A stretch of DNA of 64,000 bases from Akkermansia muciniphila (GTDB lineage: Bacteria; Verrucomicrobiota; Verrucomicrobiia; Limisphaerales; BJHT01): the NCBI GenBank assembly GCA_945861535.1, contig CAMAUZ010000006.1:1-64000 (forward strand), given 5' to 3'. The number at the start of each line of letters is the position of its first letter. The first letter of the stretch is position 1. A program made the translations under genes and the position numbers. The notes beneath the pieces are model-generated. The model did no database searches, was not told where the DNA came from, and worked only from the letters and a program-made list of their open reading frames with translations. This document shows, piece by piece, positions 1 through 64,000 of the stretch.

Positions 1-120
1 TACCTGCGGGAACGCAATCTCCGCCCCAAGCGCTACGTCTGGAAAGCCGCGGGGGAGGAAATCCTGGCCAAGATTCAGCGGGCGCGGGCCGCCGCAAATT
101 CCGCGCCGAAAGAATTATGA
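1..120 (+). CDS. IS630-family transposase, C-terminal end (partial)
   Basis: An open frame enters from the left edge and ends at TGA 118-120, giving 39 residues. The tail contains RNLRPKRYVWKAAGEEIL followed by a basic Ala-rich end. This resembles the usual end of IS630/Tc1-like DDE transposases, which close with a 'RPKPYRW-A-GEEIL-K' segment. The catalytic DDE domain lies outside the window, so intactness cannot be judged. It overlaps the next reading frame by 4 bases (ATGA) and marks the left end of an accessory region. Confidence 0.6.
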   Translation, partial: YLRERNLRPKRYVWKAAGEEILAKIQRARAAANSAPKEL

Positions 121-707
121 GTATAGTTTTGAGAGACACTACACTAGTCCGCTCCGTCGCTCGCAAGCTTCCGTGTTGGGCCGTGGTGATCGCTCCGCGC
201 AAAGGAAATGTAGAAGGAATCCTTGCGCTCGTTGACAATCTCGAAGTCGGCACCGCCTCGGTGGAAAAGGTCCGTGACTGTCATCGTTGGTTCGATACGC
301 CGTCGAAAGGAAAAGGGCAACAGTATCGGCATATCGTCTCCAAGTATGCTCTGTGGATTTGCCAGACCCTTCGCGTGATTCAACCCAATCAGGCACTCGC
401 CGAGGCTGTTTGGCGTGACCCTGCCGCATGGCCCGAATGGGTTGCCGAGGCCGTGGACCTTAAACCGCTCACCAAGACGACTGCGCCCGCATGGTTCAAG
501 GTTGGTTGGAAGATGCTGCTCGCCGCCGCCAATTGCGACGTGACGACGATTCAAGAATTGCGCCCCGCGGGCGAGAGCAACGTGCAAAAGGGAAACGACC
601 GGAATCGCAAAGGCGAAGCTTTCACCGAAGCGCAAAGAGCAACCCAACGGGAACAAGGCATTCGCAAGTCGCTCCGCCGCGCGTTTATTGCGCGTTTCGG
701 GAATTAG
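117..707 (+). CDS. hypothetical protein, 196 aa
   Basis: I do not recognise this protein. It starts at ATG inside the stop of the transposase fragment and runs 196 residues to TAG. The middle is Trp-rich (CW, WI, VW, AW, EW, AW, GW) and the C-terminus is basic and Arg/Gln-rich. No signal peptide or membrane segment is visible. Antisense ORFs cover much of it, so coding is uncertain. The Trp-containing core and its position just before a small HTH gene make it the best candidate on either strand. The first ten codons look less GC-rich than the rest, so the true start may lie further in. Confidence 0.4.
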   Translation: MSIVLRDTTLVRSVARKLPCWAVVIAPRKGNVEGILALVDNLEVGTASVEKVRDCHRWFDTPSKGKGQQYRHIVSKYALWICQTLRVIQPNQALAEAVWRDPAAWPEWVAEAVDLKPLTKTTAPAWFKVGWKMLLAAANCDVTTIQELRPAGESNVQKGNDRNRKGEAFTEAQRATQREQGIRKSLRRAFIARFGN

Positions 708-777
708 AAAAAGGAGGTTTTCCCCCGCTTGAAAGCTTCTTAAGACGTTGCGTTTTTCTTCGCGCAAGCTGCACGAC

Positions 778-1209
778 GTGAAAAGCAATTCAACGCAAAC
801 CGAAACGCCGACGGTTCAAAAATCCGGCGAACACTTCAATCTCCGCACGCCGCAAAACCCGGCTGACACTCTCCAAAGGTTCGGCGACAAGCGCGACGTG
901 GGCGAGTTGCTTGGCATTTGCAACCGCAGCGTTGACAACCTGCTGGCAAAAGGTTGTCCGCACCTAAAGCTCGGCAAGCGCCGCGTCCGCTTCGATCTCG
1001 ACGATGTGCGCGAGTGGGCGAAGCGCGAATTCGGCACCCGCCGCGTTGGAAAGGAAAAGCGCGTCGTGAATCCGATCTGCTTTTGCACCAGCGGCATTCG
1101 CCCCGGCAGCGCGCTAGTGTCCGTTCTCTGGTTCCTTTTCCGGTATTTCGCTGCGTGGTTCGCCCGGCTTCTAACTGACATCGACAACGAGACGGAATGC
1201 GACCTGTGA
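778..1209 (+). CDS. excisionase/AlpA-like helix-turn-helix protein
   Basis: A small DNA-binding protein of about 143 residues from GTG 778; a TTG at 748 would add ten residues. Residues about 40-85 form a winged-HTH of the HTH_17/excisionase type: RDVGELLGICNRSVDNL, then a wing ending KLGKRRVRFDLDDVREWAKR. In this family the helix pair reads DNA and the 'R-x-R-F-D-x-x-D-V' segment closes the domain. The C-terminal 50 residues are hydrophobic and unlike the family, so the frame may run past the original end into decayed DNA. Such genes typically sit in integrative elements, which fits the transposase tail upstream. Confidence 0.6.
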   Translation: MKSNSTQTETPTVQKSGEHFNLRTPQNPADTLQRFGDKRDVGELLGICNRSVDNLLAKGCPHLKLGKRRVRFDLDDVREWAKREFGTRRVGKEKRVVNPICFCTSGIRPGSALVSVLWFLFRYFAAWFARLLTDIDNETECDL

Positions 1210-1345
1210 ACTGCCAATTTCAGATGCGCGTCACTCACGCGAGCGGTTCAAGGGTCGCCAAAATTGAAAAGCTCTGGCTCGCGGCAGACACATTCGCAAT
1301 TTTAACGGCTGGAAGTGGAGGGCGGGCACTTGCTGGCGAAGCGGT

Positions 1346-1465
1346 CCCGAAATCCTCTCCCGCCTGCTCGCGCTGAATCTCGCCCGTGCTGCCGAAGAGG
1401 CGAAAGCAACTGGCACCAAGACGCCGCGCGCCACGCGGAAGAAAACCGAAGAGGAAATGCTGTAG
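1346..1465 (+). pseudogene. remnant of a DNA methyltransferase C-terminus
   Basis: A frame ending at TAG 1463-1465 reads EILSRLLALNLARAAEEAKA and then a Lys/Thr-rich tail ending TEEEML. This resembles the extreme C-terminus of Eco57I/YeeA-like N6-adenine DNA methyltransferases, which end in a 'LLALNxxRAAEE' helix. No start codon or catalytic domain is present. The rest of the 1210-1568 interval holds only broken frames. I infer a deleted restriction-modification or phage-defence methylase; the short length makes this tentative. Confidence 0.35.
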
Positions 1466-1568
1466 CCGCCAGCTCAAGAGCTGAATTCCCCAAACCTCCC
1501 ATCCACGCCGGGAAACCCGCGAAAATTTGGCGCTGTTCGCTGCCGACAAACACCCCTACGCTTTTCAA

Positions 1569-3079
1569 ATGGCCAAAGCTGAAACCTCCGTTGAAGAACT
1601 GGTCGGCATGATCGAACGCGGGGAGTTGCGCTTGCCGGAAATGCAACGCCGCTACGTCTGGCGCTCCACCCGTGTCCGCGACCTATTGGACTCGCTTTAT
1701 CGCGGCTACCCCTCCGGCGCGATTCTGGTCTGGGAGACGGATGAGCCTGTGCCGATGCAGGAATTTGCGGTCGAACAACAAAGGAACCCCTACCAAAGCA
1801 CCCGTCTGTTGCTCGACGGACAGCAACGCCTGACCTCGCTTTCTGCGGTTATTCGGGGTGAACCAGTGACTGTGCGCGGGCGCAAGCGACCGATGGAATT
1901 GTTGTTCAACCTTGACCACCCCGACCAGCTCGCTGTCGTCACAGAAGTCAACGAAGAGGACGGCGACGAAGACGAGGACCTGATTGAAGACGAGGCAGAT
2001 TCAACCGACGACGAACTCCAACAGCGTTTCAACCGGATGACCTTTGTCGTGGGAACCCACAAGCTCGAACAATTGCCGCAGTGGGTAAAGGTCACCGAGG
2101 TCTTCAAAACGGACGGTGACGCGACGTTCCTGACCCGCGCGGGAATCACCGGGTTCGATGATCCGCGCTTCCAGAGATACACCCAGCGGCTCGCCCGGTT
2201 GCGCAGCGTCCGAAAGTACGTCTATCGAATGGACGTGCTGGAACGAAAACTCACCTACGATGAAGTCACGGAGATCTTTGTCCGGGTGAACTCCCTCGGC
2301 GCAAAGCTGCGCAGTTCCGATCTCGCGTGGGAGATTCAGGAAGAGGTCGAAAAGCAAATCCGCGACCTCACCGGCCTCAACCAGGACGCCAAAGGCCTTT
2401 ACCGCGACGAGAACGTCTTTGAAGACGCCGACATCCAGATGGCCGGCTACGCCGCCGCCCTTCGCGTCCTCACGCGCTACCTCATCATTGACGGTCGCGA
2501 CATGACCGCCGAGGCCATCCGCCCCCGCGTGAAAGGCGAGACGACCTTCGTGGACGGACTCATCGCCTTCGCCGTGGACACCGCCAACCAATGCCTCGTT
2601 CCGCAAGGCATCCCCGAACGCCACTGGAAGGAATACACCGGCGCGGAACGCTTCTATCTCAAGCTACTCGATCTCGAAGCCAAGGGACTCAAGACCCTCG
2701 ATAACTACCAGAACTTCGCCAAGGCCTTCAAAGTCCGCGATTTTCGCGCCCTCATGGGCAACCAGAAGGCCAACGAGGCCCGGCTCCGCAGCGCCGTCGA
2801 GTTCGGCAAAAACGAGCTGAGCGAAGGTTCGGAACTCCACCACTCCGTCCTCCGCGCGTCCTCTTCGCCATCATGGAACTGGCCAAGAACGTGGACGGCA
2901 ACGATGCCATGGCCCACCTCACGCTCAACGTGCCGGACTATTACTCGAACCAAACCCAGCGCGAGCGCGTCGTCGAACTCGCCGACTACCTCGCCAAAAA
3001 ACTCGAAACCCTCCGCCCCGAAGAAGCCAGCGCCGCCCGCGTCCTGCGCGAGATGGTGAAGAACCAGCGGCTGGGGTAA
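1569..3079 (+). pseudogene. DUF262 (GmrS-like) protein, frameshifted near its 3' end
   Basis: The protein begins MAKAETSVEELVGMIERGEL and continues LPEMQRRYVW, the DUF262 N-terminal signature. The LLDGQQRLTSL motif follows around residue 80. In GmrSD-type enzymes this domain resembles ParB and uses NTP. No C-terminal HNH (DUF1524) domain is visible. The frame from ATG 1569 breaks near 2858. The downstream protein sequence continues in another frame as LFAIMELAKNVDG... to TAA 3079. One extra G in the run at 2854-2859 would rejoin it as HSVLRA-VLFAIMELA. It is either a one-base deletion or a sequencing error. It lies 13 bp upstream of the AlbA_2 gene, so the two are probably co-transcribed. Confidence 0.8.
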
Positions 3080-3092
3080 ACGTGGGAATCCC

Positions 3093-4859
3093 TTGAGCAC
3101 GACCTTGCCATCACCAACCCCCGAGGAACTTCTGCATTGGACCACCACGAAGGAGGGGCAGTTCTTTGAACGGAAGTCAGCCCAACATGGCGAGCCGGGC
3201 AGGGCGAAGCCGCGCAAAGCTGCCGACGTTGCGATGGATGTCGCTGAAACGCTGGCGGCGATGGCCAATGCCGACGGCGGTGAACTGGTCGTTGGCATTG
3301 AGGACGACGGGGCCGTCACCGGGGTTTGCCAGCCTGAAGATCGCCTGCCAATGATTCTAGGCGCACCGCGCAGCAAGAACTACGTCAATCCGCCGCTGCC
3401 GGTCCGCTTCCGCGAGCTGCAGACTGCTGCCGGTCATCGCCTGTTCCACTTCGAGGTTTCCTGGAGCCCCGATGTGCATCAGTTGGCGGGCAGCCGATAC
3501 TTGCTGCGCGTGAACGATCAAAATGCCCCGTTTGCGGCGGACCAGATTGCCGCCCTCAAGGCTGCCAAGACGCTGGGGCTTTGGGAACGCAGCTTCCCGC
3601 CCGGAGCGACCCTCGCTGATCTGGACTTGGACTTGATCCGGTCGCTGGCACCCGCCGCGTGGGCCGGTCGCAGTGCCGAGGACGTTTTGCGCGACCGCGG
3701 ATTGATTGCGGGTCGGAACGGCCACAGCGTTCCTTCCAATGCGGCGTTACTGCTATTCGCCAAAGCACCGGCCCGGTGGCATCCCCGTTGCGGCATAGAT
3801 TTTGTTCGGTGGCAGGGCATTGAGCGAAAACATGGAGCCGAGCTTAACGTGGTGAAACGCCTGCCCATCGAGGCCCCGCTCGCGGTCCTCATCCGCAAGG
3901 CGTATGAGGCGATTGCTCCGCAGATCCCAGAACGTCAAAACCTCCAAGACTTGTTCTTCACGGAGAAGCTGGAATACCCGACATTCGCGTGGCAGGAGGC
4001 CATCGTAAACGCAGTCGCCCACCGTGATTACGGAATCCAAGGTGCCAGCATAGAAGTTTGGTTGTTCGATGACCGCCTAGAAGTTCGCAGCCCCGGGTTG
4101 CCGCCGGCCCCGGTCACCATTGCCGCCCTTAATCGCCGCGAGCATCTCCATGTTTCGCGCAACCCCCTCATCGTCCGGACGCTGGTCGAACTTGGCTACA
4201 TGATGGAGGCGGGTGAAGGAATCCCGCGCATCTTTGACGAGATGGACCGTGTCGGCTATTACCCGCCGAGCCTGTCCATCGTCGGTGGGATGAGCTTTCA
4301 GGTCGCCCTGCGGAACCAACCGATTTACGACCCGGCGACGCTTCAGTGGCTACACCAGTATGATGAACTGGCCTTGAGCATGGACCAAAAGCGTGTGCTC
4401 GCCTTCGCTCATGCCCACGAAGACCGCTTCACCAGCCGCGACGTGCAAACCCTTCTGGAGACGGACATCTACGGCGCCTCGGCATTGATCAAGGATCTGA
4501 TTCGAAAGGGCGCGGCGAGGTCGGCCGGGAAGGGGAGCCGAATTTACGGAGTTCAGCAGCCGATTCAGATGCGCGGTGACATGCCTCGGGAGCTGGCGAA
4601 GTTGCTGCCGGATCTCAATCGCCGGGGTCATCTCCGGAACCGGGATCTGCAAGTCGAGTTGCATCAGACGCGCATCTCCGCCACCCGGACACTGAAGGAA
4701 TGGGTCGCCGCCGGCTGGCTTGCCAAACCAGCCAAGCGCGGACGCGGCGCGCTTTATGTCCCCGGCCCCCGTTTATTGCATCAGCCCCAAATTGCATCAG
4801 GCAAACTTGAGACTGATGCAATTGACCCTGAGGGTGATGCAATGGCCGGTAAGAGTTAA
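3093..4859 (+). CDS. AlbA_2/RecG-like ATP-binding regulator
   Basis: A 588-residue protein with a TTG start, the only start fitting the short gap after the DUF262 gene. The N-terminal AlbA_2 (Schlafen AAA-like) domain spans about 15-150: FFERKSAQ, then ETLAAMANADGGELVVGIED. A GHKL-type ATP-binding domain follows at about 290-400, with WQEAIVNAVAHRDYGIQGA and a glycine-rich 'MMEAGEGIPRIFDEM' loop. The C-terminus has two winged-helix-like segments and a basic stretch. Family members (COG2865) are predicted transcriptional regulators often found in defence islands. The last 25 codons overlap the first copy of a duplicated 67-bp element, so the C-terminal tail is repeat-derived. It could autoregulate through that element or the adjacent half-site array; this is inference. 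Confidence 0.8.
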   Translation: MSTTLPSPTPEELLHWTTTKEGQFFERKSAQHGEPGRAKPRKAADVAMDVAETLAAMANADGGELVVGIEDDGAVTGVCQPEDRLPMILGAPRSKNYVNPPLPVRFRELQTAAGHRLFHFEVSWSPDVHQLAGSRYLLRVNDQNAPFAADQIAALKAAKTLGLWERSFPPGATLADLDLDLIRSLAPAAWAGRSAEDVLRDRGLIAGRNGHSVPSNAALLLFAKAPARWHPRCGIDFVRWQGIERKHGAELNVVKRLPIEAPLAVLIRKAYEAIAPQIPERQNLQDLFFTEKLEYPTFAWQEAIVNAVAHRDYGIQGASIEVWLFDDRLEVRSPGLPPAPVTIAALNRREHLHVSRNPLIVRTLVELGYMMEAGEGIPRIFDEMDRVGYYPPSLSIVGGMSFQVALRNQPIYDPATLQWLHQYDELALSMDQKRVLAFAHAHEDRFTSRDVQTLLETDIYGASALIKDLIRKGAARSAGKGSRIYGVQQPIQMRGDMPRELAKLLPDLNRRGHLRNRDLQVELHQTRISATRTLKEWVAAGWLAKPAKRGRGALYVPGPRLLHQPQIASGKLETDAIDPEGDAMAGKS

Positions 4860-5102
4860 ACCCCATGGCACTAATGGGTTGACCGTGAAGACTATACGAA
4901 CCGGAAAACCGGCGGAATCGGGGTGGTGCTCCTCCGCGCATAACGGATCGCATAACCGCATTTCTATGCGCGTTTTTATGCGCAGCGCGCATAGACCGCG
5001 CATAAACACGCCAGCCGCCGCCCGAGGATGGCCATTGCATCAGCCTCAAATCGCACCATTGCTCACTGAGGCTGATGCAATGCGCGCTGAGACTGGTGCA
5101 AT
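4776..5102 (+). repeat. duplicated 67-bp element (4776-4843 and 5035-5102)
   Basis: Two imperfect direct copies lie 259 bp apart. Each carries four 9-bp units: TTGCATCAG, a second in the same orientation 16 bp on, then two inverted CTGATGCAA units at +21 and +21. Unit starts are 4776, 4792, 4813, 4834 in copy 1 and 5035, 5051 (diverged), 5072, 5093 in copy 2. The first copy overlaps the 3' end of the AlbA_2 gene and the second ends 25 bp before the helicase start. The 21-bp period is two helical turns, which suits a multimeric DNA-binding protein. Confidence 0.8.
4936..5006. promoter_or_regulatory. array of TATGCG/CGCATA half-sites
   Basis: Half-sites CGCATA occur at 4937, 4949, 4988 and 4999, and the inverse TATGCG at 4965 and 4977, with a weaker CGCATT at 4957. 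Most spacings are 11-12 bp. The array lies exactly between the two copies of the 67-bp element in the AlbA_2/helicase gap. Nothing here encodes a convincing protein. I infer an operator-like region controlling the helicase gene, possibly bound by the upstream regulator. Confidence 0.5.
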
Positions 5103-5126
5103 GGATTCTCACGATCTCATAGCATC

Positions 5127-7838
5127 TTGAACCCAATCGCCATCAACCGCTTCTCCTCCCGCCGCCAGCGGCTCGACCACGCGTTCCTTTCCAAGAAACT
5201 GGCCAGAGCCAAGTCCTACCGCCGCATCGCCGGCTATTTCCGCAGTTCCATCTTTGAACTCGTCGGTGAGGAAATCGCTGGCATCCCGCGAGTCCAGATT
5301 GTCTGCAACAGTGAACTCGACGCGGCGGATGTGGTGGTATCCAAACACGTCCGGGAGACAGCACTCAAGGAGCGCTGGAATGAAGCCCCCGCCGAGGTCG
5401 AGGCGCTCTTGCACAGAGACCGTTACCGGAGGCTCCACGACTTGCTCACCAGCGGTCGGATTGAAATCCGCGTCGTCCCCAAAGACCACGTTTTCCTCCA
5501 CGGCAAGGCGGGAGTCATCGAGGCGGCGGACGGCACCAAGACCTGCTTCCTTGGCTCGATCAACGAGACCAAAAGCGCCTTCGCCACGAATTACAAAATC
5601 CTTTGGGAAGACCCGTCGCCCGAAGGAGTTCTCTGGGTCGAGGAGGAGTTCGACGCCCTCTGGAAAGATGCCTATCCGTTGCCCGCCGCCATCATTGAGG
5701 AAATCAAGCGCGTCGCCGACCGCGTCGAGATTCGCTTTAGCGAGGTCCAGTCCGGTGAACTGCCCGGCGCGGCCCTGGCCGAGACGCCCATCTATCGCGG
5801 TGGCGAACAGCTTCAGCCGTGGCAACGGGCGTTCATCACGCTGTTCCTCAAGCACCGCGAAACTTACGGCAGGGCCCGCCTGCTTTTGGCCGACGAAGTC
5901 GGGGTCGGCAAAACGCTTTCCCTCGCCGCCAGCGCCATGATTTCCGCACTGCTGGATGACGGCAAAGTTCTCATCCTCTGCCCTTCGACGCTCACGTTCC
6001 AGTGGCAGGTCGAGTTGCACGACCGCCTCGGCATTCCCAGCGCCGTCTGGTCGTCCGGCCAGAAAGTCTGGATGGACCCCCATGGCCACACCATCAAGAC
6101 CCGTGGCGCGGAGGACATCACCCGCTGCCCATTCCGCATCGCCATTGTCTCCACGGGCTTGATCGTCCACTCGTCCGACGAGCGACGCCTGCTGTTGGAA
6201 TGCAGATTTGGCACCGTCGTTTTGGATGAAGCCCACAAAGCGCGGCGGCGCGGGGGGCTGGGTGAGAACAAGGACGAGTCGAACAACCTGCTCGACTTCA
6301 TGCTGCGCATCGGACCGCGCACCCGAAATCTCCTCCTCGGAACCGCCACTCCCATCCAGACCAACGTCCACGAGCTTTGGGATTTGATGCGCATCCTTAA
6401 TGCTGGCGCTGATTTCGTCTTGGGTCGCGAAGCCACGAGCCTATGGGTGAACTTGCAACGCTCCTTGCCGGTGGTGAAGGGCGACGAAATCCCGCTCGAC
6501 GAGCGCGACGCGTGGGAATGGCTGCGCAACCCGCTCCCGCCTGGAGACGAGGAACCGCTGGTCGCCAACTTGCGGCTCCAGCTTGGCATTCCCGAGAACG
6601 CCTTCTTCACCGACAAAGGCTTCGGCTCGCTCGACTATTCAGTCCAGCAATCGGTCCTACAGACCTTGTCGCCTGGTTTCTATCAGCAGCACAACCCCTT
6701 CGTCCGCCACACGGTTTTGCGTCGCCGCCAGACACTCGAAGAAGCCGGCTTGCTCGAACGAGTCGCGGTTGAAGTACATCCCGTCCCGGACGCCCCTTCA
6801 ACTGCCTACCCCGGCGTGCATTTTGACGGGCTCGGCTTGCTCACGAATCACCCATTCGACTTGGCCTACCAAGCCGCGGTTGATTTTACCGACGCCTTGC
6901 TGAAGCGCACCAAGGCCGCTGGCTTCATGAAGTCGCTCCTCCTTCAGCGCATCTGCTCCAGCTTCGCTTCCGGTCGCAGCACGGCGACGAAGATGTTGCG
7001 CCGCGATTTGCTTGAAGATGAAGAACAGGCGCAGTTGCTGCTGGAGCCGCTCAGTTCACTCACGCCCACCGAAGCTGGACACCTCCGCACCATCGTCGAG
7101 GAATTGTCCCGTCCGGAGGCCAACGACCCCAAGCTCGCCGCCGTCCGCTACTTCCTCACCGAGCACCGGACCGAGGGCAAATCGTGGCTCGAACACGGCT
7201 GCATCGTCTTCAGCCAGTATTACGACACCGCACACTGGATCGCCTCCGAACTGGCAAAAACCCTACCCAGCGAGCCGGTTGCCGTCTATGCCGGCACCGG
7301 CAAGAGCGGCATGTTCCGTGGGGATGCGTTTGCCTCCATTGACCGCGACGAAATCAAAAAGGCGGTCAAGAAACGCAGCGTGCGGCTCGTCGTTGCCACG
7401 GACGCCGCGTGCGAAGGCTTGAACCTGCAAACGCTTGGCACGCTCATCAACGTGGACCTCCCGTGGAATCCATCCCGGCTTGAGCAACGGCTCGGCCGCA
7501 TCAAACGCTTCGGCCAGGCCCGGCGCACCGTGGACATGCTCAACCTCGTCTATCACGACACCCAGGACGAGAAGGTCTATGGCGTCCTGTCGCGCCGCCT
7601 GAAAGACAAGTTCGACATCTTCGGCGGCCTGCCCGACACGATCGAGGACGACTGGATCGACAGCGAGGAGCGGTTAGAGGAGATGATGAATGAGTATATC
7701 CATCTCCGTCTAAAAGCCCGCGACGTCTTCGAACTCCGTTACAAGGAAACCATCGACCCCGACAAGAACCGTTGGGAACTCTGCTCCCGCGTGCTGGCAC
7801 GGAAGGACGTGGTGGAAAAACTGTCGGAGTCGTGGTGA
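5127..7838 (+). CDS. PLD-nuclease / SNF2-helicase fusion, probable phage-defence protein
   Basis: A 903-residue protein with a TTG start. Residues 1-180 form a phospholipase-D-like nuclease domain: YRRIAGYFRSSIFELV, then HGKAG (H125, K127) and FLGSINETKSA. A SNF2/superfamily 2 helicase follows: Walker A ADEVGVGKT at 255-263, DEAH at 367-370, TATPIQTNVHELWDL, and a C-terminal helicase domain with GLNLQTL and RLEQRLGRIKRFGQ (about 785). One PLD motif implies dimerisation or a binding role. Known defence systems such as DISARM carry PLD (DrmC) and SNF2 (DrmD) proteins as separate genes; here they are fused. Neighbours (DUF262, AlbA_2, methylase remnant) support a defence role. Substrate and specificity are unknown. 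Confidence 0.85.
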   Translation: MNPIAINRFSSRRQRLDHAFLSKKLARAKSYRRIAGYFRSSIFELVGEEIAGIPRVQIVCNSELDAADVVVSKHVRETALKERWNEAPAEVEALLHRDRYRRLHDLLTSGRIEIRVVPKDHVFLHGKAGVIEAADGTKTCFLGSINETKSAFATNYKILWEDPSPEGVLWVEEEFDALWKDAYPLPAAIIEEIKRVADRVEIRFSEVQSGELPGAALAETPIYRGGEQLQPWQRAFITLFLKHRETYGRARLLLADEVGVGKTLSLAASAMISALLDDGKVLILCPSTLTFQWQVELHDRLGIPSAVWSSGQKVWMDPHGHTIKTRGAEDITRCPFRIAIVSTGLIVHSSDERRLLLECRFGTVVLDEAHKARRRGGLGENKDESNNLLDFMLRIGPRTRNLLLGTATPIQTNVHELWDLMRILNAGADFVLGREATSLWVNLQRSLPVVKGDEIPLDERDAWEWLRNPLPPGDEEPLVANLRLQLGIPENAFFTDKGFGSLDYSVQQSVLQTLSPGFYQQHNPFVRHTVLRRRQTLEEAGLLERVAVEVHPVPDAPSTAYPGVHFDGLGLLTNHPFDLAYQAAVDFTDALLKRTKAAGFMKSLLLQRICSSFASGRSTATKMLRRDLLEDEEQAQLLLEPLSSLTPTEAGHLRTIVEELSRPEANDPKLAAVRYFLTEHRTEGKSWLEHGCIVFSQYYDTAHWIASELAKTLPSEPVAVYAGTGKSGMFRGDAFASIDRDEIKKAVKKRSVRLVVATDAACEGLNLQTLGTLINVDLPWNPSRLEQRLGRIKRFGQARRTVDMLNLVYHDTQDEKVYGVLSRRLKDKFDIFGGLPDTIEDDWIDSEERLEEMMNEYIHLRLKARDVFELRYKETIDPDKNRWELCSRVLARKDVVEKLSESW

Positions 7839-8019
7839 TCCGTTTTCCCGTCTGGCATACCCAGTCTGCCGACCTGCCAACGCCGCCACCATCGAGATTT
7901 ACCAAGTCTTCACCGAAACCAACCGATGCACCCCGCACCATCGTGGCCTACCTCATGGACAGCTTCTCCATCGTAAGCTGCCAGAACAGGGCGAAGCGTG
8001 CATCGACCTCCTACCAGCT
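7839..8019. other. gap between helicase and convergent AAA+ gene, possible decayed coding
   Basis: Short frames only. One plus-strand frame reads IEIYQVFTETNRC but has no start codon and no recognisable family, so it may be the residue of a deleted downstream gene. Nothing else is supported here. Confidence 0.3.
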
Positions 8020-8051
8020 AAAAAAAAGGAACCCAGCGCGAGCCGGATTCC
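8020..8051 (-). terminator. rho-independent terminator of the AAA+ gene
   Basis: Read on the minus strand: a 9-bp stem (GGAATCCGG with CTGGGTTCC, including two wobble pairs), a 6-nt loop, then eight T residues. It lies 8 bp after the stop codon of the AAA+ ATPase gene. The GC-rich stem with a U-tract is the classic intrinsic terminator form. Confidence 0.8.
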
Positions 8052-8058
8052 TTTCCCA

Positions 8059-9108
8059 CTACACCTCCAGCTTCCGGAGCTTGCGCTCAGAAGTCGGTGA
8101 TGCAGAGGTAGCCGGACGCGCACGACCACAGGACCACTTCCTCAGTCCCTCAATCTGCTCCGCCATCAACCGCGACAACGGCACAAAACCGTTGAGCACA
8201 CTGGCGATGTCGAGGTCGGTGGGTTCCGTGGATCGCTCAAACGCCGCGAACATGGCTTCCAAGTAAACGGCTTCGATCTCCGCGCCCGTCAACCCTTCGG
8301 TGACACGGCTCAGTTGTCGGAGGTCGTACTCGTTGGGATCCCGGCGATGCTTGCGGATGACGATACGCCAGATCGCCTCCCGCTCGGTGTCGTCCGGCAG
8401 GTCCACATAGAACAGCTCATCGAACCGGCCCTTGCGCAGCATCTCTGGCGGGAGCTGGGAGACGTCGTTGGCGGTGGCGACGACGAACACCGGTTTGGTC
8501 TTCTCCTGCATCCAACTGAGGAACGAGCCGAAGACGCGGGCACCGTTTCCGCCGTCAGTTGAACCGCTGGACTTGGAACCGGCAAAGCCCTTCTCCAGTT
8601 CGTCGATCCACAGACAGCACGGCGCAATGGTTTCCGCAGTTTGGATGACTGAACGCAAGTTTGCTTCCGATTGACCGACCAGACCGCCATAGAGCTTGCC
8701 GGCGTCGAGTTTGAGGAGCGGGACGTTGAAGACGGCGGCAGTGGCTTTGGCGGTGAGGCTTTTGCCAGTGCCGGGGAGTCCCAAGATCAAAAGACCTTTC
8801 AGAGCTGGCAGACCGTAGCTGATGGCGCGCTGGCTGAACGCGTCTTTCCGGCGCACCAGCCAGTCCTTGAGGCAGTCGAGACCACCGATGCTGTTGAGTG
8901 ATTCCTTGGTTTCAACGATTTCCAAGAGGCCGTTCTTCTTCACCGCCTGAGCCTTCTCGCGGGCGATGATGGTGGCCGTGATCGTCTTGGTTTCCGCCAC
9001 TGACAAGGCGAAGGCGTTTTCGGCTTCGATGGTGGTCAGTCCCGAGGCGGCTTCGACGGCTTTTTCACGCACGTCGATCTCCAGACTGTGGATGCCGGCC
9101 GAGTTCAT
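8059..9108 (-). CDS. Ycf46-like AAA+ ATPase, N-terminally truncated
   Basis: A 349-residue protein matching the C-terminal two thirds of Ycf46-family AAA+ ATPases (usually about 490-500 aa). It starts in the linker (EAASGLTTIEAENAFAL). The AAA+ core has Walker A GLPGTGKS (110-117), Walker B CLWIDELEKG, sensor-1 VVATAND and arginine finger RKGRFDE. Upstream of the ATG the family sequence continues in frame as EELRAVLGGI and then hits TAG at 9142-9144. The original N-terminal domain is therefore gone. A GGAGG lies about 25 bp before the ATG, so a CTG at 9118-9120 could be the actual start. The break marks the junction with the glycan cluster. Confidence 0.75.
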   Translation of the reverse strand: MNSAGIHSLEIDVREKAVEAASGLTTIEAENAFALSVAETKTITATIIAREKAQAVKKNGLLEIVETKESLNSIGGLDCLKDWLVRRKDAFSQRAISYGLPALKGLLILGLPGTGKSLTAKATAAVFNVPLLKLDAGKLYGGLVGQSEANLRSVIQTAETIAPCCLWIDELEKGFAGSKSSGSTDGGNGARVFGSFLSWMQEKTKPVFVVATANDVSQLPPEMLRKGRFDELFYVDLPDDTEREAIWRIVIRKHRRDPNEYDLRQLSRVTEGLTGAEIEAVYLEAMFAAFERSTEPTDLDIASVLNGFVPLSRLMAEQIEGLRKWSCGRARPATSASPTSERKLRKLEV

Positions 9109-9175
9109 GATGCCGCCCAGGACTGCCCGCAGCTCCTCCTTCTATCTCACGAGCCGGGTAGTCAAGGTGCGCCAA

Positions 9176-10075
9176 CTAATCCTTCTTGGAGAGGGCAACA
9201 AAGGAGCGGCGATTGGCGAGGGAGAAGTTCCGGTTAAAGCGGGAATATCTCAGGCGATCCAGGACGCGGGCGAAGCCAGGGACGGATTCCAGCACCGCCC
9301 GTTGCAGGCTTTGCAGGGTTGTCGGGCGGGCGGCGGGTTCCTTTTTTGGGTCGGCGGCGGCGCTGCGTGCCCAGGTTGCCGAATAGTCGCTTTGCTGCGG
9401 CGAAGTTTGAAACAGGGGGACCGCCCGGATTCGCTTGGCCCACACCAGGAGTGTGACCGTGGAGGTGTTGATGAGTGTCACGCGGGCCCCGGCCGTTTTG
9501 GGATCAATTACTTCAAACCAGCGCGTGCGGGCTCCGTATTCGACTGCCACACAGCGTTCCATTTGGAAGCCGTTCTCGGGTGAGAAGACGCGAAAGTAGA
9601 GTTCCGGACTAAATTGATAAAACCCGTGACCGAAGGCGTTGTTCGCTGGCGACACGCAGAAGCAGTGACCACCCACTTTGGTCATCTCCATGCAATTGCG
9701 GACGGCGACTGGGAAATTGAAGACATGCTCCAATGTGCCGATGTCACAGACCACGTCGAAGGCTTGTTTCAGCTCGTCGGCGATGGGTTGGTTCATGTCG
9801 TGAACCCGGGTGGCTCCCTCGAAATCGCTGGCATCAAAGACTGTCGTTTCTTTGGCACCGAGTAGTTTCCAAAACGCATCGGCATAGTCTGGGTAGGTTT
9901 GGGAAAACAGTTCGGGAGTGGCCGCGGGGTCCAGTCCGAATTCCCGCAGCAGGCCGCGGGTCTCTGTGTGACCGAGAAAGAAGTGTTGCCGCCCGAGGCA
10001 GGCGGAACGCGCAAACGAGGCACCTTGGCGGCGGCGGGCCAGCATGAACCGGGCGGTTTCGATGTCTATTCCCAT
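9176..10075 (-). CDS. SAM-dependent methyltransferase of the glycan cluster
   Basis: A 299-residue protein. Residues about 70-180 form a class I methyltransferase core with ATRVHDMNQPI and DVVCDIGTLEHVFNFPVAVR, where D-x-G-T-x-E-H is a degenerate SAM loop and post-loop helix. The C-terminus contains Trp-rich and basic segments typical of methyltransferases that modify surface glycans. It is the last gene of the minus-strand cluster and is separated from the aminotransferase by about 300 bp of repeat DNA. The acceptor is unknown; a sugar O- or N-methylation is inferred from context only. Confidence 0.6.
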   Translation of the reverse strand: MGIDIETARFMLARRRQGASFARSACLGRQHFFLGHTETRGLLREFGLDPAATPELFSQTYPDYADAFWKLLGAKETTVFDASDFEGATRVHDMNQPIADELKQAFDVVCDIGTLEHVFNFPVAVRNCMEMTKVGGHCFCVSPANNAFGHGFYQFSPELYFRVFSPENGFQMERCVAVEYGARTRWFEVIDPKTAGARVTLINTSTVTLLVWAKRIRAVPLFQTSPQQSDYSATWARSAAADPKKEPAARPTTLQSLQRAVLESVPGFARVLDRLRYSRFNRNFSLANRRSFVALSKKD

Positions 10076-10378
10076 AGGGTGAGTTGGTGCTGGTGGGGTG
10101 GTTTGCGGTGGATAAGGTCGGGATAAGTCAGATCAGCCGGGGGATTGGTTTAACCACGGATGGACACGGATGGACACGGATAGGAATGGAGAATTCGCAA
10201 ACTCGGTGGCCATAAAAGCTCCGACCTGCTTTCGTCCGCGCCGATCGGGTTTCCTTCTTGTTTTTTTGGTTGCCACTGTTGTCTTAAGGATCGGGAGGGT
10301 GGTTCGATCAGATCGGCTGGTGTCGGGGTGAGGTCCTTTTTCGACTTAGGATTGCAGTCAGTTCCCTGGATCAGGCCG
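10076..10378. repeat. intergenic gap with GGA-CACGGAT tandem repeat
   Basis: Contains a short tandem repeat of CACGGATGGA (three units, about 10154-10182), a motif scattered through such genomes. No open frame of protein-like composition was seen. It separates the terminal methyltransferase from the DegT gene, so the methyltransferase may have its own promoter here. Confidence 0.5.
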
Positions 10379-11596
10379 TCATGTTTTTCGGTAGTGATGT
10401 TCCACTTTCGCGATGGCGGCGGCGAGATCGCGGGCTTCGGTCGGGCCGAAGTTTTCGTTGAAGAGCAGGTTGAACGAGCCATCGCGCACGGCCACGGCGT
10501 TGGGCGTGGCGAAGGCGTCCGCGCAGTGTGGCTTCAAGTAATCCCATTCGCTCACGACGTAGTCATAGTGCGGGTTTACGGACACGCCCTCCGCGCCAAC
10601 GGCTTCACCGAACTCGCGGACGGTGCATTGGAGGCGGGTGGCGTCGACAAAAATGGGGAAGAAGAACGGCGCATCATTGTCGGTTACGGGCGAGGGGGTG
10701 CAGAGTTCCGAGTGAGTTCGTAATTCGTCGCTGAAGGCACGGAGAAAATCCCGGCGGCGACGGTTTACGCCATCCAGCTTGTGCAGCGCACTGATGCCGA
10801 TGGCGGCGGAGAGTTCGTCGAGATTCCAATTCAGCGCAGGGAAGAGAAACTGCTTCGGGTCTTTGTCGTTGTAACCTTCCCTCCAGAAGGGTTTGCCGCG
10901 GTCGGCGTGCGCCCGGACGAGGCGGTAGAGATTTTCGTCGCGGGAAAAAATGACGCCGCCGCAGCCGCCGGTCGCGTGGTTTTTCCGATACATCGTGGAG
11001 AACGCCGCGATGTCACCGAACGTGCCGACCTTCTGACCTTTCCATTTTGCGCCGTGCGATTGCGAGCAGTCCTCGAGTACTTTCACCCCGCGTTCATGGG
11101 CGATGGCAACCATGTCGTCCACCGGTGCGGCCACGCCGGCGCAGTGAACCAAGACGAGGGCGCGGGTCTGTGGTGTGAGGCGGGCGCGGAGTTGTTCCGG
11201 GCCGGAGTTATACTGCCCGGGCATCGAGTCCAGCAGGACCGGCGTGAGATTGTTCAGGATGATGGCGCTGAGCGTGCCGGGGTCGGTGATCGGGGACACG
11301 AGGACGTGACTGCCGCGGGGCAGTTGCAGGGCGGCGAGCGCGACATACAGCGCTCCGGTGCCGGTCGCGACCGCGTCGGCGAAGCCACCGACGCCGAGAT
11401 AGCTGACAAAGTTCTGACAGTAGCGTTCCTCGAAATACCCTTGATAGCCGAAGTCGATTCCCTTGGCTTTGTAGTAGGCGAAAACCTCCTGCACGGCAGC
11501 GAACTCGGGATCACCGAAGGCGAAGCGTCCTGGCAGCGGGGTGGCCCGCGCCTTGGGGCCGCCGAGAATGGCCAGACGGGTCGTGTCGGCGCTCAT
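10379..11596 (-). CDS. DegT/DnrJ/EryC1/StrS-family PLP aminotransferase
   Basis: A 405-residue sugar aminotransferase-type protein. It uses PLP and typically glutamate to convert a keto-sugar nucleotide to an amino sugar. Visible landmarks are ATGTGALYVALAAL (phosphate-binding region), EDCSQSHGAKWKG, the FSTMYRKNHATGG segment with the Schiff-base lysine at residue 205, and the C-terminal substrate region. The N-terminal 'LAILGGPKA' start is the common form. It lies 10 bp from the neighbouring methyltransferase, so both are likely co-transcribed. Whether it acts on a heptose or a hexose derivative cannot be read from sequence. Confidence 0.85.
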   Translation of the reverse strand: MSADTTRLAILGGPKARATPLPGRFAFGDPEFAAVQEVFAYYKAKGIDFGYQGYFEERYCQNFVSYLGVGGFADAVATGTGALYVALAALQLPRGSHVLVSPITDPGTLSAIILNNLTPVLLDSMPGQYNSGPEQLRARLTPQTRALVLVHCAGVAAPVDDMVAIAHERGVKVLEDCSQSHGAKWKGQKVGTFGDIAAFSTMYRKNHATGGCGGVIFSRDENLYRLVRAHADRGKPFWREGYNDKDPKQFLFPALNWNLDELSAAIGISALHKLDGVNRRRRDFLRAFSDELRTHSELCTPSPVTDNDAPFFFPIFVDATRLQCTVREFGEAVGAEGVSVNPHYDYVVSEWDYLKPHCADAFATPNAVAVRDGSFNLLFNENFGPTEARDLAAAIAKVEHHYRKT

Positions 11597-11606
11597 GGGA
11601 CAACGC

Positions 11607-12269
11607 TTACTCGAAGCAGACGAAGTCCCAGTCGCCGGTGTAGCCGGTTTGTTGGAAAATCCACTCCCATTCGGCCGGGGTGAAGATGCACTCGCAGGTG
11701 AGCTGCCAGTACATCAGGTTCACCTTCTCGCGCTCGTTCCGGTACGAATCCATCACGATGAATTTGCCGCCGCGGCCGACGCGCACGATCTCGCGCAGTG
11801 CCTGGAAGAGACCGGGGAGATAGAGGTTGTGCAGGGTGTTGACGCACAGCACGAGGTCGAAGTGTTGGTCGGGGTAGGGGAGTGTCATCGCGTTGCCCAC
11901 GCGCAGGAAGGGCTTCACGGATTCCATGCCGTTGGCGATGGCGTATTCCGAGATGTCCAGGCCGGCGACCTCCAGTTCGGGGATCAACTGCTTGAGTTCA
12001 TGGAGCACGAAACCTTTCGCGCAACCGATGTCCAGCACGCGCATGCCGGGCTTGAGGCCGTAGTGGGCGATGAGTTTCTCGGCGAAGGATTTCCAGCGTC
12101 CGTCGTAGCGGAATCCGCCGTAGCCGTATTTGCGGTCACCGTCGAAATATTCCTGGCCGAACTGTTTCGAGATGGTGGCGCACTCGGCCTTGTCGTGCTC
12201 GACGACACGCGCGAGGTAGTCGCGCTTGGTGGCCTTGTGGAGCGAAGAGATGAGATCAAGGTGGGCCAT
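11607..12269 (-). CDS. class I SAM-dependent methyltransferase
   Basis: A 220-residue protein with a clean Rossmann-fold methyltransferase core: motif I MRVLDIGCAKGFVLHEL, acidic motif II VAGLDIS, motif III FDLVLCVNTLHNLYLPG. The N-terminus (FGQEYFDGDRKYGYGGFRYD) is typical of methyltransferases found beside split transketolases in glycan clusters. It is 5 bp from the transketolase C-subunit gene, so translation is probably coupled. Likely role: methylation of the cluster's sugar product; the position is unknown. Confidence 0.75.
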   Translation of the reverse strand: MAHLDLISSLHKATKRDYLARVVEHDKAECATISKQFGQEYFDGDRKYGYGGFRYDGRWKSFAEKLIAHYGLKPGMRVLDIGCAKGFVLHELKQLIPELEVAGLDISEYAIANGMESVKPFLRVGNAMTLPYPDQHFDLVLCVNTLHNLYLPGLFQALREIVRVGRGGKFIVMDSYRNEREKVNLMYWQLTCECIFTPAEWEWIFQQTGYTGDWDFVCFE

Positions 12270-12274
12270 GAAGA

Positions 12275-13192
12275 TTACGCGTAGATCTTTTGATACATCA
12301 ATTCCGGGTGCAGCCCGTGCTGTTTGAGCAGGTCGCCGTGGCTGCCGTAGAAATGGATGAACTCATCCTGCAGCGAAAACGTGTGCAGCTTGCACCTGGC
12401 CCCGCATTCAAAGGCGAGCGCCCTGGTCTGCATGGCCAGCCCGGCTTGCAAGGAGTGTTCCTCCACCACGATCACTCGGTCGTATTGCTGCAAAATCTTC
12501 GCGATGCCTGCCTGGTCCAGCGGCTTCACAGTGTGGATGGAATACGCCGCGACCTGTCCGCCTTGTTCCTTCTCGATCTTGGCGACGAGCTCGAGCGCCA
12601 TCTTTGTGATGATGCCATACGAGAGAACCGCCGTGCCGCTGCCGGCCTTGATGCAGCGGGCTTTGCCGAATTCAAACTTGTCCGGCGCGTTCGCCGTCAG
12701 CACGGGTTCGCCGGCCTTGCCCAAGCGGAGATACATAGGGCCTTGGTGTTTTGCGGAAACCCACGTCGCCGCCTCGGCTTCGAGCGGGTCGCACGGCGCT
12801 ACGATGCTCATGTTCGGCAGCGCGCTCATGATGGCGATGTCCTCCTGCGCGTGATGCGTGCCGCCCAAAACGGAATACACCACGCCGCCGCCGATGCCGA
12901 CGACGGTCACCGGCAGGTTCTGGTAGCAGAGGTCCACGCGGATTTGCTCGAAGGGCCGGTAAAGCGCAAACGTGGCAATGGTGTAGGCGTAGGGCTTCAT
13001 GCCGCGCATGGCCAAGCCGGCGCAGAAACCGATCATCGCCTGCTCCGCCACGCCCACGTTCATGAAGCGGTCGGGAAATTCCTGGCGATACTGGTTCATG
13101 CTGCCGGCGGGCGAGATGTCCGCGACGACGATGCAGATTTTCGGGTCGGCCTTGGCGACCTGGTAAAGGATGCGGGAAAAGGTGTCTCTCAT
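12275..13192 (-). CDS. split transketolase, C-terminal (pyrimidine-binding) subunit
   Basis: A 305-residue protein equivalent to the second half of transketolase. It carries the conserved Glu region NVGVAEQAMIGFCAGLAMRG, the GGVVYSVLGGTHHAQEDIA segment and the C-terminal EEHSLQAGLAM. It pairs with the adjacent N-terminal subunit (ATGA overlap) to form a ThDP enzyme moving two-carbon units between sugar phosphates. In this cluster it could make sedoheptulose-7-phosphate for heptose synthesis, or add a two-carbon branch to a sugar. Both are inference. Confidence 0.85.
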   Translation of the reverse strand: MRDTFSRILYQVAKADPKICIVVADISPAGSMNQYRQEFPDRFMNVGVAEQAMIGFCAGLAMRGMKPYAYTIATFALYRPFEQIRVDLCYQNLPVTVVGIGGGVVYSVLGGTHHAQEDIAIMSALPNMSIVAPCDPLEAEAATWVSAKHQGPMYLRLGKAGEPVLTANAPDKFEFGKARCIKAGSGTAVLSYGIITKMALELVAKIEKEQGGQVAAYSIHTVKPLDQAGIAKILQQYDRVIVVEEHSLQAGLAMQTRALAFECGARCKLHTFSLQDEFIHFYGSHGDLLKQHGLHPELMYQKIYA

Positions 13193-14019
13193 GAGTGGTA
13201 CGCGTGATCGAGTTCGGCGATGGCTTGCTGATATTCCTGCGGGTTGGGCGAGCGGTAATGCCAGATCGGCACGTTCTCCATGTAGCTCACGCCTTTGCCC
13301 TTGATCGTGCGCGCGCCGACCATCAACGGCTTGTCGCCCTTGCGCGCCACGATGGCGTCATGCACGGCCTGCGGATTGTGGCCGTCGATCTCCACCGCTT
13401 CCCAACCGAACGCGCGGGCCTTTTCATCGAACGGATAAAAGTTCGGCAGAATCTTGCTGGTCTGGCCGAGCGATTGGAAATCGTTCAAATCCGCCACGGC
13501 GACGATGTTTTTCACCCCGAGGCTGGGCGCGAGCAGCATTGCTTCCCAAACCGAACCTTCCTCCATTTCGCCGTCGCTCAGCACGACGTAGATCGTGCGG
13601 TCCTGCTTCTGGATGTTGTCCGCCAGCGCCATGCCGATGCCGAGACCCAGACCGTGGCCGAGCGAACCGGTCGAAGCTTCGATGCCCGGCAGGCCGTAAT
13701 CGGGATGCGTCGCCAGCTTGCCGCCGGGCTGGCAGTAGAGATTCAGGTCGGCGGGTTTGATGACGCCGAGATTTTCCAGCACGGTGTATTGCGCCATCGA
13801 GCCGTGGCCTTTGGAGAGGATGAACGTGTCGGGCGAGTTGCCGTCCGCATCGCGCCGCATCAGCCCGTGGTAGATCGTGTCCACGATCTCGAGGCACGAA
13901 TACGCGCCGGCGATGTGGAGGGCGGAGACTTTTTGGGAGATTTCCAGAATGCGTTTGCGCATCTGCCAGCAGCGCGTCCGGGACGCCGCCGCATCAAACT
14001 GGGGTTTGGTTGCAGTCAT
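13189..14019 (-). CDS. split transketolase, N-terminal (ThDP-binding) subunit
   Basis: A 276-residue protein with the ThDP/metal-binding motif VLSDGEMEEGSVWEAMLLA ending in AVADLNDFQS, the N-terminal ILSKGHGSMAQYTVLE and GSLGHGLGLGIGMAL. This is the usual length for split transketolase N-subunits. It overlaps the C-subunit gene by 4 bp and lies 3 bp from the Nudix gene, indicating one transcript. Confidence 0.85.
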   Translation of the reverse strand: MTATKPQFDAAASRTRCWQMRKRILEISQKVSALHIAGAYSCLEIVDTIYHGLMRRDADGNSPDTFILSKGHGSMAQYTVLENLGVIKPADLNLYCQPGGKLATHPDYGLPGIEASTGSLGHGLGLGIGMALADNIQKQDRTIYVVLSDGEMEEGSVWEAMLLAPSLGVKNIVAVADLNDFQSLGQTSKILPNFYPFDEKARAFGWEAVEIDGHNPQAVHDAIVARKGDKPLMVGARTIKGKGVSYMENVPIWHYRSPNPQEYQQAIAELDHAYHS

Positions 14020-14022
14020 TTG

Positions 14023-14460
14023 TTAAATCGTTTTCGTTTCCAAAAATTCCCGCCACGCGCGATCCCACAGTTCGGTCAGATACGCGGGCGACTGCTGCGC
14101 CGCCGCGTCCTCGCGCCGAACGAATTCCAGCCACTGGCCTTCGTGGCACGCATGTTTTTGCCGTCCGTCGTAACGTGCCCAGAAAACCGTCAGCTCATAC
14201 GGCGGCCAGCCCGACACTTCATCCACGAACGAACACAGCCGGTGCAGTTCGCCGCACGCATACTCGGTCTCTTCCAGAAACTCGCGCCGGGCGCACGCTT
14301 CGATGTCCTCGCCCGGCTCGGCATGGCCGCCCGGTGGCACGAGCATCGCCGCGTGGCGCAATCCCGGCTTGTCATCACGCATCTGCAAGAGCGCCGCGCC
14401 GTCATCGCGCAACAGGAACACCGCGCCGACGCGGGGCAGTTTTTCAAGCGGGCGGTCCAT
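14023..14460 (-). CDS. NUDIX hydrolase
   Basis: A 145-residue single-domain protein. The Nudix box is visible at about residues 44-66 (GHAEPGEDIEACARREFLEE), with the REFLEE core intact and the following G replaced by a Glu-Tyr pair. The start LPRVGAVFLLRDDGAALLQMR is a standard Nudix strand. It probably hydrolyses a nucleoside diphosphate linked to a sugar or another moiety. Its place among nucleotide-sugar genes suggests clearance or trimming of an intermediate, which is inference. Confidence 0.85.
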   Translation of the reverse strand: MDRPLEKLPRVGAVFLLRDDGAALLQMRDDKPGLRHAAMLVPPGGHAEPGEDIEACARREFLEETEYACGELHRLCSFVDEVSGWPPYELTVFWARYDGRQKHACHEGQWLEFVRREDAAAQQSPAYLTELWDRAWREFLETKTI

Positions 14461-14485
14461 TGGCGAGCGGCAAGTCGGAATTTTT

Positions 14486-15355
14486 TTAGCGCATCCGGTC
14501 CAGTCCGGCGGCGAGGCTCACGGGTTGGAAGTCGGGGAAAAGCTGGCGCAACAGCGCGGCATCGAACGCGCGATAACCATCGTGGGGCATGGGGCCGGTG
14601 CGCGGGGAGCCGAGGATTTTCACGCGCGGCTCGAAGCGGGCGGCGGCCTGCTCGGCGACGGAGCGGAAGGTCGTCACGGTGCCGCTCACGGCGTTCACGA
14701 CGCCGGTCGCGCGATGGCGCACGCAGCGGCGTATGATCTCCGCCACGTCGGTGATGAAGATGTGATCGCGCTGTTCTTCGCCCTCGCCGAAGAGGGTGAT
14801 GTCCTGGCCGGCCTGCGCGAGACGCATGAAGCGGTTTGGGCCGTAGCCATTGTGCGGATCGCCGGGGCCGAAGATGAGCGTGGGTCGCACGATCGCGAGC
14901 GGGATGGCGGGCAGTTCGCATTTCAGCATCACTTCGCGGGCGAGGTGCATGACGCCGTGGAGCGAGCCGGGTTCGGCGGGCGAGGCCTCGGTCAGCGGGG
15001 CGCGCGAGTCGGCATAGACGGCGTCGGAGCTGATGTAGAGGAGGTGAGCGACGGGCGTGGATTTCACGGCGGCGACGACGGCCTGCATCATGCGCAGGTT
15101 GTCGAGCAGCATGGCGGTGTTCTTCACTGGCGCGAGGGCCGAGGTGACGATGAGCGTGGTCTCGGGTGTGAGATGCGCGGCGAGTTTGGGGGCGGCGTCC
15201 GGCACGAGGAGGTCCACTTCCTTGCGGGTGAGGGCGACAACGTTGACGGCGTCTGCCGCGAGCCGGGCGCACGTGGCGCGACCGACGAAGCCGCCGGCAC
15301 CCATGACGACGACGCGCGGGGGATTGGTGGGAGGGAGTTGGTTCAGGGTGAGCAT
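14486..15355 (-). CDS. NAD-dependent epimerase/dehydratase-like protein, atypical active site
   Basis: A 289-residue extended SDR. The NAD motif GAGGFVG is intact near residue 20, LLYISSDAVYADSR supplies the conserved Ser/Asp strand, and RPTLIFGPGDPHNGYGPN follows. Where the family has Y-x-x-x-K, this protein reads LHGVMHLARE: Tyr becomes His and Lys becomes His. It may be a reductase with altered chemistry or a binding protein. It follows the UGDH-like gene by about 40 bp on the same strand. Confidence 0.75.
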   Translation of the reverse strand: MLTLNQLPPTNPPRVVVMGAGGFVGRATCARLAADAVNVVALTRKEVDLLVPDAAPKLAAHLTPETTLIVTSALAPVKNTAMLLDNLRMMQAVVAAVKSTPVAHLLYISSDAVYADSRAPLTEASPAEPGSLHGVMHLAREVMLKCELPAIPLAIVRPTLIFGPGDPHNGYGPNRFMRLAQAGQDITLFGEGEEQRDHIFITDVAEIIRRCVRHRATGVVNAVSGTVTTFRSVAEQAAARFEPRVKILGSPRTGPMPHDGYRAFDAALLRQLFPDFQPVSLAAGLDRMR

Positions 15356-15393
15356 GGTTTGAAGTGGAGCGCCGGTCTCCCGATCGGCGCGGT

Positions 15394-16785
15394 TCAGATT
15401 TGTGCCGAACTGGAGTTCGGCGCTCCGAGGCGCGGGGGAGCGCCGAGGCGGTAATAATCAAAGCCCAGCGCGGCGGCACGCTCGCCGTCGAGCAGGCCGA
15501 AGGGATCGAGGAGAATGTGGCCGGGCATGGCGGCGCGGATGGCTTCGAGGTTTGCGCCGCGGAATTCCGGCCATGGCGTGGCGATCACCAGCGCGCTCGC
15601 GTCGCGGCAGCAGGCGAGCGGCGTGGCGCATTGCGTGAAGCGCGGGAACGCGTCGGCGGGGATTTTCACCACGGGGTCGTAGGCCTGTTTGCGGCACGCA
15701 GGCAGGACGGCGATGAATTGGAGCGAGGGCGAGTTTTTCGTCGAGTGGGTGTTTTCTTTGTAGGCGAGGCCCCAGATGCCGAGGGTCGCGCCGTCGAGCG
15801 GAAGGGCGCGGCGGGCGAAGGCGGCGCGGAGGGTGCGAGCGAGCCAGGCTTTGCGGTGGGCGCTGTTGTGTTGCCAGGCGGTGATGATGCCGGTGTCGGC
15901 GAGCGGGGCGGCGGTGGTAGCGGTCGTGCTCGTGGCGGGAGGATTCTCGCGGGCGGGTCGCCCGCGCTCCGGGGTGGCGAGGTGCTGCACGGTGACGAGG
16001 TCGCGCTCGAGGTTGCCGCCGGAGATGCCGAGGCCGGGCGTGAGATAGGCCTTGGGTCCGATGCGCGCGTCGAGGCGGAGCGCGGGTGCGATTTCAGACC
16101 AATCGGCGCCGATGCCTTCGCAGACTTCGGCGAGCGTGTTCGTGGTGGCGACGCTGGAGACGAGGAAAAAGTTGATCGCGATTTTCGCCAGCTCGGCGCT
16201 TTCGTAACGCATCGGGAGCACGGGGCAGCCGAACGCGCCGAGCCATTGCGCATAGGCCGCGGGCAGCGCGGCGCGTGGGTCGTCGCAGCCCACGATGTAG
16301 CGCTCAGGCTGGAGCGCGCGGGCGACGGCGTTGCCGAACACAAGGGTCTCGACTTGGTAATGCAGTTGCCCGCCGAGCCGCTGGCCAGTGGCGGTGAGCG
16401 AAGATTTCAGCGAGCGGGTGAAGCCGGGCGGCACCTGGCAGAGAATAACGGCGGTGGTATCCGGCGCGAGGTGCGGCGCGGTGAGGGCGATCAGTTCGCG
16501 CAGTGGTGCGAGATCGCTGTGGCCGGCGTCGTTGGTGGGAACATCAAGCGAGTAGAAGACGACGCGGCATTGGGCCAGCGCGCGGGCGTCGGCGGTGAAG
16601 GTCAGGCGGGTTTGGTTCGCGGCGAAGAGTTCGTTGAGGCCCGGTTCCGAGACCGGGAATTGTCCTTGCGCCAAGCGTTCGCACAGCGCGGCTTCGCGGT
16701 CGAAGCCGACGACGGCAAAACCTTTCGCCGCCGTGGCGAGGCCGTAAACGATGCCGAGATGGGAGAGGCCGACGAAGCCGATCAT
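15394..16785 (-). CDS. UDP-glucose/GDP-mannose dehydrogenase-like protein lacking the catalytic Cys
   Basis: A 463-residue protein with the three-domain order of nucleotide-sugar dehydrogenases: N-terminal NAD domain (VGLSHLG, where the family has GLGYVG), central helix with ELAKIAINFFLVSSVATTN, and a C-terminal UDP-binding domain (GIWGLAYKENTHSTKNSPSL). The catalytic loop, normally GFGGSCLPKD, reads GLGISGGNLERDL: Cys is replaced by Asn. Residues near 285-305 are an Ala/Thr/Pro-rich insertion overlapping a palindrome also seen at 42.4 kb. It overlaps the Gfo gene by 4 bp. The activity may differ from two-step oxidation. Confidence 0.8.
   Translation of the reverse strand: MIGFVGLSHLGIVYGLATAAKGFAVVGFDREAALCERLAQGQFPVSEPGLNELFAANQTRLTFTADARALAQCRVVFYSLDVPTNDAGHSDLAPLRELIALTAPHLAPDTTAVILCQVPPGFTRSLKSSLTATGQRLGGQLHYQVETLVFGNAVARALQPERYIVGCDDPRAALPAAYAQWLGAFGCPVLPMRYESAELAKIAINFFLVSSVATTNTLAEVCEGIGADWSEIAPALRLDARIGPKAYLTPGLGISGGNLERDLVTVQHLATPERGRPARENPPATSTTATTAAPLADTGIITAWQHNSAHRKAWLARTLRAAFARRALPLDGATLGIWGLAYKENTHSTKNSPSLQFIAVLPACRKQAYDPVVKIPADAFPRFTQCATPLACCRDASALVIATPWPEFRGANLEAIRAAMPGHILLDPFGLLDGERAAALGFDYYRLGAPPRLGAPNSSSAQI
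15946..15975. repeat. palindromic repeat fragment inside the UGDH-like gene
   Basis: CGCGGGCGGGTCGCCCGCG is a near-perfect palindrome flanked by CTCCGG. Nearly the same string (GCGGGCGGGACGCCCGCGCT) is found between genes at about 42394-42415. It encodes PERGRPAREN inside the dehydrogenase, at a point where relatives have a shorter linker. Confidence 0.5.
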
Positions 16786-17696
16786 GGCGCGGTCACGTTG
16801 CGGGCGAGTGCGTCAAGCTGCGTCCCGATCCACAGATCATTTTCCCAGTTGCTCGCGCCAGTGCGGCAGAGCGCGAGGAAGTGGTCGTATTCCAGTTTCC
16901 ACGTCGGGTCGGGCTGTTCGATCGTCGCGACGGTTTCTTCGGGGCGGCCGCTGGGGAAGATGCGTTTGCGGATGGTGAGCGTGCTCGGTCCCCATTTGCA
17001 GAGGCAGTGGATGTGCGCGCTGCCGAGTTCGCCGTACACGTCGAGCGTGAAGGTGTTCCGCCACGAGAGCAGCGTCGCTTCCATCTCCCAGACCGCCGGG
17101 CCGCCGAAGCCGAACGTGACGTGATCGGGCGCCTGGTTTTCAAAACGGTTCACGCTCCAGACGCGGCCGCTGTCCGCGCGCGGGCCAAAGAGGAAGTGCG
17201 CCATGTCGAGCATGTGCGAGCCGAGGTCGGGCAGCACGCCCGCGCCTTTGTCGCGCCACGGCGAGTTGCGCACGTCGCGGGCGGTGCCGTTGCCGTAGAA
17301 AATTCGCGTGAGATAAACCCGGCCGAGCGCGCCGGTGTCGAGCACCTGTTTGAGCCGCGCGATGTGCGGCTCGAAGCGGTGGTTGTAAGCGGTGTAAGCC
17401 GCCGCGCCGGTGCGGCGCGCAAGGGCGAGCAGATCGCGAATCTCGTCCGCGGGGCCGACCAGCGGTTTCTCGACGAGGACGTGTTTTCCGTTGCCGACGA
17501 GGTGCCGGAGGATCGGGAGCTTGGCGCCGTCGGGCACGCAGACGCAGGCGGCGTCGTAGCGGTCGAGCGGGATTTCCTCGATGGCCTTGCAGTCCACGCC
17601 GGGGGCGACGGGATCGACCACCGCCACGACGTGGTCGCCCGCGAGGGCGCGGCGTTTGCGCCCCTGCACGCCGAGGCCGATGACGACGAGCCTCAT
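16782..17696 (-). CDS. Gfo/Idh/MocA-family oxidoreductase
   Basis: A 304-residue NAD(P)-dependent oxidoreductase. N-terminal Rossmann motif VIGLGVQG, the EKP motif in HVLVEKPLVG, AYNHRFEPHI, and the C-terminal GVLPDLGSHMLDMAHFL, whose D-x-G-x-H supplies the catalytic His. Members act on sugar nucleotides, inositols or aldoses. It overlaps both neighbours by 4 bp (ATGA), showing tight translational coupling with the UGDH-like and HldE-like genes, so all three probably act in one pathway. Confidence 0.85.
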   Translation of the reverse strand: MRLVVIGLGVQGRKRRALAGDHVVAVVDPVAPGVDCKAIEEIPLDRYDAACVCVPDGAKLPILRHLVGNGKHVLVEKPLVGPADEIRDLLALARRTGAAAYTAYNHRFEPHIARLKQVLDTGALGRVYLTRIFYGNGTARDVRNSPWRDKGAGVLPDLGSHMLDMAHFLFGPRADSGRVWSVNRFENQAPDHVTFGFGGPAVWEMEATLLSWRNTFTLDVYGELGSAHIHCLCKWGPSTLTIRKRIFPSGRPEETVATIEQPDPTWKLEYDHFLALCRTGASNWENDLWIGTQLDALARNVTAP

Positions 17697-19243
17697 TCGT
17701 AGCGGGACCGCTTTTCGACGGCGGCGAGTTTTTTCAAAACCTCGGCGGGCGCGACGGGATGATTGCCGTCGTGCTCGCAGGCCACGGCGGCGGCGAGGGA
17801 ACCGAGGATGCTCGCGATGACATTCGAGCCGCTGGTTTTCAGCGAGAGCGTCGCGTAGGCGAGCAGGGCGTCGCCCGCGCCCACGGCGTCCACAACCCGG
17901 TCCGCAAAGCTGTCGATCGTGAAAAAGGAACGCACCTCGTTGCCCGGTCCGCGGTAGGTGATGATGCCGCGCTCGCCGAGTTTGAGGATGAGCACCTTGC
18001 AGCGCGCCTTCAGATACAGGTCTTGCGCGAGCGGGCGCACGGTCGAGTCCTGGTCGCCGAGGGCGAAGCGCGCCTCGCGTTCGTTGGGCGTGATGAGGTC
18101 GAAGCCCTGAAACTCGAGGATGTTGCCCCAGCGGTTGGAGACCTGGCTGTCGGCCACGCGCATTACGCCCGGGGGCAGGGCGGCGGTGAGCGGCGGGATG
18201 GTGTGTTTGTTAAAGAGGCCGTGGCGGAAATCGCTGAACACGGCGACATCGACCGGGTGCGCGGCGAGTTGGCGTTTGAACTGTTCGAGGATTTTTTCGG
18301 AGATGGGGCGGTTGTCGAGTTTGTCCACCTTGAGCATCCGGTAGCCGTTGGTGATGAAGGAATTCTTGTGCGTCGTGGGGCGGGTCGGATCGACGATGGC
18401 CTCGACACGGATGCCGACCGAAGTGAGGTCGTTCACCACGAAATCCTTGAGCGCGTCGTTGCCGAGCACGGTGGAGAAAACCACGTCCGCGCCCGCGGCC
18501 CGCATGTGTTTCGCGACCACCGCCGCACCGCCGGAGAAATCCTCGGCGCGCTCATATTTCACACTGAACGTCGGCGTCTTGGCCGTGCCGCCGATGAGCG
18601 TGCAGTAAGTGTAGCCGTCCACAATCGTGTCGCCGACGACGTGGACGCGCACGCCACGGAGCTTCTCGATGGCGGTGCGGAGATCATCAAAGCCAAGGCC
18701 CTCGGATTCCAGCAGCGCGAGGAGCTTGTCCACGGCGAGGTTGGGCGGCGTCATGGTGATGATCGCCGAGGAGGACATGATGAGATCGCCGGGGGTGAAG
18801 ACGACTTCGCCGCCGTAGCTTTCGATCACGGCGATTTCCTCCTGCGTCCGGGGGTGGATGCCTTCGGCGGAGTACTCGTAACCCTTGGCGAAGAAGTCGG
18901 GCTGGATGAAGCGTAGGTTTTCGAGCGGCGTGGCGTTGTCGTCCACGATCACGTAGTCCACGCACTCGAGGGCGGCGAGATTCATCGCGCGCAGATCCTG
19001 CGGGACGAACGGGCGGAAGTTGGCCTTGTTGATGTGCGAATCGCTGGTGAGGCTGGCGATGAGGCGGTCAGCCTTGCTCTTCGCATACATCAGGTGGCGG
19101 ATGTGCCCCGGATGCACGAGGTCAAAGGTGCCGTGGCACATGATGACGCTGTGGCTGCGCGGCCGCGGGCCGATGGCGGCGCGGAGCTGCTCGCGGGTCA
19201 TGATCTTGCGGCGGTAGTCGATTGGTTTTTCGGGCGTGCTCAT
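17693..19243 (-). CDS. HldE-like bifunctional cytidylyltransferase-kinase (reversed domain order)
   Basis: About 516 residues from ATG 19241-19243 (MSTPEKPIDYRRKI); a 38-residue upstream extension looks non-coding. The N-terminal nucleotidyltransferase domain has CHGTFDLVHPGHIRHL (about 36-51) and TSDSHINKA. The C-terminal PfkB kinase domain runs from about 205 (VVGDTIVDGY, FSGGAAVVAKHM) to the catalytic DAVGAGD near 440. HldE phosphorylates heptose-7-phosphate at C1 and, after GmhB, adds the nucleotide. E. coli HldE has kinase first and nucleotidyltransferase last; here the order is the opposite. GmhA and GmhB lie upstream in the same cluster. Confidence 0.85.
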   Translation of the reverse strand: MSTPEKPIDYRRKIMTREQLRAAIGPRPRSHSVIMCHGTFDLVHPGHIRHLMYAKSKADRLIASLTSDSHINKANFRPFVPQDLRAMNLAALECVDYVIVDDNATPLENLRFIQPDFFAKGYEYSAEGIHPRTQEEIAVIESYGGEVVFTPGDLIMSSSAIITMTPPNLAVDKLLALLESEGLGFDDLRTAIEKLRGVRVHVVGDTIVDGYTYCTLIGGTAKTPTFSVKYERAEDFSGGAAVVAKHMRAAGADVVFSTVLGNDALKDFVVNDLTSVGIRVEAIVDPTRPTTHKNSFITNGYRMLKVDKLDNRPISEKILEQFKRQLAAHPVDVAVFSDFRHGLFNKHTIPPLTAALPPGVMRVADSQVSNRWGNILEFQGFDLITPNEREARFALGDQDSTVRPLAQDLYLKARCKVLILKLGERGIITYRGPGNEVRSFFTIDSFADRVVDAVGAGDALLAYATLSLKTSGSNVIASILGSLAAAVACEHDGNHPVAPAEVLKKLAAVEKRSRYE

Positions 19244-19902
19244 GCGATGGAAAATGTCAGTCGTTGGGCGCGGATACTGGAGGCCGCGCGGCAAAAGGCG
19301 AGGCGAAGTGGTGGCGCATTTCAGTTTCTTGCAGCCGATTCCCCATCTCATTAGCACCCGGCTTCAGCCGGGTGTCTGGAGCGGGAAAGCGGCGCAACCG
19401 CTTCAGCGGTTTTTCGGTCTGGCTGCCGTCGTTGGAACATCCGGCGAAGCCGTTGAAACGGCTGCCCGATTCTATTCCCGAGCAACATTGGGCTAAAGCC
19501 GAGGTATGTGTTTAGCGCCAACGGCGCGGTCCATACCAGCCTGGGGCAACGCCCCAGGTTAGATGCCAGCCAACGAATTCAGGGCTGAAAGCCCGTTCTA
19601 CCTTTCTGATGAAGGACGATGCGGCCCCCGGCGATGGATCGCGCTTTCAGCGCTCAAATGGGAAATGGCTCGCTTCCTGGGGCGTTGCCCCAGGCTGGTA
19701 TAAGTCCGCGCCCTTGGCGCTAAACAGATACAGGCCGCGTGCTGATGAGCCGTGCAAGAAACTGCGAGGCGTCCCGTTTTTGGTCCTGCTCCGGCGGAAA
19801 AGCGACTCATCGCAAATAGTCGAGCCGGCGGAGGTCGAAGTCATCGGCGACTCTGGCTTCCTCCGTCCAGTGGCAGCGGAAGAACTGTCCCCGGCGTTGG
19901 CA
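19244..19902. repeat. cluster of short hairpins with a 55-bp inverted repeat (19504-19558 / 19676-19731)
   Basis: The gap carries at least eight perfect or near-perfect hairpins with short loops: CACCCGGCTTCAGCCGGGTG, AACCGCTTCAGCGGTT, AGCCGTTGAAACGGCT, AGCGCCAACGGCGC, CCTGGGGCAACGCCCCAGG, GGGCTGAAAGCCC, GCGCTTTCAGCGC and CCTGGGGCGTTGCCCCAGG. The two CCTGGGGC hairpins lie in opposite arms of a larger imperfect inverted repeat of about 55 bp. No gene is supported. It may act as a transcript-processing or termination zone inside the operon. Confidence 0.75.
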
Positions 19903-20460
19903 TCACCGGTTCGTCAGCAGGGCGTCCGCCACGGAGATTTCCCAGTGCCCTCTGGCGGCATCCGCCACCTCTTCATCGGTCCGGCCCACGGCCTTGAGAA
20001 TGCTCTCGGTCCGGATCGGTTTGGAGCCGCGGCCGACATTTTCATATTCCGGCAGCGTGTGGGTGAATTCGCGCATCTGCTTCCAGGTGCAGTCTTTGAA
20101 TTGGGCGTGAACCGCCTCCAAGATGGCGATTTCAGCTTTCGACAGCTCGTCCACGCCGGGATCAGCGCGGAGCACAATCCGGTTGGTTTGCGCGTCGGCG
20201 TCCGAAATGAACGGCTCCCAGTCCGTGCGCCCGCCGGGGCAATCCCCCTTCGTGAGGTCATAGACGTTGCTCAAAACCGGCCCGTGTTGCATCGAGGCGG
20301 CGGAATCTCCGGTGATCGGTTCCTCCCACCGTTCGATGGCTTTCCGGTCGGCCAGATAGAGCATTTTGATGAACAAATATTTGTCCATGTCGCCGCCGTT
20401 GCGTTGCAGGAGGACCGCCGCCGCTTGCGCGCTCTTCTTGGGATTGAAGGCGAATTTCAT
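19903..20460 (-). CDS. Panacea-domain (SocA-like, DUF4065) protein
   Basis: A 185-residue protein with the Panacea signature: YLFIKMLYLADRKAIERWEE near the start, then ITGDSAASMQHGPVLSNVYD in the middle, and an acidic C-terminus. Panacea domains are versatile antitoxins paired with many unrelated toxins, or proteolytic adaptors such as SocA. No small toxin gene is adjacent: downstream is the hairpin cluster, upstream an epimerase 68 bp away. It seems to be an orphan that entered the glycan cluster. Confidence 0.8.
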   Translation of the reverse strand: MKFAFNPKKSAQAAAVLLQRNGGDMDKYLFIKMLYLADRKAIERWEEPITGDSAASMQHGPVLSNVYDLTKGDCPGGRTDWEPFISDADAQTNRIVLRADPGVDELSKAEIAILEAVHAQFKDCTWKQMREFTHTLPEYENVGRGSKPIRTESILKAVGRTDEEVADAARGHWEISVADALLTNR

Positions 20461-20528
20461 GGTGCCAGCCTAACTTCTTGACCGTCGTGCATCAATTCCC
20501 CCGGGGGAATCCAGAACCGCCGGCCGCC

Positions 20529-21533
20529 TCACTTTTTCTCGCCACCCAGAAACGCAAACCACGTCTTCGTCGCCTGCGCGATGGAGGCCTGGTCCCACAC
20601 GGGGGCCTGCCGCCAGTACTCGATATTCGCGAGCAGATTTGCCACGCCCTGCTCGAAGGGGACGAGTTGTTTCCAGCCGAGGTCGCGCGTGATCTTCGCG
20701 ATGTCGGCCCAGGTGCAGTCGGGTTCGCCGGGGCGTTTTGGGAGGTGGATGACGGGGCCGCCGAGGAGTTCGACGAGGCGGTTGACAGGCTGCGGATTGC
20801 CGGCACCGAGGTTCCAGATGTGGTTCACCTTGTCGGTCATCGCCGCGAGGTAGAAGGCGCGCGCCACGTCGGTCACGTAGAGAAAATCGCGCCGTTGCGT
20901 GCCGTCGCCGACCACGGTGAAGGGTTTGCCCGCGAGCTTTTGCGCGAGGAATACGCCGAAGACCGCGCCGTAAGCGCCGGAGGTTTTCGAGCGCGTGCCG
21001 TAGGCGTTGAAGATGCGGATGCAGTTGACCGGGAGCTTGTAGGCGCGGCTCCAGTGCAGCACGGCTTCCTCGCCCATGTATTTGCTCAACGCGTAGGGGT
21101 GCTCGCACGCGATCGGCGCGTCCTCGCGCGTGGGCACGGCAGCGAGGCCGTAGCAGGAGGACGACGCGGCATAGACAAACTTCCGCACCTGCGCGTGCCG
21201 GGCGCATTCGAGCACCTTCACGGTGCCCATGACATTCGTGCTGAGATAATCCACCGGGCGCTCGATGGACGGCACGATGTCGCCGATGCCGCCGAAGTGG
21301 ATGACGTGGCTCGCGCCGGCAAAAAGCGGGTCGGCGGCGGTGAGGTCGCGGATGTCGCGGACCTCGACGACGAGGTCGGGATTGCCCTTGTGCTGCTGGA
21401 GATTTTCGAGCCGGCCACCGACGAGGCTGTCGATGACGTGGACGCGGTGGCCCTCAGCGAGGAGCAGGTCCACCATGTGGCTGCCGATGAAGCCGGCGCC
21501 TCCGGTGACGACGGCGATGGGTTTGTGGGGCAT
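20529..21533 (-). CDS. NAD-dependent sugar-nucleotide epimerase/dehydratase
   Basis: A 334-residue extended SDR with all hallmarks: TGGAGFIGSHMV near the start, FVYAASSSCYG, the YALSKYMGEE catalytic Y-x-x-x-K, and RIFNAYGTRS. Family members epimerise or dehydrate NDP-sugars, and similar proteins act as GDP- or ADP-heptose 4/6-epimerases or 4,6-dehydratases. Which reaction cannot be told. A 76-bp palindrome (21561-21636) separates it from the next epimerase gene. Confidence 0.8.
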   Translation of the reverse strand: MPHKPIAVVTGGAGFIGSHMVDLLLAEGHRVHVIDSLVGGRLENLQQHKGNPDLVVEVRDIRDLTAADPLFAGASHVIHFGGIGDIVPSIERPVDYLSTNVMGTVKVLECARHAQVRKFVYAASSSCYGLAAVPTREDAPIACEHPYALSKYMGEEAVLHWSRAYKLPVNCIRIFNAYGTRSKTSGAYGAVFGVFLAQKLAGKPFTVVGDGTQRRDFLYVTDVARAFYLAAMTDKVNHIWNLGAGNPQPVNRLVELLGGPVIHLPKRPGEPDCTWADIAKITRDLGWKQLVPFEQGVANLLANIEYWRQAPVWDQASIAQATKTWFAFLGGEKK

Positions 21534-21560
21534 GAGCAGGTAGGCGGTGTTGAGTTAGGC

Positions 21561-21636
21561 GTAGCTCGACACTCCAATGTCGAGACCAAGGAGTGCTGGG
21601 AACGCTTCGACTCTCGACATTGGAATGTCGAGCTAC
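21561..21636. repeat. palindromic repeat GTAGCTCGACA...
   Basis: The left arm GTAGCTCGACACTCCAATGT (continuing CGAG) mirrors the right arm ending ATTGGAATGTCGAGCTAC, with about 28 bp between them. It fills the gap between two epimerase genes and overlaps the last codons of the downstream gene only slightly. It could form a strong hairpin in the transcript. Confidence 0.8.
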
Positions 21637-22637
21637 CTAAGCCCCAGTTTCTTCACGCTCTTCACGTTCACGAACGACTCGTCGGTCAGCGTGTTGCCGG
21701 GGAATTTGCCGGCCTTGAAAGCGCGGCAGAGGTCGCGCACGGCGTCTTCGATCGTGCGCTTCGGCCGCCAGCCGAGGATCTGCTCGATCTTGCGGGAGGT
21801 GATGCGGTAGGAACGCGGGTCGTTCGTGGAGGTGCGTTCGATGCGGATGGGCGGGCGCTCGGGGAATTCCTCGCCGACGATTTTCTTCGTGATCTCAGCC
21901 AGTTCGTTGACGGTCTGGTTTTGATAGCCAGCGTTGAAGATTTGTCCGGCGAGCTTCTCCTTCGGCATCGTCAGCGCCGCGGCGTAGAGGTCGGTCACGT
22001 CCTCGATGTGGATGTTCGGCCGCTGCTGGTCGCCGCCGAAAACGGTGATGACGCCGCGGTGATAGGCGTGGTTGGTGAGGATGTTGACCGTGAGATCGAA
22101 GCGCATCCGTGGCGAGTAACCGCACACGGTCGCGGGGCGGAAGGTGACGACGGTCAGCTTCGACGACTGGTATTTGAAGGCGATGGGTTCGCAGAGGCCC
22201 TTGTATTTATTGTAGTCCGTGAGCGGGACGAGGGGATGCTCCTCGGTGACCTCGGGCGCGTCGCTCACGCCATACACGGAGCTGGAGGAGACGTTGATGA
22301 AGCGCTCGACGGTGCCCGCCGCCGCGGTCGCCTGCATGAGCGGCTCGAAGCACTCGTAGTTCATCGTGCGGCTCAACGACGGGTCGAGGTCGAAGCTCGG
22401 GTCGTTGGAGATGGCGGCCATGTGGATGACGGCGTCGCAACCCTTGAGGGCCGCTGCATATTTTGCGGTGTCGCGGATGTCGCCGGCGACCACCGTGAGC
22501 CGCGGATGCGGCGTCAGGCCGGCCGAGCCGAACAGCATCAAATCATAAACAACCACCTCGTGGCCGGCCGCCAGCAGCTTGGGAACGAGGACGCAACCTT
22601 TGTAGCCGGCACCGCCGGTGACCAATATTTTTTTCAC
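21633..22637 (-). CDS. NAD-dependent epimerase/dehydratase
   Basis: A 334-residue extended SDR. The NAD motif reads TGGAGYKG (third Gly present, Phe-Ile replaced by Tyr-Lys). INVSSSSVYG and TDYNKYKGLCE supply the catalytic Ser and Y-x-x-x-K, and RPATVCGYSPRMRFDL follows. This subgroup resembles NDP-sugar epimerases of lipopolysaccharide clusters. Together with the neighbouring SDR it likely tailors the activated heptose by oxidation/reduction or epimerisation. Confidence 0.8.
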   Translation of the reverse strand: MKKILVTGGAGYKGCVLVPKLLAAGHEVVVYDLMLFGSAGLTPHPRLTVVAGDIRDTAKYAAALKGCDAVIHMAAISNDPSFDLDPSLSRTMNYECFEPLMQATAAAGTVERFINVSSSSVYGVSDAPEVTEEHPLVPLTDYNKYKGLCEPIAFKYQSSKLTVVTFRPATVCGYSPRMRFDLTVNILTNHAYHRGVITVFGGDQQRPNIHIEDVTDLYAAALTMPKEKLAGQIFNAGYQNQTVNELAEITKKIVGEEFPERPPIRIERTSTNDPRSYRITSRKIEQILGWRPKRTIEDAVRDLCRAFKAGKFPGNTLTDESFVNVKSVKKLGLR

Positions 22638-22990
22638 AGGTGCGGGAAGGTAGGAAGATCGGGGGACGTGTCGAGTGATATTTCCGGTTGGTGCGTGGGG
22701 AGATGTGCGTTTCGAGGCTGGCGGCGGCGGGGCGGGGGGAAGCTCAAAGTTCGAAGCTCAAGGGAAACACCAAGCGCCAAGGGTCTTGGGGACGTCGAAC
22801 CTCGTGATCAGCTGGAAGGCGGCGTTGCTCCGGCCACACGGCTTTTTCTAACGGTGCCCGATGGTGCTTGATGCTTGGTCCATTCCCTTGAGCTTTGAGC
22901 TTTATTCTTTGAGCTTCCGCCACCGCGCCCGATCCGGCGTTGGCGGCCAATGCCACCGAGCATTTCCGAGTTCTACGGTGCGGTTCCGTC
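22638..22990. repeat. inverted repeat of AGCTCAAAG type
   Basis: Arms rich in AGCTCAAAG and CTCAAGGGAA (22741-22790) are mirrored by TTCCCTTGAGCTTTGAGCTT at 22880-22917. The same family lies at 39219-39391 after the TRAP operon. No gene is visible in the gap. Confidence 0.75.
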
Positions 22991-23716
22991 TCAGCCCGTC
23001 GTGATCCGGAAGCCCGCGGCCTGCGCGTCGTTGTAGAACATCTTCACGGTGTCGAGCGAGTACTCGGCGAGGTCTTTGCCCACGAGGCTCAGCTTCGCGA
23101 GGATGTCGTGGGTCACGGTGATGACGTGGCAGCCGATGCTGTCGGCGTGGAAGATGTTGAGCAGCTCGCGCGGGCTGGCCCAGATGAGTTCGGCCTTGGG
23201 ATTGGCCTTGAGCAGGCGGACGGCCTCGGCCATCGCGGGCAGCGGATCGCAGCCGGTGTCGGCGACGCGGCCGGCGAAGACCGAGACGTAGCTGGCCACG
23301 GTCGGCGAGAGACAGGCGAGGACGTCCCGCACCTGGTCGTTGGTCATGAGCGCGGTGACGTTGAGCTGCACGCCGGCTTGGGCGAGACGGCGGATGAGCG
23401 GCCCGGCGAATTCGCGCTTCGTATTGGTCACGGGAATTTTCACATAGACATTCGCGCCCCACGAAGCGATCTCGCGGGCCTGTTTTTCCATCTCCGCGAA
23501 GTCGTCGGAAAAGACCTCGAAGGACACGGGCCGTCCGCCGATGATTCCGAGCACCTCGCGGGAGAAGGCCTGGTAGTCGGTCACGCCGGCCTTCCGCATG
23601 AGCGTCGGGTTGGTGGTGAAGCCCTTGATGAGCGGATTCGCTGCGAGGGTGGCGATGCCTTTGAGGTCCGCGCCGTCGGCGAAGATTTTTACCTGAAGAT
23701 CACGGATTGGTTTCAT
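22991..23716 (-). CDS. transaldolase-family protein (FSA/TalC-like)
   Basis: A 241-residue TIM-barrel transaldolase of the short type. GFTTNPTLMRKAG is the start signature, and the Schiff-base lysine lies in NVYVKIPVTNT (about residue 92). Further landmarks are QLNVTALMTNDQV, SVFAGRVADTG and LIWASPRELLN. Transaldolase moves a dihydroxyacetone unit; with transketolase it interconverts sedoheptulose-7-phosphate, the GmhA substrate. Its place in the heptose cluster suggests a local supply of that precursor. Confidence 0.85.
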   Translation of the reverse strand: MKPIRDLQVKIFADGADLKGIATLAANPLIKGFTTNPTLMRKAGVTDYQAFSREVLGIIGGRPVSFEVFSDDFAEMEKQAREIASWGANVYVKIPVTNTKREFAGPLIRRLAQAGVQLNVTALMTNDQVRDVLACLSPTVASYVSVFAGRVADTGCDPLPAMAEAVRLLKANPKAELIWASPRELLNIFHADSIGCHVITVTHDILAKLSLVGKDLAEYSLDTVKMFYNDAQAAGFRITTG

Positions 23717-23831
23717 AGGTGTGTCGAAATTTGGTGACCGAAGGTTTGTTGAGTTTTGTCGATGCAGTGGAAACTGCCGAGAGGACTACGGAGATACGAT
23801 GAACCCAGAGCGGCGAAGCCGCAAACCGAGC

Positions 23832-23960
23832 GGAGCGCGGCTGTGTGCGCGGCGCACCAGCCGCAGCAGGTTGGCCGCAGGGGACGCCGCTGATTCCAAC
23901 GGGTGCCTGCGCGGTTTCGGGGCCGCTGCGGCTGGTCCTCGGCGGACACAGCCGCGCTCC
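23832..23960. repeat. 129-bp palindromic repeat, copy 1
   Basis: Starts GGAGCGCGGCTGTGTGC and ends with GGCGGACACAGCCGCGCTCC, with internal CAGCCGCAGCAGGTTGGCCGCA. Copy 2 at 42612-42740 has the same length and similar sequence. It fills the gap between the transaldolase and gmhB genes. Confidence 0.8.
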
Positions 23961-23978
23961 TTGGGTGGCGGCTCAGTT

Positions 23979-24503
23979 TCATTGCCCGAGGATGATCCGG
24001 CCCGCTTCCGGGAGCGAGTGTACGGTGAAATCCGGCGCGTCGCGCAGCGCTTCCGCGTAGCCGTAATCCAAGAAGATCGTCCGGCAACCCGCGGCCTTGC
24101 CGGCGGAGACGTCTCGCCAGCGGTCGCCGACCATGAACGAGGCGCGCAGGTCGATGCCGAGCTCACGCGCCGCCGCGAGCAGCAGGCCGGGCTTGGGTTT
24201 GCGACAGTCGCAGGCGTCGGCGTCCGTGTGGCGACAGGTGCGGACGTCGTCCAGCGGGAGCCAGGCGCAGAGTTGGTCGTGCATCGCGGCGAGCACGGCG
24301 GGGTCAAGTTTGCCGGTGGCGATGTCGGGCTGGTTCGTCACCACGACCCTTAGCCAGCCGGCGTCGCGCAGGGCTTGGGTGGTTTCCGCCACGCCGGGCA
24401 GCAACTCCAGATCCTCCAAACGCCGCGGCGCGTAGGGTTTGCCGTCGCGCACCTCGGAGCGGGTGAGCACTCCGTCGCGGTCGAGAAAAACAGCGCGGCG
24501 CAT
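23979..24503 (-). CDS. gmhB: D-glycero-D-manno-heptose-1,7-bisphosphate 7-phosphatase
   Basis: A 174-residue HAD-family phosphatase. The nucleophile motif FLDRDGVLT starts the protein, VVTNQPDIATG is motif II, and CRHTDADACDCRKPKPG carries the Cys/His zinc site seen in GmhB and HisB. FMVGDRWRDVSAGKAAG is motif IV. GmhB removes the 7-phosphate of heptose-1,7-bisphosphate, between the two HldE steps. It lies 3 bp from gmhA. Confidence 0.9.
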   Translation of the reverse strand: MRRAVFLDRDGVLTRSEVRDGKPYAPRRLEDLELLPGVAETTQALRDAGWLRVVVTNQPDIATGKLDPAVLAAMHDQLCAWLPLDDVRTCRHTDADACDCRKPKPGLLLAAARELGIDLRASFMVGDRWRDVSAGKAAGCRTIFLDYGYAEALRDAPDFTVHSLPEAGRIILGQ

Positions 24504-24506
24504 CGC

Positions 24507-25115
24507 TCAGGGTTTCGTGGCCGCGAGACCTTCCCACTTGTTCGCCTGCAAGAGCACGGCCGGATGCGTCACGAGACAATGCCAGACGACCGCCTGAAAA
24601 GCCTCCGCGTGCGGCGTGATCGCGCTGGCATCCACGGTGGGGATCACGACGACCACATCGCCCACCTGTTTGGTGTAACCGCCGTCGCGCCCCACGATGC
24701 CGAAAATTTTCAGGCCGCGCCGTTTCGCCTCGTCGAGGCCGCGGACGATGTTGGGGCTGACATTGCGCGCGGCGTCGCCACCGCCGACGGAGAAGACCAG
24801 CACCGCGTCGCGCTCGTTGGCGCGGCTGACTTTGAGCCAGCCCTCGAAGACCGTAGGCCAGCCCTCGTCGTTCGTGCGCGCAGTCAGTTCGGCAACGTTG
24901 TCGCACGGGCTATAGGTCTCGATGCCGGCGAGTTTGCGAAAGTCATTCACCGCATGACTGCAATTGGCCGCGCTGCCACCGACGCCGAGGAGAAAGAGCC
25001 GGCCACCGCGCTCGCGCAGAGCGGCGAGTTCGTGGGCCAACTGCTCGATCTGCGGGGCGTCCAGCGCGGCGGCGATCTGGCGGACCTGCTCCAGGTAGGT
25101 TTGTGCGTGCGTCAT
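24507..25115 (-). CDS. gmhA: sedoheptulose-7-phosphate isomerase (SIS domain)
   Basis: A 202-residue SIS-domain protein. FLLGVGGSAANCSHAVNDFRK carries the sugar-phosphate binding loop, then AVLVFSVGGGDAARNVSPNI and FGIVGRDGGYTKQVGD. GmhA converts sedoheptulose-7-phosphate to D-glycero-D-manno-heptose-7-phosphate, the first step of heptose synthesis. It appears to be the first gene of the minus-strand cluster, so the main promoter probably lies upstream in 25116-25195. Confidence 0.85.
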   Translation of the reverse strand: MTHAQTYLEQVRQIAAALDAPQIEQLAHELAALRERGGRLFLLGVGGSAANCSHAVNDFRKLAGIETYSPCDNVAELTARTNDEGWPTVFEGWLKVSRANERDAVLVFSVGGGDAARNVSPNIVRGLDEAKRRGLKIFGIVGRDGGYTKQVGDVVVVIPTVDASAITPHAEAFQAVVWHCLVTHPAVLLQANKWEGLAATKP

Positions 25116-25195
25116 GCGGGGCGGACTTCTAACGAGCGAAGGCCGGTTTGGAAACTACAAGTTTTCCCGGAGCAATTCACGGCGCCGCCGCGGCG

Positions 25196-27808
25196 CTATC
25201 GGGCGCGCCCGATACCCACCAGCACACACCGAAACCCAATGAACTCGCCGCGGAAGCTGGCCACACCGTAGGCGCGAAAGGAGGACAGCAGCTTGTGCGG
25301 CTCATGGTCGCTCCATGACCCGCCCCGCAGCACGGCATCGCCGCCCGTGCCGTCGTACCAATCCTCGGACCACTCCCAGACGTTGCCACTCAGATCGAAC
25401 AGTCCGAATTGGTTGGCGGCGAAGCTCCCCACCGGCGAGGTGGTGGCAAACCCGTCCCGATAGCCGGTGATGGGCTGCCGGCTCATTCCGAACGCGGTCC
25501 GTGCGGCGATGTCAGAAAAGTTGCCCGCACCCGGCGGCGGCGGAAACACCGTCCCCCACGGATAGACACCCGGAATTCCGCCATCCCGCGCCCGCGGCGT
25601 CGCCCCCGCCTCACGGGGCAACCCGACCGCCGCGCTCCATTCCAAATCCGTGGGCAGCCGGTAGCGCGCGCCGGACGGGATCCGCCCCTCCCGCTGTTCC
25701 TTCTCGGTCAGCCACGCGCAGAACCGCCTGGCCTCGTCCCGGGCCACACCCACCACCGGATGATCCGGCGCAAAACTCACCGGCTGGCCCCGCGTCATCA
25801 CGTGCTGCCACGACCCATCCACGCCCGGCACTGCGCGGGCATACGCCTCATAGTCCTGTTTGCGCGTCTCCCAGATGCAGAAATGCACGTCGGTCCCCGG
25901 CACGGGTACGAACTTCATCCCTAGGGAATTGTTGTACTCGTTCCCACGCAGCCCCTTAAATGGCGTGACGGTCAGCACGGCCACGGCCACGTCACCGATG
26001 ACCGTCGTCTCGCGAAATTCCTCGAAGAGCAACGGGCGGAAAGCCCGCGGAGTGCCGCGCTCAAAGGCCTGGGAGAGCAGCGCAAAATCAGCGATGAAAT
26101 TCTGGCGTTTGGTGCCTTTGGGCAGCCGCTGGATGAGCGAGTTCATCTGCGGATCGCCCGCCCCGTCGTATTCCTTCAGCCGCGCCTCCACGTCCGCCGG
26201 GTCCATGTCCAACTCCGACGCCAGCGTCCGCGCCGTGATGTCCGCGCGGAAACGCGAGTAGAGCCGGAACACCGGCTCGTCGTCCGGGGTGAACCAGCTC
26301 GCCTCGGTCACGCCGGCCTGCCGGGACGCCGCCTTGAAGCGCTCACCGTCGTCGGCCAGCAGGCGCGCGATTTCACTCGCATTCCGATACGACCGGTCGA
26401 AGAGCAACTGCTCGGCTTCTTCCAGTCCCCCGCGCGTCCGGCTATGGGTGGAGGCAATGTTCACCTCGCCGCCCTTGGGCGGACGCATCCCCGCCGCGTG
26501 GCAGCGCATACATGAGAAACCGTTGACCACCGCGCCCTGCGGCCCGGCCGGATCCTTAACGATGCCGGTGGGACCACGCGGGATCACCGTGCCGCTGGCC
26601 GTCGCGAGGAGATACCCCTGCAGGCCGTTCGGCAGGCTCCAGATGATTTCCCCACCATCATGCCGGAACGCGCGATTATACCCTGTCTCGGGCGGACCGA
26701 GAGGATTCCGCACCAAGTCACCCGCCCCGCGTTCATTGGCGAAGTCGTAGCTTTTCCAATAATAGCCCTGCTGCGGGAGCGCGTGGCGCTCGATCATGCG
26801 GTTGGAATCGGACACGCCCGAATCCGTGAACGCGGCCCGCTGCACCCGGCCGCTGCGGATGTTCTGCAAAACATCAATGCCCAGTTGCTGCTCCAGCTTC
26901 GCATCGCCATCCGGCAACCCGCCCGGCTGGCCCGCCGTGGCGAGGAGTTGCTCATACAACGGCGGCTGGGTCGCACCGAACACAAACCAGTCCGCCCGGA
27001 TGATCGGGACGACCGTGCCGGTCAGTTGCCGGATGTCCCGTTCAACCCGGGTCAGCACTCCGGACTCGATGACGTAGGGATACGCCACGGCGAGCAGGTC
27101 CCATTTGGCCGCGTCCCACCCGTAGTCGCGCACATCGAAGCGCAGCAAAACCCGCTCGGGATCCAGCGCGACCGGCACGACAATGCGCGGCTCCGAGGAG
27201 AGGCTGTTCAGGGTTTTGCTGACGGCCACGCGATACGCGCGGAGGGCGTCCGGGCCGTCGCCGGCATTGCGAAGATTGTGCAGCGTGAGATAGCGCAAGT
27301 GCCGCCGGCTGCCCGCCGCGGCACCTTCCAAATCGGCGAGCACGGCCTTGAACAGGTCCCCGCGCTTGATGGCTGTGGCCGGCGGCGGACCGCCGGCCGC
27401 GTCCGCCGCGCCCCCGGCAATCCACTGGCGAAGCAAGGCGACCTGCGCGGGGGTGAGGCGCGCGCCTTTGGGCGGCATGCGGTCGTCCTCGGAGGTCTCG
27501 AGCACTTTTTGGATGATGGCGGAGTCTGCGGGATTGCCGAGCACCAGGGCTTTGGCGCGGTCCAGTTCGGCGCGGTTGCTCCGGGCGTCGAAGAACATCT
27601 GTCTGTTGCCCTTGCGCTTGGTCGCAGGCAGATCGCGCCCGTGACACTCGGAGCAGCGCTGTTCGAACAATTGCTGGACCTGCCGCTCGAGGCCGGCCGC
27701 ATCTTGGGCGGCAAGACCGGGAGTGCAAACCGCGGCGAACGTGAGCAATCCACACAGAAAAAAAAGCGGGCGATGCGGGTGCGAGCGACAGGTTTTCATA
27801 AGTGGCAT
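25196..27808 (-). CDS. exported cytochrome c / SUMF1-domain fusion protein
   Basis: About 870 residues from ATG 27806-27808 (alternative ATG 27797-27799). A signal peptide (RPLFFLCGLLTFAAVCTPGLA) precedes a first heme site CSECH in a PSCyt1-like domain (MPPKGARLTPAQVALLRQW). A second heme motif CMRCH lies mid-protein. The last 250 residues are a formylglycine-generating-enzyme-like (SUMF1) domain: NSLGMKFVPVPGTDVHFCIW, LRGGSWSDHE and FIGFRC. The catalytic Cys of true FGE is absent, so the SUMF1 fold is probably a binding module. Planctomycetes and Verrucomicrobia carry many such fusions; the redox partner is unknown. Confidence 0.8.
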   Translation of the reverse strand: MPLMKTCRSHPHRPLFFLCGLLTFAAVCTPGLAAQDAAGLERQVQQLFEQRCSECHGRDLPATKRKGNRQMFFDARSNRAELDRAKALVLGNPADSAIIQKVLETSEDDRMPPKGARLTPAQVALLRQWIAGGAADAAGGPPPATAIKRGDLFKAVLADLEGAAAGSRRHLRYLTLHNLRNAGDGPDALRAYRVAVSKTLNSLSSEPRIVVPVALDPERVLLRFDVRDYGWDAAKWDLLAVAYPYVIESGVLTRVERDIRQLTGTVVPIIRADWFVFGATQPPLYEQLLATAGQPGGLPDGDAKLEQQLGIDVLQNIRSGRVQRAAFTDSGVSDSNRMIERHALPQQGYYWKSYDFANERGAGDLVRNPLGPPETGYNRAFRHDGGEIIWSLPNGLQGYLLATASGTVIPRGPTGIVKDPAGPQGAVVNGFSCMRCHAAGMRPPKGGEVNIASTHSRTRGGLEEAEQLLFDRSYRNASEIARLLADDGERFKAASRQAGVTEASWFTPDDEPVFRLYSRFRADITARTLASELDMDPADVEARLKEYDGAGDPQMNSLIQRLPKGTKRQNFIADFALLSQAFERGTPRAFRPLLFEEFRETTVIGDVAVAVLTVTPFKGLRGNEYNNSLGMKFVPVPGTDVHFCIWETRKQDYEAYARAVPGVDGSWQHVMTRGQPVSFAPDHPVVGVARDEARRFCAWLTEKEQREGRIPSGARYRLPTDLEWSAAVGLPREAGATPRARDGGIPGVYPWGTVFPPPPGAGNFSDIAARTAFGMSRQPITGYRDGFATTSPVGSFAANQFGLFDLSGNVWEWSEDWYDGTGGDAVLRGGSWSDHEPHKLLSSFRAYGVASFRGEFIGFRCVLVGIGRAR

Positions 27809-28733
27809 CCGAGGCTGATTCGGGGTACGGCGTGGACCTTGTTCGAGCGGCGGCCGGGAAGCAAGCTCCTGGCGGCGAAAGCGGAGGGACGGTCGCGCTC
27901 GTACTCCGGCGCCGAAACTATTCAGTCGAGCCGCTTTAGATGGACCGCAGAGATACGATGAACACAGCGCGGCGGGGCCGCAACCAACGCGGCGCGCGTG
28001 GGGCGGCCAGGGTTTTGCATCCACCGTTGCCGCCCCGCCGCTTTGTACTACAACTCTTCAGAATTCTCGCGCGCCGCGAGGATTTTACGGTCGCACAGGC
28101 GGCCAGTTCAGCCCGCCGTCATTTCATCCCTGCCCATTCCCTTGCCCCAAATTCCCCGGCCCGACTCGGCCGCACTCACGAGCCGCTCTGTCCCGCCCTC
28201 CACGCTGGGCGACTGCAGTGCGGGTGTGGGGCATTCCCATCGACTCCTTCCCTCACTGCGGAGACGGTCAGAGTTTTGCATCCACCCTTGCCGCTCCACG
28301 CGCGCCGCGTTGGTTGCGGCCCCGCCGCCCTGTGTTCGTCGCGTCTCTGTGGTCAGAAAACTCGGTTCGACTGAATGGTTACGGATAAGGCTGCCAGCGC
28401 TGTGGGAGCGGGTGCGGCTGGTGGAGTGCCGGGGATGGTTGGCGCGAAAATGGTTGGCAGTGTTGGTAACGTGAAGCGGGGAACCACGGCTGGCGGCGAA
28501 ACAGAGACCGACTGGGTCAGAGTGTTGTTAGTAGCTCAGAACCGGGTGACGACCGTGGAGCGAAGGGCGGTAGGAACGTGGTGGCGGGGCTGAATACAAG
28601 CTGCTCCAAAAAAGGTTCGGATGATGCCGCATGGCTTTGCATCCGAAGGTTTCGGTATCTCGGGGTGACTGTGTCGTCTCGGCTTGGAGCTTCGTCCCGG
28701 TAACTGCGCTGGCGCTCTAGACTTTGAGCGTAG
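27809..28733. other. 925-bp gap with repeat fragments, no gene
   Basis: Holds fragments of host-type repeats: GCAGAGATACGATGAACACA at about 27948, GGGTTTTGCATCCACC-like segments at 28010 and 28270, and CGCGTCTCTGTGGTC at 28340. The rest (28375-28733) has short frames of low-complexity composition only. Promoters for the flanking divergent and parallel genes are not recognisable. Confidence 0.55.
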
Positions 28734-29369
28734 TCATGCTTTGACAACGATTCGCCCCGTATAATCAATGCGGTGCAGCCACGGCTTAATTCCCTGCGCC
28801 GTAAAGAATTCATCCACCGCCCGCTTAAAGCACGGCCAGTGTCCGTAATCGTCCAGAATCAACACTCCTCCCGGAGCTAGTCGCGGCCAGAGCACTTCCA
28901 ACTCACGCTTGGTCGTCTCGTAGGTATTGGTATCGAGCCGCAGCAGGGCAATCGTGCCGGTATCAATCGCGTCCAGGGTCGCCAGTACGTCACCCTTAAT
29001 CGTTGTCACCAACTCCGGTCGGTAACGAGTTTCCGCGGCGCGTTCCTTGACCTCCTGTTCCGTTGAAGCCTCAAACAGATCGAAGAAGTAGGCGGGGCGG
29101 CTGGTGTCGCCCAGCTCAACCAGCTTCCGCAGCGCGGCAAACATGCTGCCGCCCTTCCACACTCCACACTCCACCACGGCACCGGGAACTTTGTGGGTGG
29201 TCAGGTATTCAACTGCCCCGAGCAGTCCGAATATTCGTGACGGGGAAGTGACCGTGTAGCCGCGCACCGCCCGCCAGATTGCCAGGTCAGTTGCCGGGGT
29301 GCCGCGACGATAATCTTCCAGTTCGTAGCCAAAGCTTTCGATCAAATCGTATAACCACTTCCAGTTCAT
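28734..29369 (-). CDS. TylF/MycF-family methyltransferase
   Basis: A 211-residue protein. The TylF signature appears in RIFGLLGAVEYL, VVECGVWKGGSMFAALRKL (SAM loop), YFFDLFEAS, and the metal-binding acidic residues in RLDTNTYETTKRELEVLWP and LILDDYGHW. The family O-methylates sugars and needs Mg2+. It is shorter than macrocin O-methyltransferase in the region after YFFDLFEAS. It stands alone with repeat-rich gaps on both sides; a role in surface sugar methylation is inferred. Confidence 0.85.
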   Translation of the reverse strand: MNWKWLYDLIESFGYELEDYRRGTPATDLAIWRAVRGYTVTSPSRIFGLLGAVEYLTTHKVPGAVVECGVWKGGSMFAALRKLVELGDTSRPAYFFDLFEASTEQEVKERAAETRYRPELVTTIKGDVLATLDAIDTGTIALLRLDTNTYETTKRELEVLWPRLAPGGVLILDDYGHWPCFKRAVDEFFTAQGIKPWLHRIDYTGRIVVKA

Positions 29370-29654
29370 AGCTTCTGCGGATTCCGTCCGTAATTACTGA
29401 TAGGAATTCGTCCAATGGACACTCCGCAGATCAAAGAGGATTGCTTCTCGGTCGGGTGCATTGCCCCGCTCTTGTAGGCATTTTGAGACGCGCTGCAAGG
29501 CTTAATCTCCGGGTTTTTAGCCCCGCCGAATTAGCGACCGGGTGGTAGGTGGCTAGAGTTGCCATCAAATCCGCGCGGAGATTTGGAAAGAGGCTGTTTG
29601 GTGCTTCTTTCCTCGGTTCACGGCTCGCGGCTCGGTCGCTGTTCCCACCGCCCG

Positions 29655-30105
29655 TCACGTTGTCATCAACAAGCGCGCCACCTCGTCGCCGATGGCGAGG
29701 GAGGCGGTGGCGGCAGGGCTGGGGGCGTTGAGGATGTGCAGGGCGCGCGGGCGCGTGACGAGGCAGAAGTCCTGCACCAACTCGCCGCCAGGGGGCATGG
29801 CCTGGGCGCGCACGCCGGCACCGCCGGGTTCGAGGTCGGCTTCGCGAATCTCGGGGACGAGCCGTTGCAGCGCGGCGCAGAACAGTTGTTTGCTGAACGA
29901 ACGCTTCATTTTCTCCCAGCACATGCGCTGGTGTTTGCCCATGAAGCGCCACAGGCCGCTGAACGTGAGCGCGTCGAACAAGTCGCGCGGGTTGAAATCC
30001 GTTTTGCGATAGCCCTCGCGCGCGAAGGCGAGCACGGCGTTCGGACCGGCCTCGACGCCGCGATTGATTGCGATCCGAGGGTGGTCCAAAGACTTGGGAG
30101 GAGTG
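29655..30105 (-). pseudogene. internally deleted duplicate of L-2-hydroxyglutarate oxidase
   Basis: The C-terminal half matches the intact lhgO at 33.6-34.8 kb almost residue for residue (GVEAGPNAVLAFAREGYRKT through the terminal ARLLMTT). At its 5' end it keeps the first few residues, SLDHPRIAI, and then jumps to GVEAGP. About 250 residues, including the FAD-binding motif, are missing. The start codon equivalent is AAG instead of ATG (complement of CTT at about 30093-30095). It cannot yield an active enzyme. It lies just before the membrane-protein gene, on the opposite strand. Confidence 0.85.
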
Positions 30106-30235
30106 GGATTGGGCGCGGCGCTGGGGGACAAGCATGCCGCCCCGCCGGTCAGCTCGAGGCGGCCCAAATATCCGGAGCCGGCCAAGTTCTGCGCTGGCGC
30201 GGGGGAGGCTTTCTGGTAGCGTCGGCCGCATTTCG

Positions 30236-33034
30236 ATGAGCAATATTATTTCTGAGCGCCCCGCTGGTGCGGGCAAATCGGCGCCAATCTCCGCCTCACC
30301 AACCGGGGCCTGCAATCGCAGGTTCGGGCCGTTTCTGGCGGTTTTGTTCGGGGTGCTGGGTTTGCTGTTTGTCCGCTCGTTTGTGCCGCACGACGCGTTG
30401 TTTTCCAATGACGGTCCGCTGGGCGCGCTCAATGCGACGGCGAACGACCCGGTGCGGGCGATGACCGGCAACTGGCAGGACCTGAACTGGGTGGGAGTCG
30501 AGGCCCAGAGCGTGTCCCCGAGCCTCACCGCGCTGCTCGCGTCAGCGGCGGGGCCGGTCGGTTTCTCAAAGATCTACGTGCCGATCTGCCTGGCATTGCT
30601 GGGGGTGGCGGCGTGGCTGCTGTTCCGCGAACTGGGTTTCGCGCCGGTGGTGTGCGCGTTGGGCGGGCTGGCGGCGGCGTTGAACATGAACACGTTTTCA
30701 CATTCATGTTGGGGCCTGGGGTCACGCGCAATCGTGCTAGCGATGGCGTTTTTCGCTGCGGCGGCGTTGCAGAGCATGGGCCGCGGACGGCCGTGGCTCA
30801 AAGCCGTCGCAGCCGGGCTGGCGGTCGGCATGGGGGTGATCGAGGGGTACGACGTGGGGGCGATCTTCAGTCTCTATGTCGCGGCCTTCGCCGTGTTTGT
30901 GACGCTGAATGTGGCCGGCGGCGCAGGGCCGGCGGTGTTGGGAAAAGCCGTGGCGCGCGTGATGGTGGTAGCGCTGTGCGCCGGGGTGCTTGCGGTGCAT
31001 ACGGTCGCGTCGCTGGTCGGCACGCAGATCAAGGGCGTGGCGGGCACGCAGCAGGATGAGAAGAGCAAGGCGGAGCGGTGGGGTTTTGCGACACAGTGGA
31101 GTCTGCCGAAAAAGGAACTGTTGCGCGTGCTGATTCCGGGGCTGTTTGGTTACCGGATGGACACGCCGCACGGCGGCAATTACTGGGGCGGCGTCGGACA
31201 GGACCCGAGCGTGCCGGCGTTGCTCCGGGCGACGCAGGATCCGAACGAGGCGGTGCGCAATCAGTCGAACGACGCGCTCCAGTCACGCTTCATGCGGCAC
31301 TCGGGCGCGGGCGAATACGCCGGGGTGCTCGTGGTGCTGCTGGCGTTGTGGGCGGTGGCGCAGTCGGGGCGGGGCGCGCAGAGTCCGTTCTCAATCGTCG
31401 AGCGGCGGATGATCTGGTTCTGGACGGCCTTGGCGGGGATCTCGGTGTTGTTCGCCTTTGGGCGGCACGCGCCGTTTTACCAGTTGCTGTATGCGCTGCC
31501 GTATTTCTCGACCATCCGCAATCCGATCAAGTTCATGCACCTGTTCCAGATGGCGCTGCTGATTTTGTTCGGCTACGGCCTGCAGGCGTTCTGGCTGCGC
31601 TACGTGACGACGGTCCGCGACAGTGCGCTCTCGGCGGAGGTGCAGTTCAAGAATTGGTGGGCGGTGTGCCGCGGGTTTGAGCGGCGGTGGGTGTGGGGAA
31701 TGGTGGCGGCGCTCGGGGGTTCGGCGGTGGCGTGGCTGATTTACGCGGCAGGGCGGCAGGAGGTGGAGGGTTATCTGAAGAAGACGGGCTTCGGCCCGGA
31801 CCAGGCCCCGGGCATCGTGACGTTCAGCCTGCACGAGGTGGGCTGGTTCCTCCTGTTCTTCGCGCTGACGGCGGCGCTGGTGGCGCTGGCCATGAGCGGG
31901 TATTTCGGCGGACGCCGGGCAAAAATGGCGGCGGTGCTGTTTGGCCTGTTGCTGGTGGTGGATCTCGGGCGGGCAAACGCGCCGTGGATCATTTACTACG
32001 ATTATCAGGAGAAGTACGCGAGCAATCCGGTGATCGATTTTCTGCGCGCCAAACCGTATGAGGCGCGCGTCGTCACACCGCGCTTTCGGCTGCCTGACCA
32101 GTTCCAGACCCTGCCCGCCCTCGCCAACGAGTGGCTCCAGCATCACTACCAGTTTTACAACATCCAGTCGCTCGACGTGGTCCAGATGCCGCGCGTGCCC
32201 GAGGACATGCGGGCCTATCAAACGGCGCTCGGTGGCTCGATGCTGCGGTTGTGGCAGTTGACCAACACGCGGTATTTGCTCACGGCGGCGGGGGCGGCGG
32301 ACTCGTTGAATCAGCAACTGGACCCGGTGCAGCGGCGCTTCCGCGTGCATGCGGCGTTCGAGCTGGGGGCCAAGCCCGGCGTGACGAAGGTGACGCGGAT
32401 CGAGGACCTGGCGATCGTGGTGAAACCCAACGCGCCCTACGGCCTGATCGAGTTCACGGGCGCGCTGCCGCGGGTGAAGCTGTACGCGAACTGGCTCTCG
32501 GTGACCAATGACGAGGCCACCCTGCGCCAACTCGCCGACCCGGCGTTTGATCCCGCGCGCCAAGTGCTCGTGGCCGCGGAATTGCCCGCGCCGAAGCCGG
32601 AGATGGCGACCAACGCGAATGCCGGCACGGTGGAGTTCAAGAGCTACCAGCCCAAGCGCATTCAATTCACGGCGAAGGTTGAGGTGCCCGCGGTTCTCCT
32701 GTTAAATGACAAACATCATCCGGCGTGGAAAGTCTTCGTGGACGGCAAGGCGGCGACCCTGCTGCGGTGCAATTATCTGATGCGCGGGGTGCAACTGGAG
32801 CCGGGCGCGCACCAAATCGAGTTCCGCTTCGAGCCGCCGATTGGCACGCTTTACGTGAGCTTTGCGGCGCTGGTGGCGGGCCTCGGGTTGCTCGGGTTTC
32901 TGGCCTTTGCCCCTGCGGGATCAGCGCCCGCCGTGTCCGGCCCGACGCCCGCGCCGACGCCCGCGGTTCCAGCGGCACCGCAGACTTCCCCCGACGCCCC
33001 GAAACCGGCTCCGCCGAAACGCAGGCGTGCCTGA
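30236..33034 (+). CDS. YfhO-like large membrane protein
   Basis: About 932 residues from ATG 30236. Multiple membrane segments in the first 650 residues (LAVLFGVLGLLFVRSFVPHD, ICLALLGVAAWLLF and others). GLFGYRMDTPHGGNYWG and YALPYFSTIRNPIKFMHLFQ are typical of the YfhO/GT-C-like family, which in Gram-positives handles glycosyl carriers or teichoic-acid tailoring. The last 250 residues form a periplasmic beta-rich domain (LLNDKHHPAWKVFVDGK) and a Pro/Ala-rich tail. A role in glycosyl transfer at the envelope is family inference. Confidence 0.75.
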   Translation: MSNIISERPAGAGKSAPISASPTGACNRRFGPFLAVLFGVLGLLFVRSFVPHDALFSNDGPLGALNATANDPVRAMTGNWQDLNWVGVEAQSVSPSLTALLASAAGPVGFSKIYVPICLALLGVAAWLLFRELGFAPVVCALGGLAAALNMNTFSHSCWGLGSRAIVLAMAFFAAAALQSMGRGRPWLKAVAAGLAVGMGVIEGYDVGAIFSLYVAAFAVFVTLNVAGGAGPAVLGKAVARVMVVALCAGVLAVHTVASLVGTQIKGVAGTQQDEKSKAERWGFATQWSLPKKELLRVLIPGLFGYRMDTPHGGNYWGGVGQDPSVPALLRATQDPNEAVRNQSNDALQSRFMRHSGAGEYAGVLVVLLALWAVAQSGRGAQSPFSIVERRMIWFWTALAGISVLFAFGRHAPFYQLLYALPYFSTIRNPIKFMHLFQMALLILFGYGLQAFWLRYVTTVRDSALSAEVQFKNWWAVCRGFERRWVWGMVAALGGSAVAWLIYAAGRQEVEGYLKKTGFGPDQAPGIVTFSLHEVGWFLLFFALTAALVALAMSGYFGGRRAKMAAVLFGLLLVVDLGRANAPWIIYYDYQEKYASNPVIDFLRAKPYEARVVTPRFRLPDQFQTLPALANEWLQHHYQFYNIQSLDVVQMPRVPEDMRAYQTALGGSMLRLWQLTNTRYLLTAAGAADSLNQQLDPVQRRFRVHAAFELGAKPGVTKVTRIEDLAIVVKPNAPYGLIEFTGALPRVKLYANWLSVTNDEATLRQLADPAFDPARQVLVAAELPAPKPEMATNANAGTVEFKSYQPKRIQFTAKVEVPAVLLLNDKHHPAWKVFVDGKAATLLRCNYLMRGVQLEPGAHQIEFRFEPPIGTLYVSFAALVAGLGLLGFLAFAPAGSAPAVSGPTPAPTPAVPAAPQTSPDAPKPAPPKRRRA

Positions 33035-33045
33035 GCCATCAGGAG

Positions 33046-33510
33046 ATGTATTACCGGCACAGCGAGGCGTACGCGGAGTTCCACCGCGACGGGGATCCCA
33101 ACTTCTGCCGCAAGCACCCCGACGCTCTGCGCCCGGAGCGCACCGGCGGCCGGGTGCTCGATGTTGGTTGTGGCGTGGGGAAGGTGGTGCGGCGTTTGAC
33201 CCAGGCGGGCGTGGAGGCGTGCGGCGTGGATGCCTCGATACCCAACTTCGAGCGCGCCCGGGAATTCAGCGAGCGGTGCCAGCTTTACGACGGCCGCCGC
33301 CGGCCGTTTCCCGACGGGCACTTCGCCGCCGTCGGCGCGTTGAAAGTCCTCGAACATGCGCTGAACCCAAGGCCTTCATCGCCGAGTTCGTGGGCGTGAC
33401 AGAACCCGGCGACCGCATCGCGCTCTCGAATCCGAATTTTATCGCGCGGTCGGGCCGGGGTATCACCCGCCGATGCCCGGGCTGGGAGATAATTGGCGGA
33501 ACTGGCAGTA
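33046..33510 (+). pseudogene. decayed SAM methyltransferase
   Basis: From ATG 33046 the frame reads MYYRHSEAYAEFHRDGDPNF and contains a clean SAM motif RVLDVGCGVGKVVRRL and ALKVLEHALNP. Near 33365 it shifts frame, continuing as KAFIAEFVGVTEPGDRIALS NPNF in a second frame and YHPPMPGLGDNWRNWQ in a third. At least two frameshifts and a truncated end are present. It starts 11 bp after the membrane protein, so it was probably in its operon. Confidence 0.75.
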
Positions 33511-33591
33511 TGCCGTTCCGCCTGTTCCGCCTGTTCCGGTGCTTCCCTTGAACATTGCGCATTGCGCTTCATCCCCGGCGCCCGGTGCGCT

Positions 33592-34794
33592 TCAGGTCGT
33601 CATCAACAGGCGCGCCACCTCGTCGCCGATGGCGAGGGAGGCGGTGGCGGCGGGGCTGGGGGCGTTGAGGATGTGCAGGGCGCGCGGGCGCGTGACGAGG
33701 CAGAAATCCTGCACCAATTCGCCGCCGGGGGTCATGGCCTGGGCGCGCACGCCGGCGCCGCCGGGTTCGAGGTCAGATTCCTGAATTTCCGGCACGAGCC
33801 GTTGGAGCGCGGCGCAGAACAGCGGTTTGCTGAACGAGCGTTTCATTTCCTCCCAGCACATGCGCTGGTGTTGGCCCATGAACCGCCACAGGCCGCTGAA
33901 ACTCAGCGCATCGAACAGGTCGCGCGCGTTGAAATCTGTCTTGCGATAGCCCTCGCGCGCGAAGGCGAGCACGGCGTTCGGACCGGCCTCGACGCCGCCT
34001 TTCATCATCCGCGTGAAGTGGACGCCGAGAAACGGGAACTGCGGATCGGGCACGGGATAGATCAGGTTGCGGACCAGGTGCTGGCGGGCGGGCTTGATTT
34101 GATAGTACTCGCCGCGGAAGGGAACGATCCGCACTTCGCGCTTTTCCCCGGCCAGTTCGCTCACCCGGTCGCAGTGCAGGCCCGCGCAGTTGACGACGTA
34201 ATCCACCGCGAGGTCGCCGGCCGGGGTGTCGAGGTGCCAGCCGCCGTTCTCCGCAATGATGGATGTCACCCCGGCATTCGTGGCCACGCGTCCGCCCTGG
34301 GCGTGGATTTCTTTGACCAAGGCCGCACAGACGGCGGCGTAGTCCACGATCCCTTCCTGCGGTACTTGCAGCGCGGCGACGCCGCCGACGTGAGGTTCGA
34401 TCTCGCGCATTTCGGATTCATTGAGCCAGCGCAGGCCCGAGAGGCCGTTGCGGGTGCCGCGTTCGTGCAGGGCGCGCAGGCGGGGCACTTCGCCCGCGTC
34501 CACGGCGACGACCAGTTTGCCGCAAATCTCGTGGGGCACGGCGTGTTGCTGGCAGAACGCGGTCATCGCGCGGATGCCGGCGACGGCGAGGCGCGCCTTG
34601 GTGGAACCGGGTTTGTAATAGAGGCCGCAGTGCAGCACGCCGCTGTTGTTGCCGGTCTGATGGCGGCCCGGCTCGGGCTCTTTTTCCAGAACCGTGATGC
34701 GGGCGGACGGCAACCGGCGGCCGAGTTGGTACGCGGTGGCCAGGCCGACGATGCCGCCGCCGATGATGGCGATCCGAGGTTTGTCCAAAGACAT
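33592..34794 (-). CDS. lhgO: L-2-hydroxyglutarate oxidase
   Basis: A 400-residue FAD-dependent oxidase of the LhgO/DAO family, from ATG 34792-34794. The N-terminal FAD motif is PRIAIIGGGIVGLATAYQLG, with the E-K strand in VLEKEPEPGRHQTGNNSG. GVLHCGLYYKPGSTKARL and the C-terminal GGAGVRAQAM are family landmarks. It oxidises L-2-hydroxyglutarate to 2-oxoglutarate and passes electrons to the membrane quinone pool. An upstream extension in frame has no family similarity, so the inner ATG was chosen. A broken duplicate lies at 29.7-30.1 kb. Confidence 0.9.
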   Translation of the reverse strand: MSLDKPRIAIIGGGIVGLATAYQLGRRLPSARITVLEKEPEPGRHQTGNNSGVLHCGLYYKPGSTKARLAVAGIRAMTAFCQQHAVPHEICGKLVVAVDAGEVPRLRALHERGTRNGLSGLRWLNESEMREIEPHVGGVAALQVPQEGIVDYAAVCAALVKEIHAQGGRVATNAGVTSIIAENGGWHLDTPAGDLAVDYVVNCAGLHCDRVSELAGEKREVRIVPFRGEYYQIKPARQHLVRNLIYPVPDPQFPFLGVHFTRMMKGGVEAGPNAVLAFAREGYRKTDFNARDLFDALSFSGLWRFMGQHQRMCWEEMKRSFSKPLFCAALQRLVPEIQESDLEPGGAGVRAQAMTPGGELVQDFCLVTRPRALHILNAPSPAATASLAIGDEVARLLMTT

Positions 34795-34920
34795 GGGTGG
34801 AGTGTGGGTGGGCTGTCGCGCGCGGGTCAAGCCCGCCCCCGATCGTCGGTGTGCGGCACGGCATGGGGCGGTGTTTTTGTGGGGCAGGGCGGTGCGGGGT
34901 GGGGCGGTGCGGGGATGCAC

Positions 34921-35016
34921 GGAGCGCGGCATTTATGCCGCTGCGGCGTGGTGCGTCGGCGCGGGTACGGATGCGATGGGCCGTGAGGCCTGGGAAGCGG
35001 CGTGAACGCCGCGCGC
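34921..35016. repeat. palindromic repeat GGAGCGCGGCATTTATGCCGC, copy 1
   Basis: Left arm GGAGCGCGGCATTTATGCCG and right arm AAGCGGCGTGAACGCCGCGC form a long imperfect palindrome in the gap 34795-35178. Other copies lie at 42484-42580, 43772-43870 and, split by another element, 44229-44512. Confidence 0.75.
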
Positions 35017-35178
35017 CGACTGCGGCCGGGACGATGCCTCGGAAGTCCGGCCAAGCTGGCGCACGGCCGCGGAATTTCCCGAAAAACGTCGGAAAACAGC
35101 GGCGATTTTTGGCGCCGGAAACTTCGGATTGCTTACTCCCGCAGCGGGCATTAGAAAGCGGCTACTTTTGCACCCGAC

Positions 35179-36189
35179 ATGATCTGGAAAGGAATATTCC
35201 ACGACCTCACGCCGCCACTTTGGCAGCACGCACGCGGGCGTTCGCGCGCCTGCGTCGGTCCCTGGGTGGTCGGGGCGGCGCTGCTCCTGGTGGTTGCCGG
35301 CACGGGCTGCTCGGTGCGCAAGTACGCCATCAACCAACTGGGCAATGCGCTGGCCAATTCCGGGACGACGTTCGCCGGCGACGACGATCCGGAGCTGGTG
35401 CGCAGCGCCGTGCCGTTCAGTCTGAAACTGATCGAGAGCCTGCTGGCCGAGACGCCCACGCATCCGGGATTGCTGCTGGCGGCGGCGAGCGGGTTCACGC
35501 AGTACACGTTCGCGTTTGTGGCGGAGGATGCGGATGAAATGGAGGAGAAAGATCTCGCGGCAGCCACGGCGTTGCGGCTGCGGGCGCGCAAGCTCTACAC
35601 CCGCGCCAGAAATTACGGTCTCCGCGGTCTCGAAGTCGCGCATCCGGGCTGGGAGAAAACCTTGCGCACGACTCCCAAGGCCGCCGCAGCGCAGCTCGGC
35701 AAGGCCGACGTGGCGCTGGCGTATTGGACGGCCGCCAGTTGGGGCGCGCTGATCGGCATCTCGAAGGACACCCCCGAAATCCTCGCCGACCAGCTCGTGG
35801 TGGAAGCGTTGATTGATCGCGTGGCCGAGTTGGACGAGGCGTTTGGCGCGGGGGCGATTCATCAGGTGCTGATCCGTTACGAACTCGCGCGCCAGGGCGG
35901 GGCAGGGGATCCGGTCGCACGGGCGCGGCGGCATTACGAGCGCGCGCTTGAGCTGGCCCAGGGGCACCAGGCGGGACCGCATGTGGCGTGGGCGGAAAAT
36001 GTGTCGGTGAAAAACCAGAACGCCGCGGAATTCAAGCGGCTCCTCGAGCAAGCGCTGGCGGTGAAGGTGGACGCCCAGCCCGCGCACCGGCTCGAAAATC
36101 TCATCATGCAGCGGCGGGCGAAGTGGTTGTTGTCCCGCGCCGATGATCTCTTCGTGCCGGCGGAACCGCCGGTCGCAAAGGCTCCCTGA
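35179..36189 (+). CDS. TRAP-transporter associated TatT family protein
   Basis: A 336-residue exported protein. After a basic N-region, a hydrophobic segment VVGAALLLVVAGTGCS ends in a Cys, close to a lipobox, so it is probably a lipoprotein. The body is alpha-helical with TPR-like helices: SLKLIESLLAETPTHPGLLL, then RKLYTRARNYGLRGLEVAHP. TatT is the periplasmic TPR partner of the substrate-binding protein TatP in TRAP transporters. It is 28 bp upstream of the DctP/TatP gene, which supports that partnership. Confidence 0.85.
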   Translation: MIWKGIFHDLTPPLWQHARGRSRACVGPWVVGAALLLVVAGTGCSVRKYAINQLGNALANSGTTFAGDDDPELVRSAVPFSLKLIESLLAETPTHPGLLLAAASGFTQYTFAFVAEDADEMEEKDLAAATALRLRARKLYTRARNYGLRGLEVAHPGWEKTLRTTPKAAAAQLGKADVALAYWTAASWGALIGISKDTPEILADQLVVEALIDRVAELDEAFGAGAIHQVLIRYELARQGGAGDPVARARRHYERALELAQGHQAGPHVAWAENVSVKNQNAAEFKRLLEQALAVKVDAQPAHRLENLIMQRRAKWLLSRADDLFVPAEPPVAKAP

Positions 36190-36217
36190 CCCGCCGATTT
36201 AGCGCCCCGATTTTTTT

Positions 36218-37354
36218 ATGAACCGACTCTTATCCCGATTTTTTGCTTGGAACCTGGTGGTAGGGCGCGCCTGTCCTCAGCGTGCCGCTGAACTGTACGG
36301 ATGCCCCGCCGGCGCGCTGAGGACAGGCGCGCCCTACCCGTCGCGGTTCGTAGCTCTGCTGCTGCTCGCGGGCTGCGTTCTCGGCGGTTCGGCGCAGGCC
36401 GCCACGGTGCGGCTGCGGCTGGCGACGCTGGCGCCGAAGGACACTTCCTTTCACCAGAGCCTCCAGAGCATGGGCGAGAAGTGGAAGCAGACCTCCACCG
36501 GCGGCGTGACGCTCACGATCTACACGGACGGCACGATGGGCGGCGAGGCCGACATGGTGCGGCGGATGCGCGTGGGACAAATCCAGGCGGCGCTGATTTC
36601 TGGCTCGGGCCTGGCGCAGATCGATGACTCGGTCACGGCCCTGCAGGCGATGCCGATGATCTATCACTCGTTCGCGGAGTTTGAGTACGTGCAGGACCGG
36701 CTGCGCCCGATGATCGAGAAGCGGATGCTCGAGAAGGGTTTTGTCATGTTGTTTTTCGGGGACGCCGGGTGGGTGAAATTTTTCTCCAAACGGCCGGGCA
36801 CGCTGCCGGCCGAGTTTGTGAAAATGAAAATGTTCGCGTGGGTCGGCGACTCGCGGACGATCGAGGTGATGAAAGCTGTCGGCGTGGACACCGTGGCGTT
36901 GGAACAGACGGACGTGCTCACCGGCCTGCAAACCGGCCTGATCGACGTGGTGCCGACCATCCCGGTGGTGGCGTTGACCGGCCAGTTTTACGGCCCGGCG
37001 TCGCATGTGCTCGACCTCAACTGGACCCCGCTGGTGGGGGCGACGGTGATCACCAAAAAGGCCTGGGACACGGTGCCCGAGGGCCAGCGCAAGGCGATGC
37101 TCGCCGCGGCGGCGGTGGCCGGAGATGAGATTCGCAAGCGCAGCCGCCTCGAGGCGGATGAAGCCATCGTGGCGATGCAGAAGCGCGGCTTGAAAGTCAC
37201 CACGCTGACGCCCGGCCAGCTCGGCGAGTGGCGGAAATTTTCGGAGACGGTGTATCCGAAAATCCGCGGCAAGAACGTGCCGGCGGACCTGTTCGACGAG
37301 GTGCAACGCCTGCTCACCGAGTTCCGCGCGAAACCCGGCGCGGCCGCGCAATGA
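36218..37354 (+). CDS. TRAP-transporter solute-binding protein (DctP/TatP), repeat inserted in leader
   Basis: A 378-residue periplasmic binding protein. The mature part from about residue 63 shows the DctP fold: VRLRLATLAPKDTSFHQSLQ, GGVTLTIYTDGTMGGEADMV, and the carboxylate-binding TGLQTGLIDVVPT. The leader is split: the start MNRLLSRFFAWNL and the hydrophobic core FVALLLLAGCVLGGSAQA are separated by 26 codons translated from a perfect 78-bp palindrome (36260-36337). Without it the leader would be a normal signal peptide. The gene overlaps the membrane-subunit gene by 4 bp. The ligand is unknown. Confidence 0.85.
   Translation: MNRLLSRFFAWNLVVGRACPQRAAELYGCPAGALRTGAPYPSRFVALLLLAGCVLGGSAQAATVRLRLATLAPKDTSFHQSLQSMGEKWKQTSTGGVTLTIYTDGTMGGEADMVRRMRVGQIQAALISGSGLAQIDDSVTALQAMPMIYHSFAEFEYVQDRLRPMIEKRMLEKGFVMLFFGDAGWVKFFSKRPGTLPAEFVKMKMFAWVGDSRTIEVMKAVGVDTVALEQTDVLTGLQTGLIDVVPTIPVVALTGQFYGPASHVLDLNWTPLVGATVITKKAWDTVPEGQRKAMLAAAAVAGDEIRKRSRLEADEAIVAMQKRGLKVTTLTPGQLGEWRKFSETVYPKIRGKNVPADLFDEVQRLLTEFRAKPGAAAQ
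36260..36337. repeat. 78-bp palindromic element inside the TRAP binding-protein leader
   Basis: Two perfect 23-bp arms beginning GTAGGGCGCGCCTGTCCTCA (36260-36282) and its inverse (36315-36337), with a 32-bp centre. The length is exactly 26 codons, and the frame stays open on both sides. A related element is at 63580-63653 inside the RND permease gene. Confidence 0.9.
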
Positions 37355-39210
37355 GCGAGCCGGCCGCCAGCGGCGTCGCGCCGACAGACCGCAGTTTCCT
37401 CGGACGGCTCCGCACCTGGGCCACGGCCGGCGAGAACTGGACCGTCGTCGCGTGCATGGCCGTGATGATGGTCCTGCCGGTGGTCGAGATCGTGCTGCGC
37501 AAGGTTTTCAAGGGCGGGCTGTCTGGCTCGGCAGCGATCACGCAGCACCTCACGCTGGCGGTCGGGATGCTCGGTGGCGTGCTGGCGGCGCGGGATGGCC
37601 GGTTGCTGGCGATGTCCGCGGTGAGCGCCTTTCTCCAGGGGCGCTGGCTGGCGATAGCGCAACTCGTGAGTTCCGTGGTCGCGGTGGTGGTAACCATTTT
37701 TCTCGCGGTGGGCGGCGTGCAGTTGGTGGTCGCGGAGCGGACGTCGGAGAGCGTCATCGCGTACGGCGTGCCGGTGTGGATGGGGGAAATGCTCATGCCC
37801 GTCGGGTTTGTGCTGGTCGCGGTTTATTTGCTGTGGCGGGCGGGGGCATCGTGGAAAACGCGCGGAGCGGCGGTGCTGGCGACGGGCCTGCTTGTGTGGC
37901 TGGTGCTGCATCCGCCGGTTGCTCCCGAGCAACTGGTCACGCCCCTGCTCCTGGGCTTGCTGGTGGCGACGGTGCTCGGGGCACCGGTGTTTGTGACGCT
38001 CGGCGGCGCGGCGGTCATTTTGTTCTGGGGCATTGGCCAGCCGATTTCGGCGATCGCCATCAATCACTACAACCTCGTCACCAACCCGTCGCTGCCGGCC
38101 ATTCCGCTCTTCACGCTGGCGGGTTACCTGCTCGCCGAGGGCGGGGCGTCGAAGCGGTTTGTGCGCGTGTTCGAGACGCTCTTTGGGGGGATGCGCGGCG
38201 GTCCGGCGATTGTCACCTGCCTGGTGTGCGCGTTTTTCACGACCTTCACCGGGGCGTCGGGCGTGACGATTCTGGCGCTGGGCGGGTTGTTGATGCCGGT
38301 GTTGCTGGCGGCGAAATATTCCGAACGCAACGCCCTCGGTTTCCTCACGAGCGCCGGGGCGCTGGGGCTGCTGTTTCCGCCGTGCCTGCCGTTGATTCTC
38401 TACGCGATCATCGCGAAGGACGTGTCGTTGGAGCAGATTTTTCTGGGCGGACTGATTCCGGGAGTTCTGCTCGTGGCGATGACCGCCGGGCTGGGCGTCA
38501 CACTGGCGCCGCGGCACGACGGGCCGCGCGAGCGGTTTGACGGCGCGGCGGCGTGGGCGGCGATCAGCGCGGCGAAGTGGGAGCTGCTGATCCCGGTGGT
38601 GGCGCTGGTCGGATTGCTGGGCGGCTTTGCGACGCCGGTGGAGAGCGCCGCGCTCACGGCGCTCTACGCGTTCTGCGTCGAGGTGTTCGTTTACCGCGAC
38701 CTGAATTTGCGCAAGGATTTCGGCCGCGTGTTCACCGAGGCGGGGCTGGTGGTCGGCGGGGTGCTGTTGATTCTCGGCGTGGCGCAGGGATTTACGAACT
38801 ACCTCGTGGATGAGCAGATCGCCGCCCGCGCGATCGAGTGGGTGACGGTCAACATCCATTCGAAACTGGTGTTTCTGCTCGTTCTGAATCTCTTCCTCTT
38901 CGCCGTGGGCTGCCTCATGGATGTGTACTCGGCGATCATCGTGGTGGTGCCGCTGATGGTGCCGATGGCGCGCGCCTTCGGGATTGATCCGGTGCATCTC
39001 GGGATTTTGTTCCTCGCCAATCTGGAGCTGGGCTACCTCACGCCGCCGGTGGGGATGAACCTTTTCCTCGCGTCCTACCGCTTCAACAAACCGCTCTCGG
39101 AGGTGTATCGCTCGATCGTGCCGATGCTGCTGGTGCGCGTGGTCGGCGTGTTCATCATCACCTATCTGCCGATCCTCTCGACCCTGCTGCCGAAGTGGTT
39201 CGGGAAATGA
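37351..39210 (+). CDS. TRAP-transporter fused small+large permease (DctQM)
   Basis: A 619-residue membrane protein from ATG 37351 (ATGA overlap with the binding protein). The first about 200 residues are DctQ-like (four helices; VVEIVLRKVFKGGLSGSAAI). The rest is DctM: FFTTFTGASGVTILALGGLL, ALGLLFPPCLPLILYAIIA, and the C-terminal LGYLTPPVGMNLFLASYRF. DctM carries the sodium-driven transport path. With TatT and TatP this makes a complete three-gene TatT-P-QM transporter. Confidence 0.9.
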   Translation: MSEPAASGVAPTDRSFLGRLRTWATAGENWTVVACMAVMMVLPVVEIVLRKVFKGGLSGSAAITQHLTLAVGMLGGVLAARDGRLLAMSAVSAFLQGRWLAIAQLVSSVVAVVVTIFLAVGGVQLVVAERTSESVIAYGVPVWMGEMLMPVGFVLVAVYLLWRAGASWKTRGAAVLATGLLVWLVLHPPVAPEQLVTPLLLGLLVATVLGAPVFVTLGGAAVILFWGIGQPISAIAINHYNLVTNPSLPAIPLFTLAGYLLAEGGASKRFVRVFETLFGGMRGGPAIVTCLVCAFFTTFTGASGVTILALGGLLMPVLLAAKYSERNALGFLTSAGALGLLFPPCLPLILYAIIAKDVSLEQIFLGGLIPGVLLVAMTAGLGVTLAPRHDGPRERFDGAAAWAAISAAKWELLIPVVALVGLLGGFATPVESAALTALYAFCVEVFVYRDLNLRKDFGRVFTEAGLVVGGVLLILGVAQGFTNYLVDEQIAARAIEWVTVNIHSKLVFLLVLNLFLFAVGCLMDVYSAIIVVVPLMVPMARAFGIDPVHLGILFLANLELGYLTPPVGMNLFLASYRFNKPLSEVYRSIVPMLLVRVVGVFIITYLPILSTLLPKWFGK

Positions 39211-39218
39211 CCGCGAAA

Positions 39219-39391
39219 AAGCTCAAAGCTCAAAGCTTAAAGCTCAAGGGAAGGAGCAAGCGCCAAGAGTTCCAATGGGCCGGCCGAAGTCGGTGGTAAA
39301 TCCCGAGGTGGGTTCGTGTGCGGGAAGGCAACATCTGGAGCTTTATTCTTGGTGCTTCCCTTGAGCTTTGAACTTTGAGCTTTGAGCTTTT
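39219..39391. repeat. inverted repeat of AGCTCAAAG type, copy 2
   Basis: Left arm AAGCTCAAAGCTCAAAGCTT and right arm CTTTGAACTTTGAGCTTTGA close a loop of about 70 bp between the TRAP operon and the convergent Sel1 gene. It can fold into a long hairpin and may terminate both transcripts. Same family as 22741-22917. Confidence 0.75.
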
Positions 39392-39453
39392 GCTCCGTTC
39401 TCGCTGCCGAGCTTCGCCATTCTCCCACGCCCCATCCGCAGCACAACTCCCGC

Positions 39454-40290
39454 TCACGGTTCTTTCGCGGGCCGCCGCGCCGCGGCGTCTTTGCCGGAGA
39501 CGAACGCTTCGGCGAGCTTGCGGCCGGCCGCGAACTGCTCGGGTTTCAGCGTGCTGTTGAGCTGGCCGAGGATGTGGTCGGCGTCTTCGTAGCCCTGGCG
39601 CGCGGCCAGCATCATCCATTTGCAGGCCTCGACCGGATTCTTCGGCACATCCACGCCGCTGTGGTACATCATGCCGAGTTGGAACTGCGCTTTGGCATCG
39701 CCCCAGTCGGCCGCGGAGCGAAACCAGCGCAGCGCTTCGGGAACATTCTTCGTCACACCGTCGCCCTCCAGATACATGCCGCCGACGCGGATGAAGGCGT
39801 CCATGTAGCCCTGCTCGGCGGCTTTGCGAAACCAGAAGAGCGCCGAGGTGGCGTCTTTGCCCGTGCCCAAGCCCTTGAGGTGACGGAAGCCGAGATTGTA
39901 TTGCGCCTTGGGATCGCCGAGATCGGCCGCGCGCCGATACCAGCGCAAACCCGCCTCGGCGTCCTTGGGCACGCCGCGCCCATTTTCATAGATGTCGCCC
40001 AGATTGTTTTGCGCCTTGGGATGGTCCTGCGCCGCGGCCTTGAGATACCAGCGGACGGCCTCGGTGGCGTTGGTCTTGACTCCGAGACCGCGGTCATAGG
40101 CACGCCCCATTTGGAACTGCGCCTCGGCGTCGCCACGGTCGGCGGCCGCGCGCCATTGCTTCACATTGGGTTCGGCTGCGGCCGGAACCTCGGCGGCGGG
40201 AGCGAATGCCACGAGAGCGGGCAGCATGGTGAAGAAAAAAACGGCCCGCCGGCCAGTCGCCCGCTGAAAAAGTTCTGGGATTCCAATCAT
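39454..40290 (-). CDS. Sel1-repeat (SLR) protein, exported
   Basis: A 278-residue protein with a signal-like start (FFFTMLPALVAFAPAA) and about six Sel1-type repeats from residue 45: GDAEAQFQMGRAYDRGLG, HPKAQNNLGDIYENGRG, DPKAQYNLGFRHLKG and others, each about 36 residues. Sel1 repeats form alpha solenoids for protein binding. A periplasmic scaffold role is likely; the partner is unknown. Confidence 0.85.
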   Translation of the reverse strand: MIGIPELFQRATGRRAVFFFTMLPALVAFAPAAEVPAAAEPNVKQWRAAADRGDAEAQFQMGRAYDRGLGVKTNATEAVRWYLKAAAQDHPKAQNNLGDIYENGRGVPKDAEAGLRWYRRAADLGDPKAQYNLGFRHLKGLGTGKDATSALFWFRKAAEQGYMDAFIRVGGMYLEGDGVTKNVPEALRWFRSAADWGDAKAQFQLGMMYHSGVDVPKNPVEACKWMMLAARQGYEDADHILGQLNSTLKPEQFAAGRKLAEAFVSGKDAAARRPAKEP

Positions 40291-40686
40291 CGGGCGAAAC
40301 TAGGTGGGGCATCCGAATGTTCAAGGGTGATCTCGCCCGCGAGTGAGCTTGTAGGAGACGACGTGAGGAGACTCTGACCTTTTCTGCGCGAGGAGCGGGC
40401 GGAGTCTGGTGAGCTGACATGGGCAAGACGTGCGGAACCTGAGTTCGAGTTCGCGACGCGGCGTGGGAAGACTTGGCCGGGCCTCTCGTGAAAGGAGGTG
40501 AGAGTCTCGTTACCTCGACTTCGACAAGGGACAGGAGCGCAACGGCCGCTTCCAATCCATCCAAGATTTTCGGATTCGTTGACCCCGCCTTCGGTTTGTG
40601 TCCGACTCCGCTCCACGCCGACCATTGCCGGAGCTTTGTTGCCGTCGGCGAAATCACGCGCCACGCGCCGTCGCCACCTCGATCAA
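40291..40686. repeat. gap with CTTGTAGGAGACGACGTGAG repeat, copy 1
   Basis: The arm CTTGTAGGAGACGACGTGAG starts at 40348 and a diverged inverse arm ends near 40528. A better-preserved copy is at 46303-46401. No gene in the gap; the glpD promoter should lie in 40530-40686 but no clear boxes are seen. Confidence 0.6.
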
Positions 40687-42237
40687 ATGAACCGCGCCGC
40701 CCTTCTTCGCACGGCGTCCGACCCCGCGGTCGAATGGGATGTTGTCATCATCGGCGGCGGAGCGACCGGCCTCGGCACCGCTGTCGAAGCGGCGACGCGC
40801 GGCCATTGCGTGGTCCTGCTTGAACGCGGTGATTTCGCGCAGGGCACCTCGAGCCGCAGCACCAAACTCATCCACGGCGGCCTGCGCTATCTGCGCCAGG
40901 GCAACCTGCGCCTCGTCGCCGATTCACTCGCCGAACGCGGCCGGCTCCTGCGAAACGCGCCGCATCTCGTGCGCCCGCTGAAATTTGTCCTGCCGACGAG
41001 CGGGTGGTGCGAGACGGCCTTCTACGCGGCGGGCCTGAAGCTCTACGACCACCTGTCCCGTGACTATAGCTTGGGCGTCTCGCGCATTCTCAACTCCCGC
41101 GAAACCCTCGCGCTTGCGCCCACGCTCGCCCCCGATCACGTGCGCGGCGGGATCGCGTACGTGGACGCCCAGTTCGATGACGCCCGCCTCGCCCTCGCGC
41201 TGGCGCAGACCGCCGCCGACTGGGGCGCGATTCCGCTGAACCATGTCGCCGTCACCGCCCTGGTGAAATCCCACGGCCGCGTCTGCGGCGTCACCGCGCG
41301 CGACGTTGAAACCGGGCATGTCTTCGAGCTGCGGGCGAAGGTCGTCATCAACGCCGCCGGTGTCTTCGGCGATGCCGTCCGCCGGCTCGACGAACCCGCC
41401 GCGTCTCCGAAGCTCGCGCCCAGCCAGGGCGCGCACCTCGTGTTGCCGCGGCGATTTCTCCCCGGCGACACCGCCGTCATCATTCCCCGCACGGCGGATG
41501 GCCGCGTGCTTTTCGCGATCCCGTGGCACGGCTGCGTGCTGCTCGGCACCACGGACACGCCGGTGACGGAGACCGACGCCGAACCGCGCCCGTTCGCCGC
41601 GGAAGTGGATTTTCTCCTCGCCCACGCCGCCGGCCATTTCACGCCCGCGCCCACGGCGAGCGACATTCTCAGCGTCTTCGCCGGCTTGCGGCCGCTGGTG
41701 AAGGCCGATCAAACCACGGCGCGCCTGCCGCGCGATCACGCGTTGCTCGTGTCGTCGTCGGGCCTCGTGAGCATCAGCGGGGGCAAATGGACGACCTATC
41801 GGAAAATGGGCGAAGACACCGTGAACACCGCCGAACGCGTGGCGAACCTCCCGCCGCGCCCCTCGCGCACCGCCACGCTGCCGCTCCACGGCGCGGGCGC
41901 TGCGGCCAACGCCACCGCAGCCGATTCGTGCTATGGCATCGATGCGCCGGCGATGGCCGATCTCCTTCGCGTCCACCCGGAATGGGACCGCCCGCTGCAT
42001 CCGCGGATGGCCGTGCGCCCGCTCGAAATCATCTGGGCCGCGCGCCACGAAATGGCCCGCACGGTCGAAGATGTCCTCTCGCGCCGTACCCGCATGTTGA
42101 TCCTCGATGCGCGCGCCAGCATGGAAATTGCACCGCACGTCGCCGCCCTGCTCGCGCGCGAACTGGGCCGCGACGAACAGTGGGCGCGCGAGCAGGTGAC
42201 GGCTTTTTGCGGTCTGGCGCGGGGCTACTTGCCGTAG
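40687..42237 (+). CDS. glpD: FAD-dependent glycerol-3-phosphate dehydrogenase
   Basis: A 516-residue protein from ATG 40687. The FAD motif VVIIGGGATGLGTAVEAATR is at about 20, then FAQGTSSRSTKLIHGGLRYL, both strongly conserved in GlpD. LLGTTDTPVTETDAEP and LVSISGGKWTTYRKMGEDTV follow. GlpD oxidises sn-glycerol-3-phosphate to dihydroxyacetone phosphate at the inner membrane and reduces quinone. An upstream extension was rejected because it lies in repeat DNA. Confidence 0.92.
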   Translation: MNRAALLRTASDPAVEWDVVIIGGGATGLGTAVEAATRGHCVVLLERGDFAQGTSSRSTKLIHGGLRYLRQGNLRLVADSLAERGRLLRNAPHLVRPLKFVLPTSGWCETAFYAAGLKLYDHLSRDYSLGVSRILNSRETLALAPTLAPDHVRGGIAYVDAQFDDARLALALAQTAADWGAIPLNHVAVTALVKSHGRVCGVTARDVETGHVFELRAKVVINAAGVFGDAVRRLDEPAASPKLAPSQGAHLVLPRRFLPGDTAVIIPRTADGRVLFAIPWHGCVLLGTTDTPVTETDAEPRPFAAEVDFLLAHAAGHFTPAPTASDILSVFAGLRPLVKADQTTARLPRDHALLVSSSGLVSISGGKWTTYRKMGEDTVNTAERVANLPPRPSRTATLPLHGAGAAANATAADSCYGIDAPAMADLLRVHPEWDRPLHPRMAVRPLEIIWAARHEMARTVEDVLSRRTRMLILDARASMEIAPHVAALLARELGRDEQWAREQVTAFCGLARGYLP

Positions 42238-42939
42238 CTGTAAGCATTCTGGTGGACCATTTTTGACCACAGAGACGCGATGAACACAGTGCGGCGGAGC
42301 CGCAAGCAACGGAGCGCGGCCGTCCCGGCCGCAGCGGCGGCAGCGGAGCCAGGGCGTTGGAAATTTATTGCGTCCTCGCAGGTCCGTAGCTGCTGCGGGC
42401 GGGACGCCCGCGCTCCGGAAACCTCGCGGCGCGCGAGGACATTGCAGAGTTGTAGTACAGCGCGGCGCAGCCGCAACCACAGCGGAGCGCGGCGTTTACG
42501 CCGCTTCACCGTTCGAATGTCGTCGCGGGTTCGGCCCTGCCCGCACCGCTCACGCTGAAGCGGCATAAATGCCGCGCTCCGAAATCCTCGCGCGCCGCGA
42601 GGCTTTTTCCCGGAGCGCGGCTGTGTGCTCGGAGCACCAACCGCAGGAGGTTGGCCGCACGGGAAGTGTCCGATTTCAACGGGTGCCCCCGACGGTCCGG
42701 GGCCGCTGCGGCTGGTCCTCGGCGGACACAGCCGCGCTCCTCCGGTCGCCGCTCCGTGTTCATCGTGTCTCTGTGGTTCTCGCATCGGTGTCCACTGCAT
42801 CGATACGGCCTTGTACTCCCCAGCCAGCGCACATCCGCTTGCAAACGCCACCGGGTGGTTTTTTTTGTGTCCATCCGTGCGCCTCCGTGGTTTTCCAATT
42901 CCCATTTGGGAGTCCGGGATTTACCAACTGGCCGGTCAG
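42238..42939. repeat. 702-bp repeat-dense gap
   Basis: Stacked elements: ACCACAGAGACGCGATGAAC (42267), a GGCCGTCCCGGCCGC palindrome (about 42318), GCGGGCGGGACGCCCGCGCT (42394), a GGAGCGCGGC palindrome (42484-42580), the 129-bp element copy 2 (42612-42740), the inverse GTTCATCGTGTCTCTGTGGT (about 42760) and a CCATCCGTGC segment (about 42873). No protein-coding frame is supported. Confidence 0.75.
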
Positions 42940-43737
42940 ATGAATCCAATCCTCGAACACAACCGCAAAGCCTGGGACGACCGCGTCCGGCTGAAGAAGG
43001 CCCACACCAATCCCGCCACCGACAAGGACTTTGAAAATCCGCTGCGCGCCGTGGATGGCCGCGGCTGGCTCGGCCCCGACGTGCGCGGCAAACGCATCCT
43101 CTGCCTGGCCAGCGGCGGGGGTTATCAAAGCGTCCTCTTCGCCGCCGCCGGCGCCATCGTCACCGTCGTGGACATCAGCCCCGAGATGCTCGTGCTCGAC
43201 CGCCGGGTCGCCGCCGAGCGCGGCCTGACGCTCACGACCATCGAGGCTTCGATGGAAGATCTCCCGATGCTCGCCGACGCCAGCTTCGACATCGTCTCGC
43301 AGCCCGTGAGCACCTGTTACGTGCCGGACATTCACCTCGTTTATCGCGAGGTCGCGCGCCTGCTCCCGCCCGGCGGCCTCTACGTCAGCCAGCACAAGCA
43401 GCCCATGAATTTGCAGGCGGACATCAACCCGATCCTCGAAGGCTATCTCGTGCGTGAGCCGTATTACCGCACCGGTCCGTTGCCGCCGGCCAATCCCTCG
43501 CGCGTGCGCGAATCCGAGACGCTCGAATTTCTCCACCGCTGGGAGGACATCGTCGGGGGCCTCTGTCGCGCGGGCTTTGTCCTCGAGGACCTGCGCGAGC
43601 CGCGGCACGACGATGAAAAAGGCTGGCCCGGCAGCTTCGGTCACCGCAGCCGTTTCATTCCGCCCTACGTGCGCCTCAAAGCGCGCCGTGTGGTCACTGA
43701 GACGCCGCTGCGCATCTGGACGCCCGGCGCGGCATGA
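42940..43737 (+). CDS. class I SAM-dependent methyltransferase
   Basis: A 265-residue protein from ATG 42940 (MNPILEHNRKAWDDRVRL). Motif I is KRILCLASGGGYQSVLFAAA, the acidic strand is VVDISPEML, and FDIVSQPVSTCYVPDIHLVY follows. This subgroup is common in bacteria and often unassigned; the substrate may be a small molecule or quinone-like compound. It stands alone downstream of repeat DNA. Confidence 0.8.
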   Translation: MNPILEHNRKAWDDRVRLKKAHTNPATDKDFENPLRAVDGRGWLGPDVRGKRILCLASGGGYQSVLFAAAGAIVTVVDISPEMLVLDRRVAAERGLTLTTIEASMEDLPMLADASFDIVSQPVSTCYVPDIHLVYREVARLLPPGGLYVSQHKQPMNLQADINPILEGYLVREPYYRTGPLPPANPSRVRESETLEFLHRWEDIVGGLCRAGFVLEDLREPRHDDEKGWPGSFGHRSRFIPPYVRLKARRVVTETPLRIWTPGAA

Positions 43738-43771
43738 GACTGAACGCCGCCGTGGGCTCCGCGCGCAGGCG

Positions 43772-43870
43772 AGGAGCGCGGCATTCATGCCGCTTCAGCG
43801 TGCGCTCGCAACGGGCGGTTCGGACACGCTGCTTGCGCTCCACGCTGAAGCGGCGTGAACGCCGCGCCCC
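43772..43870. repeat. palindromic repeat GGAGCGCGGCATTCATGCCG, copy 3
   Basis: Left arm GGAGCGCGGCATTCATGCCG (continuing CTTCAGCG) and right arm CGCTGAAGCGGCGTGAACGC form a 99-bp element directly after the methyltransferase stop. Confidence 0.8.
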
Positions 43871-43915
43871 TGCTGCGCGCGTCGCCTCCGGCCACTCGCA
43901 ACCTCAACTGTCGTC

Positions 43916-44218
43916 ATGAGCCCGCCCGCCTTCCTCCGTGCGCATGGTGATGGCGCGCTGCTCGCCATCAAACTCCAACCGCGCGCGAGCCGGAACGAGA
44001 TCGGCGAGCCGCTGGGTGACGAATTGAAAATCAAAATCACCGCGCCGCCCATCGATTCCGCCGCCAACGAAGCCCTCGTGCGCTGGCTTGCGGAAATCAT
44101 CGGGTGTCCGCGCGGCGCGGTCCAACTCGTGCGCGGCCAGACTTCGCGTCACAAGACTGTCGCCGTCGCCGGTGTCACGCCCGAGACCATCCTCGCGCAA
44201 TTGGAAGCGGCGCGGTGA
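43916..44218 (+). CDS. DUF167 (YggU) family protein
   Basis: A 100-residue protein with the family motifs LAIKLQPRASRNEIGEPLGD, then KIKITAPPIDSAANEALVRW and VQLVRGQTSRHKTVAVAGV. The family is a small alpha/beta fold of unknown function found in bacteria and archaea. Length and start agree with the family. Confidence 0.88.
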   Translation: MSPPAFLRAHGDGALLAIKLQPRASRNEIGEPLGDELKIKITAPPIDSAANEALVRWLAEIIGCPRGAVQLVRGQTSRHKTVAVAGVTPETILAQLEAAR

Positions 44219-44272
44219 GGATGGGCAAGGAGCGCGGCATTCATGCCGGGAACGGCAGCCTGGGGAGCGCAC

Positions 44273-44419
44273 GCCGCTGGCGTGCAGTTTTCGGCGGCTC
44301 GCCGAAAACTTCGTTCCACAAACCTTTTCCCGGGGAAGAGCAGGCAAAGTGGGTCACGAAGGTTTGGGCGGGCCGCCCAAACCGGCACGCGGGCCTCGTG
44401 CGCTCCCCGTCAGATTCCA
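44273..44419. repeat. 147-bp palindromic element, intergenic copy
   Basis: Starts GGGGAGCGCACGCCGCTGGC and ends GTGCGCTCCCC, with internal GTTTTCGGCGGCTCGCCGAA and GGTTTGGGCGGGCCGCCCAA hairpins. The same element, also 147 bp, lies inside the PhoX-like gene (59589-59735). Here it sits inside a split copy of the GGAGCGCGGC repeat (44229-44512), so it inserted into that repeat. Confidence 0.85.
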
Positions 44420-44633
44420 AAGTCGGATTCATGCCGCTTCGGGGTGGGGCGCTCTGGGCGCGCACGAACGTGCTCCGACGTCCGAACGCTGAAGCGGCGT
44501 GAACGCCGCGCGCCGGCGACCTTTCCGAAAAAAATCGCCGTTCCGTTCCGGCACCCGCACGAGTATTCTGTTCACCGCAGCGATGAGCGAACGCAGCGAC
44601 AGTTCAACGACCACCTTACTGAGACCTTTTATT

Positions 44634-44966
44634 ATGATTCGAGACACCCTTGCGAAAATTGAAGTGCGGCTTCAGCAGCCCAGTTCTCTAAAACCCGAGG
44701 CCCGCGCGGAGTTGATCGCGCTCGTCGCCACCCTCAAAGCCGAGATCGCCGGCTTGTCGGAAACCCATGCCGACGCGGCGCAGAGCATCGCCGGCTTCAC
44801 CCAGGTCTCGACTCACGAAGCGACGCGCGAACACCGGGATCCGGCCCTGCTGAAACATTCGTTGGACGGCCTCTCCGCCTCCGTGACGCGGCTGGAAGAG
44901 TCGCATCCGCGCCTCGTCGCCGTGGTTAATTCCGTCTGCCGCACGCTCGCGAATCTCGGCATCTGA
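44634..44966 (+). CDS. DUF4404 family protein
   Basis: A 110-residue protein from ATG 44634 (MIRDTLAKIEVRL); an in-frame ATG at 44583 would add 17 residues of repeat-derived sequence. It is an amphipathic helical protein with two long helices (ARAELIALVATLKAEIAGLS and LKHSLDGLSASVTRLEESHP) and the end VVNSVCRTLANLGI, typical of DUF4404. The function is unknown. A coiled-coil dimer is likely. Confidence 0.75.
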   Translation: MIRDTLAKIEVRLQQPSSLKPEARAELIALVATLKAEIAGLSETHADAAQSIAGFTQVSTHEATREHRDPALLKHSLDGLSASVTRLEESHPRLVAVVNSVCRTLANLGI

Positions 44967-45020
44967 CGCAGACGCAAGGCACGGCAGGGAGGCTGAGGCG
45001 GCAGGGGGCGCCGGGAAGTC

Positions 45021-45124
45021 GGCAGGGGAATTTTGGGCAAGGGAATGGAGGCAAAGGAATGGAGGCGGTGAGTTTCTCCTGCTTATTCCTTGGCCTCCAT
45101 TCCCTTGCCCAAAATTCTCCTGCC
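45021..45124. repeat. 104-bp palindrome with GGGCAAGGGAATGGAGGC arms
   Basis: A 40-bp left arm (45021-45060, including TTTTGGGCAAGGGAATGGAG) is mirrored at 45085-45124 with two mismatches and a 24-bp loop. It lies between convergent genes and may act as a bidirectional terminator. Confidence 0.8.
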
Positions 45125-45250
45125 AATTCGGACGTGCGGCTCCATGCGCGAAAACGGACTTCCACAATTCTCTCCCTCCTCTGCTCGCTGCGGTGTCCTG
45201 CTCTGCCTTCGAGCACCCATTGCCACCCGCTTCCGCCGCCCCTGCGCCCC

Positions 45251-45820
45251 TCACTTTTTCGGCGGCGTCCCCGGCTTCGTCGTCCCCGGTGCGGGCGGCG
45301 GCGGCGGTTTGGGGAGCGGGACGGTGAACTTCAGTTGTCGCGGCGGGAGGATGGCCGGCCCTTTGCCGACGGCCTGATAATTCAAAACTCCGGGGATCGT
45401 CGCCGGCAGCATCACGTAGTTGTTCATCGTGAGGGGAATCTTGATCTCGACCGATTCCTCGTACACCAAGCGCTCGCGCGGTGTGCCGGCGATCGGCTGC
45501 TTCCTCGGCCCCGGATAGACGATGGGCAGCACCCGCATGGACTGCGGCACGGAGAGATACAACCCCGCCGGCACCACGGTGCGGTCCAGCGGCGCGCTCG
45601 AATAGATGGCCGCCCCCGCATCGAGCGTGACGCGCACGATCACCACGACATTGCTGCCGGGGCCGGTGTTGCCGACCACCTCCACGCCCGCGAGCGTGGC
45701 CACTTCACCCGGCGCCCGCACGACCGGCTTTGCGGCCGGCGCGACTAATTGCACACCCTGCGCGCCGAGATCGGCGGCCACCGACAGGAAGAGAGAAAGG
45801 CCCAGCAATAATAGTTTCAT
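45251..45820 (-). CDS. exported DsbD N-terminal-domain-like protein
   Basis: A 189-residue protein from ATG 45818-45820. A signal peptide (KLLLLGLSLFLSVAADLGAQ) precedes an Ig-like beta domain with LDAGAAIYSSAPLDRTVVPA and YPGPRKQPIAGTPRERLVYE, matching the DsbD alpha / disulfide-corrector domain pattern. The Cys pair of DsbD alpha is not present, so it is a non-redox relative. The C-terminus is Pro/Lys rich. It follows a rhodanese gene by 26 bp. Confidence 0.7.
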   Translation of the reverse strand: MKLLLLGLSLFLSVAADLGAQGVQLVAPAAKPVVRAPGEVATLAGVEVVGNTGPGSNVVVIVRVTLDAGAAIYSSAPLDRTVVPAGLYLSVPQSMRVLPIVYPGPRKQPIAGTPRERLVYEESVEIKIPLTMNNYVMLPATIPGVLNYQAVGKGPAILPPRQLKFTVPLPKPPPPPAPGTTKPGTPPKK

Positions 45821-45846
45821 AGGAACAACAGAATAGTGATTGAGAA

Positions 45847-46221
45847 TCAGGAACCCGCCTGCACCGGCCAGCCCGCCGCCACCATGGCTTTGTAACCGCC
45901 CGCCAACGACCACACATTTCGGTAGCCCATCCGCTGCGCGACATCGCACGCCAACACCGAGCGGAAGCCGCCTCCACAATACAGGATGATCTCCGTGCCC
46001 GCGTCCGGCAGCGCCTTTTCCAGATCGCGCTCCAGCACGCCCTTGCCCAGATGCACCGCCTCGACCGCATGGCCTTTCTGCCACTCGCCATCCTCGCGCA
46101 CATCCACCAACACCACGCGCTCACCCGCTGCCAGCCGCGCCCGCGCCTGTGCCACCGAGACCTCTTTCACGCGAGGCAGCGCTTCATTCACAATTTTCAG
46201 AAATCCGGGCGAGTGATCCAT
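45847..46221 (-). CDS. rhodanese-like sulfurtransferase
   Basis: A 124-residue single rhodanese domain. VVLVDVREDGEWQKGHAVEA is the CH2A-type motif, and the active-site loop YCGGGFRS carries the persulfide Cys. GYRNVWSLAGGYKAMVAAGW closes the domain. It accepts and transfers sulfane sulfur. Pairing with the DsbD_N-like gene suggests envelope sulfur or thiol metabolism, although the rhodanese itself has no signal peptide. Confidence 0.88.
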   Translation of the reverse strand: MDHSPGFLKIVNEALPRVKEVSVAQARARLAAGERVVLVDVREDGEWQKGHAVEAVHLGKGVLERDLEKALPDAGTEIILYCGGGFRSVLACDVAQRMGYRNVWSLAGGYKAMVAAGWPVQAGS

Positions 46222-46302
46222 CCCGAAAGGCTAAGACCACGCCCCTGAGGGTCAACGGAATTCCCGGTCGCCGGCGTTGGAACGCGCACTGTCGCTCGAA
46301 AT

Positions 46303-46401
46303 CTTGTAGGAGACGACGTGAGGAGACTCTCACCCAGCCTTGGCCCGATCCCGCGCCGCTCGTGGACGAGGTCAGAGCCTCCTCACGTCGTCTCCTACAA
46401 G
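46303..46401. repeat. 99-bp palindrome CTTGTAGGAGACGACGTGAG, copy 2
   Basis: Left arm CTTGTAGGAGACGACGTGAG (46303 on) and right arm CCTCACGTCGTCTCCTACAA (46381-46401) are perfect inverses over about 21 bp. It separates the rhodanese gene from the end of the giant surface-protein gene, on the same strand. Confidence 0.85.
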
Positions 46402-46453
46402 CTTGGGCGGTCGGCTGCGAGGAGTCGCACCCGGCACCGTTCACTCGCTCGTG

Positions 46454-49400
46454 TCACTTGGATTTTTTTGCGGGGGGCGTGGGCTGGAGGATGCCGGTGA
46501 CGCGCAGGGTGACGGGGGCGGCGGGGGAGTTGAGGCGGCCGTCGTTGACGCGGTAGGTGAAGGTGTCGGCGCCGGTGTAGCCGGCGCGCGGGGTGTAGGT
46601 GAAGCGGCCGTTGGGATCAATGAAGAGTGTGCCGGAACGCGGGGCGGTGACGGTGTTGAAGCGGAGCTGGTCGCCTTCGAAATCGGCGGCGGGGAGCCAG
46701 CCGGTGAGCGGGGCGTTGCGTGGGGTTTCCCAGGTGAGCGGGGGCGTGAGCGGGGAGAAGGTGGCGTTGCCATTTAGGCGGGCGTGGTTGCGGGCGGGGG
46801 AGAGGTCGCGGAGGAGTTTGCCGGTGCCTTCGTTGCAGGACCAGGCGCCGAGGAGGTTGGGTTCCTTGCCGGTCAGCGGGCGATAAGCGTCGGCGCGGAT
46901 TTCGGTTTCGGTGCGGGCGGATTGCCAGATGCGGATGTCGTCGAGGTGGCCGCGGAAATAATTATCCACGCGGCCGAAGGAGAAGCCACCGGGGAGGATG
47001 CGCACGGCGGCGGGGGCTTGGCCCGCGCCGAAGAGGCGGCCGTTGCGGTAGATGCGGTAGGTGGTGCCTTGTTTCACGAGGGCGAGGTGCAGCCAGGTGC
47101 CGGTTTCTTGGAAGAAGCCGGGGAGGAGGAGGCCGAAGCGGCGGCCGTCGGTGGCGAGGGAATCGAGGTGGAGCGCGCCGCGGTCGGGGCCTTGCCAGAG
47201 GGAGGGGGAGCGGTTGGTGGTGCCGCCGGCGAGGTGGCGGCCGAGGATGCCGTGGTAGTAGCCGTCGTTGAGGACGGCGGTGCGGAGCCAGAGTTCGATG
47301 GTGAAATCACTCGTGGGCGAGGCGAAGGGCGGGCGGATGAGTTCGGCGGAACTGGAACCGAGGACGGCGAGCGAGGTACCGAAACCGGCGATGGGCGGAT
47401 CGTTGACGGCGGTGATGTTGATTGTCACGCGGGCGGGGGCGGAGGTCCGGGCACCGTCCGTCACGGCGAATTGGAAACTGTCGAAGGGCGTGCCGTTGCC
47501 CTGTGCGCCGGGGGCGTAGATGAGGCGTCGTTGGGCATCGGTGACGGTGGTCGGGACCGTGGTGATGGGCGCGCCACGCAGGCCGTTGTTGCATTGGTAG
47601 AGCGCGCCGTTGAATGAGCCGGTGGTGATCTTAAAGATGAGACCGTCGGCGGGCGTGGGGCCGGTGCCGGTGAGGGTGATGACGAGGTCGGTGTCCTCGC
47701 GTCCGGTGACGGTTTGGGGCAGGGCGGCGGGTGGGGCGGGTATGACAATCGCCAGGCCGGCACCGTGGACGGGGAGTTCGAGAACGGTGGCCAGGTTCGC
47801 CGGGATTGGCTCGGGATGGAGTCGCAGGGTAGTCCAGAAGGCCACGGTGCCGTCGGACTTCAGCACCAATTGATCGTTGAGCGCGACCACGTTGAGCGTG
47901 TCGGTTCGGGAGAAGTCGTACCCGAACCAAAAGCGGGCGGTCCCATTGTCCAACAGAAACGCGCTCCACTGGACGCCACCCGCGATGGCTTGTACCCCCG
48001 TGATTGCGGCGGAATCTCGGGGTGCAGGACTGGGGAACTCGTCATCAAACTCCCAGCTTCCCCAGCCAATGGGAGTGCCGTCGGCGCGGAGCGCGAGGCT
48101 GTGCAGCGCGCCGGCCGCGAGGGCGGTGACGCCCGACAAGTCGGCGGGCGGCGTGGCTTGTTCCGTAACGAAGAACTCGTCGTAGTCGCTCCCGGTGAAA
48201 TGTTGGTTGCCGAGATTGGATCCCCAGCCGGCAACCGTGCCGTCGGTTTTCAACGCGAGACTGTGGAAACCACCGGCGGCGATCGCAACGATCCCGGTGA
48301 GGCCCACTGGCACCGTGGCCTGACCGGCGTAACCGTGATGCTGGTTTTCGCCCCACGCGACGACGGTGCCATCTGCTTTCAAGGCGAGGCCGTGGTACCA
48401 TCCGGCGTCGATGGCGACCACGTCGCGGAGTCCTGCGGGAACGGCGGTCTGGCCGCGGCTGTTGTCGCCCCATGCGGCGACCGTGCCGTCGGCTCGGAGG
48501 GCGATGGTGAAGTCAACACCGCGGGCCACGGACACAATCGGGCCGAGATTCGCGGGGAGGGGTTGGGACCAGGAAAACAAAACGCCACTGCGGACCGTAG
48601 CTCTGACTTTCAGCGCGCGCGTGGCGACTGAGGTGGGACCGACCGCGATACGGACTTCCCGTTCGCCCTCGGTGCGGATGGCCCGGGCATTGGCGTATTT
48701 GACTGAGCGGAGCGCGGATTGGTACGCGGCGATGGTGGCCTGGCCCGCGAGGGTGAGGACGCCCGTGGCGTCGTCGAATATTCCGGTGATCGCCTCCGTG
48801 TTGGCGAAGGCCAGCACATCCTCTAAGCGGCTGTAATTGCGCGTAATGGCGATGGTCGCGCCAGTGAGATGCGAGTTGTCTTCGTCCGTGAGCGCAAGCG
48901 TGGCGGTCAGCGGCAGCGGGTGGCGGATGAATTCCAGCGGCGCGGTTTCGAGCGCGAACAGAGCGGGCGGATGATCGAGTGCGCCGCCAACGATTTCGAG
49001 CAGGGCGGCGCGGCTGGTGGCGAGGCCGCCGGCGTTGCGGACTTCGACGGAGTAGCGGGCGCTGAGGCCCGGCGTGGCGCGGCCGAGATCAAGAAAGGGT
49101 TGGGTGGCGTCGGGGATGGCGACGCCATCTTTCAGCCACTGGAATTGCACGGGGATGGAGCTGATGACATCGACGGCGAGGCTGGCATTGAGTCCGTTGG
49201 TGGCGGTGGTGTCGGCGGGACCGCTGATGAAGGGGCGGGGGATGACCTCGTGGAGTTGCAGGTCATCGAACCACGCGGTGCCGAGGACGCGGCCGAGGGT
49301 GCCGAAGCCAGCGCGGATTTCGAGGGCGCTGAAGTTCTGGCTGTCGAAGAGGACTTCGGCGTAGGTCCAGTCAGTGGTGCCGGTGACGGGGTCCGAGACG

Positions 49401-49804
49401 ACAAGGAAATCAATGTCGGGGGCGAGGACGGCGAGGTTCGCAGCGCCTTGGAGGGTCCCGGTGCGGACGTTGTCGGTTTTGATCCAGCCGGTAAGACGGT
49501 AACGGGTGTGGGGAATGACGGCGACGGTCTGCCGCCAGCCGGCGTTTTCCGGGAACTCGGTGGCCTCGACTCGGGCACTGATCCGGCCGGCGTGGGCGAT
49601 GTTGGTGTCGGCGGTGTGGAAGGTGACGTTTTGGAAGCCCCAGCGGAGATAGATTTGCCAGGCGGTGAAGCCGTCCTCGAAGGAGCCGTTGGCGAGGAGA
49701 TTAGGGTCGTAGGAATCCGCAGCGCGGGCGGAGGGTGTGACGGCCCACGCGCAGACGGCGACGATCAAGAGTGCGGTGTGGCGGGAGAAGTTAGTGAGTT
49801 TCAT
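46454..49804 (-). CDS. giant exported protein with CBM-like, Ig, RCC1, LamG and cadherin-like domains
   Basis: A 1116-residue protein. Signal peptide (LLIVAVCAWAVTPSARA). A carbohydrate-binding-like jelly roll (LLANGSFEDGFTAWQIYLRW, 30-190), an Ig-like domain (195-270), a run of RCC1-type repeats (about 430-640: ALRADGTVAAWGDNSRGQTA, ALKADGTVVAWGENQHHGYA), an Ig/cadherin-like domain (690-790), a LamG lectin domain (800-970: FTIELWLRTAVLNDGYYHGI) and a final cadherin-like domain. No sorting signal of the PEP-CTERM type is seen. Probably secreted or surface-bound with sugar-binding modules. Start at ATG 49802-49804. Confidence 0.8.
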   Translation of the reverse strand: MKLTNFSRHTALLIVAVCAWAVTPSARAADSYDPNLLANGSFEDGFTAWQIYLRWGFQNVTFHTADTNIAHAGRISARVEATEFPENAGWRQTVAVIPHTRYRLTGWIKTDNVRTGTLQGAANLAVLAPDIDFLVVSDPVTGTTDWTYAEVLFDSQNFSALEIRAGFGTLGRVLGTAWFDDLQLHEVIPRPFISGPADTTATNGLNASLAVDVISSIPVQFQWLKDGVAIPDATQPFLDLGRATPGLSARYSVEVRNAGGLATSRAALLEIVGGALDHPPALFALETAPLEFIRHPLPLTATLALTDEDNSHLTGATIAITRNYSRLEDVLAFANTEAITGIFDDATGVLTLAGQATIAAYQSALRSVKYANARAIRTEGEREVRIAVGPTSVATRALKVRATVRSGVLFSWSQPLPANLGPIVSVARGVDFTIALRADGTVAAWGDNSRGQTAVPAGLRDVVAIDAGWYHGLALKADGTVVAWGENQHHGYAGQATVPVGLTGIVAIAAGGFHSLALKTDGTVAGWGSNLGNQHFTGSDYDEFFVTEQATPPADLSGVTALAAGALHSLALRADGTPIGWGSWEFDDEFPSPAPRDSAAITGVQAIAGGVQWSAFLLDNGTARFWFGYDFSRTDTLNVVALNDQLVLKSDGTVAFWTTLRLHPEPIPANLATVLELPVHGAGLAIVIPAPPAALPQTVTGREDTDLVITLTGTGPTPADGLIFKITTGSFNGALYQCNNGLRGAPITTVPTTVTDAQRRLIYAPGAQGNGTPFDSFQFAVTDGARTSAPARVTINITAVNDPPIAGFGTSLAVLGSSSAELIRPPFASPTSDFTIELWLRTAVLNDGYYHGILGRHLAGGTTNRSPSLWQGPDRGALHLDSLATDGRRFGLLLPGFFQETGTWLHLALVKQGTTYRIYRNGRLFGAGQAPAAVRILPGGFSFGRVDNYFRGHLDDIRIWQSARTETEIRADAYRPLTGKEPNLLGAWSCNEGTGKLLRDLSPARNHARLNGNATFSPLTPPLTWETPRNAPLTGWLPAADFEGDQLRFNTVTAPRSGTLFIDPNGRFTYTPRAGYTGADTFTYRVNDGRLNSPAAPVTLRVTGILQPTPPAKKSK

Positions 49805-50564
49805 AAATCAAGGTTGGCCGGTGTAGCAGCACGTCTGAAATGGGGTGTTCACCCCACAACGGGACTCCAGCTTATTCATTGCGGGCGAGCAGAAGCGCAC
49901 CGGCTGCGAACCAGTGGCGCGCGGAGTGCCAAGACGACGTTTGCATGGGGAAAGATTACACCGGAATGGGTTCGGTGCGGGAAGAGATTGTTGCGGAGAC
50001 GGGCGGGATCGCAGGGCTGGTGCCGGCGGGGCGGGCGTGGGTTCCGGGAAAACGTTGTCGCCAAATCTGGACGCGCGTGAGGGCTGTGGATCGGAGGGAT
50101 TTAGGCAGACGAATAGGGGCAGCCGAATGGGGATTCGATTCGGCAGGCTTGGTTCGACAGGAGCCATTTCGGTGCGCGTGTCGGGGCCGTCGGGGGGACA
50201 TGGATTTCCCGCAAATTCACGGCGACCGCAGATGGGGAATTTAGGACAGGAAAATTGAGGACAGGAAAATCGTGTTTTCCTGTCCTCAATTTTCCTGTCT
50301 AAGCCAGCGGTTTTTGGGGCGCGAGATTTCGGAAAGGAGCGGTCTTCCTGCCGACGTGCCATCTCTCCGTCGCGCTCCCTTTTTGCCGTCCGCGAGGAAT
50401 TCCGGATTCGCAAAAGCCCCGTCAACAGGGGGCTTTGCAAAACTTTGTCGTATATGCGACGGAGTTTTGTAGGGGTGGCGGCCGGGGTTTTTCGCGGGGC
50501 GATTGCCCAAACCCGCCGTTCGCCGGGAAAAGGTCGGAGTCTCGGCACCTCGACTCCTGCAAGG
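49805..50564. other. 760-bp gap with a 62-bp palindrome (50241-50302), no gene
   Basis: A near-perfect inverted repeat built on TTAGGACAGGAAAATTGAGG (50241-50302, 28-bp arms, 5-bp loop) stands in the middle. Around 50440-50520 there is a GC-poor patch with TCGTATATGCGAC, possibly a control site. The remaining frames have biased composition and no family signatures. Confidence 0.55.
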
Positions 50565-51266
50565 TTAGCCGCGGGCGGCGAGGAGCGGGGCGGTGAGGGT
50601 GGAGAGGGAGCGGAGTTGGCGGCCTTGGGTGTCGAAGTTGGCGGGGGCGAGCCAGCGGAGGAGGATGGGTTCGAGGCGGGGCCATTCGTCGTTGGTGATG
50701 GAGTACCAAGCGGTGTCACGGCTGCGGCCTTTGATGACTTGGGCATTACGGAAGGTGCCTTCGTAGGAGAAGCCGAGGCGCTGGGCGGCGCGGCGCGAAG
50801 GGGCGTTGAGGTGGTTGCATTTCCACTCGTAGCGGCGGTAGCCGAGGGCGAAGGCGTGGCGCATCATGAGGTACATGGCTTCGGTGGCGGCGCGGGTGCC
50901 CTGGAGAAGCGGGGAGAAATTGAGGTGGCCAACTTCGATGGTGCCATGGGCGGGGACGATGTGGAGGTAGCTGGCGACGCCGACGGCTTTCTGCGTGGCG
51001 GTGTCGAGGATGGCGAAGAAGAGCGGATCGGAGTGGGTGGGCCATTGTGTGACCCACCCCTCGTAGGCGGCGAAGTCGGGGAAAGGGCCGTAGGAGAGGT
51101 AGGTCCAGTGGCGGTCGTCGGGGGCGAGGTTGTTCGCCGTGAAGAGGTCGCGGGCGTGGCGGGCGGGGTCGAGGGGTTCGAGGCGGCAGTAGCGGCCGGT
51201 GTGGGTTTCGCGCGCGGGGTGGGGCGGGGGACGCCAGTTGGGGACGAGAGGGCCGAGGGGTTGCAT
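50565..51266 (-). CDS. GNAT acetyltransferase (RimJ/RimL type)
   Basis: A 233-residue protein of the GNAT fold. RYCRLEPLDPARHARDLF opens the domain, KAVGVASYLHIVPAHGTIEV and GTRAATEAMYLMMRHAFALG form the acetyl-CoA site, then WKCNHLNAPSRRAAQRLGFS. This is the arrangement of the RimJ/RimL or ribosomal-protein / amino-group acetyltransferase group. It stands alone; the substrate is not predictable. Confidence 0.85.
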   Translation of the reverse strand: MQPLGPLVPNWRPPPHPARETHTGRYCRLEPLDPARHARDLFTANNLAPDDRHWTYLSYGPFPDFAAYEGWVTQWPTHSDPLFFAILDTATQKAVGVASYLHIVPAHGTIEVGHLNFSPLLQGTRAATEAMYLMMRHAFALGYRRYEWKCNHLNAPSRRAAQRLGFSYEGTFRNAQVIKGRSRDTAWYSITNDEWPRLEPILLRWLAPANFDTQGRQLRSLSTLTAPLLAARG

Positions 51267-51387
51267 GGGAATGGGGAATTACGAATGGGGAGTTTCGAAT
51301 GACGAATGGGGGAAGGGGTGGCAGCGAATAGCCAATGGCCAATAGCAGATAGGGAAGGGGAAAAGAAAGCGGCGAACTGGGATTGGG

Positions 51388-54300
51388 TCAGCGGCGGGCG
51401 GGCGGCGGGGGTTGGGTGAGGCGCCAGTCGGTGGGGGCGGTGGTGGTGCCGCCGAAGCCGTCGGTGGCGGTGATGAGGGCGCGGACGAAGCTGCCCGATT
51501 CGGCGACGGTGAGTTGGTGGCTGGCGGCGGTGGCCCCGGGGATGCCGATGGCGCTGGCGTCGCGGGCGTCGGGGGAGCGCTGCCATTGGTAGCTGAAGCT
51601 GAGGCGGTCGTTGTCGGCGTCGGTCCAGGTGCCGTCCGTGGTGGCGACGCGCTGGGCGACGAGGAAGTTGCCGGAGAGGACCGGGCCGGTCCCGGGCGCG
51701 CCGACGCGGCTGGTGAGCTGACTGGTGCGGAAATTTCCGGCGACGAGATCGGGCCGGCCGTCGCGGTTGAAGTCGGCCACGACGAGGGCGCGCGGGTTGG
51801 CGCCGAAGGGAAAGTCTTGGCGTGGGAGGAAGGTGCCGTCGCCTTTGCCGAGGAGGAGGCTCACGTTGTCGCTGCCGGAGTTGGCGACGGCGAGGTCGCA
51901 GCGGCCGTCGGCATTGAAGTCGGCAATCGCGACGCAGCGGGGATTGATACCGGTGGCGAAGTTGACGGCGGGTTGGAAGCCGCCGCCTGCTTTGCCCAGC
52001 AGCACGCTCACGGCGGCGGCGTTGCCGGCGCTGACGACGAGGTCGGGGAGACCGTCGCCATTCAAGTCGGCGGTCGCGAGGGACCGCGGGCTGGTGCCGC
52101 AGGCGAGATCGGTGCGCGGCGCAAAGGCCCCATTGCCGCGGTTGAAATAGAGCGAGATGAAACTGGTTTCCTGATTGGCCACGGCGAGGTCGGGGCGGCC
52201 GTCGCCGTTGAAGTCGGCCGCGACCAGCGCGACCGGGCCGCGTCCCGTGGCGAGCGTGGTGCGCGGGAGAAAGGTGCCGTCACCGCGGCCGCGGACAATG
52301 GCCACGGTGTCCTCGGAGTAATTCGCGGTGATGAGGTCGGGCAGGCCGTCGCCGTTCACGTCGGCGACGACCACGAACGAGGCGCCGCGACCGGCGGGGA
52401 AATCGGTTTTCGCCGCGAAGCCACCGCCGGGGCGGGCGAGAAAAACACTCACGGTACCGGCGCTGGCATTGGCCGTGACGAGGTCGGGGCGGCCGTCGCG
52501 GTTGAGGTCGGCGAGGGCGATGCCGTTGGGGCGCGCGCCGGTGGGCAGGTCATCCACCTGGCGGAAGGTGGCGTCGCCGTTGTTCAGGAAAATGCTGGCG
52601 GTGTTCAGGTAGTAATTGGCGACGACGAGATCGGGGAACCCGTCGTTGTTCACATCGCCGGCGGCCAGGGCCTGCGGACCGGCGACAGTGCCGAAGGTGG
52701 CGGGGGCGGAAAATATTTTTGCGGTGGTGGCGGCGAGCCGGGGCGGGTTGTTCGCGACGGGCCGCCACAGACTGGCGGCGGAGGCGGACGCGCCGGGTGT
52801 GTCGGTGGCGGTGATGAGAACGCGGAGAAATTTGTGCGCGTCGGCGAGCGTGACGGGGTAGGACGGGCCGGTGGCGACGATTGTGGCATCGCTGCCGTCG
52901 GCGAGATTCGCACGCTGCCAGGCGGCGCTGAGGACGAACGCGTCGCGCTCGGGATCGCTCCAGGTGCCGGCGTTGGCGGTGAGGGTCTGGCCGAGGCGCG
53001 CGTCGCCGGTGATGGACGGCGGGGTTTGGCTGGCGGGCGGATCGTTGACGGGTTTGACATTGACGGTTTTGAAGACGGGGGCGCTGCGGTTGCCGTCGCT
53101 GTCGGCGAGGATCAGGCGCACCGCGCGCGGCGAGGGCAAGGGCGCCTCGGCGAGGTTTTGAAAGGTGAGGTTGCGCGCGGCGGCCTGGACGGCGGCGAGC
53201 GTCGCGCCCGCGGTGAAGCGCACGATCAGGGGATTGGTGCCGAGGCCGCCGCCGAAGGTGCCGACGGCCTGGCCGCCGAAGAGCAGGCTGCCGCCGGAGG
53301 TCGCGATTTCGCCGGGGCCCACGCCCTGGGAGTTGAGGCCGAGACGGTCGGCGGCGGTGCCATTGGCCGAGAAATCGACGGTCAGAACGGCCCCGGCGAG
53401 GTTGGTGCCGGTGACGAGCGCGGTAGTATCGAGGAGCAGCGGCGGGGCATTTTCCACGAAGAGAATCGCGGTGGCGGCGAGCGTGATCGTCGGCACGATG
53501 TCGTTGTCCGCGATCGTGAGGACATGGGTGGGAATCGCGCCGAGGCTGAGGTTCGCCGGCGCGCCGAGCGTGAGGCGGAGGGGCTCGGACGGCTCGGCGA
53601 CGCGGTCGTCGAGGAGGCTGATGACGAGGGCTGCAGTCGTGGCGCCTGCGGGGATGCTCAGCGGACTGGCGGCGATGGTGAAATCGGAGCCGGCGGTCGC
53701 GGTTCCCGTCACGGTGAACGGCACGAGGACGGCCGTGGTTTGCGTGGCTGAGAGGCGGACGAGCACGGAAATTTGCTGGGCGGATTCGGCGACGGTTTGC
53801 GCGGCGAGGTCGAAGCTGACGGTCGTGCCCGCGACGCGGAAAGCCTCCGGGACGGTGGCTTGCTGGCCGTCGGGATTGGTGACGACGAGCGCGCGCACGC
53901 CGGGGGAGGCGTCGGAAGCGAGGTCGAGGAGCACCTGAGCCGTGGTCGGGGTGACGGCGGTGATGCGGTAATTGCTGATGCCGTTGGGTGCGCCGCCCGT
54001 GAGGGCGATTTGAAAGCGGTTGGAGAAGCCGGGGCCGGGATCAAAGAAGCCGGTGCCGCTGATGGTGAGGCTGAGGTCAGCGGTTCCCGGGGCGGCCACC
54101 GTTCCGGGCGGCGAGGCGGTGGGCGCGGGTCCGAAGATCCGCGCGACCCAGGTGCCCCAGATGTCGGCACCGTCGCCTTTCGCATATTCCTGGATGGTCC
54201 ACAGGCTGAGATCGTCGCGCGGATCGACGCTGGTGAAACTGTAGTCGCCCCAGCGATTGCGACCCACGCCGTCGGTGCGTTGATACGCGCGCTCGCCGGA

Positions 54301-55851
54301 TTTCAGCGGCAGGGTTTCGCCGATGGTGCCGAGCGGATCGCCCGCGAGCCGTGCGGCATAACCCGCGCCGGCGAACTCGGTGGCGCGCGTCGTGGTGAAG
54401 GCGATGACGGCGTCACCCGGTCCGTTCACGGCAATGGACGGAGCGATTGAGGAGCGCGGGGTGGCCGCGGCGTTGTCGAAGACGCGGCCCGACTGGCGCA
54501 ACTGCGCGGAGCCGCCGGCAAGGTCCAGTTCCAGCCATTCGGCGGCGCAGCGGTCGGCGGCGGCGGGACCGCCCGCGGCATTCACGCCGACGGTGCGGCA
54601 GGTCCACAGCCGTTGGTTGCGGATCACCGCGTTTTGCAGCCGGAAATCGGTGGCGTCCAAATTGACCGAGCTGCCCTGCACCGGTGGGTCCGGCGGGAAG
54701 CCGAAGGTCGGGGTGAACACCGTTCGCGTCGTCCCGAGGGTCGGGACCCGGGATCCCGGCGGACCGCTCCAGGTGAGCGCGACGCACGAGAGATTCGCCG
54801 AGTCGCCGCCGGTGAGCGTGTGCGGCCACGAGGCGACGAACCACGCGGGGGCGGTGGGCGCGACCGGATCGAAATTCAGCGCGGGAATCGGCGTGGAGTA
54901 AAGATCGGCGACCGGGGAGAAGAAAAATTGCGCGGTCGCCGCACCGGCGAGCAGCGGCGCTTTGTCGAGGGCGGCGATGCGGGCGAAATCGCCGCCGGAC
55001 GAAGTGAACAAGGTGACGCCGAGGTACACGCCGTTGTCGTCGGTGCCCAGCGCGACGAAGTCGGAGAAGTAGGAGCGGACGTCGGTGGGCAGGCCGCTGC
55101 GGACGACGTAGCGGAACCACGCGCCGGTGGGATCGCTGGTGGCGCTGACGGCGAGCACGAGGTGGTTGGCCACGCCATAGGGTTCGCCGCGTTCGACGGC
55201 GCTGGCCAACCAGCGGCCCGAGCGGCGGTCGTAGAGCACGCGCGGATCGAAGGCCCCGTTGCGCGGATAGGTGATGCCGCCCTCGACCACGCGAAAAAAA
55301 CTGTCGAGCCGGACATGGCTCAACCGCCGGCCGCTGCGGTCGAACACGGCGACGGAAGTGTTGATGACTTCGAGGAAATGGTCGGGACCGATCGCGCCCA
55401 TGGTGTCGGGCGGGATGCTGCCGGTGCCGAAATCGGTGAATTGATCCCGCAGGCTCAGCCCGGGAAAGCCCGTGGCGACGGAGTGCGAGGATGGGCCACG
55501 TGGGTGCCCGGCCTTGCCCGCGGGGCCGGTCGTGGCGTGGAGGCCGCGGCGTTGGCGACCGGCGGTGGTCGTGGGGGACAGCCGCGGGTGGGTGCGCACC
55601 GTGGCGGGCGGTTGGGGGAGTCCGCCGGCCGCGTCGCGGCGGATCATTTCGCTCCACGAATCGGGGTGCGGAGCGGACCAGATGACCGTGGGATTTTCTC
55701 CGCCGGCGGCGGGGCGGGACAGCAGCGGGAGACCCAGGATCAACGCCAACAACCACCGGCAGGCGCGGGGGACCGAGTTGCGGTCCGACCAGCGCGCGGC
55801 GGGCTTCTGGATAATGGTCGCGGGGGGCGGGGGCGGCTGGGTGTTTCTCAT
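51388..55851 (-). CDS. giant exported protein with TIG, Calx-beta and seven FG-GAP (VCBS-like) repeats
   Basis: About 1487 residues from ATG 55849-55851; a longer upstream frame is repeat DNA. After a long signal region (WLLALILGLPLLSRPAAG), residues 100-540 form a beta-rich domain (GTGSIPPDTMGAIGPDHFLE). An IPT/TIG domain lies at about 580-680 (PDGQQATVPEAFRVAGTTV ending) and a Calx-beta domain at about 680-790 (GSDFTIAASPLSIPAGATTA). Seven FG-GAP repeats fill about 1065-1390, each with a calcium-binding D-x-N-x-D-G-x-x-D core (e.g. DVNNDGFPD, DFNGDGRPD). A C-terminal Ig-like domain ends it. It is a calcium-stabilised extracellular adhesin or structural protein; the ligand is unknown. Confidence 0.8.
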   Translation of the reverse strand: MRNTQPPPPPATIIQKPAARWSDRNSVPRACRWLLALILGLPLLSRPAAGGENPTVIWSAPHPDSWSEMIRRDAAGGLPQPPATVRTHPRLSPTTTAGRQRRGLHATTGPAGKAGHPRGPSSHSVATGFPGLSLRDQFTDFGTGSIPPDTMGAIGPDHFLEVINTSVAVFDRSGRRLSHVRLDSFFRVVEGGITYPRNGAFDPRVLYDRRSGRWLASAVERGEPYGVANHLVLAVSATSDPTGAWFRYVVRSGLPTDVRSYFSDFVALGTDDNGVYLGVTLFTSSGGDFARIAALDKAPLLAGAATAQFFFSPVADLYSTPIPALNFDPVAPTAPAWFVASWPHTLTGGDSANLSCVALTWSGPPGSRVPTLGTTRTVFTPTFGFPPDPPVQGSSVNLDATDFRLQNAVIRNQRLWTCRTVGVNAAGGPAAADRCAAEWLELDLAGGSAQLRQSGRVFDNAAATPRSSIAPSIAVNGPGDAVIAFTTTRATEFAGAGYAARLAGDPLGTIGETLPLKSGERAYQRTDGVGRNRWGDYSFTSVDPRDDLSLWTIQEYAKGDGADIWGTWVARIFGPAPTASPPGTVAAPGTADLSLTISGTGFFDPGPGFSNRFQIALTGGAPNGISNYRITAVTPTTAQVLLDLASDASPGVRALVVTNPDGQQATVPEAFRVAGTTVSFDLAAQTVAESAQQISVLVRLSATQTTAVLVPFTVTGTATAGSDFTIAASPLSIPAGATTAALVISLLDDRVAEPSEPLRLTLGAPANLSLGAIPTHVLTIADNDIVPTITLAATAILFVENAPPLLLDTTALVTGTNLAGAVLTVDFSANGTAADRLGLNSQGVGPGEIATSGGSLLFGGQAVGTFGGGLGTNPLIVRFTAGATLAAVQAAARNLTFQNLAEAPLPSPRAVRLILADSDGNRSAPVFKTVNVKPVNDPPASQTPPSITGDARLGQTLTANAGTWSDPERDAFVLSAAWQRANLADGSDATIVATGPSYPVTLADAHKFLRVLITATDTPGASASAASLWRPVANNPPRLAATTAKIFSAPATFGTVAGPQALAAGDVNNDGFPDLVVANYYLNTASIFLNNGDATFRQVDDLPTGARPNGIALADLNRDGRPDLVTANASAGTVSVFLARPGGGFAAKTDFPAGRGASFVVVADVNGDGLPDLITANYSEDTVAIVRGRGDGTFLPRTTLATGRGPVALVAADFNGDGRPDLAVANQETSFISLYFNRGNGAFAPRTDLACGTSPRSLATADLNGDGLPDLVVSAGNAAAVSVLLGKAGGGFQPAVNFATGINPRCVAIADFNADGRCDLAVANSGSDNVSLLLGKGDGTFLPRQDFPFGANPRALVVADFNRDGRPDLVAGNFRTSQLTSRVGAPGTGPVLSGNFLVAQRVATTDGTWTDADNDRLSFSYQWQRSPDARDASAIGIPGATAASHQLTVAESGSFVRALITATDGFGGTTTAPTDWRLTQPPPPARR

Positions 55852-56352
55852 GGCTCGGTTCTGGTTTGCCGACACAAATATTTTCGGGGCCAAATCACTG
55901 TTGCTCTCATCCCGGACGCTGGTGGAAGGGCGTCCGCCGCGCGCTGCGCGGCCCCGACTGGACGGGACGATGGGCGCGCAGCAGCCGGATCGCAACTGTG
56001 CTGTTTCGCAAAACTGGCGGCCGGCATGAGCTGACCAAACCACAAAACCGCCGAACCAAAAAACGAATTTGAGATGAACCACGAAATGCACGAAACACAC
56101 GAAAACAAAGGCTCAGAACGAGATATTCCCGCACCCCAAAACCTCAGCCGCCGGGTGAAGCTAGAGCTTGTTGTAACGCGTTCTCTTTTCGTGTCTTTCG
56201 TGTCTTTCGTGTCTTTCGTGTCTTTCGTGGTTTCAACTGCTTTTTCTTGGCTGAAAACAAAGGCTGGGTATGAAGCCCCGCCACAGAGCATTTTTTCGAG
56301 GCGCAGGAATCCCGAGGAGATTCGGCGTGGGAACCGCCGCCACGCCGCTGCC
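55852..56352. repeat. 501-bp gap with 9-bp tandem repeat and inverted arms
   Basis: Four copies of CGTGTCTTT run at 56190-56225, matched in the left arm (56073-56112) by CCACGAAATGCACGAAACAC. The two together form a large inverted repeat flanking a palindromic centre. No gene is supported. Confidence 0.7.
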
Positions 56353-56970
56353 TCAAAACCAGTTGTAATTGAAACTCAGGCTCACCCGGTCCTCTTCCGA
56401 CGGCGTCGGGGGGACTTCGTGCCGCAGCCAGCTTTCAAACAAAATCACCTGTCCCGCCTTGGCCTCGTAGGTGACGTGCTGGCGGTTCTCGGGACGGCAG
56501 CCGGCCACGCGCGGCGGAGCGGCCATGAAGCGGCTCAGGCGCGGGTCCTCGAACTTCAGGCCCGCGCAGTTCGGCGGCGTGCTCACGTAGTAGCTGCCGC
56601 TGATCAGCGAGAGCGGGTGCAGATGCAGGCTGTGCGTCGTGCGGTGCGGCATGATGTTCACCCAGCAGTCGGTCATCTCCAGCCGGTAGCCGCGCAGATT
56701 CAGTTCGAGATGCCGCACGTAGCGGCGCACATGCCGGGTGATCTTCCGCTCCAGTTCGCCGAACGTGGACGACATCTTGTGCAGCTTCGTGAGCGAGCCG
56801 TAGGAGGTGAAACCGCCGGGGTAATTTTTCGCCGACCATTTGCAGCCCGCGCGGTCGAAGTCGCGAATCTGGTAGCACTCGCGCAGCAGCTCCGCGTTGA
56901 ACCGCGCCGCGCCCGCGCGCTGCAATGCCTCGTAGTAAATGTAAGTGGGAAACCAAGCCTGAATCGCCAT
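56353..56970 (-). CDS. 2OG-Fe(II) oxygenase-superfamily protein (TIGR02466 type)
   Basis: A 205-residue protein from ATG 56968-56970. MTDCWVNIMPHRTTHSLHLH carries the double-stranded beta-helix metal ligands, then PLSLISGSYYVSTPPNCAGL, and VILFESWLRHEVPPTPSEED with the distal His and 2OG-binding Arg. This matches the conserved family 'phage tail-adjacent / putative 2OG dioxygenase', whose substrate is unknown. It needs iron, 2-oxoglutarate and oxygen. The first 50 codons of the longer frame lie in repeat DNA. Confidence 0.85.
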   Translation of the reverse strand: MAIQAWFPTYIYYEALQRAGAARFNAELLRECYQIRDFDRAGCKWSAKNYPGGFTSYGSLTKLHKMSSTFGELERKITRHVRRYVRHLELNLRGYRLEMTDCWVNIMPHRTTHSLHLHPLSLISGSYYVSTPPNCAGLKFEDPRLSRFMAAPPRVAGCRPENRQHVTYEAKAGQVILFESWLRHEVPPTPSEEDRVSLSFNYNWF

Positions 56971-57031
56971 GCCTGCGAGGCTAGGGAGGGGCCGGGGGCT
57001 TGTCCAAGGCATTTGCCCGCGCGGGGTGTCT

Positions 57032-57187
57032 GTAGCGCAGGTTTCCAAACCTGCTGTATCGCGGATTTCCAAATCGGCAGGCGCCGCCGGGTTTCGGGCG
57101 CGTGCGGCAAGGCGTGGCATTGCCGGTGGTCGAACGGTCCGCGGGTTTGGAAACCCGCGATACAGCAGACTTGGAAGTCTGCGCTAC
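57032..57187. repeat. 156-bp palindromic repeat GTAGCGCAGGTTTCC...
   Basis: Arms of about 45 bp: left GTAGCGCAGGTTTCCAAACC (continuing TGCTGTATCGCGG) and right CGATACAGCAGACTTGGAAG to GCGCTAC. It fills the gap between the oxygenase and the PhoX-like gene. The rest of 56971-57380 holds no gene. Confidence 0.8.
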
Positions 57188-57380
57188 ACCGGGGAGGCGA
57201 CCGGGCGCAGGGCCGACGCAGGCCAGAGCGCGGTCAGCGGGCACCCGAAGCGGGAGCCGCGCGGTGGACTTTGCCGCGCCCAGTTCCAGTCGTGGCTTTC
57301 TGCGGTGTAAACGCCGCGCTCCTTCCGCGCCGGCCGCGTCACCCGCCACCGACCACCCGCCACCCGCCACCCGTCACGCC

Positions 57381-59792
57381 TCACTCCACCGGCACCGCCC
57401 GATAAATCGACAGCGGCGCCCCGGTAATGCTCCCCCCAATCGACACCAACCCCGGCCCTGACAACGTCACCGTCATCATGTCGGACCACTCAATGGGCGC
57501 GTTCAGATTCGGCGCTTTCTGCAACAGAAAACGGGCGTTGGGCGGCCCTGCCAGCACCAGTCCCACAAAGCCCGAGTAATTCGCCAGCCGCAGCGTGGTC
57601 AGCCCCGCCGGCGCGGAGACCGTCGAGCCGCCACCGCCGGTCACGCGCATCCGATAGCTCCCGGCCAGCGCGTCGTTCACGCCGTTCACCGTCAGCGTTG
57701 TGCCCGTCGCGTTGGGGATCACCGTGTTGTCCCGCAGCCATTGAAACGTGAACGGTCCCGTGCCGATCACGCCCTCCGTGTCGAAGGTGAAACTCGCACT
57801 GCGGCCCGGCGACACGACCTGATGCACGAGCGGCTGCGTTTGCAGGCGCGCGTCGATCACCGGCGGCACCGCCACCGCAACCGCGGCATTGCCGCTCACG
57901 GCGGCCCCCTCGGCGTTGGCCACGCGCAAATAGTAATCGCCCGCCGCCGTCTCGCGCAGCAGGAGCAACTGGCCGTCGTCCACCAGCTCCTCGCGCGTCC
58001 CCGGCAGGAGCCGCGCGCTGCCGTGCAACTGCACCGTCACCAGATACGCCCGGTACCCGAGGATCGCGCTCACATCGATGATGCCCGACGACTCCTCGTC
58101 CTGCGTGAGAAATCCCGGCGCCCCAGGCGTGACCAGCGCCGGCTTGTGCTGGGCCACCTCGAGCAGGTTGTTGTTGCTCAGGTCGTATTTCCAGATGCGC
58201 GCGCTCAGGGCGTTGTCGCCGGGGTCTTCCTGCAACAACAAGTTCCCGTCCTGATCAAAGGTCAGATTGTCGAGCATGTGATGGCCGCCATTGCCATCCA
58301 GCAACATCTCGATCACGCCGCCCGCCGTCGGATTGGTGACATCGGCAAAGCGCAGCCGCCACAGCCGGCTCGGTTCGTCGAATGACGCCGAGGTGACAAA
58401 ATAGAAATCGCGCGGGTTGCGCGGATCCCACGCGCCGTCCTCGGGCCGTTTGAAAACCGTCACGTTGTTGTTCTGCGACAGCGTCTCGAGTTCCGCCCCG
58501 GTCTTCCCGGAAGCGTCCCCCAGATTGAACAACGAGAACGCCCGCGGCGCCGCCGTCGTGTTGTTCGCCTCCGCGGGCAGGCCGCTCACCACCACGCCGT
58601 ACAGATTCCCCCCGACCAAGCCGGCCCGCTCGACGTCGCTCCCGGTCGCCGTCTTGGTGCCGACGTACACATAGACCTGGCCGCCGGCCCCCGGATCGTC
58701 CGTGCTCGCCACGATGGTCTTGTCCTGCGCGAACGGATTGGCCACCACGTTTTCGTGCGCGTATTTCCCGAGGTGCGCCAGCTCGTAGCCGCTGCCCGCC
58801 GCCGGACCGGTGACGACATGTGCGAAGGCCCGTCCGTCCGCCGAGACTTCCTCCCCGGTGAGAAACAGTTTGTTCGTCGTGCCCCGGCCCGTGGCTGCGT
58901 TGAACAACGCCGTCGGCACCGGCAAATCCGCCGAGCAAAACCGGTTGAAACCCACGCTCGTCAGCGAGAGATGCTTCTGCTGCGCCACGTCCCACAGGAA
59001 AACATTCGTGACCAGATCGCTCGCATGCAGCACCGCCAGGGTGCTCTTGCTGAGCACCAGCCGCGTGACGAACGCCCCATCGACCCCGTGCCGGCGCGGC
59101 AGCCCCGATTGCGCCGAGATCTCGTGGTTCACCAGCACGGTGAACGTTCCGTCGCCGTTGTCGAATGCGCCCAGCCCGTCGGGAATCCCCGCGAACCGGT
59201 ACGGCGTCACGCCGTCGGGTTTGTTGTTCACCGTGTCCCCCGCCGCGAACAGCGCCTGCACCGCGAAGCCCGGCGACAGCGTTTCCATGAAGGGCAGCAC
59301 CGTCGTGCTGGGGCCGATGTGGTTGGCCCCCGGATTTCCCGGCGCGTTCGTGATGCTCAGGCTCGGCCCCGTCGCGCCGCTGATGGCGACGCCGTTTTTG
59401 AACCACTGAAACGTCAGCGGCGCGGTGCCGGACACGGTCGCATTCATCGTGAACGAGCCGCCCTGCACCACGTTTTGATTCGCCGGTCCCAGCTCGATCG
59501 CCGGCGGCGCAGCGTCCGCCTGCAAGGCCGTCAAGGCCAGCGCCAACCCCAGACACGCGGCGAGCGCCCGGGCGCAGCCCGAGGCCCCGGGGAGCGCACG
59601 CCGCTGGCGTGCCGTTTTCGGCGGCCCGCCGAAAACCTCGTTCCACCAACCTTCTCCGGCGGCGCGCAAGGCAGACTGGGGAACGAAGGTTTGGGCGGGC
59701 CGCCCAAACCCGCACGCCAGCGGCGTGCGCTCCCCTTCCGTTTCCCGAGTTCGGGTGATTGCCACCCACGCCGCCCACTTCACTCGTTCCAT
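57381..59792 (-). CDS. exported PhoX-like (DUF839) beta-propeller protein with Ig-like flanks, repeat in leader
   Basis: An 803-residue protein. After the leader, an N-terminal Ig-like domain (FTMNATVSGTAPLTFQWFKN) precedes a PhoX/DUF839 propeller at about 190-600: IPDGLGAFDNGDGTFTVLVN (ending NHE), FKRPEDGAWDPRNPRDFYFV and LLLQEDPGDNALSARIWKYD. A second Ig-like domain and a C-terminal tail follow. PhoX-type propellers are calcium-dependent and secreted; this one may be a phosphatase or binding variant. The first about 70 codons contain a translated 147-bp palindromic element (59589-59735) directly before the signal-peptide core LAACLGLALALTALQADA. No other start fits, so translation through the element is likely. 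Confidence 0.75.
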   Translation of the reverse strand: MERVKWAAWVAITRTRETEGERTPLACGFGRPAQTFVPQSALRAAGEGWWNEVFGGPPKTARQRRALPGASGCARALAACLGLALALTALQADAAPPAIELGPANQNVVQGGSFTMNATVSGTAPLTFQWFKNGVAISGATGPSLSITNAPGNPGANHIGPSTTVLPFMETLSPGFAVQALFAAGDTVNNKPDGVTPYRFAGIPDGLGAFDNGDGTFTVLVNHEISAQSGLPRRHGVDGAFVTRLVLSKSTLAVLHASDLVTNVFLWDVAQQKHLSLTSVGFNRFCSADLPVPTALFNAATGRGTTNKLFLTGEEVSADGRAFAHVVTGPAAGSGYELAHLGKYAHENVVANPFAQDKTIVASTDDPGAGGQVYVYVGTKTATGSDVERAGLVGGNLYGVVVSGLPAEANNTTAAPRAFSLFNLGDASGKTGAELETLSQNNNVTVFKRPEDGAWDPRNPRDFYFVTSASFDEPSRLWRLRFADVTNPTAGGVIEMLLDGNGGHHMLDNLTFDQDGNLLLQEDPGDNALSARIWKYDLSNNNLLEVAQHKPALVTPGAPGFLTQDEESSGIIDVSAILGYRAYLVTVQLHGSARLLPGTREELVDDGQLLLLRETAAGDYYLRVANAEGAAVSGNAAVAVAVPPVIDARLQTQPLVHQVVSPGRSASFTFDTEGVIGTGPFTFQWLRDNTVIPNATGTTLTVNGVNDALAGSYRMRVTGGGGSTVSAPAGLTTLRLANYSGFVGLVLAGPPNARFLLQKAPNLNAPIEWSDMMTVTLSGPGLVSIGGSITGAPLSIYRAVPVE
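59589..59735. repeat. 147-bp palindromic element inside the PhoX-like gene
   Basis: Perfect 24-bp arms starting GGGGAGCGCACGCCGCTGGC (59589-59612, inverse 59712-59735) enclose two internal hairpins (GTTTTCGGCGGCCCGCCGAA and AGGTTTGGGCGGGCCGCCCA). It is 147 bp, 49 codons exactly, and open in the gene's frame. The intergenic copy is at 44273-44419. Confidence 0.9.
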
Positions 59793-59832
59793 AAATCTTG
59801 TTCCGACCCCGTTTCCCGCCGGTCGCGTCCCA

Positions 59833-61197
59833 TTATTTCCCGCCGCCGGTCTCCACCCCTATCCCACCCGTGGCCCGTTGCAGGGCGAACTGCGCTTTGT
59901 TGAATTCGCCAATCGCAGCAAGGTAATCCTGCCGCGCGCGGGTCAGTTCCTGCTCGGCCTGGATGTTTTCCAACACCACCCCCACGGCGAACTCTTTCCG
60001 TTCCCGCGCGAGCTTCAGGCTTTCCTCGGCCGTCGCCAAAGCCCGTCGCGCAGTGCCTACTTGATCGGCCAGAGAGCGCATCCGGTTAAGCGTTTCCACG
60101 ACCTGCCGCACCACGTCGTCGTGAATTTTTTCCGTGTTCAGCCTCGCCCCCGCCAGCCGCGCCTCGCCCGCCGCGATGCGTGATCGGTCAAACAATCCCC
60201 CCGGTCCGATCCGCCACGTCAGGCCAAGCTGGTAATCTTCCGTCGCCGCAAAGCCCCGCGCCGAACCATCTTTCCCGCCGCCCAGTCCGCCCCAGAAAAC
60301 CTGCGCCCCAACGGCCGGCACCCACGGTCCATAAGTCGCCCCATCGCGCCCGCTGCGCGCCGCGCGCACGAATGCCGCGCCTTGCTGCAGCTCCGGCCGC
60401 TGTGCCAGCGCCTGTCCGACCAGTTCGGCCAGCGCCGCGTTGGTGTTGGTCAATTCCAGCGGCACCAGTTCGCCCTCGCGTCCGCTCCACGTCCGCGTCG
60501 CATCCAGATGCAGCGTCTGCGCCAGCCGCGCCGCCGCGGCCACCTGCTGTTCCTCCGCCTGCCGCAGCACCAGTTGGTTCCGCTCCGCCTGCACCTGCGC
60601 CCGCAGCGCGTCGCCCTTGAACGCGATCCCCGCCCCGACCGCCCGCCGCACCTGATCCGCATAATCCACCGCGATTCGCACCGCCTCGCGCGCCACGCCC
60701 ACCGCGGCCTGGGCCTTGAGCAAATCGAAATAACCCGCCGCCGCCGTGTGCAAACTCTCCTGCCGTTGCGACTCCCGTCCGCTCTCCGCCGCCGCCACCA
60801 ACTGCTTCGCCGCGCGCGCCTTGAAAAACGCCTCCCCCAATTCGACCTGCGCCGTCAGCGCCCCGCCCGCCGTGTATACCTGCTTGTTCGCGTCGAAAAT
60901 AGTGCCCCCCACATCCTGAATCCGCCCGTCATGCCGCCGATACGCCACGCCCGGCGCGAGCCACGGGAAAAACTGGAGCAACGCCGCCTCATGATTCGCC
61001 CGCGCCTCCGCGAGTTTCTCCGTCGCGATCTGCACATCCAGATTCTGCGCCCCCGCCAGCCGCAACACTGTCGCCAGATCCAGTTCCAAACTCACCGCCG
61101 GGTTCAGATTGGTCTCCGCCGCGCCCGCCCCCAACGGCCCCGCCAACACCGCGAAGATCAGCAATCCAACCCCGACCAACCCCTTGGCCGTAATCAT
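59833..61197 (-). CDS. TolC-family outer membrane efflux protein
   Basis: A 454-residue protein from ATG 61195-61197. Signal peptide (VGLLIFAVLAGPLGAGAAE). Two TolC repeats with long heptad helices: LDLATVLRLAGAQNLDVQIA, LAEARANHEAALLQFFPWLA, then LEGQAL-type and ALATAEESLKLARERKEFAV repeats. It forms the outer membrane channel of a tripartite exporter. The adaptor and permease genes follow upstream on the same strand, so the operon order on the minus strand is permease, MazE, MazF, adaptor, TolC. Confidence 0.88.
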   Translation of the reverse strand: MITAKGLVGVGLLIFAVLAGPLGAGAAETNLNPAVSLELDLATVLRLAGAQNLDVQIATEKLAEARANHEAALLQFFPWLAPGVAYRRHDGRIQDVGGTIFDANKQVYTAGGALTAQVELGEAFFKARAAKQLVAAAESGRESQRQESLHTAAAGYFDLLKAQAAVGVAREAVRIAVDYADQVRRAVGAGIAFKGDALRAQVQAERNQLVLRQAEEQQVAAAARLAQTLHLDATRTWSGREGELVPLELTNTNAALAELVGQALAQRPELQQGAAFVRAARSGRDGATYGPWVPAVGAQVFWGGLGGGKDGSARGFAATEDYQLGLTWRIGPGGLFDRSRIAAGEARLAGARLNTEKIHDDVVRQVVETLNRMRSLADQVGTARRALATAEESLKLARERKEFAVGVVLENIQAEQELTRARQDYLAAIGEFNKAQFALQRATGGIGVETGGGK

Positions 61198-61410
61198 GCA
61201 GCGAACCGAATTGTTTGGACCACAGAGACACGATGAACACAGAGAAAAACCAAGCATTTGCTGGACGGGATTGAGCCACCGATTGGTGAGCTTATCGAGC
61301 TGTCCCCGTCCCCGCGTCTTCTCTGTGTTCATCGTGTCTCTGTGGTTCAAAAAATCGGCACCATTAAATCATTCCCGCTCACTACTAATCACTAATTACT
61401 AATTACTCCC
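61198..61410. repeat. palindromic repeat ACCACAGAGACACGATGAAC
   Basis: Left arm ACCACAGAGACACGATGAAC (about 61220) and right arm GTTCATCGTGTCTCTGTGGT (about 61330) frame the gap between tolC and the adaptor gene. The same string occurs at 42267 and, in inverse, at 42760. Confidence 0.75.
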
Positions 61411-62685
61411 TCACTTCCCCTCTCCCACACTCACCGCCTGCCCGTTCGTCAACGCCAGCTTGCCCACCCAGATCACGCCCTGGCCCGCCGCCAGCCCCGA
61501 CACGACCTCGACATTCTTTCCGTCGTTGAAACCAATCTTCACCGCGCTGCGGACGGCCTTCCCGCCCGCGACTGTGAACACAAACGCCGCCGTCTTCTCC
61601 ATCACCACCGCCTCCACCGGCACCAGCAACACGTCCGTGTGCCGCTCCACTCCCACCCGCACCGAGGCGTACATCCCCGGCCGCAGCTCGCGATTTGGAT
61701 TCGGCAGATCGGCCTCCACCAACAACGTCTTGCTGACCTCGTCCAACACGCCCGCCGACCGCGCCACCACGCCCTCAAACGGCGCGCGCCCCGGCAGCCC
61801 ATCCAGCGTCGCCTTCACCGGCTGCCCCTTTGCCACCAGCGCCGCCTCGGACTCCGGCACCGTCACCTGCAACCGCACCGTGCGAAAATCCATCAACGTC
61901 AGCAGCGCGTTCTGCGCCGCCGCGCTGCCGCCCGTGGCCGGTGAAATGAACGCGCCCGGATCAAACCGCCGGTCCGTGATCGTCCCCGCGAACGGCGCGA
62001 CAATCTTCGTGAACCCCGCCACCGCCGCGGCCCGCGCCACGCCCGTCGTCGCCACCTCGAGCATCGCCGCCGCCACCTCGCGCCCCGCCGCCGCCGCCTG
62101 CGCCGCCGCCGCCGCCGCGTCCACCGTCGCCTGCGTCGCCGCCTGCGTCGCGTTCGCCATTTCCAACCGCGCCTTGGCCGTATCGACGCTCTGCTGCACC
62201 ACGAGGTCCGGCGCCTTCTCCTGCGCGCGCTTCGTGCGCTCGAACTCCAGCCCGGCAATGTCCAGCTCCGCCTTCGCCCGCGGCACCTCCGCGCGATACC
62301 GCGCCGCCGTCGCCTTGGCCGACTCGACATCCGCCGTCGCCTTCGCCACCCCCGCCGTCGCCTGCAACACCTCGGCCTTCGCGCGCGCGACATCTGCGAG
62401 CAGTTCTGGCGCGTCGATCTCCGCCAGCACCGCGCCCGCCGCGACCTCGTCGCCCCGGTCCACCGCGATCGTTTTCAAATAACCCGGCACGCGCGCAAAC
62501 AGCGTCGCCTGCTGCCACGGCCGCACCACGCCCGGCAGCGACACAAACCGATGAATGTCCCCGCGCGTCGGCGTGACGACGCGGACGGTGGGCGCAGAAG
62601 TGCCGCCGCCCGCTCCCGTTTGAGCGTGGGCGTGTAGTGCCAGGACCAGTGGCGCGAGAACAAGCAAGGTGTGGTGCAAGAGCAT
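61411..62685 (-). CDS. RND efflux periplasmic adaptor (AcrA/HlyD family)
   Basis: A 424-residue protein from ATG 62683-62685. Signal peptide (TLLVLAPLVLALHAHA). The biotinyl-lipoyl motif PGYLKTIAVDRGDEVAAGAV, a long Ala-rich coiled coil (about 100-220), the barrel-sandwich return FTKIVAPFAGTITDRRFDPG and a beta-barrel end (ELRPGMYASVRVGV) define the family. It joins the inner-membrane permease and the TolC channel. The coiled coil is unusually Ala-rich. Confidence 0.88.
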   Translation of the reverse strand: MLLHHTLLVLAPLVLALHAHAQTGAGGGTSAPTVRVVTPTRGDIHRFVSLPGVVRPWQQATLFARVPGYLKTIAVDRGDEVAAGAVLAEIDAPELLADVARAKAEVLQATAGVAKATADVESAKATAARYRAEVPRAKAELDIAGLEFERTKRAQEKAPDLVVQQSVDTAKARLEMANATQAATQATVDAAAAAAQAAAAGREVAAAMLEVATTGVARAAAVAGFTKIVAPFAGTITDRRFDPGAFISPATGGSAAAQNALLTLMDFRTVRLQVTVPESEAALVAKGQPVKATLDGLPGRAPFEGVVARSAGVLDEVSKTLLVEADLPNPNRELRPGMYASVRVGVERHTDVLLVPVEAVVMEKTAAFVFTVAGGKAVRSAVKIGFNDGKNVEVVSGLAAGQGVIWVGKLALTNGQAVSVGEGK

Positions 62686-62692
62686 AGGCGGT

Positions 62693-63025
62693 TCAGCGAC
62701 CCGTGAGCACATCAAGGGCGGCAAGCAGTTCATTCAACTCGGCTTCAGAAATTGTCCCGAGCCGTTTGCCCACAAAATCCGGGTCCACGGCACGAACCTG
62801 GAACACCAACGCGACTGAGGGAACGCGGAGGCCGTTCGTGGCGTTTGCGTCGATCAAGACGGTGGCGGGAAATCGCAGAGCTGCGAACTGGCTGGAAAGG
62901 GGGATCACCGCAACGGTCGGTAGGTTCAGCGCGCCATCCTGCAAAACAACCGCTGGTCGGCGCCCCGCCTGAACCCGGCCCTCGCCGGCCGGAAATTCGA
63001 CCCAAACAACGTCGCCCTGCCTCAT
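62693..63025 (-). CDS. MazF/PemK-family toxin
   Basis: A 110-residue protein of the CcdB/MazF fold: MRQGDVVWVEFPAGEGRVQA, then RRPAVVLQDGALNLPTVAVI and SSQFAALRFPATVLIDANAT. MazF toxins are ribonucleases that cut mRNA at short sites. The N-terminal G-D-V-V-W-V and R-R-P-A-V-V motifs are conserved. It overlaps the antitoxin gene by 4 bp. Confidence 0.88.
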   Translation of the reverse strand: MRQGDVVWVEFPAGEGRVQAGRRPAVVLQDGALNLPTVAVIPLSSQFAALRFPATVLIDANATNGLRVPSVALVFQVRAVDPDFVGKRLGTISEAELNELLAALDVLTGR

Positions 63026-63258
63026 TGGGCCGGTTCCTCGTAGGGAAATTTATCCCACCCAGCTGCGTCGAGCGACTGCCACTCATCAAGCTCGCGCTGG
63101 AGCGCTTCCGGGATAGGGCCGTTGTTCAGCGGAATAAGCAGCAGACCGTGGCGTGTCTCGACAACGCGGACGGTGGTGGCTGGTTCAAGATGGTAACGGC
63201 TCCGCAACTCGGCGGACAACAGGACCGAACCGGTGGGATCAATGGTGGCTGTACTCAT
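63022..63258 (-). CDS. AbrB/MazE-type antitoxin
   Basis: A 78-residue protein with an SpoVT-AbrB swapped-hairpin N-terminus (IDPTGSVLLSAELRSRYHLE, TTVRVVETRHGLLLIPLN) and an acidic, Trp-containing C-terminus that should bind and block the toxin. It overlaps mazF by 4 bp and lies 9 bp after the RND permease stop, so the pair is probably expressed with the efflux operon. Confidence 0.85.
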   Translation of the reverse strand: MSTATIDPTGSVLLSAELRSRYHLEPATTVRVVETRHGLLLIPLNNGPIPEALQRELDEWQSLDAAGWDKFPYEEPAQ

Positions 63259-63267
63259 AAAGGGAGG

Positions 63268-64000
63268 TTAACTGGTTTTCTCGCCGCTTGCACCGCTGAA
63301 CTGCGGACTCCCCGGATCATCGGGATCGAGCGACGCCGAGCGCGTGTGCTTGCCCGCCATCACAATCGCGAACACCGACGGCAGGATGAACAGCGTCGCC
63401 AATGTCGCCGCCGCCAGACCGCCGATCACCGCGCGCCCGAGCGGCGCGGTTTGCTCTCCGCCGTCGCCGAGACCGAGCGCCATCGGCAACATGCCCGCCA
63501 TCATGGCGAAGCTCGTCATCAGGATCGGCCGCAGCCGCGAAGTCGCGCCACTGAGCGCTGCGTCCTTCGCCGACGGCTGGTAGGGCGCGCTGTCCTCAGC
63601 GCGCCGCTCGGGGGCCGGTGCGTCCGCGGCGGGCTGAGGACAGCCCGCCCTACCCACGCGCGCCCGCTCCGCAAATGTCACCAGCAAAATCGCATTCGCC
63701 ACCGCCACGCCCACCGCCATGATCGCGCCCATGAAGCTCTGGATGTTCAACGTCGTGTGCGTCAGCCACAACGTCAGCGCCACGCCCGCGATCACCGCGG
63801 GCACCGTCGAGATCACCACGACCGCGAGCCGCACCGACTGAAAATTCGCCGCGAGCAGCAGGAAAATCACCACCACCGCCAGCGCCAGCCCGTTGCGCAA
63901 CCCCGCGAACATCTCCTCCATCGGCACAATCTGCCCGCGCACCGCGACGCTGGTCTTCGCCGGCGGCTCGCCCACTTCCTTCAACGCCCGCCGAATCTCC
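63268..64000 (-). CDS. RND-family efflux permease, C-terminal part (cut by the window edge)
   Basis: An open frame entering from the right edge and ending at 63268. [40 protein letters not shown] and [20 protein letters not shown] are the standard C-terminal membrane helices of RND exporters. Between FAERARV and [10 protein letters not shown] it carries about 26 residues encoded by a 74-bp palindrome (63580-63653); relatives have a short linker there, in a cytoplasmic loop. The reading frame stays open. The N-terminal part lies beyond the window. Confidence 0.85.
63580..63653. repeat. 74-bp palindromic element inside the RND permease gene
   Basis: Arms GTAGGGCGCGCTGTCCTCAG (63580 on) and GCTGAGGACAGCCCGCCCTA (63633-63653), 21 bp with one mismatch. 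It belongs to the same family as 36260-36337, which sits in another gene. With a few flanking bases the insertion is a multiple of three. Confidence 0.85.

Follow-up and report, generated by a model that had tools for sequence, protein, structure and literature searches.

The 78-bp palindrome at positions 36260-36337 (plus strand) of the window, as we call the whole stretch of 64,000 nucleotides that was analysed, is a copy of a REPIN, a head-to-head dimer of GTAG-tagged REP units, and lies in the leader of tatP (36218-37354, plus strand), the gene of a 378-residue TRAP solute-binding protein of the DctP family (PF03480). Comparison with related genomes makes it probable that a GTAG REPIN inserted into tatP with the reading frame kept, and that the 26 residues added in this way are tolerated in the n-region of the signal peptide.

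The palindrome in the tatP leader

The tatP gene stands between tatT (35179-36189, plus strand), which encodes the T-component of the TRAP transporter (PF16811), and a fused dctQM gene (37351-39210, plus strand) for the membrane subunits (PF04290 and PF06808). Its leader (36218-36400, plus strand) consists of MNRLLSRFFAWNLV, the 26 residues VGRACPQRAAELYGCPAGALRTGAPY encoded by the REPIN, and PSRFVALLLLAGCVLGGSAQA; the REPIN-encoded residues sit before the hydrophobic core, in the polar n-region, and the peptide predicted from a translated REPIN is, for example, AAELYGCPAGALR. The motif LLLAGC in the same leader (36353-36376) is a possible lipobox, such that TatP may here be a lipoprotein.

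The element is composed of a left REP unit (36260-36286, plus strand; GTAG followed by GGCGCG-C-CTG-TCCT-CAG-CGTGCC, with one G.T wobble in its own stem), a 24-nt spacer (36287-36310, plus strand) and a right REP unit (36311-36337, minus strand) identical in sequence to the family variant GTAGGGCGCGCCTGTCCTCAGCGCGCC. Each unit begins with GTAG and continues as an imperfect-palindrome stem-loop with a 9-bp stem and a TCCT-type loop; the head-to-head inverted order of the two units yields one long hairpin, in which the two GTAG tags pair with each other. The length and coordinates given in a preliminary description of this DNA were accurate, as were the two 23-bp inverted arms reported there, but the palindrome is not perfect as a whole: its two inverted 27-nt units differ by one mismatch and are separated by the 24-nt spacer. 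Pairing in the arm is perfect for 23 bp, is interrupted by one mismatch and then resumes, so that with the flanking G and C included the arms extend over 29 nt at 97% complementarity, with 22 nt in between. DNA folding of the element gives -40.3 kcal/mol, against a mean of -17.1 for shuffled sequences (z = -11.6; 0 of 200 shuffles as good). The stem of the single unit is likewise conserved in structure: across 15 unit variants, 92.6% of cells are paired, two-sided changes occur at 3 pairs, and the pairing exceeds that of every shuffle and every slid control, although this covariation is supporting rather than independent evidence because the variants were picked by hand from the matches. A G precedes GTAG at 192 of 192 unit ends of the family, in a survey of unit ends that itself looked for GTAG-like ends.

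The element measures exactly 78 bp, or 26 codons, and is free of stop codons, in agreement with the earlier statement that it adds 26 codons to the leader of a DctP-like gene and leaves the frame open. The only standard in-frame starts ahead of mature TatP are ATG at 36218 and GTG at 36257, both upstream of the REPIN. A start downstream of the palindrome had been raised as an objection to its translation; there is no in-frame ATG, GTG or TTG from 36260 to 36406, and the next standard start, GTG at 36407, is downstream of the hydrophobic core. Exported TatP that is begun at a standard start consequently carries the 26-residue peptide.

The sister species, whose genome is the one other available for the genus (both genomes are drafts), possesses the same operon without the element. 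Downstream of its tatT, which shows 91% identity, come the same ATG start codon and the leader MNRLSSRFPSAVAGLLAVALCCSAAAAHA, in which there is no palindrome and the opening MNRL.SRF is conserved; because tatP of the sister is divided between two contigs, the leader was taken from the one that bears tatT. The comparison with an ortholog lacking the element that had been proposed thus reveals a leader of 29 residues in the sister and of 61 in the window species. This empty site bears out the earlier claim of an inserted repeat, with the qualification that the 32 extra residues comprise 26 from the element and 6 adjoining it, which leaves the exact insertion junction uncertain. Most simply, sequence comparison suggests that the REPIN entered tatP after the split from the sister species, and the near-consensus arms together with the absence from the sister indicate that the insertion is probably young. 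In more distant tatP orthologues the leaders are unrelated and vary in length. Mature TatP is under purifying selection relative to the sister (dN 0.078, dS 0.469, dN/dS about 0.17, a ratio that mostly predates the insertion); with an insertion that looks so recent, it is too early for selection on the altered leader to show.

Abundance and mobilisation of the family

The preliminary description missed that the palindrome belongs to a high-copy repeat. The 27-nt unit GTAGGGCGCGCCTGTCCTCAGCGCGCC matches 149 times per strand of the host genome with at most 3 mismatches, and a reversed control pattern matches 0 times; the unit is accordingly present more than 100 times in the genome of the host, a lake bacterium. 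Exact-ended unit pairs number 105 in the host genome and 18 in that of the sister, and the unit is present in 37 of 293 sampled genomes of the order, in some with altered stems. Doublets were searched for with substitutions only, since a fuzzy search tolerant of indels mispaired the units. The host survey covered 96 doublets in stretches taken from an estimated ~150 in the genome and partly chosen by similarity; most are 77 bp (47 of 96) or 78 bp (32 of 96) long, and 90 of the 96 are not gene-internal. Genes were called from ORFs by an iterated codon-usage model seeded on GC3, a model trained on long ORFs having been confounded by shadow ORFs. One intergenic REPIN (L136:3001-3076 in one species, L166:2001-2076 in the other) is common to both, where it precedes the same gene, and its sequence is visibly more conserved than that directly on either side.

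In the general model, GTAG REPs are mobilised by a RAYT transposase. No RAYT match in either draft genome has REPs of the tatP type nearby, and the tatP element is for this reason classified as a REP dimer and not as part of a REPtron; as the genomes are drafts, a linked RAYT gene may be missing from the assemblies. The transposase at locus L009 was considered as the mobiliser and dropped: the protein is short and of the IS200 type, and about 740 bp separate it from one doublet. A second GTAG REP family (GTAGCTCGACATTCCAATGTCGAG) has a doublet in the window at 21561-21636, between two minus-strand genes, and counts 61 units in the host genome and 2 in the sister. A RAYT gene (G000:C118:18793-19116, locus L204) has units of this second family on either side, an arrangement that looks like a true REPtron.

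Copies inside other genes

The search of the genus inside and outside genes that had been suggested locates six of the 96 host doublets and three of 20 sister doublets within genes, and all nine are in frame and free of stops. The host copies lie in tatP, an RND pump, ispG (L081), a DUF1365 gene (L107) and, twice, the gene of an L117 protein; those of the sister lie in a DNA methylase gene and in two genes that, from their Pfam domains, we take to be ileS and mfd. The families of the host genes were checked with Pfam and NCBIfam, those of the sister by Pfam domains. The gene-internal share in the host, 6%, is rough because the survey was partial and partly chosen by similarity. Five further doublets (L075, L105, L123, L081:9549 and L164 of the sister) were not counted as gene-internal, their upstream parts being poorly coding and later starts being available or likely.

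Seven of the nine gene-internal copies are read in frame 1 (VGR...) and two in frame 3 (GRARLS...). These two frames are open in most copies of the element, whereas frame 2 is open in 3 of 96, because the TAG of GTAG is read there. A length divisible by three is found in 4 of the 6 gene-internal host doublets versus 31 of the 90 others, a difference that is not significant alone (p = 0.19). All three doublets of 72 bp, a multiple of three that is otherwise a rare length in the family, are gene-internal (L154:3554-3625 in ileS, L168:2001-2072 in the DNA methylase gene and L081:3001-3072 in ispG). Same-strand doublets whose flanks are coding yielded no frameshifted gene, as would follow from the loss of copies that disrupt genes; the five that are out of frame resembled disrupted genes at first, but all lie between complete tandem ORFs.

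The RND copy lies in the window as well, 27 kb from that in tatP. It occupies 63580-63653 (minus strand) in the 3' part of an RND efflux permease gene (ACR_tran, PF00873; 63271-63999, minus strand), in a loop just before the conserved RLRPILMTS. The sister species has a copy at the same place, with an identical right arm, a decayed left arm and the frame kept, and three relatives have no such insert; judged from this distribution, the RND REPIN is older than the species split. Its dN/dS is about 0.74 over an insert of only 29 codons, compared with 0.06 and 0.16 in the flanks, and the peptide of this copy thus evolves almost neutrally.

In ispG the REPIN occupies a linker that carries unrelated short peptides in relatives (L174-L180), as expected of a linker that would be tolerant of length. 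These peptides differ between relatives and are repeat-like (KSQISNFKSQ, NSQFPISNSQFP, VAHSALRTPHSAL), and ispG of one relative has an additional insert, LAPTGGEGRGEGA, elsewhere in the gene. The L117 protein, which combines WD40, GTPase and TIR domains, contains two in-frame REPINs (L117:3001-3246) that apparently arose via a 168-bp tandem duplication. The DUF1365 gene (L107:2700-2790, L181) begins in both species with the repeat-like RSAEHRSAG...AEQCSALRS, which is possibly another translated palindromic repeat.

Explanations and known systems

We propose that a GTAG REPIN, of a family abundant in the genus and presumably mobilised by a RAYT-type transposase, inserted at the 5' end of tatP. 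Entry of 78 bp, a multiple of three, in a frame that skips the TAG of GTAG would allow the open frame to survive, this combination of length and frame being what keeps tatP open. The 26 added residues would lodge in the long polar n-region ahead of the hydrophobic core, and the cell may tolerate them because that region, in common with the linkers and loops occupied by the other gene-internal copies, is probably indifferent to length; copies that shift the frame would presumably be purged by selection. Translation of the REPIN would then lengthen the n-region, with neutral effect, in a protein that is still exported. The preliminary description had suggested that the host tolerates the element as peptide, and the nine in-frame copies in two species and the near-neutral RND peptide support tolerated translation, with translation and export of TatP itself presumed from sequence. 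The 28-bp hairpin that the mRNA can form near the tatP start could depress translation.

If the REPIN were instead 5' untranslated sequence, translation would begin at a non-standard CTG before the core (36356-36362) and the hairpin would act only in the mRNA. Three in-frame CTG codons do stand where the core begins, and N-terminal REPs elsewhere often lie outside the true gene (PMC3733652), but a leader begun at CTG would be without a basic n-region, standard starts are wanting between element and core, and the ATG and MNRL.SRF conserved in the sister head an ordinary leader there; such a start is therefore unlikely. The youth of the element, near consensus and missing in the sister, and an n-region lengthened to about 44 residues would also suit a recent damaging insertion, in which the frame is open, export is inefficient and tatP is becoming a pseudogene. 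We regard this as improbable, since the rest of tatP is intact and under purifying selection (mostly exerted before the insertion) and other conserved genes hold in-frame copies, of which one predates the split from the sister.

That the element is kept as useful, its hairpin or the longer n-region tuning translation or export of TatP, is very improbable: the hairpin about 40 nt past the start codon is very stable and the shared intergenic REPIN has outlasted its flanks in conservation, yet the sole gene-internal copy shown to be old enough for the test evolves nearly neutrally, the host proteins are functionally unrelated, and the ispG linker of relatives holds unrelated peptides. A broader proposal regards the REPINs of the lineage as a recurrent source of in-frame segments, with the n-region of the signal peptide, the RND loop and the ispG domain linker recolonised by different repeat families and some copies co-opted for the tuning of translation or export; it is quite unlikely. 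Tolerated insertion remains the explanation that we prefer.

The closest known kind of element is the intragenic GTAG REP, ahead of the Rickettsia palindromic element (RPE). Intragenic GTAG REPs encode 20-30 residues, are most numerous in Opitutus terrae, likewise a member of the Verrucomicrobia, and have repair and tRNA-synthetase genes among their hosts (Di Nocera et al. 2013, PMC3733652). The present family resembles them in its GTAG stem-loop units, head-to-head dimers, high copy number and mostly intergenic location with some in-frame copies in genes, and resembles the case of O. terrae in its verrucomicrobial host and in a DNA-repair gene, here mfd, among the genes entered. The assignment to GTAG REPs rests on these shared features; that study describes 24 GTAG families, of which the unit may be one. 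Beyond what was reported there, the present copies include a site in a signal peptide, a matched empty site and a copy common to two species. The REPINs of Pseudomonas fluorescens are likewise inverted REP doublets that form one long hairpin, are dispersed over the genome and are conserved as a unit, but are almost all extragenic (14 of 1,067 16-mers overlap genes; Bertels and Rainey 2011, PMC3116915), unlike the 6 of 96 doublets that are gene-internal here. The present family also differs in that no linked RAYT gene was found for it in the two drafts.

The likeness to Rickettsia elements that had been pointed out holds for the phenomenon, palindromic repeats that keep the frame of the unrelated protein genes they lie in and whose peptides are apparently tolerated, and fails for family identity. 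PMC3733652 places RPE-4 and RPE-6 in the CGTC superfamily, and an assignment of the tatP element to their type was rejected, as both of its units start with GTAG and its sequence is unrelated. Some N-terminal RPE cases are reported as expressed, according to work cited in PMC3733652.

The phenomenon is thus already known from Rickettsia and Opitutus terrae, and the tatP copy is a good new example of it. REPs at N-termini are usually dismissed as start misannotation, and PMC3733652 warns that they are often misannotated as genic. The tatP case answers this warning better than most, and is a clean, testable one because of its conserved start, the empty site of the sister and the lack of a standard downstream start. 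The RND copy shows that an insert of this kind can last as long as a species pair has existed under almost neutral evolution, and this makes the genus a good place to study how new segments come to be accepted by bacterial proteins.
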